Shown in pieces: positions 1 to 64,000 of a DNA stretch of 64,000 nucleotides. The stretch comes from Thermococcus sp. MV5. Lineage in GTDB: Archaea; Methanobacteriota_B; Thermococci; Thermococcales; Thermococcaceae. A program made the translations under genes and the position numbers. Each line of letters starts with the position of its first letter. Positions within the stretch are counted from its first letter, which is position 1. The notes below the pieces were generated by a model. It ran no database searches, was not told the origin of the DNA, and saw nothing but the letters and a program-made list of their open reading frames with translations. Location: assembly GCF_012027425.1 (NCBI RefSeq), contig NZ_SNUE01000003.1, positions 1 through 64,000 of the forward strand, given 5' to 3'.

Positions 1-1
1 C

Positions 2-118
2 TTGAAAGCCTTGAAGATGTGGGGAGTCACCGTTCCCCCCGAAAGCCAGCCGATGAAGATGGGAGGCTGGAAGCCTACCCGTTACGAAATTAACACACTA
101 CACACAATTAACGGGTAG
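2..118 (+). pseudogene. 3' end of a possible TnpB-like transposon gene (partial)
   Basis: An open frame enters from the left edge and runs 38 codons to a TAG. The peptide ends ...KPTRYEINTLHTING and contains the stretch LKMWGVTVPPESQPMKM. Its last codons lie inside a 12-bp perfect inverted repeat, as expected where a tnpB gene runs into the subterminal hairpin of an IS200/IS605-family right end. The TnpB reading rests on memory of the family and on the hairpin; the catalytic part lies outside the window, so intactness cannot be judged. It could instead be the end of an unrelated gene. Confidence 0.4.
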
Positions 119-120
119 GC
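73..120. repeat. 12-bp perfect inverted repeat, possible IS605-type end hairpin
   Basis: GCCTACCCGTTA at 73-84 is matched exactly by its reverse complement at 109-120, leaving a 24-nt loop. It overlaps the stop codon of the partial gene to its left. IS200/IS605 elements carry subterminal hairpins rather than terminal inverted repeats, so this suits a right end, though a transcription-termination hairpin is also possible. Confidence 0.5.
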
Positions 121-153
121 AGAACGGAAACGTTGCCGAAACTTGTGCAATTT

Positions 154-1152
154 TCATCCCACTATCACCTTATAATTTATCCAATAAATAAAATTTACAA
201 TCTTTTTTACCATTCTATCAATAGTGCTGTAGCTTAACTGCTCCTCAGGAATCCTCCAGTCCAAGCTTTTTAATAGTTTTTTCCTATCACAATTTATTTT
301 TTCAACTTTTATTGTAATCCCATCTTTTAATCCTCTAATTTTGAATTTAACTCCGCTAATTCCATTTAAAATTGAGTAGCCCCAAGTTAGTGTCTCGGTT
401 GCTAATAATGAAGGGAGTATTAGTAAAAGCTCCTTCCAGGTTAAGTATTTCCTCAGAATTATGTATCTCCCCTTTTCTAAGTGATAAATCTTCTTTGGGG
501 GAACTTTGAGCTCATAATCATGATATACTATTGATGTTGGAACATATAATATCTTAAATCCCTTAGCATGAGCCCTCCAAGAAAATTCTGCATCTTCCAT
601 GTATGTTAAAAAGTCTTCATCAAAACCACCAAACTCTAAATAGTCCTTCCTTCTCATAGCAAAGCAAGCTCCAGATAAACCGCTCAAGTATTCAAATTCA
701 TTAAACTTTCTAGGGCTTTCATTCAAACCTCTGGTAAATGTTAATCCAGTAAAGTGATCTATGTTTCCGCAGGTGTTTATTCTAGAGCCATCGTAAGTCA
801 AAATCTTTGGAGTAGTAATTAGCTTTTCTTCTTTTTCTAAAGGCTTTAAAAGCTCTTCAAGCCAGTTTTCCTTAACTTTTGTATCGGGGTTTAAAATAAC
901 AACGTATTCTCCTTTAGCATGTTTAACGCCTAAATTATTTCCCCCTCCATATCCTAAATTTCTCGGACTTTTAATTAATTTAACTTGGGGGAACTCTTTT
1001 TCGATAAATTCAGAAGTTCCATCAGTAGAACCGTTATCGACTATAATAACTTCCAAAGGATTATTGGCTAGAACGGAATTTAAACATTCTTTCATGTAGC
1101 CTTTATGATTGTATGTAACTATGATTACGCTTGCTTTATTTGAAAGGGACAT
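154..1152 (-). CDS. Family 2 glycosyltransferase
   Basis: A 332-residue GT-A glycosyltransferase. The N-terminus has the nucleotide-sugar fold (SVIIVTYNHKGYMKECLNS), followed by VDNGSTDGT and a metal-binding-type NPDTK in place of a classical DxD. The DEDFLTYMEDAEFSWRA segment resembles the acceptor-side ED motif of rhamnosyl/galactosyl GT2 enzymes. One hydrophobic segment near residues 240-262 may seat it at the membrane. It starts 3 bp after the stop of the upstream dolichol-phosphate-type transferase, with a GGGAGT site before ATG. With that gene and aglB it probably helps build the lipid-linked N-glycan; the sugar it transfers cannot be told. Confidence 0.88.
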   Translation of the reverse strand: MSLSNKASVIIVTYNHKGYMKECLNSVLANNPLEVIIVDNGSTDGTSEFIEKEFPQVKLIKSPRNLGYGGGNNLGVKHAKGEYVVILNPDTKVKENWLEELLKPLEKEEKLITTPKILTYDGSRINTCGNIDHFTGLTFTRGLNESPRKFNEFEYLSGLSGACFAMRRKDYLEFGGFDEDFLTYMEDAEFSWRAHAKGFKILYVPTSIVYHDYELKVPPKKIYHLEKGRYIILRKYLTWKELLLILPSLLATETLTWGYSILNGISGVKFKIRGLKDGITIKVEKINCDRKKLLKSLDWRIPEEQLSYSTIDRMVKKIVNFIYWINYKVIVG

Positions 1153-1155
1153 TGT

Positions 1156-2028
1156 TTACTCCCTCACCATTCTTGCTAGCACGTTTAACGTCAGCCCTGC
1201 AACAAACAGTTGAATCCCAATTATCGTAAAAATCCCTGCACCTATGGCTTGGGTCAAGTATACGTTTCCTCCTTTATAGTAAGGCTCCAAAGCCAAATAT
1301 CCCAAAATCCCAGCTATAATGAAAGACATCATGCTCAAAACTCCAAACAACAATAGTGGCCGTTTATATCCGATCAAACTCACAATGCTCGCTAAAACAC
1401 CGAGACCGTGAGTGAAGGGATTCTTCTTGTGCTTGTTTGGGACGTCGTATCTAACGGTAATTGGGACCTCCATGAGCCTGATCCCTCTCTCACTCGCCTT
1501 GACAATCATGTCCGTCTCTATTGAATAGCCGTTGCTATTTAAGTCTAATTTCTCTAGGGCTTTTCTGTTCATAGCCCTAAAGCCGCTTTGCGAATCGACA
1601 TCAATGTTTGAAGCAACTTTGGTGCTCTTATTTAGCACCCACAAACCAAGCCTTCTATACAAAGGAATCTCCTTTTTGCTCCCGTTCAAATACCTTGAGC
1701 CTATTACTAGGTCGACCTCTCCTTTGGTTATTGGATCTAACAAAAGAGGAATCTCATCCGGATTGTGCTGACCGTCAGCGTCCATTGTAACAATAGCATC
1801 ATATTCTCTGCTCAGGGCATATTCAAAGGCTGTCTTTAAGGCCCTTCCTTTACCGAGGTTAGTTTTATGTCGTATAACAAGAGCCCCAGCCTCTTTTGCG
1901 ATCTCAGAGGTTCTATCATTAGAACCATCATCAACCACCAGAACATCTCCATATTTTCTAGCTAAAGCAACAACCGACCCGATCGTTAACTCTTCATTGT
2001 AAGCGGGGATCACTATGAGGGTTTTCAT
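1156..2028 (-). CDS. Dolichol-phosphate-mannosyltransferase-like GT2
   Basis: A 290-residue protein of the DPM1/DPG-synthase type. The N-terminal GT-A domain carries IPAYNEE, VVDDGSNDRTS and the metal-binding MDADGQH; QSGFRAMNRKAL follows in the usual place. Two transmembrane helices (about 222-247 and 258-285) close the protein, as in prokaryotic DPMS with a C-terminal membrane tail. The family moves a hexose from a nucleotide sugar onto dolichol phosphate at the cytoplasmic face. It precedes another GT2 with 3 bp between them and sits close to aglB, so a role in supplying dolichol-phosphate sugar for N-glycosylation is likely. A GGTGA ribosome site precedes ATG. Confidence 0.88.
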   Translation of the reverse strand: MKTLIVIPAYNEELTIGSVVALARKYGDVLVVDDGSNDRTSEIAKEAGALVIRHKTNLGKGRALKTAFEYALSREYDAIVTMDADGQHNPDEIPLLLDPITKGEVDLVIGSRYLNGSKKEIPLYRRLGLWVLNKSTKVASNIDVDSQSGFRAMNRKALEKLDLNSNGYSIETDMIVKASERGIRLMEVPITVRYDVPNKHKKNPFTHGLGVLASIVSLIGYKRPLLLFGVLSMMSFIIAGILGYLALEPYYKGGNVYLTQAIGAGIFTIIGIQLFVAGLTLNVLARMVRE

Positions 2029-2211
2029 GAGTATTCACCTTCTCCCTACCTGCCTATGATTCACTCTCGGTTCGAAATTTAATCCCTTACTCATTTAAAT
2101 GTTTTCTTATTATATGAGAAATTTTAATAATGACTTTGATAATAATTATCTAAAAAATTGCACTAAATGTGACTATTCGTAACTAACATCAGGTGAGAGA
2201 TATAATCCAGT

Positions 2212-4506
2212 TCAACTCCTCCGGAATATTCCTCTATCAACTATTTTTCTTCCCAGGGCATAGGCGTACCTTATGACTGTCCCGTTAACTTCCTCGGGTA
2301 GTTCAAATTCTTCCATACCCTTCACATTGTACCATTTTTTGAAAACCAGAGTCCCATTATCAAGGAAGCCCCATATTCCTACCCCGGTTCCCGTCGCATT
2401 TTCAAATCTGAGGATAACTTTTTCACCATCTTTTTCCACTTTAACGTTAGGATGTTTAAGCTTCAGGATTTTTACAACTCCTCCGTCGGAGTAGACTACC
2501 TCATAAGGTTCTTCCGGCCTTATGAAAAGCCTTGCTAGGGTTGTGTTAAAGGCTTCTTCGTTCATAAATATTGCATATTTATAATCGAGGTTGATGTAAA
2601 GGTATGTGTTCGTATTTGAGATTGAAAGGTTTGGCTTTACCACTTGTCCCTTATATTCCACGTAAAGTTCTTTTGGTGCTATTGCTTGTCCTTTAAGGTT
2701 AACAACTACATTCCATGTCTTTCCTGGCTTTGCCGTTATCCTGTAGTTCTCCCTTTGAAACACCAGCGCTCCAATCGTAGATGTAAGTGGTAAGACTATG
2801 AGGCCATATTTTTCGGTTATGTTGTATTTTGGATGCCTGTTCGCTGTTTCAACTATAGCTCCAAACTTTAGGAAGTTGTAATAACTCACAACAACGTAAT
2901 CAACTCCCAAGCCCATTGCCCAATTTTCATCGAGTTTTCCTAGATAGTACAGAGCCACTGCGGAATTTGGACTTCCCTGGGCAATTGGCGACCTCCTCGC
3001 ATAGTAAGTTACAAAGTGTCCATAGTCCCACCAAGCCATTACGATATCGTTCTCATTCGAGTTCTCCCCAAGCCAGGTCAAAGCCCTTTCCCAATGCTCA
3101 TTCATGTAAGGAGTTAGGGAATATGTTTCATTTATTGCGAAAGCACCATTAACCGCTGGAAGAAGAACCAACAGTCCAACTCCCAATGCTTGGAGTTTTC
3201 TTTCGTTTAGCTGGGGTTTTAAGATCTCATAAAGTTCTACAACTCCAATTCCGGCCATTAGTGCTATCGCCATTGATCCTATGAACAGGAACCTTGTCCA
3301 TGTTTTGATCATGTAGAGACTTGGGAGGATAAGGCCCAAAACCAGGAAATCGCTTATGCTTGTTCTGTTGGGATAAAACCTCAAAAAGAAAAGCGGGATT
3401 AAGAATAGGGAAATTGAAAACGCTTTCCATAGATCGTTGAAACTTGAAGGCTGAGTTTCTTGGATTGGGGCTTCTTTGAAAATCCCAAATCCTGTGGAGA
3501 GGTCTTTTAAAGCCTCAAAGCGGTAGAAGAGTACAAATATTCCCAAAACTGCCAGCCCAATTAAAACTCCAATCCTAACTTTTTTATCTCTAACAAACTT
3601 GCTGAGAAGGAAGAGTAAAGCTATGAAAGCTATACTCAGTGGAACCAGATACTTAACGTGAACCAGAAGATATGCATCTTTTATTGTATCAAACTCCAGT
3701 AAAAGTTTCTCAGCAACCCTTTTGCCCATCTGATCATGCCCGAGCATCCCATATCCAAATTTCCCACCGAGGTAGTTGGCTATAAATGCCCCCAAAACCG
3801 TTGAAAGGGCCAAAGCTAAGGCATCAAGAAGGTTTTCTTTTTCATCTAAGATAAATGTCCCTGCAGCCAAAAAGACTGCATTTGCCAGCAAAAATATGAA
3901 GATTGGATAGTAAGCCTGCCAGAAAATCGATGCAAGCCCGCTGGCCATGGTGGGTACTATATAAAACATGAGCCTCTTATTTCCAAATTTTTCCTTCATG
4001 TAGAGGGCATACCCAATGCCGAACAAAGCTACGCTGTACCAGAAGAGCATGTAGTTGTCTCCTCTGTAGTAGTTGGCCATTGATCTGAACACATGCCCAA
4101 AGCTTAATGCAAGAAAAAGAGAAGCGAAAAACGCTTTCTTCTCATCGTAAAGTTTTAAAAGCGCAAGATAAAAGAAGATTACAGTTAAAGCCCCAAAAAT
4201 CACCGGGGTTATTCTAAAAGCATTGTAGAGGGAAACCCCAAAAATTTTCAAAAACTTATACACGTAAGCCGGAGCCAAATACAAGCCAATGGGATGGGCA
4301 ATTTTAGCACCCCAAGGGCCACCAGCAATCGTTAAAAAGTTGAACCACTCTCCGGCTTTAAGGGCCTCTTCAATGTAAGCTAGGTGAAAGTAAGGATCAT
4401 AGCCGAGCATATATTCATGCCTCAAAGGGATTAACCTTAAAATAAGGGTGATTACAGTTAGTACTGGTAAAGCAACCCTAGGTTTAAAAAGATCTTCAAA
4501 CTTCAT
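2212..4506 (-). CDS. aglB: Oligosaccharyltransferase AglB (STT3 family)
   Basis: A 764-residue STT3/AglB protein that transfers the lipid-linked glycan to Asn in N-x-S/T sequons outside the membrane. Residues 1-470 are a bundle of about a dozen transmembrane helices. The first acidic motif is GYDPYFH (D37), the second YRGDNY. The acceptor-recognition WWDYG motif lies at about residues 491-495, followed by a soluble beta-rich C-terminal domain. At 764 residues it is nearer the shorter of the two AglB paralogues known in Pyrococcus than the roughly 970-residue form. Two glycosyltransferases follow it downstream on the same strand. A remnant of another copy's C-terminus lies at 26.6 kb. Confidence 0.95.
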   Translation of the reverse strand: MKFEDLFKPRVALPVLTVITLILRLIPLRHEYMLGYDPYFHLAYIEEALKAGEWFNFLTIAGGPWGAKIAHPIGLYLAPAYVYKFLKIFGVSLYNAFRITPVIFGALTVIFFYLALLKLYDEKKAFFASLFLALSFGHVFRSMANYYRGDNYMLFWYSVALFGIGYALYMKEKFGNKRLMFYIVPTMASGLASIFWQAYYPIFIFLLANAVFLAAGTFILDEKENLLDALALALSTVLGAFIANYLGGKFGYGMLGHDQMGKRVAEKLLLEFDTIKDAYLLVHVKYLVPLSIAFIALLFLLSKFVRDKKVRIGVLIGLAVLGIFVLFYRFEALKDLSTGFGIFKEAPIQETQPSSFNDLWKAFSISLFLIPLFFLRFYPNRTSISDFLVLGLILPSLYMIKTWTRFLFIGSMAIALMAGIGVVELYEILKPQLNERKLQALGVGLLVLLPAVNGAFAINETYSLTPYMNEHWERALTWLGENSNENDIVMAWWDYGHFVTYYARRSPIAQGSPNSAVALYYLGKLDENWAMGLGVDYVVVSYYNFLKFGAIVETANRHPKYNITEKYGLIVLPLTSTIGALVFQRENYRITAKPGKTWNVVVNLKGQAIAPKELYVEYKGQVVKPNLSISNTNTYLYINLDYKYAIFMNEEAFNTTLARLFIRPEEPYEVVYSDGGVVKILKLKHPNVKVEKDGEKVILRFENATGTGVGIWGFLDNGTLVFKKWYNVKGMEEFELPEEVNGTVIRYAYALGRKIVDRGIFRRS

Positions 4507-4541
4507 CCCCGCCCCACCAGCTCATATTTTTCCTTATTCAC

Positions 4542-5034
4542 TTAAATATTTTTGTGAGAATCTTTTAGCTCAACTTTCTTAACATCTTCCCTCAGGCTCA
4601 CCAGTAAGAACAGCAAGGCAAGCCCGGCCACCACAGCAACCTGATTCTCAGCTGTATGGAGGTACCCATACCTCACCTTCACAAGGGTCATCAAACCTAT
4701 GATAATCAACACAAATAAAAAGACTCTAATATCTAAGAATATTTCCAGCCTTGGCCTGTCCAGCTTATAACTCTCCTTAAACTCACTCCCGATCAAAATC
4801 TCCCTAAAAACCATCAGCGCCGGAGAGGGCCCCAAGCAGAAGGGCCTTCAGGGCCTCAAAAGATAGAATGTCCTTAACAAAAACGTCACCAATTAAGGCA
4901 ACCCCATAGAAGAAGTAGGCAATAAGGCCCAAATCCTTGTTCTTCCTTGCGAGCAAATACACTAAAGGTATCAAAACAATGGCCTTGCTCCTCAATACCA
5001 GTCCAGTGATTATCGCTATTATCCCCCAGATCAT
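4542..5034 (-). pseudogene. Frameshifted paralogue of the membrane protein at 5659-6195
   Basis: Two overlapping reading frames together rebuild one protein. The upstream frame reads MIWGIIAIITGLVLR...KNKDLGLIAYFFYG and matches MIGVIASIMGGLILR...KNRDAGLIAYFLYI of the intact gene. The downstream frame ends SLREDVKKVEL, matching FLTRDVKKVEM. The shift falls near 4805-4825. The second half also lacks a central helix pair, so it is shorter than the 178-residue intact copy. It is therefore a decayed tandem duplicate. The alternative, two genuine small membrane proteins, is less likely given the collinear similarity. Confidence 0.75.
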
Positions 5035-5171
5035 TCTTTTGCTCCTCCCACCAATTCTACTCTCTTTCATAATATATGTTTTTGCTAATTTCGAGAGCAT
5101 TAATATGGAATTAGGGCTCTGAAGAAAAAATCTGGTCGATAAGCTTTTATGTTTTTTCTGGTTATTATCAT

Positions 5172-5444
5172 ATGGTGAGCATAATGAGTGAGGTTTCAGT
5201 TTCTATCCCTCAAGATCTGATAAGAATATTAAAGATTAGTGAGAGAGACCTTCCTCGAATGGTTAGGTTGTATTTGGTCATAGAACTTTATCGTGAGGGA
5301 AAGATTAGCCTGGGCAAGGCCGCGGAGATAGCTGGGATCACTAGGTGGGAGATGATGGAGGTCCTATCATCAAAGGGAGTACCCCTTCAATACGACGAAG
5401 ATGACTTGAAAGAAGATATTGATACGCTGGAGAGAGTACTATGA
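5172..5444 (+). CDS. UPF0175-type antitoxin
   Basis: A 90-residue protein with the UPF0175 helix-turn-helix-like core GKISLGKAAEIAGITRWEMMEVLSSKGVPLQYDEDDL. Members are usually antitoxins of VapC-like DUF3368 PIN toxins. The antitoxin stop overlaps the start of a toxin gene that is cut to 37 codons, so it now has no complete partner next to it. The pair reads on the plus strand, against the flanking minus-strand operon, and sits inside a decayed duplicate of that operon. Start: ATGGTGAGCATAATGAGTG offers two Met codons; the second (MSEVSVSI) is preceded by GGTGAGC and may be the true one. Confidence 0.8.
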   Translation: MVSIMSEVSVSIPQDLIRILKISERDLPRMVRLYLVIELYREGKISLGKAAEIAGITRWEMMEVLSSKGVPLQYDEDDLKEDIDTLERVL

Positions 5445-5554
5445 TGGTGGTCTCTGATTCAGGACCGCTAATAGCACTGGCCAAGATCGGAAAACTAAGT
5501 ATTCTGAAAGACCTTTTTGGTGAGCTGGTGATTTCAACACCTCTGTTGCTGTAA
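5441..5554 (+). pseudogene. Truncated DUF3368/PIN toxin
   Basis: Thirty-seven codons remain, beginning MMVVSDSGPLIALAKIGKL and continuing through LKDLFGELVISTP, the standard N-terminus of DUF3368 PIN toxins (normally about 150-160 residues) including the first active-site Asp. The similarity stops near 5545, exactly where minus-strand DUF58-like sequence begins; the frame then meets TAA. All remaining PIN acidic residues are missing, so it cannot be a nuclease. It overlaps the antitoxin stop by ATGA, the usual coupling. Confidence 0.75.
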
Positions 5555-5637
5555 ACTATAAGGCCCACCATGTAGTTCTTCTTCAGGAGCACCGTTGCCA
5601 AATGCAGAAGCAAAGATACGATACACATCCGTTCTAG
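5530..5637 (-). pseudogene. Fragment of a second DUF58 gene
   Basis: Read on the minus strand, the stretch gives SLLLHLATVLLKKNYMVGL followed by IVYSNRGVEI, matching LALQLATTLIKNYRVGM and VIYDEDKADF in the intact DUF58 protein at 6196-7494. A stop codon lies four codons before the first Met, and the rest of the gene is absent. It sits just downstream of the intact 178-residue membrane gene and upstream of that gene's decayed duplicate, so the order DUF58-membrane protein was once present twice in tandem. Confidence 0.65.
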
Positions 5638-5658
5638 TTATCCGCTACGATGGCTTCT

Positions 5659-6195
5659 CTACCTTAACATCTCCACCTTTTTGACATCTCTCGTTAGGAA
5701 AGCAACTGCCAGGGTGAACAGTGCAAAACTTCCAAAAACCACGGTTTGCCCTGATGGTCCTAATCCAGAGAGACTATTCTTAAACATTATAAAGACCAGC
5801 ATAACCCCGAAGACTGGAACTCCTACTCTCAAACTCGGTTTCATCATAAGAAAATAGAGAAGCCCGGCGGCCAAGAAGCCTTCTGGAATTAGGAGGCCCA
5901 AAAGAATAATGAGAATGGGAATTATCTCCAATTTGTTTATTCTTATCTCTCTTCTCAAGACGTCATCAAGAAGTAGAATCCCAGAAAAGGCAAAAATTAA
6001 TGCATTTATAAGCTCTCCATAAGCGTAAACGTCCCCACTTACTACTTTTGAGCTGGAGTAGATAATGTAGAGGAAATATGCAATCAAGCCGGCATCTCTA
6101 TTTTTTAATGAAATAATGAAGACAGCTGGTGCAATGAGCATAATATACTCTCTGAGAATCAATCCTCCCATTATAGATGCAATCACTCCTATCAT
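5659..6195 (-). CDS. Hydrophobic membrane protein of the MoxR/DUF58 operon
   Basis: A 178-residue protein with five to six predicted transmembrane helices (about 1-30, 38-52, 60-78, 92-118, 125-140, 150-168) and a charged C-terminal tail ending RDVKKVEMLR. I recognise no named domain. It follows the DUF58 gene directly (stop and start adjacent) with a GGTGGTG site before its ATG, so it is the last intact gene of the operon. A broken paralogue lies at 4542-5034. Its likely role is as a membrane partner of the DUF58 protein, by context only. Confidence 0.75.
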   Translation of the reverse strand: MIGVIASIMGGLILREYIMLIAPAVFIISLKNRDAGLIAYFLYIIYSSSKVVSGDVYAYGELINALIFAFSGILLLDDVLRREIRINKLEIIPILIILLGLLIPEGFLAAGLLYFLMMKPSLRVGVPVFGVMLVFIMFKNSLSGLGPSGQTVVFGSFALFTLAVAFLTRDVKKVEMLR

Positions 6196-7494
6196 TCACA
6201 CCACCTTCGCTATCTCCCTTATGTAATCACTCGGACCGAGGTCTATCGTGGGGACAAGAGCATTGAACTTCTTCAATACTTTTTCTCTTTCTAAATAAGC
6301 TCTGTAGAGTCTTTTCAGGGTTTCTCTATCAAGTTCTCCTCCATAAAACAACACCGGATTTGGAGAAAGCAACAAAACCTTATGGTTCCACTTTGCCTGT
6401 GCTATCGCTTTGTATAAATCGGAGGGGTTGTTGAGATCGCTTATGAATATCAAAAATGAAGGCTGTTTTATGAGGGAAATGCCTTCAAATATTCCTTTAC
6501 TTCCTCTTCTTCCTTTCTTAAGGGGAAGAACTTTACTTAGAAAACTTCTTCCCTTTCTACTCAGCTTGACCTCTAACTTGGCCCTCAGGCTCATAATTCC
6601 CCTCTTCCATCTCAGGTTTAGCTTTCTCCTCATATTCTCCAGATGTGCCATTGACTTCGCTGCTTTGATGAAGTCCGCCTTATCCTCGTCGTAAATCACC
6701 ATCCCTACACGATAGTTTTTAATGAGGGTTGTGGCAAGCTGTAAAGCCAGTGTTGATGCATAATCCACTTTTGCCATTTTGATTCCCTTTCTCATCTCGC
6801 TTGTGTTGTCAACAAAAATGTAAACATCAGCATCGCTCTCCTTGAGCATCTCCCTTATTATCAGCTCTCCCAATCTCATACTCGCCTTCCAGTCGATCCT
6901 CTTGAAGTCATCGCCATGCTGATACTCCCTAAGATCCTTTATCTCTATTCCCTCAGTTCCGACAAACTGGCTCTTCCTATAGAGCTCCGCTAACCTCATG
7001 TTGTAATCTGCTCTGGCGGCCTCCTTTATGCTCTCGACTGATGGATATATGTTAATCCTTTCCTCACTTCCAATTTCTAGCTCTTCAAAGTACAGGCCAC
7101 GTTCATCCTCAGCTATGACTTTTACAGGCCTTAATAAAAACTCGCCCTTATATTTTGGTTTTATATAATAAGTAAAGTCCCTTGATTTCCCACGTTCTAT
7201 GAGGGAAGGTGAAATGCCTGAGACTTCAAAATCTTCCGTTGATTCGATAATTTTCACAATAGCATTCTCGCCTTTGTTTTCTAACTTGATCTCTATCTCT
7301 CCAATTTTGTCTTCCTCAATGTTAGTGTTTTTGACAATTCTTTCTCCTCTAATATCAAAATCTACCTTAGATCGGAGCATGAATAGGTAGATGGTTAGAG
7401 AGAAACCTAAAAGGGCAGGGGCTATGTTATCTCCAAGGTACCCCTCGAGGACCAGTAAGAGTGAGAGAATCACGATGAGATCTTCTCTCTTCAT
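6196..7494 (-). CDS. DUF58 protein (von Willebrand A-like)
   Basis: A 432-residue protein. Two helices at the N-terminus (about 8-40) precede a beta-rich region. The DUF58 signature follows: REYQHGDDFKRIDWKASMR, then a vWA-like segment VYIFVDNTSEM with the DxS-like metal site altered to DNTSEM. DUF58 proteins partner MoxR AAA+ ATPases, and the pair is thought to act in maturation or remodelling of envelope proteins. It follows moxR by 5 bp on the same strand. Residues about 280-330 hold a basic insert (RRKLNLRWKRGIMSLRAKL...KGRRGSKG) that is longer than I expect for the family. Confidence 0.88.
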   Translation of the reverse strand: MKREDLIVILSLLLVLEGYLGDNIAPALLGFSLTIYLFMLRSKVDFDIRGERIVKNTNIEEDKIGEIEIKLENKGENAIVKIIESTEDFEVSGISPSLIERGKSRDFTYYIKPKYKGEFLLRPVKVIAEDERGLYFEELEIGSEERINIYPSVESIKEAARADYNMRLAELYRKSQFVGTEGIEIKDLREYQHGDDFKRIDWKASMRLGELIIREMLKESDADVYIFVDNTSEMRKGIKMAKVDYASTLALQLATTLIKNYRVGMVIYDEDKADFIKAAKSMAHLENMRRKLNLRWKRGIMSLRAKLEVKLSRKGRSFLSKVLPLKKGRRGSKGIFEGISLIKQPSFLIFISDLNNPSDLYKAIAQAKWNHKVLLLSPNPVLFYGGELDRETLKRLYRAYLEREKVLKKFNALVPTIDLGPSDYIREIAKVV

Positions 7495-7499
7495 AGATA

Positions 7500-8429
7500 T
7501 TACACCGGCACCTCAGTCTCTTCAAGGACTTCCCTTATTATCTCTTTAGTATTGGTACCTTCCAGCTCATACTCGGCCTTTAAGAGCAATCTATGTGACA
7601 GAACTGCTGGAGCAACTTTCTTCACATCATCTGGGATAACATAGTCCCTGCCATCTAGGAATGCTGAGGCTTTGGCGGCATAGAGAAGATGCTCACCGGC
7701 CCTTGGGGAAGCTCCAAAGAGGAGTCGTTCGTCACTTCTTGTCTTTGAAACTATTGCATATATGTATTCTATTATCTCATCACTTGCGTTCACTTCCTTT
7801 ACTTTCTTCATCAACTCCAGCAATTCTTCATGTGTTATTATCGGGTTGACTTCCCAAAACTCGCCTTTACTTTTCCTTTTAAGGAGTCTTATTTCTTCGT
7901 CCTTATCAGGAAAACCGACTTCTATTTTGAGCATAAATCTGTCGAGTTGTGCTTCCGGTAGGATGTAGACTCCTTCATGCTCCAGAGGATTCATGGTTGC
8001 TATGACCAAAAATGGCTCCGGGAGTTTGTGAGTCACACCTTCTATTGTCACCTGCCTTTCCTGCATTGCCTCCAACAAAGCTGACTGGGTTTTTGGCTGG
8101 GCCCTGTTTATTTCATCCGCTAGAATAACGTTGGCAAAAATCGGACCGTGTTTTATTGTCCATTCACCGGTCTTTTGATCATAGTAGAAAATTCCTATTA
8201 TGTCTGCAGGTAGCAAATCTGGAGTGAGCTGTATTCTAGAAAACCTCAACCCTATAGCGTTTGAAAACGCCTTGGCGATTGTGGTCTTGGCAACTCCTGG
8301 AATCCCCTCGATCAATACATGTCCTTCTGAGAGCAATGCAATAGTTAAAAGTTCTATAACGATCTCTTTACCAACAATGGCTTTACTGATCTCTTTTTTA
8401 AGCATTTCCATAAACTCTTTACCTTCCAT
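7500..8429 (-). CDS. MoxR family AAA+ ATPase
   Basis: A 309-residue MoxR ATPase. Walker A is GIPGVAKT, Walker B ILADEINRA, followed by the sensor region ATMNPLEHEGVY and the arginine-finger zone EAQLDRFM. The C-terminal lid carries GASPRAGEHLL. MoxR ATPases work with DUF58/vWA proteins as a chaperone-like machine; here DUF58 follows at once. The ATG at 8429 is preferred over the GTG nine bases earlier because GGTGG lies just before it. The start overlaps the DUF4350 gene, indicating one operon from 11.2 kb to 5.7 kb. Confidence 0.93.
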   Translation of the reverse strand: MEGKEFMEMLKKEISKAIVGKEIVIELLTIALLSEGHVLIEGIPGVAKTTIAKAFSNAIGLRFSRIQLTPDLLPADIIGIFYYDQKTGEWTIKHGPIFANVILADEINRAQPKTQSALLEAMQERQVTIEGVTHKLPEPFLVIATMNPLEHEGVYILPEAQLDRFMLKIEVGFPDKDEEIRLLKRKSKGEFWEVNPIITHEELLELMKKVKEVNASDEIIEYIYAIVSKTRSDERLLFGASPRAGEHLLYAAKASAFLDGRDYVIPDDVKKVAPAVLSHRLLLKAEYELEGTNTKEIIREVLEETEVPV

Positions 8430-9438
8430 GGTTACCACCTAGTTTTGACCCACTCTTAATTTCATTGATGATCTTGAGTACCAACTCCCTACTAAGCCCT
8501 TCCTTTTCAAGGCTTTTAATGATTTCCTCCAAGCTTTCCTTTTCCTCCTTAAAGAACCTAAAGAAAAGGCCCAAAATCTTCTCCAAAACCCTCAGCCAGA
8601 GGCCAGTTTCAACTATAAAAGCTATTATCGCCACAAAAAGAATGTAGTAAAACACCAGCTCCCTATTTAATGCTCTCCTTATGGTTATGGTTCCCGAGGA
8701 ATAGGGGTTGAAGTCCCTGTGGTGGGCTTCATCTATAAAAAACGGGCCGCCTGTATAGTCCAGGAGGTTCTTTATGAACTCCTCGTTCTCCCTGAAGAGA
8801 GAGTTCGTGAATATATCCGGGTCTGAGATAAGTATTATCTCACCCTCCCCGTATTCAACTTCTTCAACAATCGCAAATGCCCCATAGCTGTTTCTGAAGA
8901 TTGAGGAATTAGGGGTGTAAACGAGTGCATTCTCAGAATTTAGAATTACCGATGGGTTGTACATCACTATTCTTTCGACGTTCTTGGCGAGATCAGGATC
9001 AGCTATCTCAGCGGTTATCGGGTACTGGTAGTTCTTGGAGTAAATTGGTGTTATTAGCTCTCCCCTTCCGAATCTCTGTTCAACTCCCAGTCCTTCCAAA
9101 ATCTCGTTGCCCGTTCCAAAGTCATCCGCTAAAATTAGGGTGTTTCCATTTTCGAGGAATCTCTTGAGCTCCCATATTTCTTCATTCGTGAAGTCCAGAT
9201 TGGGCCCCACTATTATCAGAGTGCCCTTTCTCTCTCCGAGGCCCATTGACTCATAAGTGCTTAAAACTGGAACTATTTCTCCCTTCGAATATAAAAGCCT
9301 TCCAAAGCTCGAAACTCCGTTCCAATCGGTATTTAAAACGCTGTACTCTGCACTGCTCTTGAAGACCGGGACCGATAGGGGCATGATAATCATTGAAACC
9401 CCAACAATGAGCATTATTGCATAGAACACCCGGTTCAT
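8419..9438 (-). CDS. DUF4350-type membrane protein of the MoxR operon
   Basis: A 339-residue protein: an N-terminal helix (8-28), an extracytoplasmic domain with WNGVSSFGRLLYSKGEIVPVL and the glutamine-amidotransferase-like fold segments LIIVGPNLDFTNEEIWELKRFLENGNTLILADDFG typical of DUF4350, then a second helix (about 268-288), and a charged cytoplasmic tail. DUF4350 genes commonly sit between DUF4129 and moxR genes, exactly as here. It overlaps both neighbours by a few bases. No enzymatic residues are evident; a structural or binding role within the MoxR system is inferred. Confidence 0.8.
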   Translation of the reverse strand: MNRVFYAIMLIVGVSMIIMPLSVPVFKSSAEYSVLNTDWNGVSSFGRLLYSKGEIVPVLSTYESMGLGERKGTLIIVGPNLDFTNEEIWELKRFLENGNTLILADDFGTGNEILEGLGVEQRFGRGELITPIYSKNYQYPITAEIADPDLAKNVERIVMYNPSVILNSENALVYTPNSSIFRNSYGAFAIVEEVEYGEGEIILISDPDIFTNSLFRENEEFIKNLLDYTGGPFFIDEAHHRDFNPYSSGTITIRRALNRELVFYYILFVAIIAFIVETGLWLRVLEKILGLFFRFFKEEKESLEEIIKSLEKEGLSRELVLKIINEIKSGSKLGGNHGR

Positions 9439-11201
9439 AGCTCCTCCCTCACGAAAACTTTGACTATTGCTGTTGCAGCGCTTCTCACTCCCTCAATAAT
9501 ATCTTTAACTCCCAACCTTTTCCTCCCGTAGACGGCCATTTCGTGAAGAAGCGTTACCCTCTTTAACTCCGAAACAAAACTCTCATTCTCAAGTCTTTTG
9601 AGGAGCTCTCTTGGTGTTATTGACTTTGGAAGGTTGTAAAGTTTTCTGAAGAAGTTATACAGGAAGCGGTAGGATTTTATCAAATCCGGCTTCTCTTCGC
9701 TCATTAAAATTTCTTCCCTTTCCTCTTTGGGTTTTATCTCCATGATTGAGGTCTTGGGCTTTCTTGTGAGGACCTTATAAGCTGCAAAACCCAAAACCAA
9801 AAATACAATGAAAATCAAGAACCTTTGAAGGTAATTGTATGGGACAGCTTGGATCTCTACAAGGTTAGAGATGCTCTCTGCAAACTCGTCATTCCCCGGG
9901 AATCTGACATATACTGCATGCTCCCCCCTCTCAAAACGCAGGGATAGCGTGAAGTTCCCCTTAGCAGTTATCGTTTTGGTGAATCTGTCATCAACGTATA
10001 TCTCAAGAGGTATTTCATTTGATGTTCCATTAACATAACCGGGGATCTTAACTTCTTCATTCTCTTTAACTTCTCCTCCTTCAAAAAACAGCCTTATTGT
10101 AAGCCTCTTCTTGGAGGGGAAAAGTGTTAGCGTTGTTGTTGCTCCCTCATGCACATCATCTCCAAGAAAAGACAGCGTTGCATTTTTGCTTTCAAAAACC
10201 TCCCCCAATTCAAAAACAAAGGTGCCGTTTTCATCTGTGCGGAATGTATACTTTTCGCCATCTACCTCCAAAATAATTGCCTTCCCCGGGAGATAATTTC
10301 CAAAATAATCAAACAGATGACCTTCTATTGTTACATTAACCCCCGGTTTTTCCAGGGCAATTATTTGGGTTGGTATCTTTTGGACGTTTATATGAAGAAC
10401 GTTTGAGGTAATCACCTGACTCCCATTCACTGCTCGAGCATACACCTCATAAAGGCCGGTTTCATTGAAAGAATAGCGAAGCTTGAACCCCCCGTTTATT
10501 ACTTCTGGCGTGTAAGAAGCGTTGTTTATTATAACCCTCACGTCCTCAAGGCCGAGGGTATAGCCATAAAAGGTGATGTTTTCGTATAAAAACGGCTTAT
10601 CCTTTGATGAAAATATTGAGAATTCCTTTGGGGCCGATAATCTGTTGAGCATCTCTTCATACCTCTCTATAAGCTTGGTTATTTTGTCAAGGGCCTCGTA
10701 GGTTTCCCTGAGGTCAAAATTTAAAGCCTCTCCATTTTCTCCGATTAGCCTTACCCCGGAAATATGGCCCAGGTTGAGATAAATCTCATCCATAGATGCT
10801 CTCATAGAGAAAAGATTTCTCCTTGCGTCCAAAAAGTTGCCGTTTTCCAGGCTCTCCATAAATCCCTGATGGCTTGAAGAGAGTATAAATACTCCCTCTC
10901 CAAGGCCCTTAAAGCGATATGCAAGCTCAAGGGCAGAGGGCCTCACTCCAAAGGAATTATACTTTACAACCTCCTCGACGGTAATGTTTGTGAGGGAATA
11001 GAAGGACTCAGCATTAATCACGGTGTCATTTTTATTTTCGAGGATGTCATTTAAAAGTGAGTTAAAGTCTCCGAGACCAGTGTTAAAGTACAGATAAATC
11101 CCATAATCATCCCCTTCTACTTGAGAATAGTCCTCAGCGTAAGCAAATCCTGAAATAGTACTTATGACCACAAAAATCGAAATAAAGATTCTCCATCTCA
11201 T
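9435..11201 (-). CDS. Secreted/membrane Ig-like protein with DUF4129 tail
   Basis: A 588-residue protein with a signal peptide (1-22, ending GFAYAED), a helical region to about residue 195, three or so beta-sandwich domains (about 200-440; for example IPTQIIALEKPGVNVTIEG), one transmembrane helix (about 455-475, LIFIVFLVLGFAAYKVL), and a cytoplasmic C-terminal domain of DUF4129 type (YNFFRKLYNLPKSITPREL). It is the first gene of the MoxR operon. The layout suggests an outside sensing or adhesion domain connected to the MoxR/DUF58 machinery inside. Many N-x-S/T sequons are present in the outside part, in keeping with the nearby AglB. Confidence 0.8.
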   Translation of the reverse strand: MRWRIFISIFVVISTISGFAYAEDYSQVEGDDYGIYLYFNTGLGDFNSLLNDILENKNDTVINAESFYSLTNITVEEVVKYNSFGVRPSALELAYRFKGLGEGVFILSSSHQGFMESLENGNFLDARRNLFSMRASMDEIYLNLGHISGVRLIGENGEALNFDLRETYEALDKITKLIERYEEMLNRLSAPKEFSIFSSKDKPFLYENITFYGYTLGLEDVRVIINNASYTPEVINGGFKLRYSFNETGLYEVYARAVNGSQVITSNVLHINVQKIPTQIIALEKPGVNVTIEGHLFDYFGNYLPGKAIILEVDGEKYTFRTDENGTFVFELGEVFESKNATLSFLGDDVHEGATTTLTLFPSKKRLTIRLFFEGGEVKENEEVKIPGYVNGTSNEIPLEIYVDDRFTKTITAKGNFTLSLRFERGEHAVYVRFPGNDEFAESISNLVEIQAVPYNYLQRFLIFIVFLVLGFAAYKVLTRKPKTSIMEIKPKEEREEILMSEEKPDLIKSYRFLYNFFRKLYNLPKSITPRELLKRLENESFVSELKRVTLLHEMAVYGRKRLGVKDIIEGVRSAATAIVKVFVREEL

Positions 11202-11269
11202 TTTTACCAGTGAAAATTTCGCAAGATAAATCTTTTAAAGTTAGTGGTGCCTTATAACTTGGGGTAAAA

Positions 11270-12010
11270 ATGGAGCTGAAGTATATTGTAAGCGCAGCAC
11301 TGGAAATTTCCGGCGGATTGGTGGCTTTAAAAGGATTCTTGGTTGTTAATCAAAGTTACATTAATTTAGGAATCGCTGGGATGTTTTTAGGCGCTGTTGT
11401 TCTAACTTTGAAATCCTCCAAGTATGTGAAGAAAGACGCTGCTGACATGCTCTTAAACTCTCAAAAAGGGTTCTTTAAAAATCTCCTAAGCAACTTAAAG
11501 CTCGAAGGGAATGCCGTTTACCTTCCCCCTTATGAAAATCTTCCCAAAGGCGGTATTTTCGTACCCTTACACGAAGAATTTGACCTCGACCCTGCGAGAC
11601 TTGATGAGAACACTTTCTTCTTAACAGATGTACCAGATGAAGAATCAATGGGGCTTCTCATGACCTCCTTGGGAAGAGACCTCCTCGAGAAGTATGAAGA
11701 GCACTTGGAGGCCCCAATTAGCAGTACTCCAGAGGTGGAGTCTTCAGCAGGTTCGGTTTTAATGGCCTTAGGGCTGGCAAGGAGAGTTCACATAGAGGAA
11801 AACGAGAGTGAAATTAGAGTTATTGTGACACCCGAAGTTTCATGCAATCCTGAAGAATGCGAAAAGGCCCCGTGTCCAATATGTGCATCAATTCTCTTAG
11901 GCCTAGCCAAGGCAACGGATAACCTTATAGGTGTGGAAAGCTTTGAGAAAAAGGATTATGGCATTGAAATAAAGGCCAGAAAGCTTGGAGGAGTTAGGGA
12001 ATGGATGTAG
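11270..12010 (+). CDS. Uncharacterised membrane-anchored protein with four-Cys cluster
   Basis: A 246-residue protein with two N-terminal helices (about 5-25 and 28-48) and a soluble domain of about 190 residues. Near the C-terminus it has CNPEECEKAPCPIC, a C-x4-C-x4-C-x2-C cluster that could bind zinc or an iron-sulfur centre. I recognise no named family with certainty. It is divergent from the MoxR operon with a TATA-like TTTTAAAG about 35 bp upstream of ATG, and its end overlaps the following small membrane gene by 10 bp. Confidence 0.75.
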   Translation: MELKYIVSAALEISGGLVALKGFLVVNQSYINLGIAGMFLGAVVLTLKSSKYVKKDAADMLLNSQKGFFKNLLSNLKLEGNAVYLPPYENLPKGGIFVPLHEEFDLDPARLDENTFFLTDVPDEESMGLLMTSLGRDLLEKYEEHLEAPISSTPEVESSAGSVLMALGLARRVHIEENESEIRVIVTPEVSCNPEECEKAPCPICASILLGLAKATDNLIGVESFEKKDYGIEIKARKLGGVREWM

Positions 12011-12243
12011 AGGATTACATGCTTCTCTTCCTCTCGTCATGGATTCTCATAGCGGCCCTGGCAACAAAGACCGTCGACGTATTTCTCACCTTAACCCTCA
12101 TAGGCCTTCTCATCACCCTTGAGGTTGGGAGCTTATTCTTAAGCAAAGAACAAAAAGAGAGCTTAAAACCACTGGTTGAGCTCTTGCTCGTGATATTTGC
12201 AATAATAGTGATGAAAAAAGTCTATGAAGTTTTGAGCAGCTGA
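12001..12243 (+). CDS. Small membrane protein, two or three helices
   Basis: An 80-residue protein, nearly all hydrophobic: a long helix pair (5-45, MLLFLSSWILIAALATKTV...) and a third helix at 58-75 with a short lysine-rich link (SKEQKESLK). It overlaps the end of the preceding Cys-cluster protein, so the two are probably made together. No family is recognised. GGAGTTAGGG just before its ATG serves as the ribosome site. Confidence 0.65.
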   Translation: MDVEDYMLLFLSSWILIAALATKTVDVFLTLTLIGLLITLEVGSLFLSKEQKESLKPLVELLLVIFAIIVMKKVYEVLSS

Positions 12244-12300
12244 AAGACCAAACATATTTAAGTCTTCAAAGGATTAAGTTTTTTGGTGGGAGGTTTGGAA

Positions 12301-12882
12301 GTGGAGTTTAATGAGAGAAGAATATCTTTGAGCAACAAAAAGATTAACAAACTTGATGAGTTTGTTTTCAAAGTCTCTCAAATCCTAGAAAAATACACGG
12401 ATTATGTGATAGTGAGTGGATACGTTTCAATTCTTTTTGGACGATCAAGAGGGACTGAAGATATTGATTTTATAATTTCCCCTCTCCCTTTGGAGGAGTT
12501 TAAAAAACTTTATGAGAAGTTCATAGAAAACGGATTTGAGTTCATAAACTCAGATGATCCCAAGGAGCTTTTCGAAATGTTAACCGATAAGCAGGCAATT
12601 AGAGTGTGCGAAATCGGAACCATCTTTCCAAATGCGGAGATAAAACTTCCAAAAGACAAGTTCCACTTAGAAGCATTAAACCAAAGGATCGAAGTTAGAA
12701 TTAGTGACAGAAAGATTTTCATCTCGCCAATAGAGCTACAGATAGCCTACAAACTCTATCTGGGCAGTGATAGAGATATTGAAGATGCTATATTTTTGTA
12801 TCAGCTTTTTAAGGAATACATTGATCATGAAAAACTCCAATATTGGAAATCTCAGCTTGGGGTGGCAGAGTTTGAACTCTAA
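12301..12882 (+). CDS. Nucleotidyltransferase-fold protein (MNT/AbiEii-like)
   Basis: A 193-residue protein with the pol-beta-type nucleotidyltransferase core: VSGYVSILFGRSRGTEDIDFII, in which G-x-S-x-GTEDIDF supplies the metal-binding acidic pair. A helical C-terminal half follows (ELQIAYKLYLGSDRDIEDA) like that of AbiEii/DUF6036-type proteins. A GTG at 12301 is chosen as start because GGAGGT lies 6 bp before it; a TTG at 12283 would place that site inside the gene. It is followed 7 bp later by a 60-codon helical gene, an arrangement typical of toxin-antitoxin pairs in which the nucleotidyltransferase is one member. Confidence 0.75.
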   Translation: MEFNERRISLSNKKINKLDEFVFKVSQILEKYTDYVIVSGYVSILFGRSRGTEDIDFIISPLPLEEFKKLYEKFIENGFEFINSDDPKELFEMLTDKQAIRVCEIGTIFPNAEIKLPKDKFHLEALNQRIEVRISDRKIFISPIELQIAYKLYLGSDRDIEDAIFLYQLFKEYIDHEKLQYWKSQLGVAEFEL

Positions 12883-12889
12883 GCGGGAC

Positions 12890-13072
12890 ATGAAGGAGCG
12901 AATAGAGTTTATAAAACGCTATGTTGAATGGCTTAAGAAAACACCCAATGAAGTGTGGAGCGCCCAGCAGGCCGAGCTCATCAATGCTCTTCTCGAGAAT
13001 GCAAAGAACTTTCCTTTGTCAAAGGAAGAATACTTGAAAATTAAAGAAAGAGCCAAAAGAGCACGCAATTAA
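12890..13072 (+). CDS. 60-residue helical partner protein
   Basis: A small acidic/basic helical protein (MKERIEFIKRYVEWLKK, then EVWSAQQAELINALLENAK) with no recognised domain. It starts 7 bp after the nucleotidyltransferase, with a weak GCGGGA site. A longer upstream frame exists but would overlap the preceding gene by more than 100 bp. A second, decayed copy of its ENAKNFPLSKEEYL part is found at 13571-13624 with only synonymous changes, which shows that it really codes for protein. Perhaps the antitoxin or regulator of the nucleotidyltransferase. Confidence 0.7.
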   Translation: MKERIEFIKRYVEWLKKTPNEVWSAQQAELINALLENAKNFPLSKEEYLKIKERAKRARN

Positions 13073-13131
13073 TGGGTTTTCTACGGGAAGATAAAAGCCC
13101 TTAGCAAAATTTGAGAAAACGGTATTATCGA

Positions 13132-13400
13132 TCACAAACAAAGCACTTCCACCTCTGCTATGATATCTTCTTTGCTCAGCCTTCTAATTGGAATACTCCT
13201 TTTGTGGAACTCCTGAATTAGCTCATCTCTAGTGATTCCTAGAAGTTCTGCCGCTTTTCCCAAGCTAATCTTTTTATCAAGGTAAGCTCTAACTACAATT
13301 TCCCAAAACAGCTCTTTATCTTTTTTAGGAGATTTATTATCCGTTCAGGATTAGTGCAACGATTTTTTTCAAACTCACTTATCATCCAAAGCTCTTCCAT
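13132..13400 (-). pseudogene. UPF0175-like antitoxin with a frameshift in an A-run
   Basis: From ATG at 13400 the frame reads MEELWMISEFEKNRCTNPER then IINLLKK. The protein continues in another frame as KDKELFWEIVVRAYLDKKIS then LGKAAELLGITRDELIQEFH, ending IIAEVEVLCL. The two frames meet at a run of six A residues (T6 at 13321-13326 on the plus strand); one more A would restore a protein of about 89 residues, the same size as the UPF0175 gene at 5172. No PIN toxin follows it. Either a pseudogene or a homopolymer reading error. Confidence 0.65.
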
Positions 13401-13424
13401 ATTTCCACATCCTTCAGGGTGATG

Positions 13425-13570
13425 GTTCCAACGAGTTAACCCCTCTTCTCATCGGGTTGTATTAAAGCGGCCCTTTCAGGACCCTGTTAAATTAAAAAAT
13501 ATTTAAGGGTTTCACTCCTCACGGGCTGGCTTTAAAATCCCTCATCTTCCTAAAAAGCGAGGCTTTCAAA
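13425..13570 (-). repeat. TnpB-right-end-like repeat, copy A (inverted)
   Basis: The reverse complement of this stretch runs GAAAGCCTCG...GATGAGGGATTTTAAAGCCAG, then CGTGAGGAGTGAAACCCTT, CCTGAAAGGGCCGCTTTAA, CAACCCGATGAGAAGAGGGG and TTAACTCGTTGGAACC. The same blocks, in the same order, occur on the plus strand at 17255-17397. Copy A stops after GGAACC and lacks the terminal CCCTTCAAGGCGGGGAG hairpin of copy B. The copies face each other across 13.6-17.3 kb. The 5' edge (13568-13570) cuts into the remnant of a small protein gene. Confidence 0.7.
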
Positions 13571-13624
13571 GAAAATGCAAAGAACTTTCCTTTGTCAAAG
13601 GAGGAATATCTTGTTGGTGGATAA
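13571..13624 (+). pseudogene. Remnant of a second copy of the 60-residue gene
   Basis: In frame it reads ENAKNFPLSKEEYLVGG then TAA. Over 42 nt it has 37 identities with 12995-13036 in the intact gene, and all five differences are synonymous (Glu, Glu, Tyr, and two in Leu). The upstream part has been replaced by repeat copy A. It implies a former paralogous nucleotidyltransferase/small-protein pair here. Confidence 0.65.
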
Positions 13625-13626
13625 TA

Positions 13627-13797
13627 ATGAACTTCTATGATAGAGAGACGGAGCTTAAAGCACTTGAAAAAAGTTTTGAGCTCACAAATATGAGGTCTTC
13701 CCTAGTTATAATCACAGGCCGACGGAGAATTGGAGAAACAAGGCTTGCTAGAGAATTTCTCTCAAGAAAAATGCCTCATACATTGACTGCGGACTAA
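13627..13797 (+). pseudogene. N-terminal stub of an archaeal ATPase_2 family gene
   Basis: Fifty-six codons from ATG: MNFYDRETELKALEKSFEL then SLVIITGRRRIGETRLAREFL. This is the usual start of archaeal ATPases of Pfam ATPase_2 (normally 350-470 residues), in which the P-loop reads GRRR-GKT-L. Here the P-loop lysine is Glu (GETR), and the frame stops after about 56 residues. A GGTGG site is still in place. From 13798 to 13965 I see no further convincing coding sequence. A pseudogene is the only reasonable reading. Confidence 0.65.
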
Positions 13798-13965
13798 GAA
13801 GGAGAGGAGGTTTATGGAGATAAAAATAAGGATCCTGCCATCCTGAAAATTTCTCCTGGAATCTGAAGATACAAATTGTTAGATCAAAATTTGAGTTAAG
13901 AACAAAAGGCTCATGGAGAGTTCCAGAATTGTGGTGAAAAATATTGATGAAAGAGGAAAGGAGTT

Positions 13966-15108
13966 TTACCAATGCTCCAAGAGATAGTCTTTTTCATCTA
14001 AGAATGTCTTTGCCCTTTCTTTTATCAGTTTTTCTGCTTCTAGAGTGCTCATGTCTCTCGTTTTCTCAACAAAATCAGCAGTTTTGGCAAAATAGAGTGG
14101 AACCAAGGGGTCTGCTTCGTTCAATATGCCGTCCTTATATGCGATTGCACCATCGAAAAGAACGTGGCTCCACAGAACGTCGTCAAAATCAAAGGTCTTC
14201 AGGGCTTTTTTCACGCCTTCAAAGGTCTCCTTTGAGAGGGCTCTCCTTAGAATTTCTTCGTTTTGTGCAAAAAGCTCCTTTGCCCTTATTTTGAGTAACT
14301 CCAAAGTGACATTTACTGCTTCGGGCTCTTCGTATGTGGATTCGCCCCATATGGGGACCTCATCAATCTTCCTCACATGCTTCCATTTCTCTTCGTACTT
14401 CTTCATGAGCATAAAGAGTGTACCCACAACTTGGTTGAACATTGGCCCAAGAGAAGCTGCGGGGTCCTTGGGGTCATGAATCTTAAGTCCTAGGGTGGTT
14501 TGGGTTACTCTGAATCCTTCGGCTATTGCGGTAGTTGTTAAAAATATGTCCACCCCAAAGCGAGCCACATTACTCTTCCATATCTCCTCGTCTTTAAGAT
14601 ATACATCGAAGAGCTTTGCACTTATCCCAAAATCTCCTCCTATTGGTTGTCGTATGTTCTTTCCATAAAGGGAAGCTGTCATTGGGTATGCTATGTTATT
14701 GGTTATTGTCCCGTCATATTTGTGCCTTATATAATAGGGGGCAACGAAGTCATAACCTTCCTCAATTGGTTTTGTAAATTTGTATATCCACTCTGGGGTT
14801 ATGCTTCTCAAATCGCTATCAACAAAAACAAGGATATCGGCTTCTTTTTCACGTGCAAACTCCATGAGCTCTTTCATAGCACTGCCTTTTCCGGGAATTG
14901 GCCATTTATACACAAAACTCTGTACTTCGACCCCATCTGGAACTTGTGTCTTTAGAACTACCTCCCTTGTCCCATCACTACTGCCGCCGTCTGCATTAAC
15001 TATTATTCCTCCTCCAAAATATTTTTTCAAGCCTTCAGCAGCTTGTTTGATTACAAAACCTATGGTCTCAGCGTTGTTGTAACTTGGTACTCCTACCATG
15101 ACCTTCAT
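13966..15108 (-). CDS. GT-A glycosyltransferase, glucosyl/mannosylglycerate synthase-like
   Basis: A 380-residue soluble glycosyltransferase. Motifs: VGVPSYNNAETIGFVIKQA, NADGGSSDGTREVV, the pyrophosphate-side PIPGKGSAM, the metal-binding FVDSDLRSI, and acceptor-side IGGDFGISAKL. No transmembrane helices. The overall pattern resembles enzymes making glucosylglycerate or mannosylglycerate, heat and salt protectants in Thermococcales relatives; I hold that loosely. ATG 15108 is chosen over GTG 15117 because GGGTGAGG precedes it. It is divergent from two MocA dehydrogenases and lies between two inverted repeats. Substrate not determinable. Confidence 0.8.
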   Translation of the reverse strand: MKVMVGVPSYNNAETIGFVIKQAAEGLKKYFGGGIIVNADGGSSDGTREVVLKTQVPDGVEVQSFVYKWPIPGKGSAMKELMEFAREKEADILVFVDSDLRSITPEWIYKFTKPIEEGYDFVAPYYIRHKYDGTITNNIAYPMTASLYGKNIRQPIGGDFGISAKLFDVYLKDEEIWKSNVARFGVDIFLTTTAIAEGFRVTQTTLGLKIHDPKDPAASLGPMFNQVVGTLFMLMKKYEEKWKHVRKIDEVPIWGESTYEEPEAVNVTLELLKIRAKELFAQNEEILRRALSKETFEGVKKALKTFDFDDVLWSHVLFDGAIAYKDGILNEADPLVPLYFAKTADFVEKTRDMSTLEAEKLIKERAKTFLDEKDYLLEHW

Positions 15109-15155
15109 TTTCCTCACCCATATACAACCATCTAAAGTGGTTTTTATTGGATAAA

Positions 15156-15165
15156 GTTTATATAT
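15156..15165 (+). promoter_or_regulatory. TATA box of the dehydrogenase pair
   Basis: GTTTATATAT lies about 30 bp before the chosen ATG at 15195, so the transcript would be nearly leaderless. Just upstream is AACCA-N7-TGGTT (15126-15142), a weak palindrome in the shared divergent region with the glycosyltransferase gene. Confidence 0.6.
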
Positions 15166-15194
15166 CTTTTGCTTACCTTATACTGGGGATATCC

Positions 15195-16220
15195 ATGAGC
15201 ACTGGTAAGCTTAAGGTAGGAGTTATTGGATGTGGGAACATATTCAACCTGGCTCATAAACCTGCCTTAAAGAAACTCCAGACCATAAAAGTAAGTGCAT
15301 GCATGGATATAGATGAAGAAAGGGCGAAAGATGCTGCAAAGCAGTTTAATGCCAAAGCCTTCGTGGATTTAAATGAGTTCCTTGAGTTGGATTTAGATGT
15401 TGTTGAGGTTCTTACTCCCACTTACACTCATGCAGAACTGGTTATGGCGGCTCTGAAAGCAGGTAAACATGTCATTGTAGAAAAACCCATAGCATTAACA
15501 TCCAAGGAAGCTGAAAAGATGATTAAAGTCGCAGAAAAGGAAGGATTGAAGCTTTTTGTGGGTCATGTTAGGAGGTTCGATAAAAGGTGGATTCAGATCA
15601 AGGATGTCATAAAGAAGAGAAATATCTTGCCCATGCAGATAAAGAAAAATGAAGTTCAAGGCCTTCCATTTCCTGCGGATTATTGGTATTGGGATGAGAA
15701 CAAGAGCGGTGGAGTTGCTTTAGATCTTGGAGTTCATGTTACGGACTTTTTGAGATGGCTATTTGAAAGTGAGCCTGTGGAGGTTTTTGGAAGCGGAAAA
15801 ATGATTAAGGAGCAAGCTCGAGAAAGAAACACCTATGATCACTTCATCATGATGATAAAGTTTGAAGGAGGAAAATTGGGGATAGCGGAGTTGAGTTGGG
15901 CATATCCATATCCAGCGCGCTACGGAGTCTTCTACCACCACCTCGATGTTATAGGAAAGAACGGAAGGATACGGTACACTCCAATGGATACTCCTGTGGT
16001 TGGTGTTGCAAAGAGCCAGTTTGAGATGCCTCGTTTTTCACCACTCCTCTCTACGTTCCCGGATGCCTTTGAAAGAGAGCTTAGACACTTCTTTGAGTGC
16101 ATAAAGATGGACAGAGAACCTGTAGTAAGTGCAGAGGATGCATTGATTGCTCTTAAGATTGCTGAGAAGGCAAAGGAGTCCGCTAAACTCGGTAAAGTCG
16201 TCGAGTTTGGAGGTGAATGA
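15195..16220 (+). CDS. Gfo/Idh/MocA family oxidoreductase (first of pair)
   Basis: A 341-residue NAD(P)-dependent dehydrogenase. The Rossmann motif is VGVIGCGNIFNLAH, the family EKP motif is GKHVIVEKPIALT, and the substrate-side LGVHVTDFLRWL has the conserved His. The ATG at 15195 is chosen because it follows the TATA box by the usual distance and starts the family fold directly; the 16 extra upstream codons would overlap the promoter. Followed after 1 bp by a second member of the same family. In context the pair probably oxidises, reduces or epimerises a sugar or cyclitol brought in by the ABC importer downstream. Confidence 0.88.
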   Translation: MSTGKLKVGVIGCGNIFNLAHKPALKKLQTIKVSACMDIDEERAKDAAKQFNAKAFVDLNEFLELDLDVVEVLTPTYTHAELVMAALKAGKHVIVEKPIALTSKEAEKMIKVAEKEGLKLFVGHVRRFDKRWIQIKDVIKKRNILPMQIKKNEVQGLPFPADYWYWDENKSGGVALDLGVHVTDFLRWLFESEPVEVFGSGKMIKEQARERNTYDHFIMMIKFEGGKLGIAELSWAYPYPARYGVFYHHLDVIGKNGRIRYTPMDTPVVGVAKSQFEMPRFSPLLSTFPDAFERELRHFFECIKMDREPVVSAEDALIALKIAEKAKESAKLGKVVEFGGE

Positions 16221-16221
16221 A

Positions 16222-17229
16222 ATGAGAAAAGTTAATTTTGCAATCATAAGTTATGCTCACCCACATGCTTTGAGGTATGCTCAAACGATAGCCGAAAACA
16301 GGAAAGCGAAGCTCTATGCAATTTCAGGAGATGGGGCGAACTCAGGCGTTGCAAAAGGAGAAGCTAAAAAGTATAAGGCCAAGTTTTATGAGAATTATGA
16401 GTCTCTTTTAAAGGATGAAAATGTGGATGCGGTTTATGTTGCAATTGAGACGTATAGACACAAGGAGATTGCTATCAGGGCGGCAGAGGAAGGAAAACAC
16501 ATACTACTGGAAAAGCCAATAGCTCTTGTATTAGAAGATGCTGATGAGATAATAAAAGTTGCAGAAAAAAATGATGTAAAGCTTATGGTCCCATTTAACC
16601 CGCGCTTCACGACTCCTTTAATAAAGGCGAAAAACATGATAGATGCTGGAGAGATAGGCGACTTGGAGTACGTTAATGCAATTTCGGAGTATGTAAAACC
16701 ACCCATATACTTGCAGGGACTCGATATGAGCTGGTTCTTTGATGTAAAGAAGAGCGGTGGCGGGGGTTTTATGGATACAGCCCCACATGGTATAGACTCA
16801 CTTCTCTGGCTTACAGAAAGCGAGCCAAAGAGAGTTTTCGCTGACATAGGGTCAAAAGTATATGGATTCCCAGTGGACGATGTTGGAACGGCATTTTTAG
16901 AGTTCAAAAATGGTGTGATGGCTGTATTAAGTGCAGGATGGGGAAATCCAAAAGGCTATCCCTATGGACTTGAGATTAAGTACTATCTCGTTGGAAAGGA
17001 AGGTTTTCTCGACGTCAGAACGGCATATCCCGACTTTACAATCTACCAGGATAAGGCGGAGAAGATATATTGGGAAAGACCGGATGTGGAAGGAATAGTG
17101 AACTCATTTATAAAATCAATATTAGGGGATAAAGAGCCTCCAATAACTGGTGAAGATGCAAAGAAGAACTTGGCTATTGTTTTATCTGCCTATGAATCCT
17201 CAAGAACTGGAAAAGTAGTTAAACTTTAG
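16222..17229 (+). CDS. Gfo/Idh/MocA family oxidoreductase (second of pair)
   Basis: A 335-residue paralogue of the upstream dehydrogenase: N-terminal FAIISYAHPHALRYAQ in place of the normal glycine-rich Rossmann turn, then GKHILLEKPIALV (EKP motif) and MDTAPHGIDSLLWL with the catalytic His. The N-terminal GxGxxG is not preserved (SYAHPHA), which suggests altered cofactor binding or a sugar-binding role. ATG 16222 is preceded by GGAGGTGA. It forms a two-gene operon with its neighbour; a T-rich stretch follows. Confidence 0.88.
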   Translation: MRKVNFAIISYAHPHALRYAQTIAENRKAKLYAISGDGANSGVAKGEAKKYKAKFYENYESLLKDENVDAVYVAIETYRHKEIAIRAAEEGKHILLEKPIALVLEDADEIIKVAEKNDVKLMVPFNPRFTTPLIKAKNMIDAGEIGDLEYVNAISEYVKPPIYLQGLDMSWFFDVKKSGGGGFMDTAPHGIDSLLWLTESEPKRVFADIGSKVYGFPVDDVGTAFLEFKNGVMAVLSAGWGNPKGYPYGLEIKYYLVGKEGFLDVRTAYPDFTIYQDKAEKIYWERPDVEGIVNSFIKSILGDKEPPITGEDAKKNLAIVLSAYESSRTGKVVKL

Positions 17230-17232
17230 TGA

Positions 17233-17248
17233 TTTTATTTATTTTTTT
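17233..17248 (+). terminator. T-rich archaeal terminator after the dehydrogenase pair
   Basis: Just after the TAG there is TTTTATTTATTTTTTT with no hairpin, the usual archaeal signal. It separates the dehydrogenase transcript from the ABC transporter promoter. Confidence 0.5.
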
Positions 17249-17254
17249 ACCACT

Positions 17255-17425
17255 CGAAAGCCTCGCCCTTTAGGGGAATGAGGGGGTTTAAAAGCTAGTC
17301 GTGAGGAGCGAAACCCTTGAATAACTTCTAATCTAATAAGGCCCTGAAAGGGCCGCTTTAACACAACCCGACGAGAAGAGGGGTTAACTCGTTGGAACCC
17401 TCTCCCTTCAAGGCGGGGAGAAGGT
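17255..17425 (+). repeat. TnpB-right-end-like repeat, copy B
   Basis: It contains GAAAGCCTCGCCCTTTAGGG, GTGAGGAGCGAAACCCTT, the hairpin GGCCCTGAAAGGGCC, GAGAAGAGGGGTTAACTCG, and finally CTCTCCCTTCAAGGCGGGGAG. The last block resembles the CCCTTCAGGGCGGGG hairpin found at right ends of archaeal IS605/IS1341 elements, where the TnpB guide-RNA scaffold ends. No tnpB gene is attached. The part up to 17397 is shared, in inverse orientation, with 13425-13570. A solo right end or a TnpB-derived RNA remnant is inferred. Confidence 0.6.
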
Positions 17426-17435
17426 CAGATGATAC

Positions 17436-17452
17436 AACTACAAAAAGTAGTT
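17436..17452. promoter_or_regulatory. Palindrome upstream of the importer TATA box
   Basis: AACTAC-AAAAA-GTAGTT, perfect arms of 6 with a 5-nt centre, lies about 12 bp upstream of the TATA box. It is nested in a wider imperfect palindrome (ATGATA at 17429-17434, TATCAT at 17455-17460). The 6-5-6 layout is that of TrmB-family operators, and a TrmB-like gene closes the transporter operon. Confidence 0.55.
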
Positions 17453-17463
17453 CATATCATAAA

Positions 17464-17488
17464 ACTTATATATATCCTAGTTGGATAT
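17464..17488 (+). promoter_or_regulatory. TATA box with overlapping 6-5-6 palindrome
   Basis: ACTTATATAT (17464-17473) is the TATA box of the solute-binding protein gene. ATATCC-TAGTT-GGATAT at 17472-17488 is a perfect 6-5-6 palindrome starting within it. A protein bound here would cover the start site of transcription, as TrmB-family repressors do. Confidence 0.6.
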
Positions 17489-17514
17489 GCTTTGAAGTAT
17501 GGAGGTGTAGCTGC

Positions 17515-18834
17515 ATGAACAAGAAAGTGCTAAGTTTGTTTTTGGTTGGTGTTTTGGCAGCTTCAATATTTGCTAGTGGGTGCATAGGTGGTGAAGAAAC
17601 ATCAACCACACCCTCAAGCACCACCTCCCCGAGTGAAGTTGGTGGCAAAGTTGTCTGGGCATCAACCCAATTAATGCCTCCGGCGGAAAGGGCATTCCTT
17701 CTTAACACGGTTCTACCAGGATTTAAAGAGAAAACTGGTATTGATGCCGAGCTTATCCCAATAGGTCAGTCTGACCTAACCACGAGACTTGCAGCCGAAG
17801 AAGAAAGTGGTAAGGTTACTATCAGTTTAATTGGAGACCTCCATGGAGCAATAGATTATTATGAATCTCAAGACTGGCTTATGGACTTGAGCGATATGCC
17901 TGCACTTGAAGGAAGGACATTCATCTCAACCTTCCAAAAATACTCCGTGATAAGGGGTAAAAAGGTATATGTTCCATGGATGAGTGCCACATACGTCATG
18001 GTAATTAACAAAGAGGCTTTCAAGTACCTCCCAGAAGGACTCACAGAAGAAGATGTCATAAAGGGAACAGAGAAATGGACATATGATGAATTCTTAGCAT
18101 GGTCAAAGAACATTTATGAAAAAACTGGTAAAAAGCTTGTTGGGTTCCCGGTTAAGGGATTGTTCCATAGGTTCCTCCACGGGTATCTATATCCTTCATA
18201 TACTGGCTACGAAGTTAAAAAGTTTGAGTCACCTGAGGCTCTTGAGATGTGGGCATATCTCAAAGATCTCTGGGAGTACGTGAATCCCTCAAGTACAACA
18301 TGGGATGCAATGGCAGATCCACTTCTAAGAGGAGATGTGTTGATAGCTTGGGATCATACTGCAAGAATCAAAGATGCAATAACCAAAGAACCAGATAAGT
18401 ATATAGTTGCCCCAGTTCCAAGAGGGCCAAAGGGCAGGGGATTCATATTGGTCGTTGCAGGTCTGGCCATTCCAAAGGGTGCTCCAAACAAGGAGGGAGC
18501 TTGGAAACTTATAGATTATCTCACCACACCAAAAGTCCAGGCAGAAACACTCGCTCAGACAGGATTCTTCCCGGTTATTGAAGAGGCAAGTGAAGAACTA
18601 CCACCTGGACCACTTAAAGTACTTGCAAAAGGTGTTGCCGCTCAACAGTCAACATCAGATGCCTTGGTCGTCATGATTCCAAACCTTGGAAAATATGGTG
18701 GGGAGTTTGGAGAGCTCTACAAAGAGGCATTCAGAAGAATAGTTCTTGAAGGACAAGATCCTGCAGAGGTTACAAAGGAGATAGGAGCTCGGTTAAATGA
18801 AATTTTCCAAGAAGTTGGCGTGCCACTGCCATGA
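17515..18834 (+). CDS. ABC importer solute-binding lipoprotein
   Basis: A 439-residue family 1 solute-binding protein. The signal peptide ends with a lipobox (ASGC, Cys at about 24), followed by a Ser/Thr-rich linker (ETSTTPSSTTSPSEV). The mature part has the typical sugar-binding features, e.g. INKEAFKYLPEGLTEE and GLAIPKGAPNKEGAWKL. The longer frame upstream begins inside the transposon-like repeat and is not used; ATG 17515 follows GGAGGTG. It captures a sugar or glycoside outside the cell and delivers it to the two permeases downstream. The neighbouring GH38 enzyme suggests a mannoside, but the ligand is not shown by the sequence. Confidence 0.92.
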   Translation: MNKKVLSLFLVGVLAASIFASGCIGGEETSTTPSSTTSPSEVGGKVVWASTQLMPPAERAFLLNTVLPGFKEKTGIDAELIPIGQSDLTTRLAAEEESGKVTISLIGDLHGAIDYYESQDWLMDLSDMPALEGRTFISTFQKYSVIRGKKVYVPWMSATYVMVINKEAFKYLPEGLTEEDVIKGTEKWTYDEFLAWSKNIYEKTGKKLVGFPVKGLFHRFLHGYLYPSYTGYEVKKFESPEALEMWAYLKDLWEYVNPSSTTWDAMADPLLRGDVLIAWDHTARIKDAITKEPDKYIVAPVPRGPKGRGFILVVAGLAIPKGAPNKEGAWKLIDYLTTPKVQAETLAQTGFFPVIEEASEELPPGPLKVLAKGVAAQQSTSDALVVMIPNLGKYGGEFGELYKEAFRRIVLEGQDPAEVTKEIGARLNEIFQEVGVPLP

Positions 18835-18836
18835 TG

Positions 18837-18854
18837 TTTTCTCTCTTATTTTTT
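18837..18854 (+). terminator. T-rich stretch between lipoprotein and permease genes
   Basis: TTTTCTCTCTTATTTTTT begins 2 bp after the lipoprotein stop. Partial termination here would yield more binding protein than permease, as is common in archaeal sugar importers. Confidence 0.4.
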
Positions 18855-18910
18855 AACTATTTACCTCGTGTTGGAGTTTAGAACCTCAATAAATTGAAGG
18901 GGGTCATTGA

Positions 18911-19768
18911 ATGCCAAAGAAGGTATCGAAATATGTTCCATATCTCTTAATAGCTCCGGCATTGATTTATTTAGCTGTACTCATTGGGTATCCGGCTATC
19001 GAAGGTATTAAGCTTGTTTTTTATAAAGACGGGGGATTCTCTTTTGCAACAATTCATAGAGCGGTTAACAATTACTATTTCTGGCCAGCTTTGAAAAATA
19101 CTTTAAAATTAGTTGTGGTTATATTGCCGACTCAGCTTGTACTAGCTCTTGTGTTTGCTCTGGCAATGAACAAAGTATTTAAAGGGAGAAACGTCGCTTT
19201 AACCCTTCTCCTAATTCCTATGACATTAAGTGATATTGCTGCGGGTTTAATCTGGTATTCGATGTTATCTCCTAGCGGTTTTATAAATAAGTTGTTACTT
19301 ACCTCGGGGTTGATTCAGACGCCCATACAGCTTTTTGGATATCAGTTCCATACAAGAGAATTTCTCACACTTGTATTTGTTGAGCTCTGGAGATCAACAG
19401 TCACAATATTCGTAATCGTTCTCGCAGGCTTGCAGATGATAAGCCAAGAGTACATCGAAGCAGCTGAAGTATTTGGTGCTGGCTACTGGACAAGACTGAG
19501 GCATATACTTATCCCACTGCTAAAACCGAGCATTCAAACTGCTTTGTTGTTGAGAACAATATATGCATTTAGTATTTTCGGAATTGTCATGGTTCTTGTT
19601 GGCAGAGACATCCCAGTCTTAGCGGGAGAGGCATACTACCAAGTAACACAAATTAAAGATTACGGGGTTGGAGCATTCTATGCCCTTCTCATAGCAGTAA
19701 TGTCTCTTACAATTGGTGTCATCTACCTAAGACTAACAAAGGCGGAATATCTGGAGGTGAAAAGATGA
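18911..19768 (+). CDS. ABC sugar importer permease, MalF/UgpA type
   Basis: A 285-residue inner-membrane permease with six predicted helices (about 10-30, 65-90, 100-122, 150-175, 200-225, 255-280). The cytoplasmic EAA loop reads EYIEAAEVFGAGYWTRLRHILIPLLKP, in which G-x9-P is conserved for docking on the ATPase. GGGGGT precedes ATG. Its stop overlaps the next permease start (ATGA), so the two are translationally coupled. Confidence 0.92.
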   Translation: MPKKVSKYVPYLLIAPALIYLAVLIGYPAIEGIKLVFYKDGGFSFATIHRAVNNYYFWPALKNTLKLVVVILPTQLVLALVFALAMNKVFKGRNVALTLLLIPMTLSDIAAGLIWYSMLSPSGFINKLLLTSGLIQTPIQLFGYQFHTREFLTLVFVELWRSTVTIFVIVLAGLQMISQEYIEAAEVFGAGYWTRLRHILIPLLKPSIQTALLLRTIYAFSIFGIVMVLVGRDIPVLAGEAYYQVTQIKDYGVGAFYALLIAVMSLTIGVIYLRLTKAEYLEVKR

Positions 19769-20583
19769 ATGAGAGAACGATGTATGAACTGAGGAAACTA
19801 GGATTTTATACCCTCATCTTCATTGTTGTGGTATGGATGGGCTTACCTTTGGTTGTCTCCACCCTTTATGCATTCGGAACTCCAGATGATTATTACGACC
19901 CTAATAAGGTAATCCCCCTTCACTTCACGTTTGAGACCGTGAAAATGCTGCTTTTCACACTTGGTGGATGGGAAGCGTTGAAGAACAGTGTGATTGTGGC
20001 AACCCTAGCAATAATAATCAGCTTTATACTTGGACTTCCAGCTGGATATTCCATAGCAAGATTTATTTTTCCCGGAAAGGACAGTATAAAGCTTGGAATG
20101 CTCGCTCTAAAAATATTCCCCGTTCATATAATGGCAGTTCCGCTTGTAATACTCTACATAAGGCTGCACTTACTCGATACTAGGCTTGGTGTTGCGCTTG
20201 CTCATAGCGCCGGTGCTTTACCGCTTGTTGTTTTAATTACTGCAAGTATATTCGCGGGTACATCTGCAGAACTTGAGGAAGCAGGGATGGTTTTTGGGCT
20301 TACCAGATTTCAGTCTTTTGTTAAAATAACTCTTCCTCTATCACTTCCTGGTTTGGCGGCTGCGGCAATGTTCACATTCGTTGGTTCGTGGAACGAAGTA
20401 TTTGCAGCTTCAGTTTTGACTTTCAAGCACAGAACACTACCTGCATTAATGCTAACATTAATGGAGACCGCTCCTGATTATTACAAATTTGCAGCGGCTT
20501 TTATAATGGCGTTTCCGGCCATGGTATATGTAGCGGTTGCAAGAAAATATCTAATATCTATGTGGGGAATAGCTATCAAGTGA
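19765..20583 (+). CDS. ABC sugar importer permease, MalG/UgpE type
   Basis: A 272-residue permease with six helices and the EAA loop ELEEAGMVFGLTRFQSFVKI, followed by TLPLSLPGLAAA. It is the second half of the membrane channel with the upstream MalF-type protein. The ATPase gene begins 10 bp after its stop. Confidence 0.92.
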   Translation: MNERTMYELRKLGFYTLIFIVVVWMGLPLVVSTLYAFGTPDDYYDPNKVIPLHFTFETVKMLLFTLGGWEALKNSVIVATLAIIISFILGLPAGYSIARFIFPGKDSIKLGMLALKIFPVHIMAVPLVILYIRLHLLDTRLGVALAHSAGALPLVVLITASIFAGTSAELEEAGMVFGLTRFQSFVKITLPLSLPGLAAAAMFTFVGSWNEVFAASVLTFKHRTLPALMLTLMETAPDYYKFAAAFIMAFPAMVYVAVARKYLISMWGIAIK

Positions 20584-20593
20584 GGTGGTGGCA

Positions 20594-21706
20594 ATGGTTG
20601 AGGTTAAACTTGAAAACCTGAAAAAGTACTTTGACAATGGGAAGGTGAAAGCTGTTGATATGCTAAATCTAACGATCAAAGATGGAGAATTTCTTGTGTT
20701 ACTCGGTCCATCAGGATGTGGGAAGACAACAACTCTGCGAATGATAGCCGGACTTGAGGAACCAACTGGAGGAAAGATATTGTTTGGAGATAGGGATGTA
20801 ACATACCTGCCACCAAAAGACAGGAATATCTCAATGGTCTTTCAGAGTTATGCGGTATGGCCTCACATGAAGGTTTATGATAACATTGCATTTCCATTAA
20901 GAATCAGGAAATATCCAGAGAATGAGATTAAAGAGAGGGTTAAATGGGCAGCAGAACTTCTTCAAATAGAAACTCTCATTGATAGATATCCTGCTCAGTT
21001 AAGCGGTGGTCAGAGACAAAGGGTTGCGGTTGCAAGGGCTATTGTAGTGGAACCAGATGTTCTTTTAATGGATGAGCCCCTTTCAAACCTTGATGCAAAA
21101 CTCAGAGTTGCTATGAGGGCAGAGATTAAAAAGCTCCAAACAAAACTCAAAGTAACTACAGTTTATGTTACACACGACCAAGTAGAAGCAATGACAATGG
21201 GTGATAGAATTGCTGTTATGAAGAGCGGGCGTCTCCTACAGGTTGGACCGCCAACTGAGGTATATCTAAGACCTAAAACCATGTTTGTGGGAACCTTCAT
21301 TGGAGCTCCAGAAATGAATTTAATTGATGTTAGTGTTAAAGAAACTGATGCTGGAATTGCTCTTGAGGGAGATGGATTTGTTATTGTCCTTCCTTCAGAT
21401 CTAGGAGAACTGTTAAGGGATTACATCAACGAAACAGTTATATTTGGAATCCGACCAGAACACATGACAGTTGAAGGAGTTTCAACTTTGGAGCATGTTA
21501 AAAGGATGGCTCACATAGAGGGCATTGTGGATTTCATAGAGGCATTGGGGACTGATACTATAGTTCACACAAAGGTTGGTAGTTCGATAATCAAAATAAA
21601 GCTACCGGGACATATACTCCTTCCTATAGGGCAAAAGATTGGGATAGTAATTGATCTCGACAACATTCATGTTTTTGAAAAGGGTACTAAAAGAGCAATA
21701 ATCTGA
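20594..21706 (+). CDS. ABC sugar importer ATPase, MalK/UgpC type
   Basis: A 370-residue ATPase. Walker A GPSGCGKTT, Q-loop VFQSYAVWPH, signature LSGGQRQR, Walker B VLLMDEPLSNLD, and switch His in YVTHDQVEAM. The C-terminal third (about 240-370) is the TOBE/regulatory domain found in sugar importers. The ATG at 20594 is preferred over GTG 20585 because GAGGTGG lies just before it. The enzyme powers the importer encoded just upstream. Confidence 0.95.
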   Translation: MVEVKLENLKKYFDNGKVKAVDMLNLTIKDGEFLVLLGPSGCGKTTTLRMIAGLEEPTGGKILFGDRDVTYLPPKDRNISMVFQSYAVWPHMKVYDNIAFPLRIRKYPENEIKERVKWAAELLQIETLIDRYPAQLSGGQRQRVAVARAIVVEPDVLLMDEPLSNLDAKLRVAMRAEIKKLQTKLKVTTVYVTHDQVEAMTMGDRIAVMKSGRLLQVGPPTEVYLRPKTMFVGTFIGAPEMNLIDVSVKETDAGIALEGDGFVIVLPSDLGELLRDYINETVIFGIRPEHMTVEGVSTLEHVKRMAHIEGIVDFIEALGTDTIVHTKVGSSIIKIKLPGHILLPIGQKIGIVIDLDNIHVFEKGTKRAII

Positions 21707-21715
21707 GGGAAAAAA

Positions 21716-22732
21716 ATGGATGAGGAGGAAATCCAGGCACTATTAAAAGAGCTTGGCTTGAATGGGTATGAGATTAGGGCCTACTTGACTCTTATTAAGA
21801 GGGGACCTCTTACGGCGGGGGAGCTTGCCTCCCTCTCCAAAGTCCCCCAACCGAGAGTATATGATGTAATTAGGAGTTTAATGGGAAGAGGTTTTGTTGC
21901 CGTTACAAGTGAGAGACCAAAAAAAATAATACCCGTTGATCCAGAGAGAGTTTTTGAAACTATGAAGCAAAACTATCTAAAAAAAATAGAACTTGCAAAA
22001 AAAGAGCTTAAAGCAATATACACTCCCTACGAGAGTCATGGAAATGTTGTAATGGTAAAAAGCAAAACGACTCTTGAGAACTACATAAAGGATGCAATAA
22101 AAAACACAAAATACCACCTCTCCCTTGCTGTTCCGTTCACACTGCTTAAAAGAATAGCACCGGTTTTAAAAGCAAAGAACAGGGAAGTTACTATTGATCT
22201 TTTTGTTTATGGTGCAAATCAAGTTCATAGGATAGCAGAGAGAATAAAAGTTAGAGAAGTTGAAGATCCAATAATATTGATACGGGACAAAGATCTAGGA
22301 ATCTATGCTCCTCCAGGGTTATTTGGGTCAAGAGAGCAAACCATAATGGGTTATGCTTTGATAATAAATGACAAAAATCTTCTTTTTATACTCGATAGAT
22401 ATTTTTCCTATGTGCTGTGGCCCACTGGGAAACTTGTTTATAAAAAACCAAAAAAACCGGTCTTTCCAAAGAGCTATACACACATCCGTTCTCTTGTTAA
22501 GGATATAATAGAACACAACCTTCTAGGAAAGGAGATAGAGATCTATGGGAGGTTCGTAAAAACTAAAGAGCCGGTACATTTAATCGGGAAGATAATTGAT
22601 TTCTTTGAAAGCGAAGAGGAAGTAATTTCGAACATAACAATTGAAACAAAAGATGGAAAAAGGTACGTGATTGGAGGATGGAACGCTTCCCTTGAGGATA
22701 TTGAGGCGGATCTGATGATTCTCAAGGGCTAA
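21716..22732 (+). CDS. TrmB family sugar-responsive regulator
   Basis: A 338-residue TrmB-like protein: an N-terminal winged helix (about 1-75; GLNGYEIRAYLTLIKRGPLT, then AGELASLSKVPQPRVYDVIR), a coiled linker, and a C-terminal sugar-binding-type domain (about 105-338) with LVYKKPKKPVFPKSY. TrmB proteins in Thermococcales repress or activate ABC sugar importer promoters and respond to the sugar. It is the last gene of the importer operon, 9 bp after the ATPase. The two 6-5-6 palindromes at 17436 and 17472 are its most likely sites. Confidence 0.9.
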   Translation: MDEEEIQALLKELGLNGYEIRAYLTLIKRGPLTAGELASLSKVPQPRVYDVIRSLMGRGFVAVTSERPKKIIPVDPERVFETMKQNYLKKIELAKKELKAIYTPYESHGNVVMVKSKTTLENYIKDAIKNTKYHLSLAVPFTLLKRIAPVLKAKNREVTIDLFVYGANQVHRIAERIKVREVEDPIILIRDKDLGIYAPPGLFGSREQTIMGYALIINDKNLLFILDRYFSYVLWPTGKLVYKKPKKPVFPKSYTHIRSLVKDIIEHNLLGKEIEIYGRFVKTKEPVHLIGKIIDFFESEEEVISNITIETKDGKRYVIGGWNASLEDIEADLMILKG

Positions 22733-22743
22733 ATTATTTTTTC

Positions 22744-25410
22744 TTAACTTAATTTGAGGGTTATGACTTCATGGGGCTTTGCTTTTATCCTGATCTCATT
22801 CTTTTCAATGTTTACTGGAGCTTCAATCGACTTCTCTGCTAGATTCACGGTTTCAACTTTGTTTGGGATCCATCCAAGTCTTATTGATCCAGTAACTTCT
22901 GAATCTGTAATGTTGTAAAACCTCAAGATCACTCCATTTCCGTCCTCCGCCATTTTAAATGCACTGAGTATTAGAGAGGAGGGGGTTATTTTCACCATTG
23001 AGAAATTGGTTTTTTCTATGTCTTTTGCTAAATATGCTACTGGTAGCCCTTGATAAGCTTCTGAGAAGTTGTATGCTTCTTCTAAGTTGTATCCCTCTGT
23101 GAAGTATAATGAAAATTCTGCAGTGTGTGAACCCAAAGACTGGGCCTCAGGAGTTAGAACCTCTGGCCCGGCGTTTCCTTTCCTTGTTACTAAATTGGGC
23201 CTTGAGAGCATTCCTACACTCCTCAATAGTGTAAGGGCAAGGTTTATTGTAGACTCAGACTTCTCGATTTCATACTCTCTGAGTCCTTTTGTGGATAAAA
23301 CAATACCTCCATTCTCGTCAGCAACATATACGAAATTTTGCATTGGGTATCTGTTCTCAGGTAGTTCAACATACTCCTCTATGTTCCCTAAACTTTCTAT
23401 TTTATTTGCTCTTTTTATTGGTCCGAAGTAGTCATCGGCTATGTGGAAGTCGGAGATGAGGGGTAGTTCAAAATGGGCTCTAAACCTGTGATCCTTTGCC
23501 CTGTTTTCGAAGTGTATTTTGACATCTATTCTTGGGCTGGTTTTATGAACAAAGTATGAAACTTTAATTGGAATCACTACTCTTTTTGTTGCTCGTTTCT
23601 CATTTTCGAAGTCAAAGTATTCTGGAACCTCCAAGTTGTGTTCTACTTCTATCAAGAACCCAAGATCATTTTCAGTTACTGTTTTAATCTCTGCATGTTT
23701 TCCAAGAGTGCTTATTTTCTCAGGATTTTTGGATGGGCAATAGTTATACTCATCCCCGATGTCTTCCCAGTCTTCGAAATAGCATAGGTTCTTATATCTC
23801 CTTCCGGTTCTTTTATCTTTTACATTTAGTGTTCCGTCTGTATTAATGTCAACCTTAAGAAAAGGAGTCTCAATTGGAATCTCAGTGGGAATATTTGTGT
23901 TATTAGATTTTCCTTTCCTATGTATTATCTCAAAGACTTTAACACCAATTGGGGGAAGTTCAGCTTCAAACCTTATCTTTATACGTTTCTTCCTAAGATT
24001 TTGTGGTGGTGCTATTTCTGAAGTTATTAGGAATTCTCTGAGGTAGTCCTCCTCTGCTGTGTTAAAGTGTTCAAAACTCCTGTCGTTTTTTATTATACAA
24101 GTTGTTTCTTCTAGATATTCTACAAATGTCGGGAGTTCTTTTCCGTTTTCAATTACTACTAAGTCCTCGTGGGGTTCTTCTGGGGGGAGATGTATCTCTT
24201 TTTCGATGATTGTTTTTGTATCTCTTGCAAAAGGTGAAAATACAATAAGGTGATATTTATCTTGGTCTTTACTTTGGTTTCTAAGCTTTTCTATGATTTT
24301 ATTCATAAGCTCACATTTTATAACTTGGATAAGTTGAAGAACCTGGTCTTGCAGTACTTCCATTTCGCGGTGCACTTGATCACTGCTACACCCGCATATA
24401 TCGTCATGAGGGGTGGTTTTTAGAAACAGTTTCCATGCATAGTTGAGGAGGTTTAATTCCGTATCTATTGGAATGGCAAGTAAGTATGCTGTTGCAACTA
24501 AGGGTTCAACTACCCTTATCAAAGCATGCTCAATTAAGTGGCTTTTTTGTTTGAGATGTATTCTGGAAGAAGTGACGTCTTTGAGGATTGGCTCGTACTT
24601 GGGATCACGCAGTTCTCCCTTAATTTTTCTTAACTTTAAGTTTAAGCGTAATAGTGTTTCTGCATGTTCATCGAGACTCCCGATTTTGATGTTGTATCCT
24701 TCTTCCTTTAGTTTCTTAACAAACTCTATTACTGTACGAGAAGGAAAACTACGGTCTGCTCCGTACATAAGGAGAATATGGCCACTTTTGGAATGTTCGA
24801 GGAACTTTTTGACCTTCTCTTCTAAGAATTTTTTAAAGTTCTCATATTCCTTTGGTGGGCAGAGAAAATTTGCATAACCATCGATGATATTTATACTCAA
24901 GACTTCGCTCCCATCAGGACCTTCCCAAATAAACTCTGCATCTCTGCAGTTATCACCCACGCCTCTCCAAAGGGCTATGGTTTCCATTCCAAGACCTTTT
25001 ATTAACGTGGGAATGTAAGCAGGATGTCCAAACATATCTGGGAGATATGCAACTTTCGTTGATGGAAGGGAATTCTCGTTTAAAAATCTCTGGGCTACAA
25101 GAAAGTTTCTTATGAAGGTCTCTCCTGAAATCAGGAATTCGTCGGGAAGAACATAAAAAGGCCCTACTAATATCCGCTTTTCTCTGATCTTTGAAAAGAG
25201 TTCTTCTCGTTTTTGAGGGAATACTTCCAAATAGTCTTCTATGGCAATTGTTTGTCCATCCAAATAGAATTTGAATTCTGGAAATTCCTCCAACATGTTT
25301 GAGACAATCTCCATCAGATGGAGGAGCCTTCCTCTAAATACTTGAAATGGAAAATACCAGTCTCTGTCCCAGTGTGCATGAGGGATTATACACACAGGAG
25401 TTGTTTTCAT
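22744..25410 (-). CDS. GH38 alpha-mannosidase-like glycoside hydrolase
   Basis: An 888-residue glycoside hydrolase of family 38. The zinc site starts with PHAHWDRDWYFPFQ; the nucleophile segment is YLPDMFGHPAY; and TTPHDDICGCSSDQVHREM supplies further active-site residues. A helical middle domain and a beta-rich C-terminus (about 500-888) complete the family layout. No signal peptide, so it acts in the cytoplasm. The length is close to bacterial MngB-type enzymes that cleave mannosylglycerate. It converges with the TrmB-like gene and probably splits the glycoside imported by the neighbouring transporter; the substrate is inferred. Confidence 0.9.
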   Translation of the reverse strand: MKTTPVCIIPHAHWDRDWYFPFQVFRGRLLHLMEIVSNMLEEFPEFKFYLDGQTIAIEDYLEVFPQKREELFSKIREKRILVGPFYVLPDEFLISGETFIRNFLVAQRFLNENSLPSTKVAYLPDMFGHPAYIPTLIKGLGMETIALWRGVGDNCRDAEFIWEGPDGSEVLSINIIDGYANFLCPPKEYENFKKFLEEKVKKFLEHSKSGHILLMYGADRSFPSRTVIEFVKKLKEEGYNIKIGSLDEHAETLLRLNLKLRKIKGELRDPKYEPILKDVTSSRIHLKQKSHLIEHALIRVVEPLVATAYLLAIPIDTELNLLNYAWKLFLKTTPHDDICGCSSDQVHREMEVLQDQVLQLIQVIKCELMNKIIEKLRNQSKDQDKYHLIVFSPFARDTKTIIEKEIHLPPEEPHEDLVVIENGKELPTFVEYLEETTCIIKNDRSFEHFNTAEEDYLREFLITSEIAPPQNLRKKRIKIRFEAELPPIGVKVFEIIHRKGKSNNTNIPTEIPIETPFLKVDINTDGTLNVKDKRTGRRYKNLCYFEDWEDIGDEYNYCPSKNPEKISTLGKHAEIKTVTENDLGFLIEVEHNLEVPEYFDFENEKRATKRVVIPIKVSYFVHKTSPRIDVKIHFENRAKDHRFRAHFELPLISDFHIADDYFGPIKRANKIESLGNIEEYVELPENRYPMQNFVYVADENGGIVLSTKGLREYEIEKSESTINLALTLLRSVGMLSRPNLVTRKGNAGPEVLTPEAQSLGSHTAEFSLYFTEGYNLEEAYNFSEAYQGLPVAYLAKDIEKTNFSMVKITPSSLILSAFKMAEDGNGVILRFYNITDSEVTGSIRLGWIPNKVETVNLAEKSIEAPVNIEKNEIRIKAKPHEVITLKLS

Positions 25411-25599
25411 AGAGTATAACCCCCTTCTGGTTTTCTTTTAATAGATCGAATTTTTATTCTTGTGTTGTAGAGTGTTTTTTCTTTAAAACCTTTTCTACTT
25501 TATCTGAAAGCATTCTTCTCCTCCCGAAGGATAAGGCTTTCATGCAGTAAAATACAAAAGAATTTTAAGCCAATATCCCCTTAATCCCTTGGTGGTCAA

Positions 25600-26586
25600 A
25601 TGAAACCCAAGGATTACTGGGATCTGATAACAATCATTGCGCTCTCACTCCTTCTTGACCTCCTCATTGCTTTCTATCCGGATAGTTTACTCAGGAAAGC
25701 CCTTGGTTTGGCCTTTGTGCTCTTCTTTCCTGGTTATGTTTTCATAACAGCCCTTTTTCCCGAGAAAAAGGAACTTGACAACCTTGAGAGATTGGCATTG
25801 AGCTTTGGTTTGAGCATAGCAATAGTCCCTCTAATTGGCCTTGGCCTTAACTACACCCCTTGGGGGATAAGGTTAATTCCAATTCTTGTAAGTCTAACAA
25901 TTTTCAACCTTATCTTTGCCATTGCGGCAATTTATAGAAGGGCCAACGCCGTTGACCCATGGATTCCAAGGATAAGCATTGAAAAACTTAAAGAAGAACT
26001 GGAGTGGGAGAAATCAAGCAAACTGGACAAGGCTTTGACTGTAATCTTGATCATCGCAATAATCTCCTCCATAGCCACTTTGGCCTATGTTATAACTCAT
26101 CCCAAGCCTGGAGAAAAGTTCACCGAGTTCTATATTTTGGGCCCGGAAGGAAAGGCCGCTGACTATCCAACTGAGGTCTTTGTGGGGGAGAACGCCACTG
26201 TTATTTTGGGCATAGCGAATCATGAGTACAGAAACGTCACCTATCACGTGGAGGTATGGCTGGTGAATCTTACCTATGACTTTGAAACGAATGAAACCAT
26301 TATATATAACATGTATATTGTGGATTACTTCAACGTAACTTTACCCCATAAGCCAGTTGACATTGAAGGCAACTGGACACCCCAATGGGAGACTAACTAT
26401 ACCTTCACCATGAACAGGCCCGGAAAGTGGCAATTGTGGTTTTTGCTCTTCAAGGATGAAAGGCCCCCACTACCTGAGCCAACAAAAGGTGACTATGCTC
26501 AAACAAACGCCACTCAAAGAATCTTGGATGCAATAGAGGGCAAAATAATGGGGCTGAAGCTCAACATCGAGGTTAGGGAGATTTAA
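25600..26586 (+). CDS. DUF1616 membrane protein
   Basis: A 328-residue protein. Four N-terminal helices (about 10-30, 35-55, 68-88, 92-112) contain the DUF1616 features FPGYVFITALFP and LERLALSFGLSIAIVPLIGL. A fifth helix is at 145-167 (VILIIAIISSIATLAYVI). The outside C-terminal part is beta-rich and has several N-x-T sequons (GENATVILG, EYRNVTYHV), so it may be glycosylated by AglB. DUF1616 proteins are common beside glycosylation and S-layer genes; the function is unknown. GGTGGT precedes ATG. Its stop abuts an antisense AglB remnant. Confidence 0.85.
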   Translation: MKPKDYWDLITIIALSLLLDLLIAFYPDSLLRKALGLAFVLFFPGYVFITALFPEKKELDNLERLALSFGLSIAIVPLIGLGLNYTPWGIRLIPILVSLTIFNLIFAIAAIYRRANAVDPWIPRISIEKLKEELEWEKSSKLDKALTVILIIAIISSIATLAYVITHPKPGEKFTEFYILGPEGKAADYPTEVFVGENATVILGIANHEYRNVTYHVEVWLVNLTYDFETNETIIYNMYIVDYFNVTLPHKPVDIEGNWTPQWETNYTFTMNRPGKWQLWFLLFKDERPPLPEPTKGDYAQTNATQRILDAIEGKIMGLKLNIEVREI

Positions 26587-26755
26587 TCTCTCCTGAAGAT
26601 CCCTTTATCCAGTACCTTTTTACCTTTAATGTATGCATATCTTATAACCTCTCCTTCCACTTCTTTTAGAAGTTTGAATTCTGCTTTGTTTTCAACGTTG
26701 TATTCTTTTTCAAATACTATTGTTCCATTGTCCAAGAGGTTCGTGAAAACATCAG
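26583..26755 (-). pseudogene. C-terminal remnant of an aglB copy
   Basis: Minus-strand translation gives LLDNGTIVFEKEYNVENKAE, then EGEVIRYAYIKGKKVLDKGI and FRRD stop. This aligns with FLDNGTLVFKKWYNVKGMEE...NGTVIRYAYALGRKIVDRGI, FRRS stop in AglB at 2212-4506. Only about 57 codons are left; upstream similarity stops near 26755. From 26756 to 26960 I see no gene. Confidence 0.75.
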
Positions 26756-26960
26756 GAGGATTAGGGCCTCATAATGTATAGGGGTCTGGGAATGCATTTC
26801 GCGCGTGAGTTTTAGGTGGGATAGTTCTCATGAGCTTTTTGGGTAATTCTGTGCAGGTACAACTTCATAGGTGGTGGGAACTAGGGTATAATTGCTTAGC
26901 TTATGATTCAGAATAGAGCCTTAAACATCAATTAAAAATGGTAAAAATTTGAAAAAAGTG

Positions 26961-28133
26961 CTAATTTACTTTAAAATACAGGACAGGAACCGTGGTTATA
27001 TCCGTACTCTCTGCCCTCCAGACATGATGAGTTGTTTGTACATCTGAGTCAAGAGAGAGGTCAAAATCGAATGCTTGAATGTTATCATATTCAAATCCAA
27101 CGTCAATAAAAAGACCTATTAGAGAGGCTTTTTGAGCCGCAGCAGAGCTTATCTTCCCCATCATCTCCAAGTAATCGATGAACTTTAGGACATCCACTGC
27201 AAAGTCATTTGTAGTTAGATTTGATATATGGAATGCATAATACCCCTTATTTCCAGTAGATGGGTGAACTCCTTCATCTATCCAGCTATCAACCGGTGGA
27301 GTTTGAGCGTCTGAAGGTTTTGATGTTCCACCGAATATTGTAGCAGGATAAAAGTCCTTAACGTAAACGTACTCCTCGTACCACATCCAGCCGTTGCTGT
27401 AAACACGCCACTTCTCATAGCGGTACTTGACATTCATCCAGATATAGTACGGGCTCCCTTTGGGGAAGTTGGCGTAATGAGAACCATCCTCGTTCTTTTG
27501 GACTATATTGTATGAAGCTAATCTCGTCCAATCAGATTCCACAAAAGCATTAATGCTAAATCCGACTTTTTTGTTGATCGAGTACGCATAGGAGATATAT
27601 CCTTTAGTTGAACTGTCCGGAATCACCTGAGCTACTATAGTAGGTGCTGTCCATTCATATGAGTCCACCAGCGTGCGGCTGTAGTAGCCCAATGGTTGTA
27701 CACCATCCGCTTGTGCAGATGCAGTTTTTACAGCATTTTTTAATGTTTTGAACTTTGGAGTCACTGCTTTGGATTGGGGCATTTTGTCCCAGTTGAAGTT
27801 AACGCTCTCGACAGAGACTTTCCCATCTTTTGTGACTATTGTTAAGAGGATTAACGGCTGTGAAAGCCTTTTGTTCTTCCTGTACTCATCCTGCCAAGCT
27901 TTCCTCAAGTCTCCAAGGCGTATTAAAATCCTGCCATTGTCTTTGATGTCATATTCGCCAATCTGCTTAAAGCCTTCTGGATACAGGGCTGAAACAAAGA
28001 CGTGCGCCTCTTCTGCATTTTGAATGTTCACACTTGCCAAGTTATTAAAATACTGCACTTGTACATCATTTGCCATTACGAAAAAACAAAAAACTAAACC
28101 CATCAATAACGTTACAATTATTGCCTTTTTCAT
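26961..28133 (-). CDS. Secreted protein of unknown function
   Basis: A 390-residue protein with an N-terminal signal peptide (KKAIIVTLLMGLVFCFFVMA). The mature part is rich in aromatic residues and beta-strand patterns (YIWMNVKYRYEKWRVYSNGW) and has no further transmembrane segment. I recognise no family. It has its own GGTGAT site and is not in an operon. It lies between an aglB remnant and a broken AbiEii gene, in a region that looks imported. A cell-surface or released protein is likely; any enzymatic role is unknown. Confidence 0.75.
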   Translation of the reverse strand: MKKAIIVTLLMGLVFCFFVMANDVQVQYFNNLASVNIQNAEEAHVFVSALYPEGFKQIGEYDIKDNGRILIRLGDLRKAWQDEYRKNKRLSQPLILLTIVTKDGKVSVESVNFNWDKMPQSKAVTPKFKTLKNAVKTASAQADGVQPLGYYSRTLVDSYEWTAPTIVAQVIPDSSTKGYISYAYSINKKVGFSINAFVESDWTRLASYNIVQKNEDGSHYANFPKGSPYYIWMNVKYRYEKWRVYSNGWMWYEEYVYVKDFYPATIFGGTSKPSDAQTPPVDSWIDEGVHPSTGNKGYYAFHISNLTTNDFAVDVLKFIDYLEMMGKISSAAAQKASLIGLFIDVGFEYDNIQAFDFDLSLDSDVQTTHHVWRAESTDITTVPVLYFKVN

Positions 28134-28309
28134 AGTATCACCAATAACAACACTGAAAAGTAATTATATTAAGTTTTCCCCAGTTTTCAGCATGGGTATC
28201 ACCCTAGGCCCGAGCCACTACTCTACTTAAGCATTGACGGCTCATCTCAAAACAACACTAAAGATAAGGCTTCTCTTTAATACTGTTCTTCAGTTTATCC
28301 TAACAGTAT

Positions 28310-28873
28310 CGGGAAGCAGAATGGTAACATTTAAATTATAAGATGGGAATGAGCTCATAAAGGTTCAAGTTAATTTTGTTGAAAAGCTCTTTTTTGAGCC
28401 CAAACTTACCATGGCAAGAACACTTATTGGCAATACTAAAATTACAGATGAGGAGGTAGCCTATTTCAAAGGCTTTCTAGAGTCCTATACTTCAGTAAAC
28501 GTTCTATCTTATAGCAAAGAGGAGATTCTCTGTGAAAAAGTTAGGGCAATCCTTACAACACACACAGAAACTTCGTGGCTTTTATGATGTTTTTATGCTT
28601 GAAAAAGAAGGATTAAGAGTAGAGGCGTTTAAAGATGAAATCATTAAGAAAACAAAAGAAGTAATGCGGTATAAGAAGTATAGGGAGAATCTCAACAGAA
28701 ACGTAAAATATTTGGGCATTGAAGAAATCCTCGAAAATCCTTTTGAAAGGGAGAGGTTCATCGTTAGGCCACCATCAGAATTCTATCGGTTCCTTAATAT
28801 GTTCTCAAAGCTGCTAAAAGATATAGGAGAATGCATTTTAGGAGTAGAGGAGATAAATGAGTTAAGAGATTAG
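28310..28873 (+). pseudogene. Broken AbiEii-type nucleotidyltransferase gene
   Basis: Frame one gives ELIKVQVNFVEKLFFEPKL and later LSYSKEEILCEKVRAILTT, the AbiEii/DUF1814 pattern in which a Lys in the EKxRAL-like segment is conserved. The protein continues in another frame as QKLRGFYDVFMLEKEGL to LRD. The switch occurs in the dinucleotide repeat ACACACACAG (around 28550-28565). A stop codon also interrupts the upstream part (FKL stop DGNE), and the catalytic N-terminus is absent. The partner AbiEi regulator is not present. The downstream 113-codon frame alone is not a full protein. Confidence 0.65.
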
Positions 28874-28915
28874 AGAAGAAATTTAGAAAAATTGAAGATA
28901 GAATTAGGAATATGT

Positions 28916-28969
28916 TAGTTAAATAATCTTGACCAAAACATTTATATCTTAGTTAATTTCAATTAACTA
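28916..28969. promoter_or_regulatory. Promoter with a 9-bp palindrome before the first DUF4143-type ATPase
   Basis: A TATA-like TTTATATC lies at 28941-28948. Directly after it, TAGTTAATT (28950-28958) and AATTAACTA (28961-28969) form perfect 9-bp arms with a 2-nt centre, covering the expected transcription start. A further half-site TAGTTAAAT lies upstream of the TATA box at 28916-28924. A TTGACCAAAA at 28929-28938 recalls the half-sites before the second ATPase. Confidence 0.6.
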
Positions 28970-28981
28970 GTGGTGATCCCA

Positions 28982-30367
28982 TTGACAGTTGAAGAATACG
29001 TCCGGAGGAGCATTCTGCTAGGACCAAAGAGGCTGGAGAAATATGTGTTTAGAGATGATAAACCAAACCCTGAGAGGCGAATAATTGGAGAGATACTCGA
29101 TGAGCTTGAGAAATTTTCTGAAACCAAAGAGAATAGGATCCTCCTTCTTTATGGCCTTAGAGGTGTTGGAAAAACCACCCTCATGGCTCAGACGTACTTC
29201 AAACTCCTGGGCAAAGTTTCTCAGGAGAGATTGTTATATATCTCCGCTGATGAAGTTGCTCTTTTAAATTCAGATATGTTAGAGGCTGTTAAAACATACG
29301 AAGCTTTAATCGGCGAGAGGTTTGAAGAGCTGAGTAGGCCGGTATTTCTGTTCATAGATGAAGTTCACTATGATAAAAACTGGGACTTGATTCTCAAGTC
29401 ACTCTATGATAAAGCGAGGAATCTTTTTGTACTTGCTACTGGTTCTTCGGCATTGGCCATAAAAATGAGCACTGATTTAGCTAGAAGGGCAAGGCGATTG
29501 CATGTTACCCCGCTGACGTTCTCAGAATACTTAGCCATTAAGCGCAACGTCAAGAATGGAATAAGCTCAGAGCTTAGGAATGCTCTCTTCTCATCGGATA
29601 GTATGGAGGCATGTAAAAAGCTCGAAGCCCTCAGGAATGAAGTTGGAAAGATTCTCCTTCAGTTTGATAAAATGGATTTAGATGATTATATAGTCCAAGG
29701 GACATTGCCTGTTTTTCTGTCCTCAAAAGAACCACTTTACGACACTTATACACTCATCGAAAGGATGATTTATAAGGATTTAGCCCTTTATGGATTTTCA
29801 AGTGAAATCCTTGAGAAGGCTTTTTCACTTCTCGTACTTCTGGCGTCTGGTGAGAGTCTAAACTATGAAACTCTGTGCTCAAATCTTAACATCTCACGCC
29901 CCACCCTTGCCCAGCTTTTGAGTGGTCTGGAAAAACTTGAAATCGTGTTCCCTGTAAGAGCTTATGGCTCAATTGGAAAAAATGTAAGAAAAACTCCAAA
30001 GTATAAGTTCTTGGCCCCTATGCTCAGGGCTTCAATTCTAACCAAGTTCAACCTTTTTACGCTCGATGAGAAGATCCTTGGAATGCTTTTGGAAGATGCT
30101 GTTGCACTGTACTTTTATATCCTTTCGAGTGAACTCAACTTTAGGGTGAACTATGATGCTCAAAAGGGCGGTGCTGATTTTGTCCTGACATTTCCAGATA
30201 AGAAGATTGTAATCGAGGTTGGTTATGGAAACAAGGGGATAAAACAAGTTAAGAGAACTATGAGAAAGGTCGATGCTAACTTTGGGATTGTGATTTGGGA
30301 AGGAAATCTTGAAGTAGAGGGGGATATAATAAAGGTTCCCAAGGAGTGGTTCATGCTGATAATCTGA
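28982..30367 (+). CDS. AAA_14/DUF4143-type ATPase (first copy)
   Basis: A 461-residue ATPase. Walker A is LLYGLRGVGKTTL, Walker B FLFIDEVHYDKNWDLI, sensor ATGSSALAIK, then the TPLTFSEYLAI segment typical of AAA_14 proteins. The C-terminal part (DUF4143 and a nuclease-like region, about 370-461) contains DAQKGGADFVLTFPDKKIVIEVG, close to the D-x-E-x-K arrangement of restriction-type nucleases. TTG 28982 is chosen since GGTGAT precedes it; GTG 28970 is an alternative. A paralogue lies at 31990. Function unknown; such genes behave as mobile or defence-associated. Confidence 0.85.
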   Translation: MTVEEYVRRSILLGPKRLEKYVFRDDKPNPERRIIGEILDELEKFSETKENRILLLYGLRGVGKTTLMAQTYFKLLGKVSQERLLYISADEVALLNSDMLEAVKTYEALIGERFEELSRPVFLFIDEVHYDKNWDLILKSLYDKARNLFVLATGSSALAIKMSTDLARRARRLHVTPLTFSEYLAIKRNVKNGISSELRNALFSSDSMEACKKLEALRNEVGKILLQFDKMDLDDYIVQGTLPVFLSSKEPLYDTYTLIERMIYKDLALYGFSSEILEKAFSLLVLLASGESLNYETLCSNLNISRPTLAQLLSGLEKLEIVFPVRAYGSIGKNVRKTPKYKFLAPMLRASILTKFNLFTLDEKILGMLLEDAVALYFYILSSELNFRVNYDAQKGGADFVLTFPDKKIVIEVGYGNKGIKQVKRTMRKVDANFGIVIWEGNLEVEGDIIKVPKEWFMLII

Positions 30368-30467
30368 ACTCTCTATGAAAGATAAATCGAAATTCCCCTA
30401 AAGACCTTCTTTAATAACATTAGGGCTAACCGTTAAGTTCATAAGCCCTTTATTTTTACTACCAACT

Positions 30468-31667
30468 ATGAGTAGGAAAATAAAATCACAAGTAGTTATA
30501 GCTATGATGGCAATAGCCTCGATATCGGGCCTCTATTACCTAGGAAACCTACAGCTTCAATCAGCCGTCCCATTAGAGATGGCCGAAAAGGGAGATATAA
30601 TAGAGTTCACCGGCATATGTGTCAACTCTAAAGAAAACTTCGCCCTTCTCTACAATGGCAGTGAAACTATAGTGGTTTTTGAAACATTAGAATCGGGAAA
30701 AGCCTACAAAATCCGGGGCAAGCTTACAAACCCAGCTAAAAACTGCGTGGAGGCCTTTGAAATAAACCAAACCTCTCCAAAAGTTCTCCCATTGGAAACA
30801 CTGACCGGTGCTTACTGGGTCGATGACTACTGTCAGCTCCTCACTCCTAAAAAGATCTCTCTAAACACTTGTTTAAACGCATCAAAAGGAGAGAGGGTTA
30901 TTATTGAAGGCTTGTACTACAACAAAAGATTCTATGTGGTAAATTACACCCGGTTGGGCTTTGAGAATTCCCCCAAAGACAACATGCCATTCTTAATAGT
31001 AGGTTCCGTGATCTACGGTGGAAACCCGGCCACAATATGGGATGGCGATGAGGAGGTCAAGGTCTACCTCCCCTATAACCAGACTCTAAGGGCTGGTGAG
31101 TACGTTGAGGTTTTGGGCACAGCCAAGCTTTACTCCACCCTAACCATATACGTTGATGACAAATCTGACGTCAGGGTTCTCGGAAGGGCCAGAAAGTCCC
31201 CCATAGGAGAAGAAAAGATTGGAGAGGTAGCATATGGGGCCTGTGCAGTTAAAAAATCAACAAACGCCTACATAAGTCTGGACTGCACTTCAATTCCCCT
31301 TTACGGGTTTTCTGCAAGAAGAGGTGATGAGGTTCAATTCGAGGCCATAAGAAGAAAAAACTCTCTTTACTGCTTGGAATGTAAGGTCTCAAAACCAAGA
31401 GAAAAGCTTGAAAACTCGCTTTGCAACCCAAATCCGGAAGTCCCCTCCAAAATTGAGGGAGACGTGAAATGGGTAAAGGTATACAGCAACGGCTTTGGAA
31501 TAGCCAACATAACCAACGGAAACTGCTGGACTCTTTTAAAGCTCCCAAAGTCCCTTGGAATAACACTTGAAGAAGGAGAGCACGTAGTGGCCTTTGGATT
31601 CCACACTACCTATAGGGGAATGCCGGCCTTTGAAATAGCTTCCAGAGAAGACATAATCATAGGCTAG
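30468..31667 (+). CDS. Membrane-anchored extracellular repeat protein, Cys-rich
   Basis: A 399-residue protein with one N-terminal helix (6-26) and an outside part built from about four repeated beta-barrel-like units, each with a G-(D/E)-x-(V/I)-x-(F/V)-x-G core: KGDIIEFTGICV, KGERVIIEGLYY, AGEYVEVLGTAK, EGEHVVAFGFHT. The spacing suggests OB-fold repeats. At least ten cysteines are present outside the helix, which suggests disulfides. No named family recognised. It lies between the two DUF4143-type ATPases but has its own start region and a different character, so the link with them is uncertain. Confidence 0.7.
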   Translation: MSRKIKSQVVIAMMAIASISGLYYLGNLQLQSAVPLEMAEKGDIIEFTGICVNSKENFALLYNGSETIVVFETLESGKAYKIRGKLTNPAKNCVEAFEINQTSPKVLPLETLTGAYWVDDYCQLLTPKKISLNTCLNASKGERVIIEGLYYNKRFYVVNYTRLGFENSPKDNMPFLIVGSVIYGGNPATIWDGDEEVKVYLPYNQTLRAGEYVEVLGTAKLYSTLTIYVDDKSDVRVLGRARKSPIGEEKIGEVAYGACAVKKSTNAYISLDCTSIPLYGFSARRGDEVQFEAIRRKNSLYCLECKVSKPREKLENSLCNPNPEVPSKIEGDVKWVKVYSNGFGIANITNGNCWTLLKLPKSLGITLEEGEHVVAFGFHTTYRGMPAFEIASREDIIIG

Positions 31668-31676
31668 GTGTCCCAC

Positions 31677-31923
31677 ATGTTAAGGGAACTACTCCTCGGA
31701 ATGCTCGGGGAACATTAACGGCCGTGTTTTTGGGCGTAAAGAGAACAGCATGTATGGGAGTCTTAATGCTAAAGGTTATGCTAGGCTAGGTAGAATCTTG
31801 GAGAGGTGATAAAATGGGAAAAGAAGGTTTATTATAGCTGTTTGAACAAGATACACGTGGCTAGGTAGCTTCAGTAGAAATCTTAGTAGAAGTTTCCTAA
31901 GTTTGGATTTTGTCTGAGTTAAG
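31677..31923. other. Intergenic stretch with decayed coding scraps
   Basis: A short frame MLRELLLGMLGEH stops at once, while the adjacent frame continues GNINGRVFGRKENSMYGSLN then AKGYARLGRILER. The two may be one frameshifted gene, but I cannot name it. A good GGAGAGGTGAT site at 31799-31809 precedes ATG of only seven codons. No RNA gene or mobile element is visible. Confidence 0.3.
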
Positions 31924-31978
31924 TTTGGTTATTTAAATGACCAAAATTTTTATATATTTGGTCATTTAATTGACCAAA
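31924..31978. promoter_or_regulatory. Promoter with four alternating half-sites before the second ATPase
   Basis: Half-sites TTTGGTTA (31924), TGACCAAA (31938), TTTGGTCA (31957) and TGACCAAA (31971) alternate in orientation. The TATA box (TTTTTATATA, 31947-31956) lies inside the central pair, whose arms match over 9 bp. The last pair ends 11 bp before the ATG. It looks like an operator array for a dimeric regulator. Confidence 0.65.
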
Positions 31979-31989
31979 ATGGTGGGAAT

Positions 31990-33288
31990 ATGGTTCAACT
32001 AGATGACTATCTTATAAAGCTTGCAGCTGATCTCCCTAGAAGGTTTGAATATGCGAGAATCCTTAGGAAAAGATTCATCTTTGAAGAGCTGCAAAATAAG
32101 GTGGATTCTTTTATAAGCAGCGGTAAACCTGCTACAGTTCTCCTGCCGGGGTTAAGAGGCACTGGTAAAACTACTCTTCTGGCTCAGCTCTATTTTTACA
32201 CTCACTCATCCACGTCTGCCGTGATTTATTTACCCGTTGATGAACTCAACCTTCTGGGTTTTACACTCATTGAGGCTGTCGAGAGGTATCTGGAAATATT
32301 CCGGCCAGAAAGGCCAGTGTTCCTTCTTGATGAGGTTCAATATGATGAAAAATGGCCGTTAACATTAAAGGTCCTAGATGATAGAAAAAAATTTCTGATA
32401 ATAGCAACTGGTTCATCCGCGTTAAACCTCAAGGAAAGCCCCGATCTTGCGAGAAGAGCTGAACATATTCACGTGTACCCACTTACTTTTAGAGAATATC
32501 TTTACCTTTCAGAGGGTGTTTTGGGGAAAGGTACCTTAAAGCCGCTTCTTGACTTTGATGTTGAATCAATTGAGAGATCCGTGACAGAGAGTGCTCCCTA
32601 TATCTGGAAAGCTGAAGAGTATCTCCGCGCAGGTTCTCTTCCATTTTCATTTGATCGAAAAGAGCCAGAGGTTTATGAGGCAGTGTTCACCCTAATTGAG
32701 AGGATGGTTTATAGAGATCTCCCTCAGGTTAAGGGGTTTGATTCCCAAACACTTGAAAGGACACTAAAACTTCTCTTCCTGTTGGCAAACCCGAAGGGAG
32801 AGCGTTTCAGCTACGAAAGGCTATCAAAAATTCTTGGCATGGCTAAGGGTACTATCATCTCCATTATCAATGCTTTAATCAAGGTAGGAATACTGGTAGA
32901 GATCCCTTCGATGGGCGGAATGGCAAAAAAGGTTAGAAAAGATCCGAAATTAAAGTTTTTAGCTCCAGCTCTAAGGGCAGCACTTCTTTATAAGTCCGGG
33001 GAACTTGAAAAAGGTCTTCCTGCTCTTCTTGAAGATGCAGTGGCTTTTTATCTCTCCAAAATTGGCAAGCTAGAGTATGAACCGGGAAAAGGTGGTGCTG
33101 ATTTTCTCCTTACGGTTGATGGGCGAAAATACATTGTTGAGGTTGGTTTGGGGAAAGATAGTGTAACACAGGTTAAGAAAAGCATGGAGAGAGTGGGTGC
33201 TGATAGAGGGATTGTTATAGGAGAAAAGTTCTATGTTGCTGATAACATATTAAGCATTCCTTGGCGGGCATTTCTTGCCATGATTTAA
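31990..33288 (+). CDS. AAA_14/DUF4143-type ATPase (second copy)
   Basis: A 432-residue paralogue of the ATPase at 28982. Walker A is LLPGLRGTGKTTLLAQLYF, Walker B FLLDEVQYDEKWPLT, sensor ATGSSALNL, and YPLTFREYLYL follows. A winged-helix-like segment (about 275-310; ERLSKILGMAKGTIISIINA) and a nuclease-like C-terminus (EPGKGGADFLLTVDGRKYIV, EVG) close it. GGTGGGAATATG is the start context. It and its paralogue have clearly different promoter palindromes, so they are probably controlled separately. Confidence 0.85.
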   Translation: MVQLDDYLIKLAADLPRRFEYARILRKRFIFEELQNKVDSFISSGKPATVLLPGLRGTGKTTLLAQLYFYTHSSTSAVIYLPVDELNLLGFTLIEAVERYLEIFRPERPVFLLDEVQYDEKWPLTLKVLDDRKKFLIIATGSSALNLKESPDLARRAEHIHVYPLTFREYLYLSEGVLGKGTLKPLLDFDVESIERSVTESAPYIWKAEEYLRAGSLPFSFDRKEPEVYEAVFTLIERMVYRDLPQVKGFDSQTLERTLKLLFLLANPKGERFSYERLSKILGMAKGTIISIINALIKVGILVEIPSMGGMAKKVRKDPKLKFLAPALRAALLYKSGELEKGLPALLEDAVAFYLSKIGKLEYEPGKGGADFLLTVDGRKYIVEVGLGKDSVTQVKKSMERVGADRGIVIGEKFYVADNILSIPWRAFLAMI

Positions 33289-33392
33289 TTTCTTCCTTAT
33301 GGGCACGGCCGTGAAATTTTGTGGACCGAAATACTTTTTAATTCTATTAATTTATTACTTCTCGAAATTGTAAAATCTCCATGGTGATCATA

Positions 33393-33989
33393 ATGAGAAG
33401 AGAAATTGCCTTCATGCTCGTGGGCCTGTTATTGGGAGCAGCAGGTTTTAAAATAGGCAGTGCACTCTTCAGCGATATAAGCATCTCGGAGAACAATGAA
33501 ATCGCAACTGGAGAGTTTGATGTTAGAATTAGCAAAACAGGAAGCACTTTTTACAATGATTTAAAGCTCTTTGAATTCAACGATCTTAAACCCGGGGATG
33601 AGATAAAAGCTGAGTTCTACATAAAAAACAGCGGGGACTTTAATATTTCGAAAATCCTCATCATCCCCCATGTCCAAGACTTGGAAAGTGGTGAACTTAC
33701 TGGGGCCGAGGCCTTGGTGGACAACACAACCGAAATTGGGGAACTTAGCCAAAACCTCATACTGGAATGGATTGTGATAACACAGGGCAACCAAACTTAT
33801 ACCCTAAGTGATTACTCCGGAAAGAGCCTCTATGAGCTAAATAACCAGTCGATCTCAATCTTAACTGCACCTTTTGGGCCATCAGAAATCCTCAAAGTTA
33901 CGATGTTTTTCTTAGTGAACCCCGAAGCGGGCAATGAGATCCAAAAAGACCTCTCTTTAATTTCAATGCAAATTTATGCTGAACAGTGA
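33393..33989 (+). CDS. Secreted TasA/camelysin-like or pseudo-Ig protein
   Basis: A 198-residue protein with an N-terminal signal-like helix (REIAFMLVGLLLGAAGFKIG) followed by a beta-sandwich with FNDLKPGDEIKAEFYIKNSG, a pattern seen in TasA/camelysin-type surface proteins processed by a signal peptidase. N-x-S/T sequons are present (GDFNISK, LNNQSIS). The ATG at 33393 is preferred since GGTGAT precedes it. It is close to, but not clearly in operon with, the HAD gene downstream. A surface or fibre protein is a guess. Confidence 0.65.
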   Translation: MRREIAFMLVGLLLGAAGFKIGSALFSDISISENNEIATGEFDVRISKTGSTFYNDLKLFEFNDLKPGDEIKAEFYIKNSGDFNISKILIIPHVQDLESGELTGAEALVDNTTEIGELSQNLILEWIVITQGNQTYTLSDYSGKSLYELNNQSISILTAPFGPSEILKVTMFFLVNPEAGNEIQKDLSLISMQIYAEQ

Positions 33990-34029
33990 ATTTTTAAACT
34001 CTTCTTTCCTTTCTCTCTTGGTGCTCGCT

Positions 34030-34827
34030 ATGATTGGAATCATCTTTGACATGGATGGTGTCATTTATAGGGGAAAAGAGGCTGTTGATGGGACTAAAGA
34101 GGTTATCGAGTTTTTAAAATCAACTAAAATTCCCTTCGTGTTTCTCACCAACAACTCCACTAGAAATGCCAGAATGTATAGGGAAAAGCTCAGGGAAATG
34201 GGGATTGAGGTTGAAGAAGAGAGAATAATAACCTCCGGCTATGCAACGGCCCACTATTTAAAGAAGCACTTTGAAAAGGGCAACGTTTTTGTAATCGGTG
34301 GTGAGGGTCTCAGAGAGGAGCTCAAATCTATCGGATGGCCTGTAATAACTCTCGAAGAAGTGAGGGAAAAATGGAGAGATGTAAAATACGTTGTTGTGGG
34401 CCTTGATCCGAAGTTAACGTATGAAAAGCTAAAATACGGCTGTCTAGCGATAAGAAATGGGGCAAAGTTCATAGGCACAAACCCCGACACTACCTACCCG
34501 AGTGAGGAAGGGATCCTCCCCGGGGCAGGCTCAATAATTGCTGCATTAAAAGTTTCCACTGAGAAAGAGCCCCTGATAATAGGAAAACCCTATGAACCCG
34601 TTTTTGAAGTGGTGAAAGAAAAGCTCAAAGCTGATGAGATATGGGTGGTTGGAGACAGGCTTGACACTGACATAGCCTTTGCAAAGAAAATTGGGGCAAA
34701 GGCAATAATGGTCTTAACCGGTGTAAACACGCTTGAAGACATAGAAAAGAGTGAGGTTAAGCCTGATATAGTGTTACCCAGCATCAGGGAGCTTTTGGAG
34801 TACATAAAGGTGCAGTTGGAGATTTAA
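34030..34827 (+). CDS. HAD superfamily phosphatase, NagD-like (class IIA)
   Basis: A 265-residue HAD hydrolase. Motif I is IIFDMDGVIYRGKEA (nucleophile and acid/base Asp), motif II FLTNNSTRNARMY, motif III with Lys in IIGKPYEPVFEVV, and motif IV VVGDRLDTDIAFAKKIG. The C2-type cap of NagD proteins lies between II and III. ATG 34030 begins the fold directly; the longer frame would overlap the preceding gene. A cytoplasmic phosphatase on a small phosphorylated metabolite; the substrate is unknown. Confidence 0.92.
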   Translation: MIGIIFDMDGVIYRGKEAVDGTKEVIEFLKSTKIPFVFLTNNSTRNARMYREKLREMGIEVEEERIITSGYATAHYLKKHFEKGNVFVIGGEGLREELKSIGWPVITLEEVREKWRDVKYVVVGLDPKLTYEKLKYGCLAIRNGAKFIGTNPDTTYPSEEGILPGAGSIIAALKVSTEKEPLIIGKPYEPVFEVVKEKLKADEIWVVGDRLDTDIAFAKKIGAKAIMVLTGVNTLEDIEKSEVKPDIVLPSIRELLEYIKVQLEI

Positions 34828-34884
34828 AGGGTATATCCCCATAATCCAACGAGTTCCTCTATAGTTGACTTTTTTATTTTCAAG

Positions 34885-35546
<662 letters not shown>

Positions 35547-35736
35547 TTAGGTTTTCTACTATACTATTATGTCTGACATAGTTTTTGGTTCATCCTAAAA
35601 AAGCAAGAGAGTTCAAAGATTTTAGATGTTCTTTCAAGCGACAACTTTAAAAACCAACCCTTAAAGCTAAATGCAGAAGTCAACTTTTGGGTTAGATTTA
35701 TAACTACGTCTTTTGAAAATCAAAGAGGTGATTGAA

Positions 35737-36267
35737 ATGAATCCATTCCATGATTTGGAGCCCGGACCAGAAGTACCGGAAGTTGTTTATGCCCTAATAG
35801 AGATTCCAAAGGGAAGCAGGAACAAGTATGAGTTAGATAAGAAAAGCGGCCTTATAAAGCTTGATAGAGTTCTTTACAGTCCATTCTATTATCCGGTTGA
35901 CTATGGTGTAATTCCACAGACATGGTACGATGACGATGATCCATTTGATATCATGGTTATCATGAGAGAACCCACTTATCCTGGAGTACTCATTGAAGCG
36001 AGACCAATAGGGCTATTCAAGATGATTGACAGTGGTGATAGGGATTACAAGATCCTCGCAGTCCCTGTTGAGGACCCATACTTCAACGACTGGAAGGATA
36101 TAACCGATGTACCAAAGGCCTTCCTTGATGAGATCGCCCACTTCTTCAGAAGATACAAGGAGCTTCAAGGAAAAGAGATCATTGTAGAGGGATGGGAAGA
36201 CGCAGAAAAGGCCAAGCAAGAAATCCTCAGAGCAATAGAGCTCTACAAGGAGAAGTTTAAGAAGTGA
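35737..36267 (+). CDS. ppa: Inorganic pyrophosphatase, class I
   Basis: A 176-residue family I pyrophosphatase that splits PPi to two phosphates in the cytoplasm. Signature residues: [32 protein letters not shown], and [10 protein letters not shown] with the metal-binding Asp cluster; VEDPYF, DITDVP and [12 protein letters not shown] follow as in archaeal hexameric enzymes. ATG 35737 is chosen over a start eight codons upstream because AGAGGTG precedes it and the fold begins there. T-rich sequence follows the stop (36271-36284). Confidence 0.96.
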
Positions 36268-36301
36268 ATCTCTCTTTCTTTAAAATTTTGGAGGTAAGAG
36301 A

Positions 36302-36865
36302 ATGTACAAACTCCTTAGAGTTAAAGACGTCGTGAGAATTCCCCCGAGAATGTTTACAATAGATCCCAAAGAGGCTGCAAAGGTAGTTTTGAGAGAGGCT
36401 TATGAGGGAATCTATGATAAGGATGAGGGAGTTATCCTAGCAATTTTGGATGTTCATGAAGTTAGTGAGGGCCTTATTATTCATGGAGACGGTGCAACAT
36501 ATCACGAGGCAGTGTTTGATGTTCTTGTTTGGAAGCCTGAGATGCATGAGGTTGTTGAAGGCGAGGTAATTGATGTTGTACCTTACGGTGCGTTCATAAG
36601 AATCGGCCCAATGGATGGGCTTGTGCACATTTCCCAGCTTATGGACGATTACGTTGTCTTTGACGAGAAAAACGCCCAATTTGTTGGAAAGGAGAAGGGT
36701 CGCTTATTGAAGCTTGGTGATGCGGTTAGGGCGAGAATAATTGCCATAAGTGAGAAGAGTAAGATAATTAGGGAGAACAAGATTGGACTTACTATGAGGC
36801 AGCCCGGCCTGGGTAAGTTTGATTGGATAGAGAAGGAGAAGAGAAAAGCTGAAAGTGGTGAGTGA
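36302..36865 (+). CDS. rpo7: RNA polymerase subunit Rpo7 (RpoE')
   Basis: A 187-residue subunit E' of archaeal RNA polymerase. The N-terminal RNP-like domain (1-78; YKLLRVKDVVRIPPRMF) is followed by an S1 domain (about 80-160; EGEVIDVVPYGAFIRIGPMD, GLVHISQ). With Rpo4 it forms the stalk that binds emerging RNA and helps initiation. GGAGGT lies before ATG. It is the first gene of a tight string rpo7-spt4-DPCK-S24e-S27ae conserved in Thermococcales. Confidence 0.97.
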   Translation: MYKLLRVKDVVRIPPRMFTIDPKEAAKVVLREAYEGIYDKDEGVILAILDVHEVSEGLIIHGDGATYHEAVFDVLVWKPEMHEVVEGEVIDVVPYGAFIRIGPMDGLVHISQLMDDYVVFDEKNAQFVGKEKGRLLKLGDAVRARIIAISEKSKIIRENKIGLTMRQPGLGKFDWIEKEKRKAESGE

Positions 36866-36867
36866 AA

Positions 36868-37053
36868 ATGACTGAGAAGGCCTGCAGGCACTGTCATTAC
36901 ATCACCAATGAAGATCGATGTCCCGTCTGCGGGAGCAGGGATTTAAGTGACGAGTGGTTTGACCTTGTTATAATCCTTGATCCAGAGAACTCCAGAATAG
37001 GCCAGGCACTTGGCGTGAAGGTTCCGGGGAAATACGCTATAAGGGTCAGGTAG
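36868..37053 (+). CDS. spt4: Transcription elongation factor Spt4 (RpoE'')
   Basis: A 61-residue zinc protein: CRHCHYITNEDRCPVCGSRD holds the four Cys ligands, followed by DEWFDLVIIL and the C-terminal PGKYAIRVR typical of Spt4. It binds Spt5 and makes RNA polymerase processive. The ATG at 36868 is preferred to a GTG two codons earlier; GGTGAG lies before it. It starts 2 bp after the rpo7 stop and ends 1 bp before the kinase gene. Confidence 0.96.
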   Translation: MTEKACRHCHYITNEDRCPVCGSRDLSDEWFDLVIILDPENSRIGQALGVKVPGKYAIRVR

Positions 37054-37054
37054 C

Positions 37055-37597
37055 ATGTCCCGAAACTTTTACTACAAACTTACAGAGGAACTTAGAGAAG
37101 ATCTTAAAAATCCCTTAGGTAGGCTGGTAGAGGGCGAAATGCCCCAACCTTATCTGAAAGCCTCCGAGGAATTTAAGAACGCTCCCTTTTTAGTCACAGT
37201 GGGAGATGTCGTCACGGAAAACGTCCTCAGAGTTGGTATAAAACCCTCTCTGGCAATATATGATCACAAAACTAAGAGGAAGGAGTATGAACCTGACATT
37301 GAGCTTGGTGCGGTTGTGTTAACAACAAAGAATCCACCTGGAACAATAACGAAAGCTTTATTAAATGCTGTCAAAAAGTCCTTTGAACTTGTTAAGAGAG
37401 GTAAAAGAGTTTACCTGAAGGTGAACGGCGAGGAAGATTTGGCCGCCATCCCAGCCGTGATATACGCTCCTGAGGGAGCTTTGGTGATTTATGGCCAACC
37501 TGACAAAGGGATAGTACTTATAAAGGTCACACCTGAATGTAAGCGCAGGTGCGCTCAGTTGCTTAGAAAGATGGAGGTGGTTTACGATGGAGATTAG
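37055..37597 (+). CDS. GTP-dependent dephospho-CoA kinase (DUF359)
   Basis: A 180-residue DUF359 protein. In Thermococcus kodakarensis the DUF359 protein was shown to be a GTP-dependent dephospho-CoA kinase, the last step of CoA synthesis. Seen here: [28 protein letters not shown], and [20 protein letters not shown], which match that family. It has no P-loop. It begins 1 bp after spt4 and overlaps the S24e start by 11 bp, so its position in an information-processing operon is kept by close packing. Confidence 0.92.
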
Positions 37598-37883
37598 GGT
37601 TATCGAGACTAAAGAGAACAAACTCTTAGGAAGAAAGGAGATATACTTTGAGGTTATTCACGAGGGAGAACCCACCCCCTCAAGGGCAGACGTTAAGGGT
37701 AAACTCGTTGCAATGCTTGATCTAAACCCAGAAACAACAGTTATCCAATACATAAGAAGCTACTTCGGTAGCCATGTTAGCAAGGGGTACGCTAAGGCTT
37801 ATGAGAACAAGGAGAGAATGGTCTATATAGAGCCTGAATATGTATTGAGAAGAGAGGGGATAATACAGGAGCAGGAGGAGTGA
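37587..37883 (+). CDS. rps24e: 30S ribosomal protein S24e
   Basis: A 98-residue small-subunit protein: [20 protein letters not shown], then [20 protein letters not shown] and [19 protein letters not shown], the S24e signature. The GGAGGTGG ribosome site lies within the end of the kinase gene, and the start overlaps it by 11 bp. Followed 5 bp later by S27ae. Confidence 0.97.
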
Positions 37884-37888
37884 TATAA

Positions 37889-38056
37889 ATGGCTGGTAAG
37901 AAGACATCCCAAAAGTGGAAGTTCTATGAAGTTAAGGATGGCAAGATCTCAAGGAAGAACAGGTTCTGCCCAAGATGCGGTCCAGGAGTTTTCATGGCAA
38001 ACCACAAAGACAGATGGACATGCGGTAGATGCGGTTTCACTGAGTGGAAGAGATGA
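37889..38056 (+). CDS. rps27ae: 30S ribosomal protein S27ae
   Basis: A 55-residue zinc-ribbon ribosomal protein, [15 protein letters not shown] at the start, then [19 protein letters not shown] and [12 protein letters not shown]. The two CPRC/CGRC pairs bind zinc, as in the ribosomal part of the eukaryal ubiquitin-S27a fusion. AGGAGGAGTGAT precedes the ATG by 4 bp. It is the last gene of the rpo7 string and is short enough to be missed by length cut-offs. Confidence 0.97.
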
Positions 38057-38074
38057 AGCTTTTCTTTTTTAATT
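38057..38074 (+). terminator. T-rich terminator after S27ae
   Basis: AGCTTTTCTTTTTTAATT follows the S27ae stop at once, ending the rpo7-S27ae operon before the methyltransferase gene. Confidence 0.5.
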
Positions 38075-38091
38075 AACCTTCTGGTGTGCCC

Positions 38092-38670
38092 ATGCTGTAT
38101 TATGAAGGTCTTAAGATAAAGCTCCATCCACAGGTTTATGAGCCCGCTGAGGATACGTTTCTCCTAGCAAGAAACCTCAAGGTTAAGGAAGGGGACATTG
38201 CCTTGGATGTCGGCACGGGGACTGGAATAATAGCCCTTCTAATGGCAAGAAAAGCAAGCTTTGTCCTTGGAGTTGATGTTAACCCAATTGCAATTGAACT
38301 GGCGAAGGAAAATGCAAAAATAAATGGCATAACAAACGTTCAGTTTAAATTAAGCAATCTTTTTGAGAATGTGACTGAAAAGTTCGATATAATCACGTTC
38401 AATGCTCCCTATCTTCCGGGAGAAGCAGAAGAACCAATAGATCTGGCCCTTGTAGGTGGGAAAACGGGAAGGGAGGTTTTAGACTCTTTTTTGGAACAAT
38501 TTGATAACTACCTCCGCAAAAAAGGTGTGGTTCAGATAGTCCAGTCCTCAATAACGGGTATAGAAGAGACCTTAAGAAAACTAGAATCTAAAGGATTTAA
38601 CCCAGAAATAACCGCTAAGGAGAGGTATTTTTTCGAAGAAATTGTTGTGATAAGTGCTAAGCGAGCCTAA
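38092..38670 (+). CDS. HemK/Mtq2-like SAM-dependent methyltransferase
   Basis: A 192-residue class I methyltransferase. The SAM site is ALDVGTGTGIIALLMAR, with VLGVDVNPIAIELAKENA, and FNAPYLPGEAEE in the place of the NPPY catalytic motif (here NAPY). An N-terminal YEPAEDTFLLA is typical of the archaeal/eukaryal Mtq2 group, which methylates the Gln of the GGQ loop in release factor aRF1. The NAPY form could reduce or change activity; the same replacement may be normal for archaeal members. ATG 38092 is chosen over GTG 38086. Confidence 0.88.
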   Translation: MLYYEGLKIKLHPQVYEPAEDTFLLARNLKVKEGDIALDVGTGTGIIALLMARKASFVLGVDVNPIAIELAKENAKINGITNVQFKLSNLFENVTEKFDIITFNAPYLPGEAEEPIDLALVGGKTGREVLDSFLEQFDNYLRKKGVVQIVQSSITGIEETLRKLESKGFNPEITAKERYFFEEIVVISAKRA

Positions 38671-38869
38671 TTCTTGGGATTTCTTGAATAAATCTCACTT
38701 TTGGTTTTGAGTCTACATGAGTATCTTCTTCGAAAAACTCTCTTTCAAAAATCCTCTCACGTGTTTTGATCATGATGGTTGGTTTTAACTTCTGCATGAA
38801 AGTGCGGTAAACATAATAGTATTTAAGTCTTTCGCCGAAATATTTTTCGACGAGAAAATATTTCGGCAT
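38657..38869 (-). CDS. Small basic protein of unknown function
   Basis: A 70-residue reading frame from ATG 38869: MPKYFLVEKYFGERLKYYYV, then FMQKLKPTIMIKTRERIFER and HVDSKPKVRFIQEIPRIRLA. The composition is protein-like and the frame fills the gap between two convergent/divergent genes, overlapping the methyltransferase end by 14 bp. No family is recognised. The first 12 codons form the two arms of a strong hairpin, so the frame might alternatively be an accident of a structured regulatory site. Confidence 0.5.
   Translation of the reverse strand: MPKYFLVEKYFGERLKYYYVYRTFMQKLKPTIMIKTRERIFEREFFEEDTHVDSKPKVRFIQEIPRIRLA
38834..38867. repeat. Long inverted repeat at the start of the 70-codon frame
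   Basis: GCCGAAATATTTTTC (38834-38848) pairs with GAAAATATTTCGGC (38854-38867), a 14-bp stem with one bulged T and a 5-nt loop. It lies 55-90 bp upstream of taw1 and directly at the minus-strand start codon. Confidence 0.7.
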
Positions 38870-38920
38870 CCATTGCAAAAATTTTTAAACTCTATCCCGC
38901 ACCCGGATTAGGTGAGGCTA

Positions 38921-39898
38921 ATGGATGTAAAGCCAAACATGCCTGAGGAGATTGCAAATCTGTTTAAAAAACAGCATTACGCTCTTGTTGGTCATCACAG
39001 TTCGGTTAAACTCTGCCATTGGTTAAAGGAGAGTATAAAACATGATCGTGTTTGCTACAAACAGAAGTTCTATGGGATAGAATCACACAGATGCTTGCAA
39101 ATGACTCCAGTTACAGCCTGGTGTACGCACAATTGTATCTTCTGCTGGCGTCCGATGGAAGGATTTTTAGGAGTTGAACTACCTGGCCCACTGGACGATC
39201 CAGCATTTATTGTGGAAGAGAGCATAAAGGCTCAAAGAAAACTCCTAAGTGGTTACTGGGGAATAAAAGATCAAATAAACGTCAAAAAGCTTGAAGAGGC
39301 CATGGAGCCAAGGCATGCTGCCATAAGTCTCTCAGGTGAGCCAATGTTATATCCAATGATAGGGGAGCTCGTTGAAGAGTTCCACAAGAGAGGATTCACA
39401 ACGTTTATAGTGAGCAATGGCACTGAGCCAGAAGTCCTGGAAAAGATGTTCAACGAAAACAAACTACCTAAGCAGCTCTATGTCTCTCTGACGGCTCCTG
39501 ATGAAGAAACATACCAAAAAGTAAACGTGCCCATGATCCCAGATGGTTGGGACAGGATAAATAGAACACTTGAACTTATGAGGGAGTTGCCTGTGAGAAC
39601 TGTTATACGGCTCACTCTGGTTAAGGGCGAGAATATGCACAACCCAGAAGGCTATGCAAAGCTTATAATGAAAGCAAGACCAATGTTCGTTGAGGCCAAG
39701 GCTTACATGTTTGTGGGCTTTTCCAGAAACAGGCTAACTATAAACAACATGCCAAGTCACGATGACATAAAGGCATTTGCTGAAGAGCTCGTGAAGTATC
39801 TCACTGGCTACCACATAGAGGATGAATATCCTCCTAGCAGGGTTGTTCTAATAATGAGAGACGACGTGAGCAAGGCGGATCGCGTTATAAAACATTAA
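38921..39898 (+). CDS. taw1: tRNA 4-demethylwyosine synthase Taw1 (TYW1)
   Basis: A 325-residue radical SAM enzyme that makes the tricyclic wyosine base at G37 of tRNA-Phe from m1G and pyruvate. The N-terminal Cys residues (KLCHWLKESIKHDRVCYKQK, ESHRC) supply the second iron-sulfur cluster; the radical SAM cluster is WCTHNCIFCWRP. LSGEPMLYP is the SAM-binding GGE-like motif. Start ATG 38921 follows GGTGAG; the upstream GTG would put that site in the gene. An ATTTTTAAAC TATA-like box lies about 40 bp upstream. Confidence 0.96.
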   Translation: MDVKPNMPEEIANLFKKQHYALVGHHSSVKLCHWLKESIKHDRVCYKQKFYGIESHRCLQMTPVTAWCTHNCIFCWRPMEGFLGVELPGPLDDPAFIVEESIKAQRKLLSGYWGIKDQINVKKLEEAMEPRHAAISLSGEPMLYPMIGELVEEFHKRGFTTFIVSNGTEPEVLEKMFNENKLPKQLYVSLTAPDEETYQKVNVPMIPDGWDRINRTLELMRELPVRTVIRLTLVKGENMHNPEGYAKLIMKARPMFVEAKAYMFVGFSRNRLTINNMPSHDDIKAFAEELVKYLTGYHIEDEYPPSRVVLIMRDDVSKADRVIKH

Positions 39899-39983
39899 CT
39901 CTTTTCCGCAACCTTTATTTGTTTTGACTGCATAACATTTAATTAGGTAAATTAGTAAAAAACTTAGTTTAGAGGTGCCGGGA

Positions 39984-42242
39984 ATGAAAAGAATATTTTC
40001 GCTAATTTTAATCCTGCTAATAGTGATTCCTTATGCTGGAGCACTCCCCATTTTAGACGCTTCCACGAGGTTTTTAATCGAGGGCAAAGATTACATGGAT
40101 GGCACTCAAGAGATAAGCTTATCTTTAATGGCCTTGCTCTCAAGTTATTCTATTGCTGAAAATCTTACCAAAGAAAATATCGCGAGCTTTGTGGATGAAC
40201 TATTGAAGAGACAAAATGAGGATGGAGGATGGGGATATTACGAGGGAAGTGTGAGTAATGTTGTGGACACTTCTTATGCAGTTATAGCGTTAAAACGGGC
40301 AGCAGACTTTTATGCTTCTACTGGAGAGTCCTATTATGATATCTCAAGGGCTCTTAGGAAAGGGCTGAGTTTTCTAGTAAGATCCTACACCATGAATGGA
40401 TGGGGATACATACCAAACACACTGCCAGAGTTCTATCCAACCCTTATGGCAGTTTGGGCATTGGGTGAGAATGGATACACAGAAAAGAGCAGATATGTGG
40501 GGGGAGCAATAACATACTTGGAATCGGCCGAGAGAATGGAAATAAGTGAAGCAAAGGCTGTTGGACTAAAGATCCTTGCCTATAAGAGTGTTGGTTATCA
40601 AATACCCGAATCTCTCATTGAAAAAGCATGGGAACTCGTAAATTCTGACACTATTACCATAGATGAGAGGGCCCTGCTCACCTATGTGCTCACCACTCAT
40701 GAGGGATTGACTTTTGAAGTTGCCAAACTCCTCAGCAGGCTAGAAGACCTAGCAGAGAGCAATGAAACCTTGATTTACTGGGCCAACATTCCAGAAGAGT
40801 GGACAAACAGGGAGGTGTTCGTGGCTTCAGCATTCGCAGTCATGAGTTTTGCAACGGCCAATGCCCTTGGAGGAATAAGGGGCATCATTTCAATAGAAGA
40901 CTCTTGTTCTGCCCTTGAAGAAGTCCAGAATCCAGATGGAGGATGGGGATACAGATCGGGGTATAGCTCTGATGATAGAACCACTTATTACGTTTTAAAG
41001 GCATTGAAGAGGTGCTACTTTAAAGATGAAGTCATTGAGAAAGGCCTAGAATGGGTTGAAAGCAGACTCCCCGAGAATATGGAAAAAGTCTCTAAAGAAG
41101 GACGATTAAACTCTGCTTACATTTACAACCTCCTCACGCTTCTAGAGTTTAATATGCTTAATGAAACTGAAAAACAAACCCATATCTCCTTTATAAAGAG
41201 TTTGAGTGAGGATGGGAAGTGGAAGACGATACTTGGACCACAACCATACGATACGGCCCTTGCTATAAAGGCTCTCCTAGCATTGGGAGTTGACCCAAGT
41301 GATGAGGACATAGCAAAAGCAAAAGAGTGGCTCCTCTCACTACCAACAGATGGATGGGGCCTTCGCATACAGATTGCCGTTCCATTTAGGGTCCGTTATA
41401 TCATGCCCACAGTTCCCACAACTTTAGAGGTCCTTGAGGCTCTCACCCCACTGGTCACTAGAGAAGAGGTTGAAAGGTACTTGACGTGGCTCATGGAGCA
41501 GAAAATCGAAGATGATGGATGGCCCGTTGTTAAGGAGATTTATATTAGAGATATCCTCATGTACTTGGGTTCTCCATCAGTTGAACTCACAATACGAGCC
41601 ACTAGAGTCCTATACGACTTTGGCATAGACTACCGTGCTGAGACATTTAACTGGCTTTTGGACCACCGCAGTGATGGTTTATGGGGAACAACCCTAACAG
41701 AATCTGCCCTTGCAGTACTCTTCTTCTCTGAGATGGGGGATGTATTAATTAAGCCCCTCAGTCTCTATCAAGTTCTCAAGCAGATTCCCGAGAAGAACTT
41801 TACGATTCTTTACACTTCTGGTTATAATTCCACTGCAGTTTCACTTGGAGAAGCCCTTAGTGAAGTATTTGAAAAGAGCTTTGAGATTAAGCCCTTTGAA
41901 GGGTTTGGAGACTCCAACTACATCGTAGTCTCAGACTTCAGTACATTTAATATACTCCAGTACAACCCATACATCAAGGTAAAGAGCGATGATATGTATG
42001 TCTATCTTGATGATAAGAGTTATCCAATAAATGACACGGTAATTTTAATCCCAGGAAAAACCAGCGAGGGATACCTGTTGTTTGTACTCTCATCCAAAGG
42101 GGCAGAGGATATTGTGAGCACATTCTTCAGCTCCACGATAATCAAGTACCTCAATGGAGCCGCCTGTGTAATAACCCATGAGGACAAGAACTATAATGGA
42201 GTAGTGGAGTTTGATGAATTGAACATTGAGCTTGTGGGGTGA
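39984..42242 (+). CDS. Secreted alpha/alpha-toroid repeat protein
   Basis: A 752-residue protein with a signal peptide (KRIFSLILILLIVIPYAGA). The rest to about residue 590 consists of repeated helical pairs with QW-like motifs: QNEDGGWGYYEGSVSNVVDT, NGWGYIPNTLPEFYPTLMAV, QNPDGGWGYRSGYSSDDRTT, DGWGLRI, DDGWPVV and DGLWGTTLTESAL. This is the prenyltransferase/squalene-cyclase toroid, but the catalytic DxDD of cyclases is not visible, so it probably binds or scaffolds. The C-terminus ends in a calcium-loop-like HEDKNYNGVVEFDELN. It starts the pilin/CetZ gene cluster, and its stop lies 7 bp before the GTPase start. Confidence 0.8.
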   Translation: MKRIFSLILILLIVIPYAGALPILDASTRFLIEGKDYMDGTQEISLSLMALLSSYSIAENLTKENIASFVDELLKRQNEDGGWGYYEGSVSNVVDTSYAVIALKRAADFYASTGESYYDISRALRKGLSFLVRSYTMNGWGYIPNTLPEFYPTLMAVWALGENGYTEKSRYVGGAITYLESAERMEISEAKAVGLKILAYKSVGYQIPESLIEKAWELVNSDTITIDERALLTYVLTTHEGLTFEVAKLLSRLEDLAESNETLIYWANIPEEWTNREVFVASAFAVMSFATANALGGIRGIISIEDSCSALEEVQNPDGGWGYRSGYSSDDRTTYYVLKALKRCYFKDEVIEKGLEWVESRLPENMEKVSKEGRLNSAYIYNLLTLLEFNMLNETEKQTHISFIKSLSEDGKWKTILGPQPYDTALAIKALLALGVDPSDEDIAKAKEWLLSLPTDGWGLRIQIAVPFRVRYIMPTVPTTLEVLEALTPLVTREEVERYLTWLMEQKIEDDGWPVVKEIYIRDILMYLGSPSVELTIRATRVLYDFGIDYRAETFNWLLDHRSDGLWGTTLTESALAVLFFSEMGDVLIKPLSLYQVLKQIPEKNFTILYTSGYNSTAVSLGEALSEVFEKSFEIKPFEGFGDSNYIVVSDFSTFNILQYNPYIKVKSDDMYVYLDDKSYPINDTVILIPGKTSEGYLLFVLSSKGAEDIVSTFFSSTIIKYLNGAACVITHEDKNYNGVVEFDELNIELVG

Positions 42243-42249
42243 AATTACT

Positions 42250-43353
42250 TTGAGGGCTTTAATCATTGGAGTAGGTCAGTGTGGAACAAAGATAGCGGAC
42301 TTGTTCGCCTTAGTGGATTTTGAGGCATTAGCAATAAACACATCAAAGAGTGACCTTGACTACTTGAAGCATATTCCTAGGGAACGGCGTATACTCATAG
42401 GCGAGAGCCTAACTGGAGGAAAGGGAGTAAATGCGAACCCAGTACTCGGAAGAGAGGCAATGAAAAGAGATCTTTCAATGATAATGAAGAAAATAAACTC
42501 CATGGTGGGTTACAGCGACGTTGACATATTTTTCCTCACTTTCGGTTTTGGTGGTGGAACAGGGGCTGGAGGGGCTCCAGTTTTAGCTGAAGCCCTAAAA
42601 GAGGAATACCCTGATTCACTCGTTGTCGCAATTGGGGCACTTCCGTTAAAGGAAGAGGGAATAAGACCAACAATAAATGCTGCAATAACAATAGACAAGC
42701 TTTCCAAAGTAGCTGATTCAATAATAGCCATAGATAACAACAAACTTAAGGAAAGTGGCGAGGACATAACACGGGCCTATGAAAAAATAAATCATACGAT
42801 AGTTGAGCGGATAGCATCCCTTCTGGCATTAATAGACATTCCCGGAGAGCAAACACTAGATTCCAGTGATCTGAAGTTCGTGCTCAATGCTTTTGGAAGC
42901 TTCGCTACTGTAGGTTATGCAAAAGCTGAAGCAAATAAAGTTAGGAATCTCTCCCGGCTTATCTTAAAGTCATTTGAGAATGAGGGGCTTTATCTCGAAG
43001 CAAATATAGAGTCTGCCCTCTATGGGTTAGTAGCAATCCACGGGCCGCCTGAGCTTTTAAAAGCCAGGGATATATTTGAGGCTCTTAGTTACCTAACCAA
43101 AAAGATTAAAGGAAAGCAGATTTTCCGCGGCTTTTATCCAGATCCAAGGGAAAAGGAGATAGAAGTTGTTACCCTCCTAACAGGGATTTATGAGAGTAAA
43201 AGCATTGAAGATATAGTGATAATCGCTAAGCAATATGCTCAGTCATTCGTAAAAGCGAAAGAAGAGGCTGAAACAAAGAAAAAAGAACTTTTAACCGGTC
43301 TGCCGGATTTTGATGACATTTATCCGGGTGGGGTTAATGAAAGATTCGATTGA
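42250..43353 (+). CDS. CetZ/FtsZ-superfamily tubulin-like GTPase
   Basis: A 367-residue tubulin-superfamily GTPase. The nucleotide loops are IIGVGQCGTKIADLF (T1) and FGFGGGTGAGGAPVLAEALK (G-box, T4); GALPLKEEG follows. The T7 loop reads TLDSSDLKFVL against N-x-D-x-x-D in FtsZ: both Asp are kept, Asn is replaced. The closest group by pattern is CetZ. TTG 42250 is chosen because GGGGTGA sits 7 bp before it; the ATG at 42226 would read through that site. It overlaps the next gene by 17 bp. Its place beside pilin-like genes suggests positioning of surface structures, by inference. Confidence 0.85.
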   Translation: MRALIIGVGQCGTKIADLFALVDFEALAINTSKSDLDYLKHIPRERRILIGESLTGGKGVNANPVLGREAMKRDLSMIMKKINSMVGYSDVDIFFLTFGFGGGTGAGGAPVLAEALKEEYPDSLVVAIGALPLKEEGIRPTINAAITIDKLSKVADSIIAIDNNKLKESGEDITRAYEKINHTIVERIASLLALIDIPGEQTLDSSDLKFVLNAFGSFATVGYAKAEANKVRNLSRLILKSFENEGLYLEANIESALYGLVAIHGPPELLKARDIFEALSYLTKKIKGKQIFRGFYPDPREKEIEVVTLLTGIYESKSIEDIVIIAKQYAQSFVKAKEEAETKKKELLTGLPDFDDIYPGGVNERFD

Positions 43354-43954
43354 TGTTGCGTTGGAGCTGAAGGAAAAGGAAGTCTACTCCCACATAGCTC
43401 ACGAAAGCGCGGAGGACATGATTAGAATAATCTCTTCTATAGATGCTGAAAGAGCAAAAAACAGGGGAGAGATAATTCATTATGAAGATGACTGGGATGA
43501 TTTGATTAGACGGAGAGTGGCCAAAGGAAAAAGACACACTGCCTTTGATTTTTACAATCCTGCTCTCCTCACGATATGGGAAAACAAAGTAAAAGGTATG
43601 AAAAAGGTTAAAACTGTATTTAAACTTGGGTTGGCGATTTTGAGCATCTTTTTGGTAGCAGGAATAGCGGCCACAATTATCTATGGTGAGTTATGGGTTT
43701 TAATTCCTTTGAGCCTCCTCCCAATAGTGATACTTCTGATGGACTATAAAAAGAACGCCCTTGATCTTGGTTATTACCAGCTTACCCAGCTTTTTATTGA
43801 AGAACTTAAAGAACTCCTAAAGAAATATGAACTTGAGCCTGAACGGTACAAATTCAAAATATTCAATCATGATTATTTCGGAGTTTTAACGAAAAAAATT
43901 GGCACCAATGTTTTTGCAATGGTAAAGAAAGATGAAACGGATGGAAAGCGTTAA
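43337..43954 (+). CDS. Two-helix membrane protein next to the CetZ-like gene
   Basis: A 205-residue protein: an acidic, helical N-terminal cytoplasmic region (MKDSIDVALELKEKEVYSHI to YNPALLTIWENK), two close transmembrane helices (about 98-118 and 122-142; LAILSIFLVAGIAATIIYG, LWVLIPLSLLPIVILLM) and a C-terminal cytoplasmic domain. No named family. It overlaps the GTPase gene, with GGGTGGGG before its ATG, so the two are probably co-translated. It could be the membrane anchor of the GTPase filament. Confidence 0.75.
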   Translation: MKDSIDVALELKEKEVYSHIAHESAEDMIRIISSIDAERAKNRGEIIHYEDDWDDLIRRRVAKGKRHTAFDFYNPALLTIWENKVKGMKKVKTVFKLGLAILSIFLVAGIAATIIYGELWVLIPLSLLPIVILLMDYKKNALDLGYYQLTQLFIEELKELLKKYELEPERYKFKIFNHDYFGVLTKKIGTNVFAMVKKDETDGKR

Positions 43955-43994
43955 ATAATTTGTTGACGTGTTATTTATTGGTATGGTGAGAAAA

Positions 43995-44600
43995 ATGAAA
44001 AAAGGACAGATATCGCTGGAGTTCCTATTCATATTTATATTGTTCCTCGTACTCCTGACTTTCTCGATTAGGAATATCACATTCTCCAGCGAGCATTCTG
44101 CAGATATGTTGAGAATTCAGGTTAGTGAAGAGGCGAAGCTGTTTGCAAACACGGTTTCTAATGCGATATCTCAGGTTTATGCTCAAGGCCCGGGTGCAAA
44201 AACCACTGAATACTTCACTTTTAGGTATCTAAATGATGAATATTTTCTTACAAGGGCGTTTGGTATGGATGGAACACCTCAGATCTTAGTAGGGTATAAA
44301 AATGGCACTTATGTTGCTATTTTGGATAATGCCAATCAGACCATAAATGTAAACGAGACAGAGACAACGAAGAAGAATTATTTCTGGAGTAGGTCTCTCT
44401 ATGCAAAAGATCTGTCAAACAACACCTCAATTTACTATCCGAATAATACCATAGGCAATCATACAGGGATATTTGTGAATGCAACAGATTTACCCTCGAC
44501 ATTAAGGATAGTTGTTGAATGGAATCCGGATAGAAATGAAAGCTGGATTTTCAACTCTACCTCTGGAGAACTTAGGATAAACCTTAATGTCGGTGGTTAG
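43995..44600 (+). CDS. Type IV pilin-like protein, 201 residues
   Basis: It starts MKKGQISLEFLFIFILFLVL, a class III signal peptide of archaeal pilins: short basic leader, G-Q cleavage junction, Glu six residues into the mature helix, then the hydrophobic stalk. The rest is a beta-rich head with many N-x-S/T sequons (NGTYVA, NQTINV, NETETT, NNTSIYY). ATG 43995 is chosen because GGTGAG lies just before; the upstream starts lengthen the leader without reason. It is the first pilin-like gene in a run of six. Confidence 0.85.
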   Translation: MKKGQISLEFLFIFILFLVLLTFSIRNITFSSEHSADMLRIQVSEEAKLFANTVSNAISQVYAQGPGAKTTEYFTFRYLNDEYFLTRAFGMDGTPQILVGYKNGTYVAILDNANQTINVNETETTKKNYFWSRSLYAKDLSNNTSIYYPNNTIGNHTGIFVNATDLPSTLRIVVEWNPDRNESWIFNSTSGELRINLNVGG

Positions 44601-44601
44601 T

Positions 44602-45024
44602 ATGAGAGGACAGTTAAACTTGGATCTGCTTTTCGCTTTTGTGCTTGTTACTCTTACGATGTTAAACTTGATCTACCTAGCCAACAATGAGATGGCCCAT
44701 GCAGAGAGCTTTGATGTAATGGCAAAGGTGAGAGTTTTTTCGGCTGAAATAGTCGACCATACGGCCAAAGTTTATGCTGTGGGGGAAGGATACAGACTGA
44801 AGGAAGAAACTCCTCAAATAAGTGGGGCCACTTTTCGCATTACTTTTAATGGAGCCACGAACAAAATAATAGTCAACGTGACAGTGGATGGAAAGAGTTA
44901 CTGGATAGTTAAGAACTCCACGGTTCCTATGACTAATGCTTCAATAGTTGTTGACAGTGGAGATAGTTTTTGGATAACTACTGTAAGGATAGGTGAGATG
45001 CTTTATGCGAATATCACGGAGTAA
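44602..45024 (+). CDS. Type IV pilin-like protein, 140 residues
   Basis: Starts MRGQLNLDLLFAFVLVTLTM: a very short leader with R-G-Q junction and the hydrophobic N-terminal stalk, with Asp where pilins usually have Glu. The head has sequons (VNVTVDG, KNSTVPM, TNASIVV, NITE). It begins 1 bp after the stop of the previous pilin gene, with GGTGG before the ATG, and overlaps the next pilin gene by 20 bp. Confidence 0.82.
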   Translation: MRGQLNLDLLFAFVLVTLTMLNLIYLANNEMAHAESFDVMAKVRVFSAEIVDHTAKVYAVGEGYRLKEETPQISGATFRITFNGATNKIIVNVTVDGKSYWIVKNSTVPMTNASIVVDSGDSFWITTVRIGEMLYANITE

Positions 45025-45475
45025 GGGACAAACGGCCATTGAGATGATATTTATACTAAGCATACTTTTCATCGGGTTAATTATGATTGTCCCCTCTTAT
45101 ACGGATAATAATACAAATATGATGATAGTGAGCTATGTGAGAAGTTCCCTTTCAAAGGCAATTGATTACTTGAACACGGGAGTTATGACTGATGACGAAC
45201 CTTACAGTGAGTTAAATCCAATAATGAGAAATATCACAGAAAATCCCCATCTCTCGCTTAAAAGCCTGACATCGGAGGAAAGCAGGAATGAGGTTAATAT
45301 AACAGTTACATTATCGACCCCATTCCGTTCAATTGCAAACCTCACCAATTTAAATGAGAGTATAAAGGCCTTTGTAGAGAAAGACCTTGTCCAAAACTTT
45401 AGGTTCACCAATAATTCTGACACTTTATATTATGGTGGAAAGGAAGTAAATATAGAGATTGTGGTGGGAGAATGA
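45005..45475 (+). CDS. Type IV pilin-like protein, 156 residues
   Basis: Starts MRISRSKGQTAIEMIFILSI: K-G-Q junction and Glu in the stalk, as in archaeal class III signal peptides. AGGTGAG lies 7 bp before ATG 45005. The head is small with sequons (RNITENP, VNITVTL, LNESIK, TNNSDT). Its end overlaps the following 488-residue gene by ATGA. Confidence 0.82.
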   Translation: MRISRSKGQTAIEMIFILSILFIGLIMIVPSYTDNNTNMMIVSYVRSSLSKAIDYLNTGVMTDDEPYSELNPIMRNITENPHLSLKSLTSEESRNEVNITVTLSTPFRSIANLTNLNESIKAFVEKDLVQNFRFTNNSDTLYYGGKEVNIEIVVGE

Positions 45476-46938
45476 GGAGAAAGGGCCAATTGCTTACAAT
45501 AGATGCTTTACTTTCACTGGTTATCGTTGTGATGGTCGTGGGGGTAGTTTTAAATACGAATGACATGATAAAGGCCGAGATAACTAATCTTCTGGACTGG
45601 TATGACAGGGCGAACATTGCAAACAACATGCTCGATGTCTTGACTAAAAACCCCGGTTATCCCGAAAACTGGGAGGAGAATGCGAGCGGTGTTAAGGTTG
45701 TGGGATTGAGAGATAAAGATTACTCCTTTGCTCTTGATTATGATAAAATTATCACCTTCAATAAGTCTAAGGATGACATGAAGGATATCCTAAATCAGCT
45801 GGCGAGGGGGAAAGATTTTCTGTTTGAAATTTATGTGTCGAGATTTAATGTAAGCATTGAGGGAAGGTTTCCAAGGGTTTACTTGGATAAGGTGACTTTT
45901 AAAAATCCAAACCCTCCTCCGGAAGGAGTTGTGTTTTTTATAGCAACTGAGGCAGATGCTAACAATCCAAGCTCGTTTGAAGTTAGCTTTGTAGAAGTAA
46001 TTCAAGATGGTGTGGATTATGTGAACGAAAATGTTTGTAACACGCCTCCTAAAAATGGGAATGTAATATTTTTAGATAAGGGAGATTATGTTAAGTTTGT
46101 GGTACTCCAGGATGTTTATATAAAAGCAGAGAGGGGCAAATATCAGGAAAGTATATTGATACCCAACAACTCTGTAATAGAGTTTTTTATGACAGATCCT
46201 CAAAGTGCGTTCCATATAGATTATGGTGGAGGGGAATGTCCTTATAAATTCAAGTTTTCTGGAATTGGAGACGTTGTGGTGACAGTTTCGGCTTATGACA
46301 ATATATTTCCTATTTTGAACTCCACATATACTTCATCCAGAACATTTTGGGAGTGTGGCGAACCATTCTATAGGCTCTCTTTAATAAATGGAAGTTATTA
46401 CAGTGATTTGAACCTAATAACTCCCTCCATGTCTCGTTCTCCTTGGGTAGAGCTTGCTGAGAGACAGAGCGTAATCTCTAGACGTGCATACAATCTCTCT
46501 GCAGGCCCCTCTGCTGAAGATCCTCTCATATACGGGTTTATGGCCCATAGGGTTTTGGATGGTACCTCTTTACTTGTTAAAGTTCCCCTTGAGCCCGGAA
46601 ATCTCAGTCTTTTGAGTATGTTAGGTACGGAGGTGAGGGGGGTATTTGTTTACAAAAACTCCTCAGGATTAAACGTGAATGGAACACTTGTGTGGTATGA
46701 AAATGGAGAACCAAAAGTTAAAGGCTATTATGGGGAGAACAACACAATAGTAATTCCATTTGAAGAGCTATTTGGTTCTGAAGATACAGAAGGAAAAATT
46801 ATTGGCTTATGGCTTTATTCCCTTAATGGATGGAGCAGAGAGAACGTTACAATTGAGGTAATACCAACTATAGAGTATATGCTCGAGCCCAAATTTGAGC
46901 CAGTTCTTATAAGATTGTTAGTGTGGGATGACAGATGA
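45472..46938 (+). CDS. Large pilin-anchored surface protein, 488 residues
   Basis: Starts MRRKGQLLTIDALLSLVIVV: basic leader, K-G-Q junction and a hydrophobic stalk with Asp instead of Glu. Behind it is a head of about 450 residues with many sequons, an amount of sequence unusual for a pilin. Four cysteines are visible (NVCNTPP, GECPYKF, WECGEPF). It is coupled by ATGA to both neighbours. It may be a minor pilin or adhesin at the tip or base of the fibre. Confidence 0.8.
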   Translation: MRRKGQLLTIDALLSLVIVVMVVGVVLNTNDMIKAEITNLLDWYDRANIANNMLDVLTKNPGYPENWEENASGVKVVGLRDKDYSFALDYDKIITFNKSKDDMKDILNQLARGKDFLFEIYVSRFNVSIEGRFPRVYLDKVTFKNPNPPPEGVVFFIATEADANNPSSFEVSFVEVIQDGVDYVNENVCNTPPKNGNVIFLDKGDYVKFVVLQDVYIKAERGKYQESILIPNNSVIEFFMTDPQSAFHIDYGGGECPYKFKFSGIGDVVVTVSAYDNIFPILNSTYTSSRTFWECGEPFYRLSLINGSYYSDLNLITPSMSRSPWVELAERQSVISRRAYNLSAGPSAEDPLIYGFMAHRVLDGTSLLVKVPLEPGNLSLLSMLGTEVRGVFVYKNSSGLNVNGTLVWYENGEPKVKGYYGENNTIVIPFEELFGSEDTEGKIIGLWLYSLNGWSRENVTIEVIPTIEYMLEPKFEPVLIRLLVWDDR

Positions 46939-49046
46939 GGAGGAGGGGATTTATATTCACACTTGATGCTTTGATTTCATTGCTTTTGGTTATGGTGTTC
47001 ATTAGCAGTGTGGTCATTGTAGTGGACAATGTTAATATCTATCCAAGCTCGCTCAGAGAACAAGAGAAGTACATTACTCAGGATGCATTGACTATGTTAA
47101 GGAGCTCGCCCCTGAAGGATATAGTCCCACCTTCCATACTTGAGAACTGGAGCAGTGGGAGTGATCCCATAATAATGCCTGAGCTTGTTGACATCTACAT
47201 GAGCCCCCTTGATATAGTAGCAACCTACTGGGCGGTTGATCCTCTTTATCCAGCGATTGATTTAAAGCATAAGGCAGAAATTATCTTAGGTTATATCCTT
47301 AATGTGACTCTCAAAGATTACAACTACGAACTCCTTGTAAACAACTATACAAGTCCGTATTTGAGGAGAGTTACTGCCAATTACTCTAAAGCTTTTGACG
47401 TCTCTCCTGCCACTCTTGAGCTAAGCGGATACCAATACAACCAAACTCCAAGGGGATACGTGGCTAGGGCTTATATAACAGATATTGGAAGTAAAGAGAA
47501 CACTTATACTGCAAGGGGAGGGTATATATACGCGAGAACTGATAATTCAAATGATAAGGTTATTATTCAGTATATAATTCCAGCAGACGCAATTCCAGCA
47601 GACGCAGTAATAGATGAGATAGAATGGTTTTTTGAACCAGCATGGGTTGGTTCTCAATATGAGGCCTATTTAAACGGTCAGCAGATTTTGAATAGATATA
47701 TCACTTATAACTATAGAATCTTAGATACTGCAGGAGATTCTTCCGTACGCCTAATTGAAAACTTCCGGCCAGGAGAAAATAATGTCTTTGAAGTAAGAGT
47801 TTACAAAAGCGGATATGATGGTGGGGAAGATGGAGCACAGTATATAAGAATAAGATACCATACTTCAGCTCCATTAACTCTAGAGTATCCGAAGAGATTT
47901 TACTTTGAAGATGTCTCGGCCTGCTATGGGATTACTGCCTGGAAGTATCTATTTGTTCCAGGGGTTTTAACTTCTTTAAATGTCCAGGTGTCAGTTGGTA
48001 ACGTAACTCAAAATGACCCAATTTCTCTTTCTTTCCTTTTTGATACTGAAATTTCAGTGCCCCCAACAATGTGTACGTATAACTCAACAACAATGATAAA
48101 GACTTGTTATTGGGATAACAGTGATATATACAACACTCTTACTTCCCAAGGATACAGTTACATCCAAATTTCGAGCAGATATACAACAATAATTGTAAGA
48201 GCCGGGAACGGGAACACTCGGTATAATAGGATTCATCTAATTGGTGAGGACTCTTTTGTTGCGGCAGAATATACAATACCTCTATTACTAACCCCATATA
48301 GCGTAGATGTTACTGAGCCAATAACTAGTTATTCTGCTTCTGTTTGTAGTGACTCTTGGTGCAGAGAGGTGACTTGGAGCTTCAATGTTCCTCAGGGTGT
48401 CGTTCCGTTATGGGTGAGATTTCAATTTCCGTGGTTATATTACGCTGGGACTGATCCCAGTCAGGAAATAGTGGTCGATAATGAATTCATTAATGCAACA
48501 TATTTCTATAAACACCCTCCAAACCCGTTTATATCTGCCTTGGCAAGATTGGGGTACACGAAAGATACCTTCGATTATCAGTATAATCCTCTACCAAATG
48601 CAATTGTGAATGGAAAAAACAATGTCACTGTTAATTTGGGATATGGATATTGGTTACAGCCCTCGAATGGAAATGGAGAACTTACTTATATTATAAGAGG
48701 ATATGTAGGGTATGGACATGTTTTTCCTGCCCTTCTAAAAAGTGGGTGTGGTGGGTATAATATCACATACTACTGGAGCGGCGATTCATCTCCTCATCAC
48801 GTAACAGCAGGAGATCCTCCATATTGCAATGTTACAATGGATGAGTTAATAAACAGTAGCAAGAATTATGCCGTTGATGATGCTATAGTGCGTCTCTTTA
48901 GGAATCTAGGAGGCAATGGAACCCAAGAAGGTCCCATTATCATCAAGTTGCCCGATACCGTAAATATTGCATTTGCTTCAATGGGTAATATTCCGACTCT
49001 GTTTGAGCCCATAACAGTAACTTTGAGAGTATGGAGGGAGGAATAA
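46935..49046 (+). CDS. Very large pilin-anchored surface protein, 703 residues
   Basis: Starts MRRRGFIFTLDALISLLLVM: the same leader type but with G-F instead of G-Q at the junction, and the shared DAL-S-L stalk motif with the 488-residue neighbour. The head of about 660 residues is Tyr/Asn/Ser-rich and beta-like, with a repeated VIPADAIPADAVID-type segment (tandem IPADA). Several Cys pairs are visible (DVSACYG, VCSDSWCRE). The largest protein of the cluster; an adhesin is a reasonable inference. Ends overlapping the next gene by one base. Confidence 0.8.
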   Translation: MRRRGFIFTLDALISLLLVMVFISSVVIVVDNVNIYPSSLREQEKYITQDALTMLRSSPLKDIVPPSILENWSSGSDPIIMPELVDIYMSPLDIVATYWAVDPLYPAIDLKHKAEIILGYILNVTLKDYNYELLVNNYTSPYLRRVTANYSKAFDVSPATLELSGYQYNQTPRGYVARAYITDIGSKENTYTARGGYIYARTDNSNDKVIIQYIIPADAIPADAVIDEIEWFFEPAWVGSQYEAYLNGQQILNRYITYNYRILDTAGDSSVRLIENFRPGENNVFEVRVYKSGYDGGEDGAQYIRIRYHTSAPLTLEYPKRFYFEDVSACYGITAWKYLFVPGVLTSLNVQVSVGNVTQNDPISLSFLFDTEISVPPTMCTYNSTTMIKTCYWDNSDIYNTLTSQGYSYIQISSRYTTIIVRAGNGNTRYNRIHLIGEDSFVAAEYTIPLLLTPYSVDVTEPITSYSASVCSDSWCREVTWSFNVPQGVVPLWVRFQFPWLYYAGTDPSQEIVVDNEFINATYFYKHPPNPFISALARLGYTKDTFDYQYNPLPNAIVNGKNNVTVNLGYGYWLQPSNGNGELTYIIRGYVGYGHVFPALLKSGCGGYNITYYWSGDSSPHHVTAGDPPYCNVTMDELINSSKNYAVDDAIVRLFRNLGGNGTQEGPIIIKLPDTVNIAFASMGNIPTLFEPITVTLRVWREE

Positions 49047-50422
49047 TGAGAAGGAGAGGGTTTGTATTAAATTCTGCTGTTCTAATTCTCCTCATTCCGA
49101 TATTGCTCTTAGTAGCTACTTATGAAGATGTCTCTTCTCAAATTATTCAAGCTCAGAGCGAAAGAGTTCAAATAGAGAGGAGTTTTTCTAGTACTGCTTA
49201 TTTTGATATAGATTTTCAGAGGGCATTGGAGATAGCTGGAAAGAGGGCTGTTGTAGCTGCAGTTGATTATGTTTCTGTTACTGGTAGGTTTTTAAATTCC
49301 ACAATGGTCAACGAAACTATACGGGAGTTAATTCTTTTCGGAAATTCCACAGTATTCTCCGATTCTGGTTATAATCAAGACATTATGGGTAATCAAAGTC
49401 TTGAAAAATGGCTAAAGCTTGTGAGAGAAAAGTTAATGGAACAGGGGTTTTATCTACTGCCTGAAAATGATACTTTAATAATAAACAGAACGGAGATAGT
49501 AGTTGCACCTCTGGATTCATTTAGGGTTGTTGTAAAAGCAAAAATTCACAACATCACCATTGTGGATACCTCTGGGAAAGTGGTTTATACAGGTTCAATC
49601 CCAAAAACTACCAACTATACTTACGCAATAGTCGATATCAGAGAGCTTGAAGACCCTCTATTCCCTCCCATGACGGGTGGAAAATATCACCGCTCAATAA
49701 GAGCCTGCTTGTATCCGTTCCCAGAACTTATTGAAAAACCCATAATTGCTCTGGATGGTGTGGGAGAGAGTACCGAGAAGTATATCGTAGGATTTTATGG
49801 TCAGGATATTCTGTACAACTCAACACATATATGGAAGGACTCTTCATATATAACGAACATAACTCTGAATGGGATCCCAGTTTCCCCAATACACTCTCTT
49901 AATGATTGGGATAGAGGAGTTTTGGTATTTAAAGACCCTCAGACACAGCCCAAGCTTTCTAATGCAACAGCCTATGATATCCAGCCATTTATAGATTGTA
50001 TTATTGACCAGAGATACTTTGGAGTATATAATGGCTGGTCTCTTTTTGAAAGACTGGAAGGAAGTTCTGCTAATCATGAAGCCTACTTTAATCTATCAAA
50101 ACAGCTACAAGAGGAACTCGGCTTATTAAAAAATGGAAAATATTATCCTATCGGCCTCCTAAGCTTTCTTCTTCCAGACTCTGATTGGGATGCAAAGCTC
50201 GTTAACACTTTAAATCAATTAGGGGTGCTCCTCGATAACCAGACTGTCGTTGATTACTACTTCCTCCAATATCATTTTGCAAGTGGGAGTAAAATTGAAG
50301 GATACAAGATGAGAGGAATTGAAGGTTATATAGACAATTTTTACATTGATAACGAAACTGCAATAGCAATCTTCGGAGAACAAGGAGCGTGCGATCTGCT
50401 TGAGGGTTACACATGTAGTTGA
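49046..50422 (+). CDS. Pilin-anchored surface protein, 458 residues
   Basis: Starts MRRRGFVLNSAVLILLIPIL: basic leader with R-G-F and a hydrophobic helix, but with no acidic residue in the stalk, so processing may differ. The head has numerous sequons and ends with CDLLEGYTCS. GGAGGGAGG lies before ATG 49046, inside the end of the previous gene. It is the sixth and last of the pilin-like run and is followed after 10 bp by a membrane protein. Confidence 0.78.
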   Translation: MRRRGFVLNSAVLILLIPILLLVATYEDVSSQIIQAQSERVQIERSFSSTAYFDIDFQRALEIAGKRAVVAAVDYVSVTGRFLNSTMVNETIRELILFGNSTVFSDSGYNQDIMGNQSLEKWLKLVREKLMEQGFYLLPENDTLIINRTEIVVAPLDSFRVVVKAKIHNITIVDTSGKVVYTGSIPKTTNYTYAIVDIRELEDPLFPPMTGGKYHRSIRACLYPFPELIEKPIIALDGVGESTEKYIVGFYGQDILYNSTHIWKDSSYITNITLNGIPVSPIHSLNDWDRGVLVFKDPQTQPKLSNATAYDIQPFIDCIIDQRYFGVYNGWSLFERLEGSSANHEAYFNLSKQLQEELGLLKNGKYYPIGLLSFLLPDSDWDAKLVNTLNQLGVLLDNQTVVDYYFLQYHFASGSKIEGYKMRGIEGYIDNFYIDNETAIAIFGEQGACDLLEGYTCS

Positions 50423-50432
50423 GGTGATAATC

Positions 50433-51206
50433 ATGAGCTTTGGTGAAATCCTATATAAAGTAGGGGAAATAGGCGAATCCTTTGCAAAGAAATCTGTAAA
50501 ATGGTTTAGTGAAATAGCAAAACCGACCCCTTCTAAAACCCCTCCAAAGTTCAAAATTCTCAGAAAGCTAATAAAAAGAGAACTCACAGTTCATGAACTT
50601 TTAAGTTTAAGCATCCAGCTTTCATTCATAATCTACCTCATATTATCTCTCTTACTTGTCCTCTTTGCGAACGAGCTTTACCTGACTTTGCTTTTTGTCT
50701 TCTACTTCATCTATCTGAGGTACACCATTTTAAAAAATCGGGAATTCTTCATTGAAGTTGAACCATACAGGTTCTTTTATTACGGGCTAACGATAATCGG
50801 CTTCCTGTCCTTTCTTGGATATCTCTTAGTAAGGAGAGTCGCAAAGAACGTCTATTATTTTTACGCTTATTTGATAGCTATTTTTGCGGTTGTATTATTG
50901 TTCAGGCATCTCTATAAGTCAAAGTTCACCAGGGACTGGACTTATGGGGTAGTTGAGGAAATAAAGGGGGAGCTTGTAAAGGTAAGTGTTCATGATGACA
51001 TACGGGCCAATGTCAAACCGGGCAAGTACTGGGTGGATAACACTGAGGACGTTGAGGTGGGAGACGTTGTAAAAATTCTCGTAGAAGAAAGAATCTTCAG
51101 GAGTTCTCTCCCAAAGAGAGTGCTAGAAGTTCATAAAGCGAAACCCTCATCATCAGAAACCTCAACAGAACCAAAAGCTGAAAGTGAAAAAAGCAATAGC
51201 AGGTAA
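50433..51206 (+). CDS. Multi-pass membrane protein closing the pilin cluster
   Basis: A 257-residue protein. After a charged N-terminal 60 residues, four helices follow (about 62-82, 86-100, 115-135, 140-158), and then a soluble C-terminal domain with YGVVEEIKGELVKVSVHDDI and VEVGDVVKILVEE, resembling a small beta-barrel. It might be an assembly or anchoring factor for the surface structure; it does not look like the PilC/FlaJ platform protein. GAGGTGAT lies before ATG 50433. Its last 76 bp overlap a convergent gene. Confidence 0.75.
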   Translation: MSFGEILYKVGEIGESFAKKSVKWFSEIAKPTPSKTPPKFKILRKLIKRELTVHELLSLSIQLSFIIYLILSLLLVLFANELYLTLLFVFYFIYLRYTILKNREFFIEVEPYRFFYYGLTIIGFLSFLGYLLVRRVAKNVYYFYAYLIAIFAVVLLFRHLYKSKFTRDWTYGVVEEIKGELVKVSVHDDIRANVKPGKYWVDNTEDVEVGDVVKILVEERIFRSSLPKRVLEVHKAKPSSSETSTEPKAESEKSNSR

Positions 51207-51418
51207 ATAGATGTATATGGCTCTCTTTTGTAAGTTTTCACAAACCCCCTTCCATTCTTAATTACAAGAGGTTCTACTTCTTTAGAGGAGGGTTTGATAA
51301 TAATTTCCCTCTCGTTAAATTTGCAATCTAAATTAAGGCCATTACAGATTCTTTCAATAAACATACATGCTTTTTTGTACTCTTTGATCTCCACACGATA
51401 ATATATAGTGTACCCCAT
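51131..51418 (-). CDS. Small conserved-looking protein, unknown
   Basis: A 95-residue frame from ATG 51418: MGYTIYYRVEIKEYKKACMF at the start and RGFVKTYKREPYTSIYLLLL then FSLSAFGSVEVSDDE at the end. Two cysteines (CMFIERICNGL) and a mixed alpha/beta pattern make it a believable protein, and GGTGG lies before the start. No named family is recognised. It overlaps the convergent membrane protein by 76 bp, a larger overlap than usual, which lowers confidence. Confidence 0.6.
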   Translation of the reverse strand: MGYTIYYRVEIKEYKKACMFIERICNGLNLDCKFNEREIIIKPSSKEVEPLVIKNGRGFVKTYKREPYTSIYLLLLFSLSAFGSVEVSDDEGFAL

Positions 51419-51427
51419 GGAAACCAC

Positions 51428-51762
51428 CCACTACAAAGGTATCTGCCTCCCGGAGGGTTATTTTGGGAAATTCTGGAGCATGATTACTATAACTAAGTTT
51501 ATAAGATTTTCTACTATATGAGAGTAAAAATTAAGCGGATCTAATAACATCTGTGCTCTGCAAATTTCGTACTTCATGACAAAAAGAGAATGGATTCTTC
51601 TAATGCTCCTTATTTAATAGGGGAAATGGATTTCTTGTGTTTTTGGGAAGCTTTAAATAGAATCAGAGAATAATTATATATCGAAAGAAAAAATAGAACT
51701 AGAAGTGAAGAAGGCATGAAGAAACTTCTAGAAAAGTTAGTATTTCTGATGGGGGTATTAGA
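51428..51762. other. Intergenic stretch between convergent pilin cluster and radical SAM gene
   Basis: About 335 bp without a gene. A TATA-like TAATTATATATC lies at 51671-51682. CTAGAAGT (51699-51706) and ACTTCTAG (51724-51731) form an 8-bp inverted repeat with a 17-nt loop in the leader of the radical SAM gene. Otherwise I see no RNA gene or mobile element. Confidence 0.4.
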
Positions 51763-52650
51763 GTGGTTAATCAAGTTCAAGTGAAGTCCATTCTGAATAA
51801 ACACAAAAATAGAGACGCCTGGTTTTTGGATGATTATTCAATAAATCCCTATTATGGGTGCTCATTTAACTGCATTTACTGTTATACAAAAGGAAGCAAA
51901 TATGGAGAACACATTATGAAAGGCCTCTCTGCCAAGATAAATGCTCCAATGATTTTAGAAAAACAATTGAAACGAAGAGCAAAAAAAGGAGAATATGGAA
52001 TAATTGCTTTATCGACCTCTACAGAGCCATATATGCAAATTGAAGAGAAATTAAACCTCACTAGGAACATCCTAAAAATTATTTTACGATATAGATTTCC
52101 GATTCATATTTTGACAAAATCAAAGCTTGTATTGAGAGATATAGACATATTAAAGAAAATCGATGAAAATGCAAGACTGCCCACCGATTTAGAGCAAAAA
52201 TTGAGTCGTGGAGTACTTATCTCGTTTTCCATTTCTACTTTGGATGAAAAATTAGCAAAAATTCTTGAACCTGGAGCTCCAAAACCTACAGAACGCTTGG
52301 AAACTATGAAGAAGTTCAAAGAGGTGGGATTTCTCACAGGAGTTTGTTTTATTCCGGTTCTTCCATTTTTATCGGATTCAGAGGAACAACTTGATGAGAT
52401 GATAAAAACTGCAGCAGAGTATGGGGCAGATTTTTGCTTAATTGGGGCCTTAACATTATTTGGTAGCGGCCCAAGAGACTGTAAAACCCTTTATTATCAG
52501 TTTTTGGAGGAATATTATCCTGAACTTGTTCCCAGATATAAGAAGCTTTATGGAAATTTTTGGGCACCTTCTAACCAATATCAAAAGAGACTTGAGGAAA
52601 TATCAAGAAGACTATGTGAAAAATATGGCGTTAAAAACAGGATTATATAA
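51763..52650 (+). CDS. Radical SAM protein, spore-photolyase-like group
   Basis: A 295-residue radical SAM protein of the COG1533 type. The cluster motif is INPYYGCSFNCIYCYTKGSK, CxxxCxxC preceded by the NPYxGC of this group, and YGIIALSTSTEPYMQIEEKL follows. The name spore photolyase refers to bacterial relatives; archaeal members have no proven substrate. GTG 51763 starts it after GGGGGT. It ends 10 bp before the convergent guaAA gene. A monocistronic gene with its own TATA box. Confidence 0.85.
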   Translation: MVNQVQVKSILNKHKNRDAWFLDDYSINPYYGCSFNCIYCYTKGSKYGEHIMKGLSAKINAPMILEKQLKRRAKKGEYGIIALSTSTEPYMQIEEKLNLTRNILKIILRYRFPIHILTKSKLVLRDIDILKKIDENARLPTDLEQKLSRGVLISFSISTLDEKLAKILEPGAPKPTERLETMKKFKEVGFLTGVCFIPVLPFLSDSEEQLDEMIKTAAEYGADFCLIGALTLFGSGPRDCKTLYYQFLEEYYPELVPRYKKLYGNFWAPSNQYQKRLEEISRRLCEKYGVKNRII

Positions 52651-52660
52651 ACAAAAAGAT

Positions 52661-53227
52661 TTAAAGTTCCCCACAAAGCTTGGCAAAATTCCTATAGACT
52701 TCGCTTCCCTTTTCCGTGTGTGCTACTTCTGGGTGGAATTGAACTCCATAAATTGGCAGACTTTTATGTTTCATGGCCTCAACAGGGCAGAACTCACTCT
52801 TAGCTAAAAGTTCAAACTCCTCTGGAAGTTCTTTAACCTCGTCCATGTGGCTCTCCCAAACCTTAAGCTTTTCTGGAAGTCCTTTGAAAATGTCGTTCTC
52901 TTCTAGAATTTCAACTTCAACCAGACTGTATTCTCCCTTCTCCCCTCTTCCTACTTTACCACCAAAGTACTTCGCGATAAGCTGATGACCAAGACATATG
53001 CCCAAAATGGGTATGTTGAATTCCTCGTAGTGATCTAAGATTGCTTCACAGTTGCCCGTCCTTTCCAAAGTTGGGCCACCTGAAAAGATTATGCCCTTTG
53101 GGTTCATTGACTTTATTTCTTCTAGAGATGTGGTGTTTGGGATTATCTTGGCCTCAATGCCAAGATACCTCAAAGTTCTCCAGATCCTGTGCACGTATTG
53201 CCCGTGGTTATCCATTATGATTATCAT
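52661..53227 (-). CDS. guaAA: GMP synthase glutaminase subunit
   Basis: A 188-residue class I glutamine amidotransferase that gives ammonia to the separate ATP-pyrophosphatase subunit of archaeal GMP synthase. The nucleophile is in [15 protein letters not shown]; the His-Glu pair is in [13 protein letters not shown]. The start overlaps the HEPN-protein stop by 4 bp (ATGA), so its translation follows that of the HEPN/MNT pair. Its partner subunit guaAB is on the far side of that pair. Confidence 0.96.
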
Positions 53228-53622
53228 TTTGAATCCTCCAAAAATCCTTTTTTTGTGAGATACTCTTTTGTGAAGTCGAGAAATTCTTTTGAGAATTTTA
53301 TAATCTCCTCGGCTCTTTCTTTTGGCACTTCTAACATAATTTCATAATCCGCCTCGTGTCTTAAATTAAATGCCATTATTAGGTGAGTATAGAGCCTGTA
53401 GGGAACTTCCCCGCTTTTTACTAATTCTCTCCCAAAGAGAGCTATTAAAGAGGAGTGTTTTGAGACAACAATGTTTTTAGTTAACAACATTGCTTCTGCA
53501 CAGTAAAACATTGTATAGTATGCTCTAGCCGATGCAAAATCACAGAATCCCCTGGTTAAAAGTTCCTGACTTGCTTCTAAACTTTTTTCTGCTTTCTTTA
53601 TCAAGGCTTTAAATTTATTCAA
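53224..53622 (-). CDS. HEPN-domain protein of an MNT/HEPN pair
   Basis: A 132-residue helical HEPN protein: [37 protein letters not shown], then [13 protein letters not shown] and a C-terminal helix. The R-H-x-A-D-Y segment is typical of HEPN proteins encoded with minimal nucleotidyltransferases. In such pairs HEPN is the toxin, an RNase, modified by the MNT partner. It overlaps the MNT gene by 8 bp and the guaAA gene by 4 bp. Confidence 0.88.
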
Positions 53623-53929
53623 TTTTAATTCCCTCCCTCTTTACACTTTGGAGAAAAGGTGAATCTAGTGACATAAAGGCGTTTTTTGGGTAGTCTAGTA
53701 TTGAAACCACAACTCCGTACTTGAGAGTCAATTTTGTGACTATTTCATTTATTTTTTCGTATTTGTCTAGATCCAACTTTTGTTTTACAACTAGAAGGAT
53801 ATCAACGTCGCTCTCTTTAGAGTAATCTCCTCTTGCATAGGACCCGTAGAGTATTATGTCTTCGATTTCATCTCCCAATACCTTTTCCAGATTCTCCTTT
53901 AGCTCTCTTAGCAATATTTGGAGATTCAT
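53615..53929 (-). CDS. Minimal nucleotidyltransferase (MNT) antitoxin
   Basis: A 104-residue pol-beta-fold protein with DIILYGSYARGDYSKESDVD, in which GS and the DxD-type acidic residues are conserved. MNT partners of HEPN add AMP to the toxin and so silence it. GGTGAG lies before the ATG, and a TTTAAATTT box before that could give the pair its own promoter, 45 bp after guaAB. Confidence 0.88.
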   Translation of the reverse strand: MNLQILLRELKENLEKVLGDEIEDIILYGSYARGDYSKESDVDILLVVKQKLDLDKYEKINEIVTKLTLKYGVVVSILDYPKNAFMSLDSPFLQSVKREGIKIE

Positions 53930-53974
53930 GTTCTCACCAAATTTAAATTTATTAAAGGGCCTTAAAGTTTTTCT

Positions 53975-54898
53975 TCACTCAAACTCAATTGTCGCTGGAG
54001 GCTTGTTCGTTATGTCGTAAAGAACCCTTCCCACCTGTGGAATCTCGCTCGTTATCCTAAATGCTATTCTTTGTAGTACTTCAAATGGAACGTTCATGGC
54101 ATTTGCGGTCATCCCATCCAAACTCTCAACCACTCTGACAGCTATTGTCTCTTTGTAGGCCCTTATGTCCCCTTGCACACCAACGGTTTTAACGCCCAAA
54201 AGCACGGCAAAGGCCTGCCATGGCTTGAGGCCTGCTTTTTCAATTTCTTCCTCCACTATTGCATTAGCTTCTCTTACTATCGCAACCTTCTCTGGGGTGA
54301 CCTCGCCCAAGACCCTAACGGCCAATCCTGGGCCTGGGAATGGCATTCTGTGGTATATTTTCTCAGGAAGGCCAAGTTGCTTTGCGACTTCTCTCACTTC
54401 ATCTTTGTAGAGGTCTCTTAAAGGTTCAATGAGCTTGAGGTTTAACCTCTCAGGAAGTCCGCCCACATTATGATGGCTTTTTATCTTTCCTTGGCTTTCA
54501 ATCCAGTCTGGGGCTATAGTTCCTTGAATAAGGAAATCTGCGTCTATTTCATTGGCAACCTCTTCAAACACATCTATGAAGGTCTTGCCTATTATTTTTC
54601 TCTTCTCTTCTGGATCTGTTACGCCTTTAAGTGCGCTGAAAAATCTCTCTTGTGCATCTATGTAAATTAGATTTAAGCCAAATTCGTCTTTAAATGTTTT
54701 TATAACGAATTCAGGTTCTCCCTTTCTGAGAAAGCCAGTGTTCACGAAGACTGCGTAAAGTTTATCGCCAATGGCGTTGTATGCTAGGATGGCTGCTGTG
54801 GAGCTATCTACACCCCCACTTAGGGCTATTATGGCTTTTTTCTCTCCCACTGTCTCTTTAATCTCTTTAACTTTTTCTTCAATGAATTTTTCCCACAT
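53975..54898 (-). CDS. guaAB: GMP synthase ATP-pyrophosphatase subunit
   Basis: A 307-residue subunit that adenylates XMP and transfers ammonia to make GMP. The PP-loop is [44 protein letters not shown] and [20 protein letters not shown] are standard, and the C-terminal dimerisation domain ends [15 protein letters not shown] 54898 follows GGTGACG; the six-codon longer form is less likely. Its glutaminase partner is separated from it by an MNT/HEPN pair. Confidence 0.97.
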
Positions 54899-54971
54899 GA
54901 GCGTCACCTTCAACATAAAATTGTAAAATTTACTTTAAAAAATTTGTTATTTAAACAAAAAAATGTAAAAG

Positions 54972-57044
<2,073 letters not shown>

Positions 57045-57541
57045 GTTCCAATAAGACTATAATAGAATTGAAAGATCTTTTTACTTTCAGCATATGCGGC
57101 TTATTCACACAGTTCCAATAAGACTATAATAGAATTGAAAGAGTTGCGTTAACAAATTGTCATAGAAGTATGGAGTAGTTCCAATAAGACTATAATAGAA
57201 TTGAAAGATATGCTATTCCAGCAAACAACAAAACCAAACCGAGTGTTCCAATAAGACTATAATAGAATTGAAAGGTTCTTAACTCTAGCGATTTCAAAGA
57301 TCTCTCTCCCTGTTCCAATAAGACTATAATAGAATTGAAAGCCGGATCAGATAGCACTCCAAAGCTCAATAAGAACATGTTCCAATAAGACTATAATAGA
57401 ATTGAAAGAGCTTTCGATTAAAAAGATTTGGGAGGTGAGGGGGATGTTCCAATAAGACTATAATAGAATTGAAAGCAAAAAATAGCAAACAGCCCACAAA
57501 ACCCAAAAAAGGTTCCAATAAGACTATAATAGAATTGAAAG
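57045..57541 (+). CRISPR. CRISPR array, 8 identical 30-bp repeats, 7 spacers
   Basis: Repeats start at 57045, 57112, 57178, 57245, 57312, 57379, 57446 and 57512. Each begins GTTCCAATAAGAC and ends AGAATTGAAAG, and all eight are identical. The seven spacers are 37, 36, 37, 37, 37, 37 and 36 bp. The repeat is the Thermococcales type with the GAATTGAAAG end that becomes the 8-nt crRNA handle (ATTGAAAG). The leader is on the left, so transcription is rightward. No cas gene lies in the window, so processing must depend on cas genes elsewhere. None of the spacers has an evident match in this window. Confidence 0.98.
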
Positions 57542-57581
57542 GAAAAGATTTAGGAACTAAGACGTTTTGGAGGTGGCAAAG

Positions 57582-58607
<1,026 letters not shown>

Positions 58608-58736
58608 TCAATTACTTTTAAGATTTATTTTTACATAAAAATGTTAACTTCAGAGTCCTCTTGAAGATTTGATAATGTTTGTCTCTCACCATTAGATTAA
58701 AATAGGGTTTTTTATATTGATAACTCGGTGATAAAA

Positions 58737-60017
58737 ATGACTCAAATGGAAGACGCCAAAAAAGGAATAATAACGGAAGAGATGAAGTTCATCGCTGAAA
58801 TGGAAGGGATAAAAGCAGAAGATCTTAGAAGAAATGTTGCCAGAGGTTATACTGTTATCTTTAGAAACCTCGTCCATGATTGGGTAAAACCAGTTGCCGT
58901 AGGTAGAGGAGTGAGAGTAAAGATTAATGCAAACATCGGAACCTCAAGGGACATAGTGAACGTTGAAGAAGAAATTGAGAAGGCCAAGATAGCCGTGAAG
59001 TACGGGGCCGACACGATAATGGACTTGTCAACGGGCGGTGATTTGGACAAGATAAGGAAGAAAATCATGAGGGCTGTTGATGTGCCCATTGGAAGTGTTC
59101 CGATTTATCAAGCTGCTGAGGAAATGCTCGTCAACGGGAAGGCCATCATCGAGATGAGCGAGGATGACATGTGGAACGCTGTTGAGAAACACTTTAAGGA
59201 TGGTATTGATTATGCAACTATTCACGTCGGCGTTACTAAAGAGGTTGTTGAAAAGATGAAGCACACTACGAGGCTCGTTGGTATGGTCTCGAGAGGAGGC
59301 ACCTTCTTGGCGGCTTGGATACTCCATTGGGAAAAAGAGAACCCGTTCTACAAAGACTACGACTACCTTTTGGAGCTTGCCAAGGAATATGATGTGGTTT
59401 TGAGCTTGGGCGATGGTCTTAGACCCGGCGGCCTGCCAGACGCTGGAGACGAGCTCCAAATGAGTGAGCTCTATATATTGGGGCGCTTGGTAAGAAGGGC
59501 GAGAGAGTTTGGAGTTCAAACGATGGTTGAAGGGCCCGGGCATGTGCCAATAGACCAAATCCCGATGCAGATAAAAATAGCGAAGGTTGCGACGGATAAC
59601 GCTCCCTTCTACGTACTTGGCCCCTTAGTGACGGACATATTTCCCGGCTACGACCATATAGCCGGGGCTATTGGGGGAGCAATAGCCGCTTTGAATGGAG
59701 CGGACTTCCTTTGTTATGTCACACCAGCTGAGCACTTAGGTTTGCCAACTAAGGAGCACGTTCGACTTGGAGTTATAGCTACAAAGCTGGCGGCCCATGC
59801 TGTAAACCTAACGCGCTTTGAGGGAGATTACTACAGAGACTACTTGATGAGCCTAGCAAGAGGTTCCTTAGATTGGGAGAAACAATTTGAGCTTGCAATG
59901 GACAAAGACCGTTTTGAGGAAATCAGAGAAAATAGGCCAACCTCGACAGAGGCCTGCTCAATGTGTGGAGATCTGTGTGCGATACGCCTCATAAATGATA
60001 TGGCTAGAAAAAATTAA
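58737..60017 (+). CDS. thiC: Phosphomethylpyrimidine synthase ThiC
   Basis: A 426-residue radical SAM enzyme that turns AICAR-derived AIR into HMP-phosphate for thiamin. Seen: [48 protein letters not shown], and the C-terminal Cys motif ACSMCGDLCAIR (CxxCx4C) holding the iron-sulfur cluster. ATG 58737 follows CGGTGAT. A TTTTTTATATTGAT box lies about 30 bp upstream, leaving too short a leader for a TPP riboswitch. The leader upstream has CTTCA-N9-TGAAG, a possible regulator site. Converges with nadC. Confidence 0.96.
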   Translation: MTQMEDAKKGIITEEMKFIAEMEGIKAEDLRRNVARGYTVIFRNLVHDWVKPVAVGRGVRVKINANIGTSRDIVNVEEEIEKAKIAVKYGADTIMDLSTGGDLDKIRKKIMRAVDVPIGSVPIYQAAEEMLVNGKAIIEMSEDDMWNAVEKHFKDGIDYATIHVGVTKEVVEKMKHTTRLVGMVSRGGTFLAAWILHWEKENPFYKDYDYLLELAKEYDVVLSLGDGLRPGGLPDAGDELQMSELYILGRLVRRAREFGVQTMVEGPGHVPIDQIPMQIKIAKVATDNAPFYVLGPLVTDIFPGYDHIAGAIGGAIAALNGADFLCYVTPAEHLGLPTKEHVRLGVIATKLAAHAVNLTRFEGDYYRDYLMSLARGSLDWEKQFELAMDKDRFEEIRENRPTSTEACSMCGDLCAIRLINDMARKN

Positions 60018-60024
60018 AGCAAAG

Positions 60025-60858
60025 TTAATCTCCTTTTAATATTTCTAAACTGACGTCAAAGTTCTTTACGCTGTGCGTTAAAGCTCCGAGGCTTATAACA
60101 TCGATATCGAGCTTTGCATAATCTTGGATATTTTCTTCAGTTATGCCGCCACTCACTTCAATTTTGACTCTATCTCTAAGCCCTTCACGCTTTAAAGCTT
60201 CAAGGACTTCTTCGATTTGCTCCGGCGTCATGTTATCGAGCATTATCACATCTGCACCAGCATTAGTGGCTTTTAGAGCATCTTCCAGGCTCTCTACCTC
60301 AACTTCAACAACCTTATAAATGGAGAAGGCCTTTGCACGCTTAATTGCCTCTTCAAGCGGCACTAACGCCAAATGGTTATCTTTTATGAGCATGGCGTCG
60401 CTCAAGCTGAACCTGTGGGGCTCGCCATTTCCTATGAGTATCGCCTTCTTGTCTAAGGGTTTTAAGAGGGTTTTTCTTGTGCCTGCCACTTTGACTTTGG
60501 GACTAACAGCCCTAACTTTTTCAACAAGCTTTCTAGTTTGGGTTGCTATACCGCTCATTCTTCCTATGATGTTTAATGCTGTCCTCTCCACCAGCAAAAT
60601 TTTTCGTGCATTGCCCCTGAGCTTTATAACTACAGTTCCCTTTTTCACTTTATCGCCGTCCTTAGCTTTAAGCTCAACTTTAACGCCAAAGTGCTCAAAA
60701 AGAGCTTTTGCCTCTTCTAGGCCCGCTATAACTCCATCTTGCTTTGCTATAATTACAGCCTCTGCCTCTAAATCCTCGGGAATAACAGCTTCGCTCGTGA
60801 CATCGCCGAATGGGATATCTTCTTCCAGAAAGTGGAGAAGGTATGTAAGGGGAATCAT
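60025..60858 (-). CDS. nadC: Quinolinate phosphoribosyltransferase NadC
   Basis: A 277-residue enzyme that joins quinolinate and PRPP to nicotinate mononucleotide. Typical motifs: EEDIPFGDVTSEAVI, ERTALNIIGRMSGIATQTRK, AGTRKTLLKPLDKKAILIGN, HRFSLSDAMLIKDNHLA, and IEVSGGITEENIQDYAKL. It is the last gene of nadB-nadA-nadC; 61 bp separate it from nadA, and GGTGG lies before the ATG. Confidence 0.96.
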   Translation of the reverse strand: MIPLTYLLHFLEEDIPFGDVTSEAVIPEDLEAEAVIIAKQDGVIAGLEEAKALFEHFGVKVELKAKDGDKVKKGTVVIKLRGNARKILLVERTALNIIGRMSGIATQTRKLVEKVRAVSPKVKVAGTRKTLLKPLDKKAILIGNGEPHRFSLSDAMLIKDNHLALVPLEEAIKRAKAFSIYKVVEVEVESLEDALKATNAGADVIMLDNMTPEQIEEVLEALKREGLRDRVKIEVSGGITEENIQDYAKLDIDVISLGALTHSVKNFDVSLEILKGD

Positions 60859-60919
60859 TTTTCACCACCTTGTTCAGTTAAGAGGTAAAGAAAGTAGAAA
60901 AGTTTACCTCTCTACTTAA

Positions 60920-61822
60920 CTACTTGCTCATCTCCAGCATTCTTTCAATGGCCTTCTTGGCTTTTTTGGCGATTTCTTCGGGCACTTTAATTTCGTATTT
61001 CTCATCTCTGAGAGCCTCGTAGATGTGCTTGAGCGTAATTGACTTCATTCCAATGCAGAAAGCATCTTCCTTGGCTGGATAAAACTTTTTGTTTGGGTAC
61101 AGTTTTTGAAGGCGATAGCACATTTCTTTTTCTGTGAAAACTACCCATTCATCATATTGGCAGGCGTTTCTAACCATTCCACCAGTTGAGACTATTAAAT
61201 CGGCCTTCTCTTGGATTTCGGGATTGCACTCGGGGTGAACCATTAGCTTTGCATTTGGATGTTCTTTTTTTACCCTTGTAACATCTTCAAGGGTGAACTT
61301 CTTGTGGACATAGCAATGTCCACCTTCTGGGATTGGAATGATTCGTTTGCCCGTCTTTTTAGTGACATAGTACGCTAAATTGTTATCAGGCCCAAAGATT
61401 ATCGTATCTGCGTTAAGCTTCTCTACTATCCTGGCAGCATTGGCCGAGGTCACTGTTACATCAGCGTAGGCCTTAGTTTCGGCGGTGGTATTAACATAGA
61501 GAACGACCGGAGCCCCGGGATATTTTTCCTTAGCTTCGAGAATATGTTCCACCTTTAGCATGTTGGCCATGGCACATGTTGCCCTTCTTGTTGGGAGGAG
61601 GACTTTTTTGTCGGGGTTCAAAATTTTAGCAGTTTCAGCCATAAAATCAACGCCAGCAAAAACTATGATGTCGGCATCAACATTTACAGCTTTTCTTGCT
61701 AATTCAAGGCTATCTCCTAAAAAGTCGGCTATGTCTTGTATCTCAGGTAGCTGATAGTTGTGGGCTAATATTACCGCATTCTTTTCTTCTTTAAGGCTCA
61801 TAATTTCCTCAATTAAGTTCAT
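60920..61822 (-). CDS. nadA: Quinolinate synthase NadA
   Basis: A 300-residue iron-sulfur enzyme condensing iminoaspartate with dihydroxyacetone phosphate. The three cluster Cys are in [32 protein letters not shown] and [32 protein letters not shown] is also standard. ATG 61822 is chosen because GGAGGTG lies before it and the NadA fold begins there ([20 protein letters not shown]); a longer frame would run back into nadB. It starts 1 bp after the nadB stop. Confidence 0.96.
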
Positions 61823-61823
61823 A

Positions 61824-63209
61824 TTAGCACCTCCAAAAGCTGGGTCGTCTAAAGGTCTCTTTTGCGACCGGGAAGTCTGCTCTATAGTGCACACCTCTAC
61901 TTTCCTCTCTCCATAAGGCACTCTTTAGAATGCCTTCTGCGAGACATTTAATTCTCTCATCTGCTTCAATGTTTTTAAGCTTTTTAATACCCTCCTTGAG
62001 CTTTTCTCCACTTCTCACAATCCCTGCATGTTCCCAAAGCACTTCTCTAATCTGCTCTACATCCCCGGCTTCTTGGCGAGTATTTGCTGGTTTTATATTT
62101 TCTCTAAGTTTTGGCCTCTCTCTAAAAATAGTCCTTGAAACTTCAAGTCCGCTTACAATGCATTCCAAGAGTGAATTACTTGCCAATCTATTTGCCCCAT
62201 GGAATCCATTATTAGCGGCTTCTCCAATAGCATACAAGCTCTTTATGTTGGTTCTATAATAAACGTCAACATTTAAACCGCCAATTGAATAGTGAGCTAT
62301 TGGAGATACTGGTATCAGAGTTTTCTCAGGATTTATACCCTCTTGTTTGAGAAATGCGTATATTTGGGGAAACCTTAATTTAAAGTCTTCTACGTGAGTG
62401 GCATCCAAATAAACTTCTTTTCCCTCCTGTATCTGCATATAAATAGCCCTTGCAACGACGTCTCTTGGCTCAAGTTCATTGACAAACCTCTCCCCATTTG
62501 AATTAATCAGCTTAGCTCCAGCCCCCCTCACTGCTTCGCTTATGAGCTTTACCCCATTCTTTCCAATGAATCCAGTAGGGTGAAATTGAACAAATTCCAA
62601 GTCTCTTGCTAAGGCTCCCCTCATAACAGCATCTCCAAGTAGGGTGCCGAGATTGAGTGGGGACCCAGCTGTGTACTTGAATAAAGCAGTATAGCCTCCA
62701 ATTGCTAAAACCGTGGCATCGAATCTTAAGAGTTCACCATCAAGAAATACACCATAGCATTTGTCATTTTCAATAGCTAATGATTCTGCAAGTCCTTTGA
62801 TGAAGTGGACATTCAACTCTTTTGCCCATGTGTAAAGGATCTTTGTTACATGTTTCCCGGTTTCATTTTTGATCGTGAAAACCCTGGGAAAACTATGTCC
62901 TCCCTCAACTTCATTTTCTTCAAATTCCACTCCAAGTGAGAGTAAAAAATCATAGGCTTCGCTTGATCTCGAAATAACGCTCCAAACGACTTCCTCATTG
63001 TTTAGATGTCTACCCGCTTTTATTGTGTCAAGAACATGATTCTTTATAGAGTCCCCACTTAAGATTGGAAATGCTATACCTGCTTGGGCCAAATAAGAAT
63101 TCGTCTTTTTTATGGTGTCTCCAACAATATAAACCTCGGTTCCTTTTTTTGCAAGAGCTATTGCAGCTGTTAACCCTGCTATCCCGTTTCCTACTATTCC
63201 TATTCTCAC
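61824..63209 (-). CDS. nadB: L-aspartate oxidase NadB
   Basis: A 461-residue flavoprotein that makes iminoaspartate for NadA. The FAD site is [20 protein letters not shown]; the substrate region has [40 protein letters not shown] and VQFHPTG follow; [18 protein letters not shown] is near the C-terminus. It is slightly short for the family (bacterial enzymes about 530). GTG 63209 is the start, with GGGGAG before it. A perfect palindrome sits between start and TATA box. Confidence 0.95.
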
Positions 63210-63217
63210 AATTCTCC

Positions 63218-63233
63218 CCGAACAAATGTTCGG
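63218..63233. promoter_or_regulatory. Operator palindrome of the nadBAC promoter
   Basis: CCGAACA-AA-TGTTCGG, perfect 7-bp arms, begins 8 bp upstream of the nadB start codon, between it and a TATA-like CTTTAAAAC (about 63240-63248). A bound repressor would block transcription start. The regulator is not in view. Confidence 0.65.
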
Positions 63234-63304
63234 AACTTTGTTTTAAAGTTTTCTGGTAAGGAGGGCCTAAAATACAAAAATAATATTGCAAAATTAAGAA
63301 GGTT

Positions 63305-64000
63305 TCACTCCCCCAAAAGCGCGGGAAGTGAGTTATAAAGTGCTTTGGCACCTTCCAAGTTTAAACTTGCAGTTTCTTTGTTTTCATGTTTGAATAGGAG
63401 TGTTTTTCCTGTTACTTTCCCGATAATAGCGAACTCATTGAAGAGGTCTTTAACTTTCTCGAGGTTCTTTTTTTCGAAGCTCACTATGAATCGTCCTTGA
63501 GTTTCTGAAAAGAGCACTTCTACTGGTGAAAGCTCCTCTTCTGTCGGGATTTTTGCTATGTCTACTTCAAATCCCTTATTTCCTGCAATTGCCATTTCTA
63601 TAAGTGCAACGGCCAGTCCTCCTTTGCTTACATCATGAACAGCTTTGACAAGCTTGAGCTCGATTGCTTTCAAAATGCCCTCAACATTTTGTTTCTCCCT
63701 TTCAAGGTCAACTCTCGGAGCGATTCCCTCTTTGATGCCAAAAATTCTGTAAAGCTCGCTTCCTCCAAGCTCTTTTTTAGTTATTCCCACTACCGCTATT
63801 AAATCGTCTTCGTCTTTGAAGCTCATTGTTGTGGTGTTTTCAAGTTTCACTTTTCCGAGACCAGCAACAACTGGTGTTGGTTTTATGGGCTTGTTTCCTA
63901 CCTCGTTGTAAAAACTGACATTTCCACTGACATAGGCTAGGTCAAAAGCTTTTGCTGCATCAGCCAATCCTTTAATGGTCTCTATGAAGCTCCAGTAAAC
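63305..64000 (-). CDS. purL: Phosphoribosylformylglycinamidine synthase PurL, C-terminal part
   Basis: The last 231 or so residues of PurL (FGAM synthase, ATP-dependent conversion of FGAR to FGAM). The frame is open to the right edge and continues beyond it (upstream of the TTG the residues YWSFIETIKGLADAAKAF are in frame), so the true start is outside the window. Family features: VSGNVSFYNEVGNKPIKPTP, HDVSKGGLAVALIEMAI, and VEVLFSETQGRFIVSF. It joins purP and the GMP genes in the purine part of the window. Confidence 0.94.
   Translation of the reverse strand, partial: VYWSFIETIKGLADAAKAFDLAYVSGNVSFYNEVGNKPIKPTPVVAGLGKVKLENTTTMSFKDEDDLIAVVGITKKELGGSELYRIFGIKEGIAPRVDLEREKQNVEGILKAIELKLVKAVHDVSKGGLAVALIEMAIAGNKGFEVDIAKIPTEEELSPVEVLFSETQGRFIVSFEKKNLEKVKDLFNEFAIIGKVTGKTLLFKHENKETASLNLEGAKALYNSLPALLGE

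What the first reader, a model, noticed from the sequence alone, without database searches (positions are those of the whole stretch)
39984..51206. CetZ-like GTPase inside a six-member pilin-like gene array: candidate new surface-structure system
Nine genes are packed with overlaps, most gaps being below 15 bp and the largest 40 bp: secreted alpha/alpha-toroid protein, tubulin-superfamily GTPase, two-helix membrane protein, six proteins with class III (pilin) leaders, and a four-helix membrane protein. The pilin-like proteins grow from 140-201 to 458-703 residues, far beyond normal pilins, and carry many N-glycosylation sequons. There is no PilB/PilT ATPase and no PilC/FlaJ platform in the block. 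Known archaeal CetZ proteins act in cell shape and motility; a CetZ-like gene co-transcribed with pilins is not something I know described. One inference: the GTPase filament places or assembles a surface fibre at the membrane.
Basis: partly seen in the sequence, partly recalled or inferred. Interest (0 to 1): 0.82.

Follow-up and report, generated by a model that had tools for sequence, protein, structure and literature searches.

The report
Known CetZ–pilin operon, swapped tip pilins
This is the already described Thermococcales gene block that joins a tubulin-like cytoskeletal protein (CetZ) to a set of pilus proteins; what looks new is that the outermost pilus proteins are swapped wholesale between species while the rest of the block hardly changes.

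Summary
The novelty claim does not hold: the CetZ/FtsZ + squalene-cyclase-like + pilin cluster of Thermococci was described in 2016 (citing Szabo 2007) and again in 2023. In 60 of 63 Thermococcaceae loci all ten genes lie in this order; the three others each lack one gene at the locus. The block has no motor of its own. ATPase, two TadC platforms, small major pilins and the leader peptidase lie elsewhere, 60-970 kb away in 23 genomes. The best reading is therefore the minor-pilin/tip module of the archaeal clade-1 type IV pilus, with CetZ as a membrane-tethered cytosolic scaffold (inferred). A further result I did not find described: the three large pilins (G, H, I) change independently of species relatedness (rank correlation with CetZ identity about 0). 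In the closest relatives, CetZ, toroid and motor are 97-99% identical but G/H/I only about 41-44%. Several other close pairs show conserved ends around swapped middle domains, and no donor copies were found in the genus.

The parts
39984..42242 (+). A: secreted alpha/alpha-toroid protein (squalene-cyclase-like fold), 752 aa, N-terminal signal sequence
   Evidence: Pfam SQHop_cyclase_C 3e-13; hydrophobic N-terminus; two allele classes about 47% alike within the genus
42250..43353 (+). B: CetZ, tubulin-superfamily GTPase, TTG start, 367 aa, invariant C-terminal tail LLxGLPDFDDxY
   Evidence: Pfam Tubulin + CetZ_C; phmmer best to 4b46, 4b45, 3zid; tail nearly invariant in 63 loci
43337..43954 (+). 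C: membrane protein, about 90-residue conserved cytosolic N-terminal domain and one long hydrophobic stretch (two helices); candidate CetZ anchor
   Evidence: hydrophobic stretch residues 90-139; N-terminal domain highly conserved; gene overlaps cetZ by 17 bp
43986..44600 (+). D: pilin-like, class III leader KKG^QISLEF
   Evidence: PF04021 2.8e-7
44602..45024 (+). E: pilin-like, RG^QLNLDLL
   Evidence: leader pattern plus hydrophobic helix
45005..45475 (+). F: pilin-like, SKG^QTAIEM
   Evidence: leader pattern; PF04021 weak 0.47
45472..46938 (+). G: large pilin-like protein, 488 aa, conserved ends and variable middle
46935..49046 (+). H: large pilin-like protein, 703 aa, helical N-terminus then beta-sandwich modules; hypervariable
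   Evidence: AlphaFold pLDDT 79; weak PDB hits include sugar-binding beta sandwiches
49046..50422 (+). I: large pilin-like protein without the acidic residue near +5, 77-residue first helix; site of optional DUF2341 inserts in relatives; hypervariable
   Evidence: AlphaFold pLDDT 87.5; alignment with intact ends; Pfam on relatives
50433..51206 (+). J: DUF2101 membrane protein (about four helices)
   Evidence: PF09874 1.5e-76; one copy in nearly every Thermococcaceae genome, none found outside the family in the phylum

Best explanation
The block encodes the minor-pilin and tip module of the archaeal clade-1 type IV pilus of Thermococcaceae. The pilus is built in trans by a separate motor locus (one secretion ATPase and two TadC platform proteins), with small stand-alone major pilins and a leader peptidase elsewhere. 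CetZ is a cytosolic scaffold; I infer that its invariant C-terminal tail binds the conserved cytosolic domain of the two-helix protein C, which would tether CetZ filaments to the membrane where the pilus base sits. The toroid protein A and DUF2101 protein J would be accessory parts outside and in the membrane. D-F prime assembly; G, H and I are exposed tip or adhesin subunits. The exposed parts of the pilins, above all G-I, are replaced by homologous recombination with DNA from other cells, so each lineage shows a different tip on the same machine, probably to change what it sticks to or to avoid viruses. Shown: gene order, no local motor, motor in the same genome, variability and mosaic pattern, single copies of H and I within the genus. 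Inferred: use of this motor, CetZ-C contact, tip position, recombination as the cause, reason for the variation.
For: Ten-gene order kept in 60 of 63 loci of six genera. CetZ in 89/94 and DUF2101 in nearly all Thermococcaceae genomes, mostly one copy each. Pilus-type ATPase in the same genomes, 60-970 kb from cetZ in 23 genomes. In this genome the motor locus (two TadC + ATPase) has no minor pilins beside it, so the two loci complement each other. A leader peptidase lies next to a 64-residue class III pilin. In about 11 nearly complete genomes only the pilus-type ATPase is found and no archaellum-type one, yet the CetZ block is present. Clade-1 T4P: DUF2341 proteins proposed as tip adhesins (PMC4858521); [quoted passage not shown] DUF2341 in I of relatives. 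Variability: Spearman of pairwise identity with CetZ identity 0.03 (G), 0.06 (H), 0.04 (I) against 0.73 (C) and 0.60 (J); H with I 0.66; 31-33 of 38-43 strong splits of G/H/I trees conflict with the core tree, against 4/35 for CetZ+C and 8/20 for the upstream gene. Motor genes 97-99% identical in the same close pair.
Against: No expression, imaging or protein data. All good genomes have the motor and nearly all the CetZ block, so co-occurrence cannot prove dependence. The ATPase was not placed on a tree, so 'clade 1' rests on the 2016 paper and the two-TadC layout. CetZ-C binding is only inferred from gene overlap and conservation. The H fold gives only weak, partial PDB matches and I gives none. 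Homology of D-I to Methanococcus Epd proteins was not tested. The upstream gene alone also conflicts with the core tree in 8 of 20 strong splits, so some conflict is noise or recombination of the flanks.
Confidence: 0.62

Rival explanations
1. A separate surface structure or secretion device, not the clade-1 pilus, in which CetZ itself assembles or positions the fibre without a PilB-type motor.
For: No motor gene in the block; motor always 60 kb or more away; CetZ co-conserved with all other genes.
Against: A motor locus without minor pilins exists in the same genome; published clade-1 models join them (PMC4858521); no known tubulin-like protein drives pilin assembly (my knowledge).
Confidence: 0.12
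2. CetZ serves cell shape or division and is in the block only for co-regulation; the pilins do not need it.
For: CetZ of haloarchaea acts in shape and motility (PMC9856176); CetZ is far more conserved than the pilins.
Against: cetZ stays directly before the C gene in all 63 loci; haloarchaeal cetZ2 also lies beside pilus genes (PMC9856176); the adjoining gene encodes a conserved cytosolic membrane-bound domain.
Confidence: 0.18
3. The pilins are assembled by the archaellum motor.
For: A second, archaellum-type ATPase with a 572-aa FlaJ-like protein exists in this genome; motors can serve different pilin sets (PMC4858521).
Against: About 11 nearly complete genomes with only the pilus-type ATPase detected still carry the CetZ block.
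Confidence: 0.05
4. G/H/I are merely fast-evolving, weakly constrained surface proteins; no cassette exchange.
For: Exposed pilin regions evolve fast in general; many pairs show low identity throughout.
Against: Abrupt switches from 88-100% to 8-60% identity and back inside D, G, H and I in pairs with CetZ 96-99%; some pairs keep H at 91-99% while I or G is swapped; the window's H is 66-67% identical to copies from two other genera but 41% to its closest relative.
Confidence: 0.1

Closest known systems
Thermococci clade-1 type IV pilus locus with FtsZ-family GTPase and squalene cyclase (Makarova et al. 2016, PMC4858521; Szabo 2007 as cited there)
   Same: Same gene association and lineage; DUF2341 tip-adhesin candidates; motor with two TadC
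   Different: That text gives no quantitative account of tip-pilin replacement; the window's I lacks DUF2341
Thermococcales cetZ regions (Brown & Duggin 2023, PMC9856176)
   Same: CetZ beside seven pilin-family arCOGs in conserved order; scaffold hypothesis already stated
   Different: In the parts read, no analysis of pilin allele exchange, of motor distance or of the CetZ tail and its neighbour C
Methanococcus maripaludis epd pilus (PMC10133366)
   Same: Minor-pilin locus with a DUF2341 gene; epdL/epdK at a distant locus tag
   Different: No CetZ in the gene list seen; EppA within the minor-pilin locus there
VARTIG module of Thermococcales (PMC8416519)
   Same: Hypervariable surface protein made by recombination between Thermococcales
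   Different: Built on Ig-domain proteins with shuffled gene order; here no Ig family match and fixed gene order
Sulfolobales Ups pili (PMC7064770)
   Same: Variable pilin region decides species recognition (as described in PMC8416519); a functional analogue
   Different: Variation in the major pilin UpsA, other T4P clade

Membership tests
CetZ (tubulin superfamily) | Tubulin GTPase domain with glycine-rich T4 loop | tested here: met
   PF00091 6e-33; GGGTGAGG motif
CetZ (tubulin superfamily) | CetZ-type C-terminal domain, closer to CetZ than to FtsZ | tested here: met
   PF21011 2.9e-17, cut-off passed; below the NCBIfam FtsZ cut-off (134 against 295 bits); best PDB chains 4b46/4b45/3zid
CetZ (tubulin superfamily) | GTP-dependent polymerisation | not testable with these tools
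   needs biochemistry
Archaeal clade-1 type IV pilus | Secretion ATPase with two TadC-like proteins | tested here: met
   Own genome C4:180.9-185.3 kb, in trans
Archaeal clade-1 type IV pilus | ATPase branches in clade 1 of the ATPase tree | not tested
   No tree built; rests on PMC4858521
Archaeal clade-1 type IV pilus | Class III leaders on minor pilins | tested here: inconclusive
   D over Pfam cut-off; others by pattern only
Archaeal clade-1 type IV pilus | Small stand-alone major pilins and leader peptidase | tested here: met
   64-aa class III pilin at C6:161.1 kb beside PF01478 peptidase at C6:161.3 kb
Archaeal clade-1 type IV pilus | DUF2341 protein in the locus (common, not universal: 46 of 63 loci) | tested here: not met
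   Absent in the window's I; present in I of 46 of 63 loci by a home-made HMM built on one sequence, with Pfam support in six relatives
VARTIG | Ig-domain hypervariable protein in a shuffled locus | tested here: not met
   No Ig family match in Pfam; gene order fixed
Squalene/prenyl cyclase enzyme (protein A) | Full-length cyclase match | tested here: not met
   Only repeat-level matches, far below NCBIfam cut-offs (47 against 323 bits, 34.5 against 431)

The most novel reading that the evidence does not exclude
A cytoskeleton-scaffolded pilus whose tip is a family-wide exchange system: lineages share one conserved machine (CetZ, C, motor) and swap tip modules by recombination between cells. 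If this pilus is the DNA-uptake pilus, as its relative is in Methanococcus, it would take up the DNA that rebuilds its own tip.
Probability: 0.2. Interest if true: 0.75.

Novelty: already known. Interest (0 to 1): 0.42.

Why it matters
The CetZ-pilin link is a published but untested lead for how an archaeal tubulin relative might help build a surface fibre. The contrast found here, a near-invariant CetZ/C/motor core against tip proteins that move between species, separates the machine from its target-facing part. It names concrete parts to test in tractable Thermococcales: the CetZ tail, the C domain, and H/I allele pairs.

Tried and rejected
CetZ-toroid fusion in L017/L019 (open frames of 1093 and 1068 aa): rejected, a stop codon separates them. 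I as a broken, truncated gene in the window: rejected, both ends are intact and only the middle insert is missing. Local silent donor copies of H or I: none in 12 genomes of the genus in which the block was found. Archaellum association: see rivals. Foldseek with the I model: no match below E 0.001. Non-Thermococcaceae members of the phylum have no DUF2101; their best CetZ-query hits, at about 30% identity, look like FtsZ.

Full report
Observation. The block at 39984-51206 is real and holds ten genes: A secreted toroid, B CetZ (TTG start at 42250), C two-helix membrane protein, D-I six pilin-like proteins, J DUF2101 membrane protein. Gaps lie between -20 and +31 bp. B matches Pfam Tubulin and CetZ_C over cut-off, and its nearest solved chains are 4b46, 4b45 and 3zid, ahead of FtsZ. 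Leaders: only D passes the class III model; E, F, G, H and I show the pattern. G and H carry the acidic residue one place later than usual and I lacks it.

Prior description. The association is published. Makarova et al. 2016 (PMC4858521) name an FtsZ-family GTPase and a squalene cyclase in clade-1 pilus loci of most Thermococci, citing Szabo 2007. Brown & Duggin 2023 (PMC9856176) show all analysed Thermococcales cetZ genes beside this pilin cluster in conserved order and suggest CetZ as an assembly scaffold.

Conservation. CetZ lies in 89 of 94 Thermococcaceae genomes. I read 63 loci from six genera: all ten genes in order in 60; A is missing in L092 and L096, and J of the L091 genome lies about 35 kb away. 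DUF2101 was not found outside the family in the phylum.

Motor in trans. The window's contig has no secretion ATPase or TadC. In this genome two TadC genes and an intein-bearing ATPase lie at C4:180.9-185.3 kb with no minor pilins next to them. A leader peptidase stands beside a 64-residue class III pilin at C6:161 kb. In 23 genomes the pilus-type ATPase lies 60-970 kb from cetZ (positions read). About 11 nearly complete genomes with only the pilus-type ATPase detected keep the block, so it does not follow the archaellum.

Hypervariable pilins. Against the close relative G009, genes around the block are 80-99% identical, but the pilins in order D-I are 65, 95, 76, 43, 40 and 42%; the motor genes are 97-99% outside the intein. 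Over 1540 pairs, identity of G, H and I does not follow CetZ identity (Spearman 0.03, 0.06, 0.04), while C does (0.73) and J does (0.60). H and I follow each other (0.66). The window's H is 67% and 66% identical to copies of two other genera but 41% to its nearest relative. Windowed comparison shows conserved ends and swapped middles; for example L024 and L025 (CetZ 99%) have H at 88-100% for the first 160 residues, 35-68% for about 400, then 88-92%. In the window's own close pair (WIN and L102) the drop covers nearly the whole of G after residue 80, H and I. Trees agree: most strong splits of G, H and I conflict with the core tree. Controls are imperfect, since the upstream gene conflicts in 8 of 20 strong splits. 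H and I occur once per genome in the 12 genomes of the genus where they were found, so I infer donors from other cells. G was not searched in this way. Many compared genomes are single contigs, so binning artefacts do not explain the pattern.

Domain content. In relatives I carries 0-3 DUF2341 domains inserted between conserved ends; one relative also has a CBM-like match below cut-off. The window's copy has none. Short I (352-369 aa) goes with long H (840-866 aa) in 9 of 9 loci. AlphaFold gives H a helical start and beta sandwiches (pLDDT 79) with weak, partial PDB matches, several to sugar-binding sandwiches. I has a 77-residue first helix (pLDDT 87.5) and no PDB match.

Mechanism. Shown: order, separate motor, variability. 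Inferred: the block is the minor-pilin/tip module of the clade-1 pilus; CetZ is tied to the membrane by C, because the CetZ tail LLxGLPDFDDxY is nearly invariant behind a more variable linker and the cytosolic domain of C is highly conserved. A DUF2341 gene in the Methanococcus maripaludis pilus locus was hit in a screen for transformation defects (PMC10133366), so DNA uptake is a possible role here, untested.

Limits. 'Not described' for the tip exchange means not found in the papers searched. One 2022 table lists a Thermococcales class III pilin family (arCOG04026) with a variable region (PMC9425974), which may or may not be one of these. The DUF2341 HMM was built from a single seed sequence, so 46 of 63 is a lower bound.

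Noticed in passing
window 1-31700: Many genes of this stretch have no or only weak matches in the syntenic region of G009, which points to one or more variable islands upstream of the conserved part.
   Followed up: no
L035 17634-19883 (own genome C4, about 183-185 kb): The pilus ATPase carries an intein-like insertion (LAGVLLGDGYIASNG motif); open frames of about 600 or about 1100 aa in other genomes suggest that the insertion is present or absent between them.
   Followed up: partly
L035 2874-3323: A second class III pilin gene near the motor is only 63-65% identical between relatives whose motor genes are 97-99% identical.
   Followed up: no
L092, L096 (G046, G099): The toroid gene A is missing from the block in two genomes.
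   Followed up: no
G035 C1:1756298: J (DUF2101) lies about 35 kb from cetZ on the other strand, a rearranged block.
   Followed up: no
window 39984-42242: Toroid A also falls into two allele classes (about 47% alike) among genomes with CetZ 98-99% identical.
   Followed up: partly
window 51763-52650: A radical-SAM-like gene directly after the block is found there only in this genome, G008 and G009 among the loci read.
   Followed up: no
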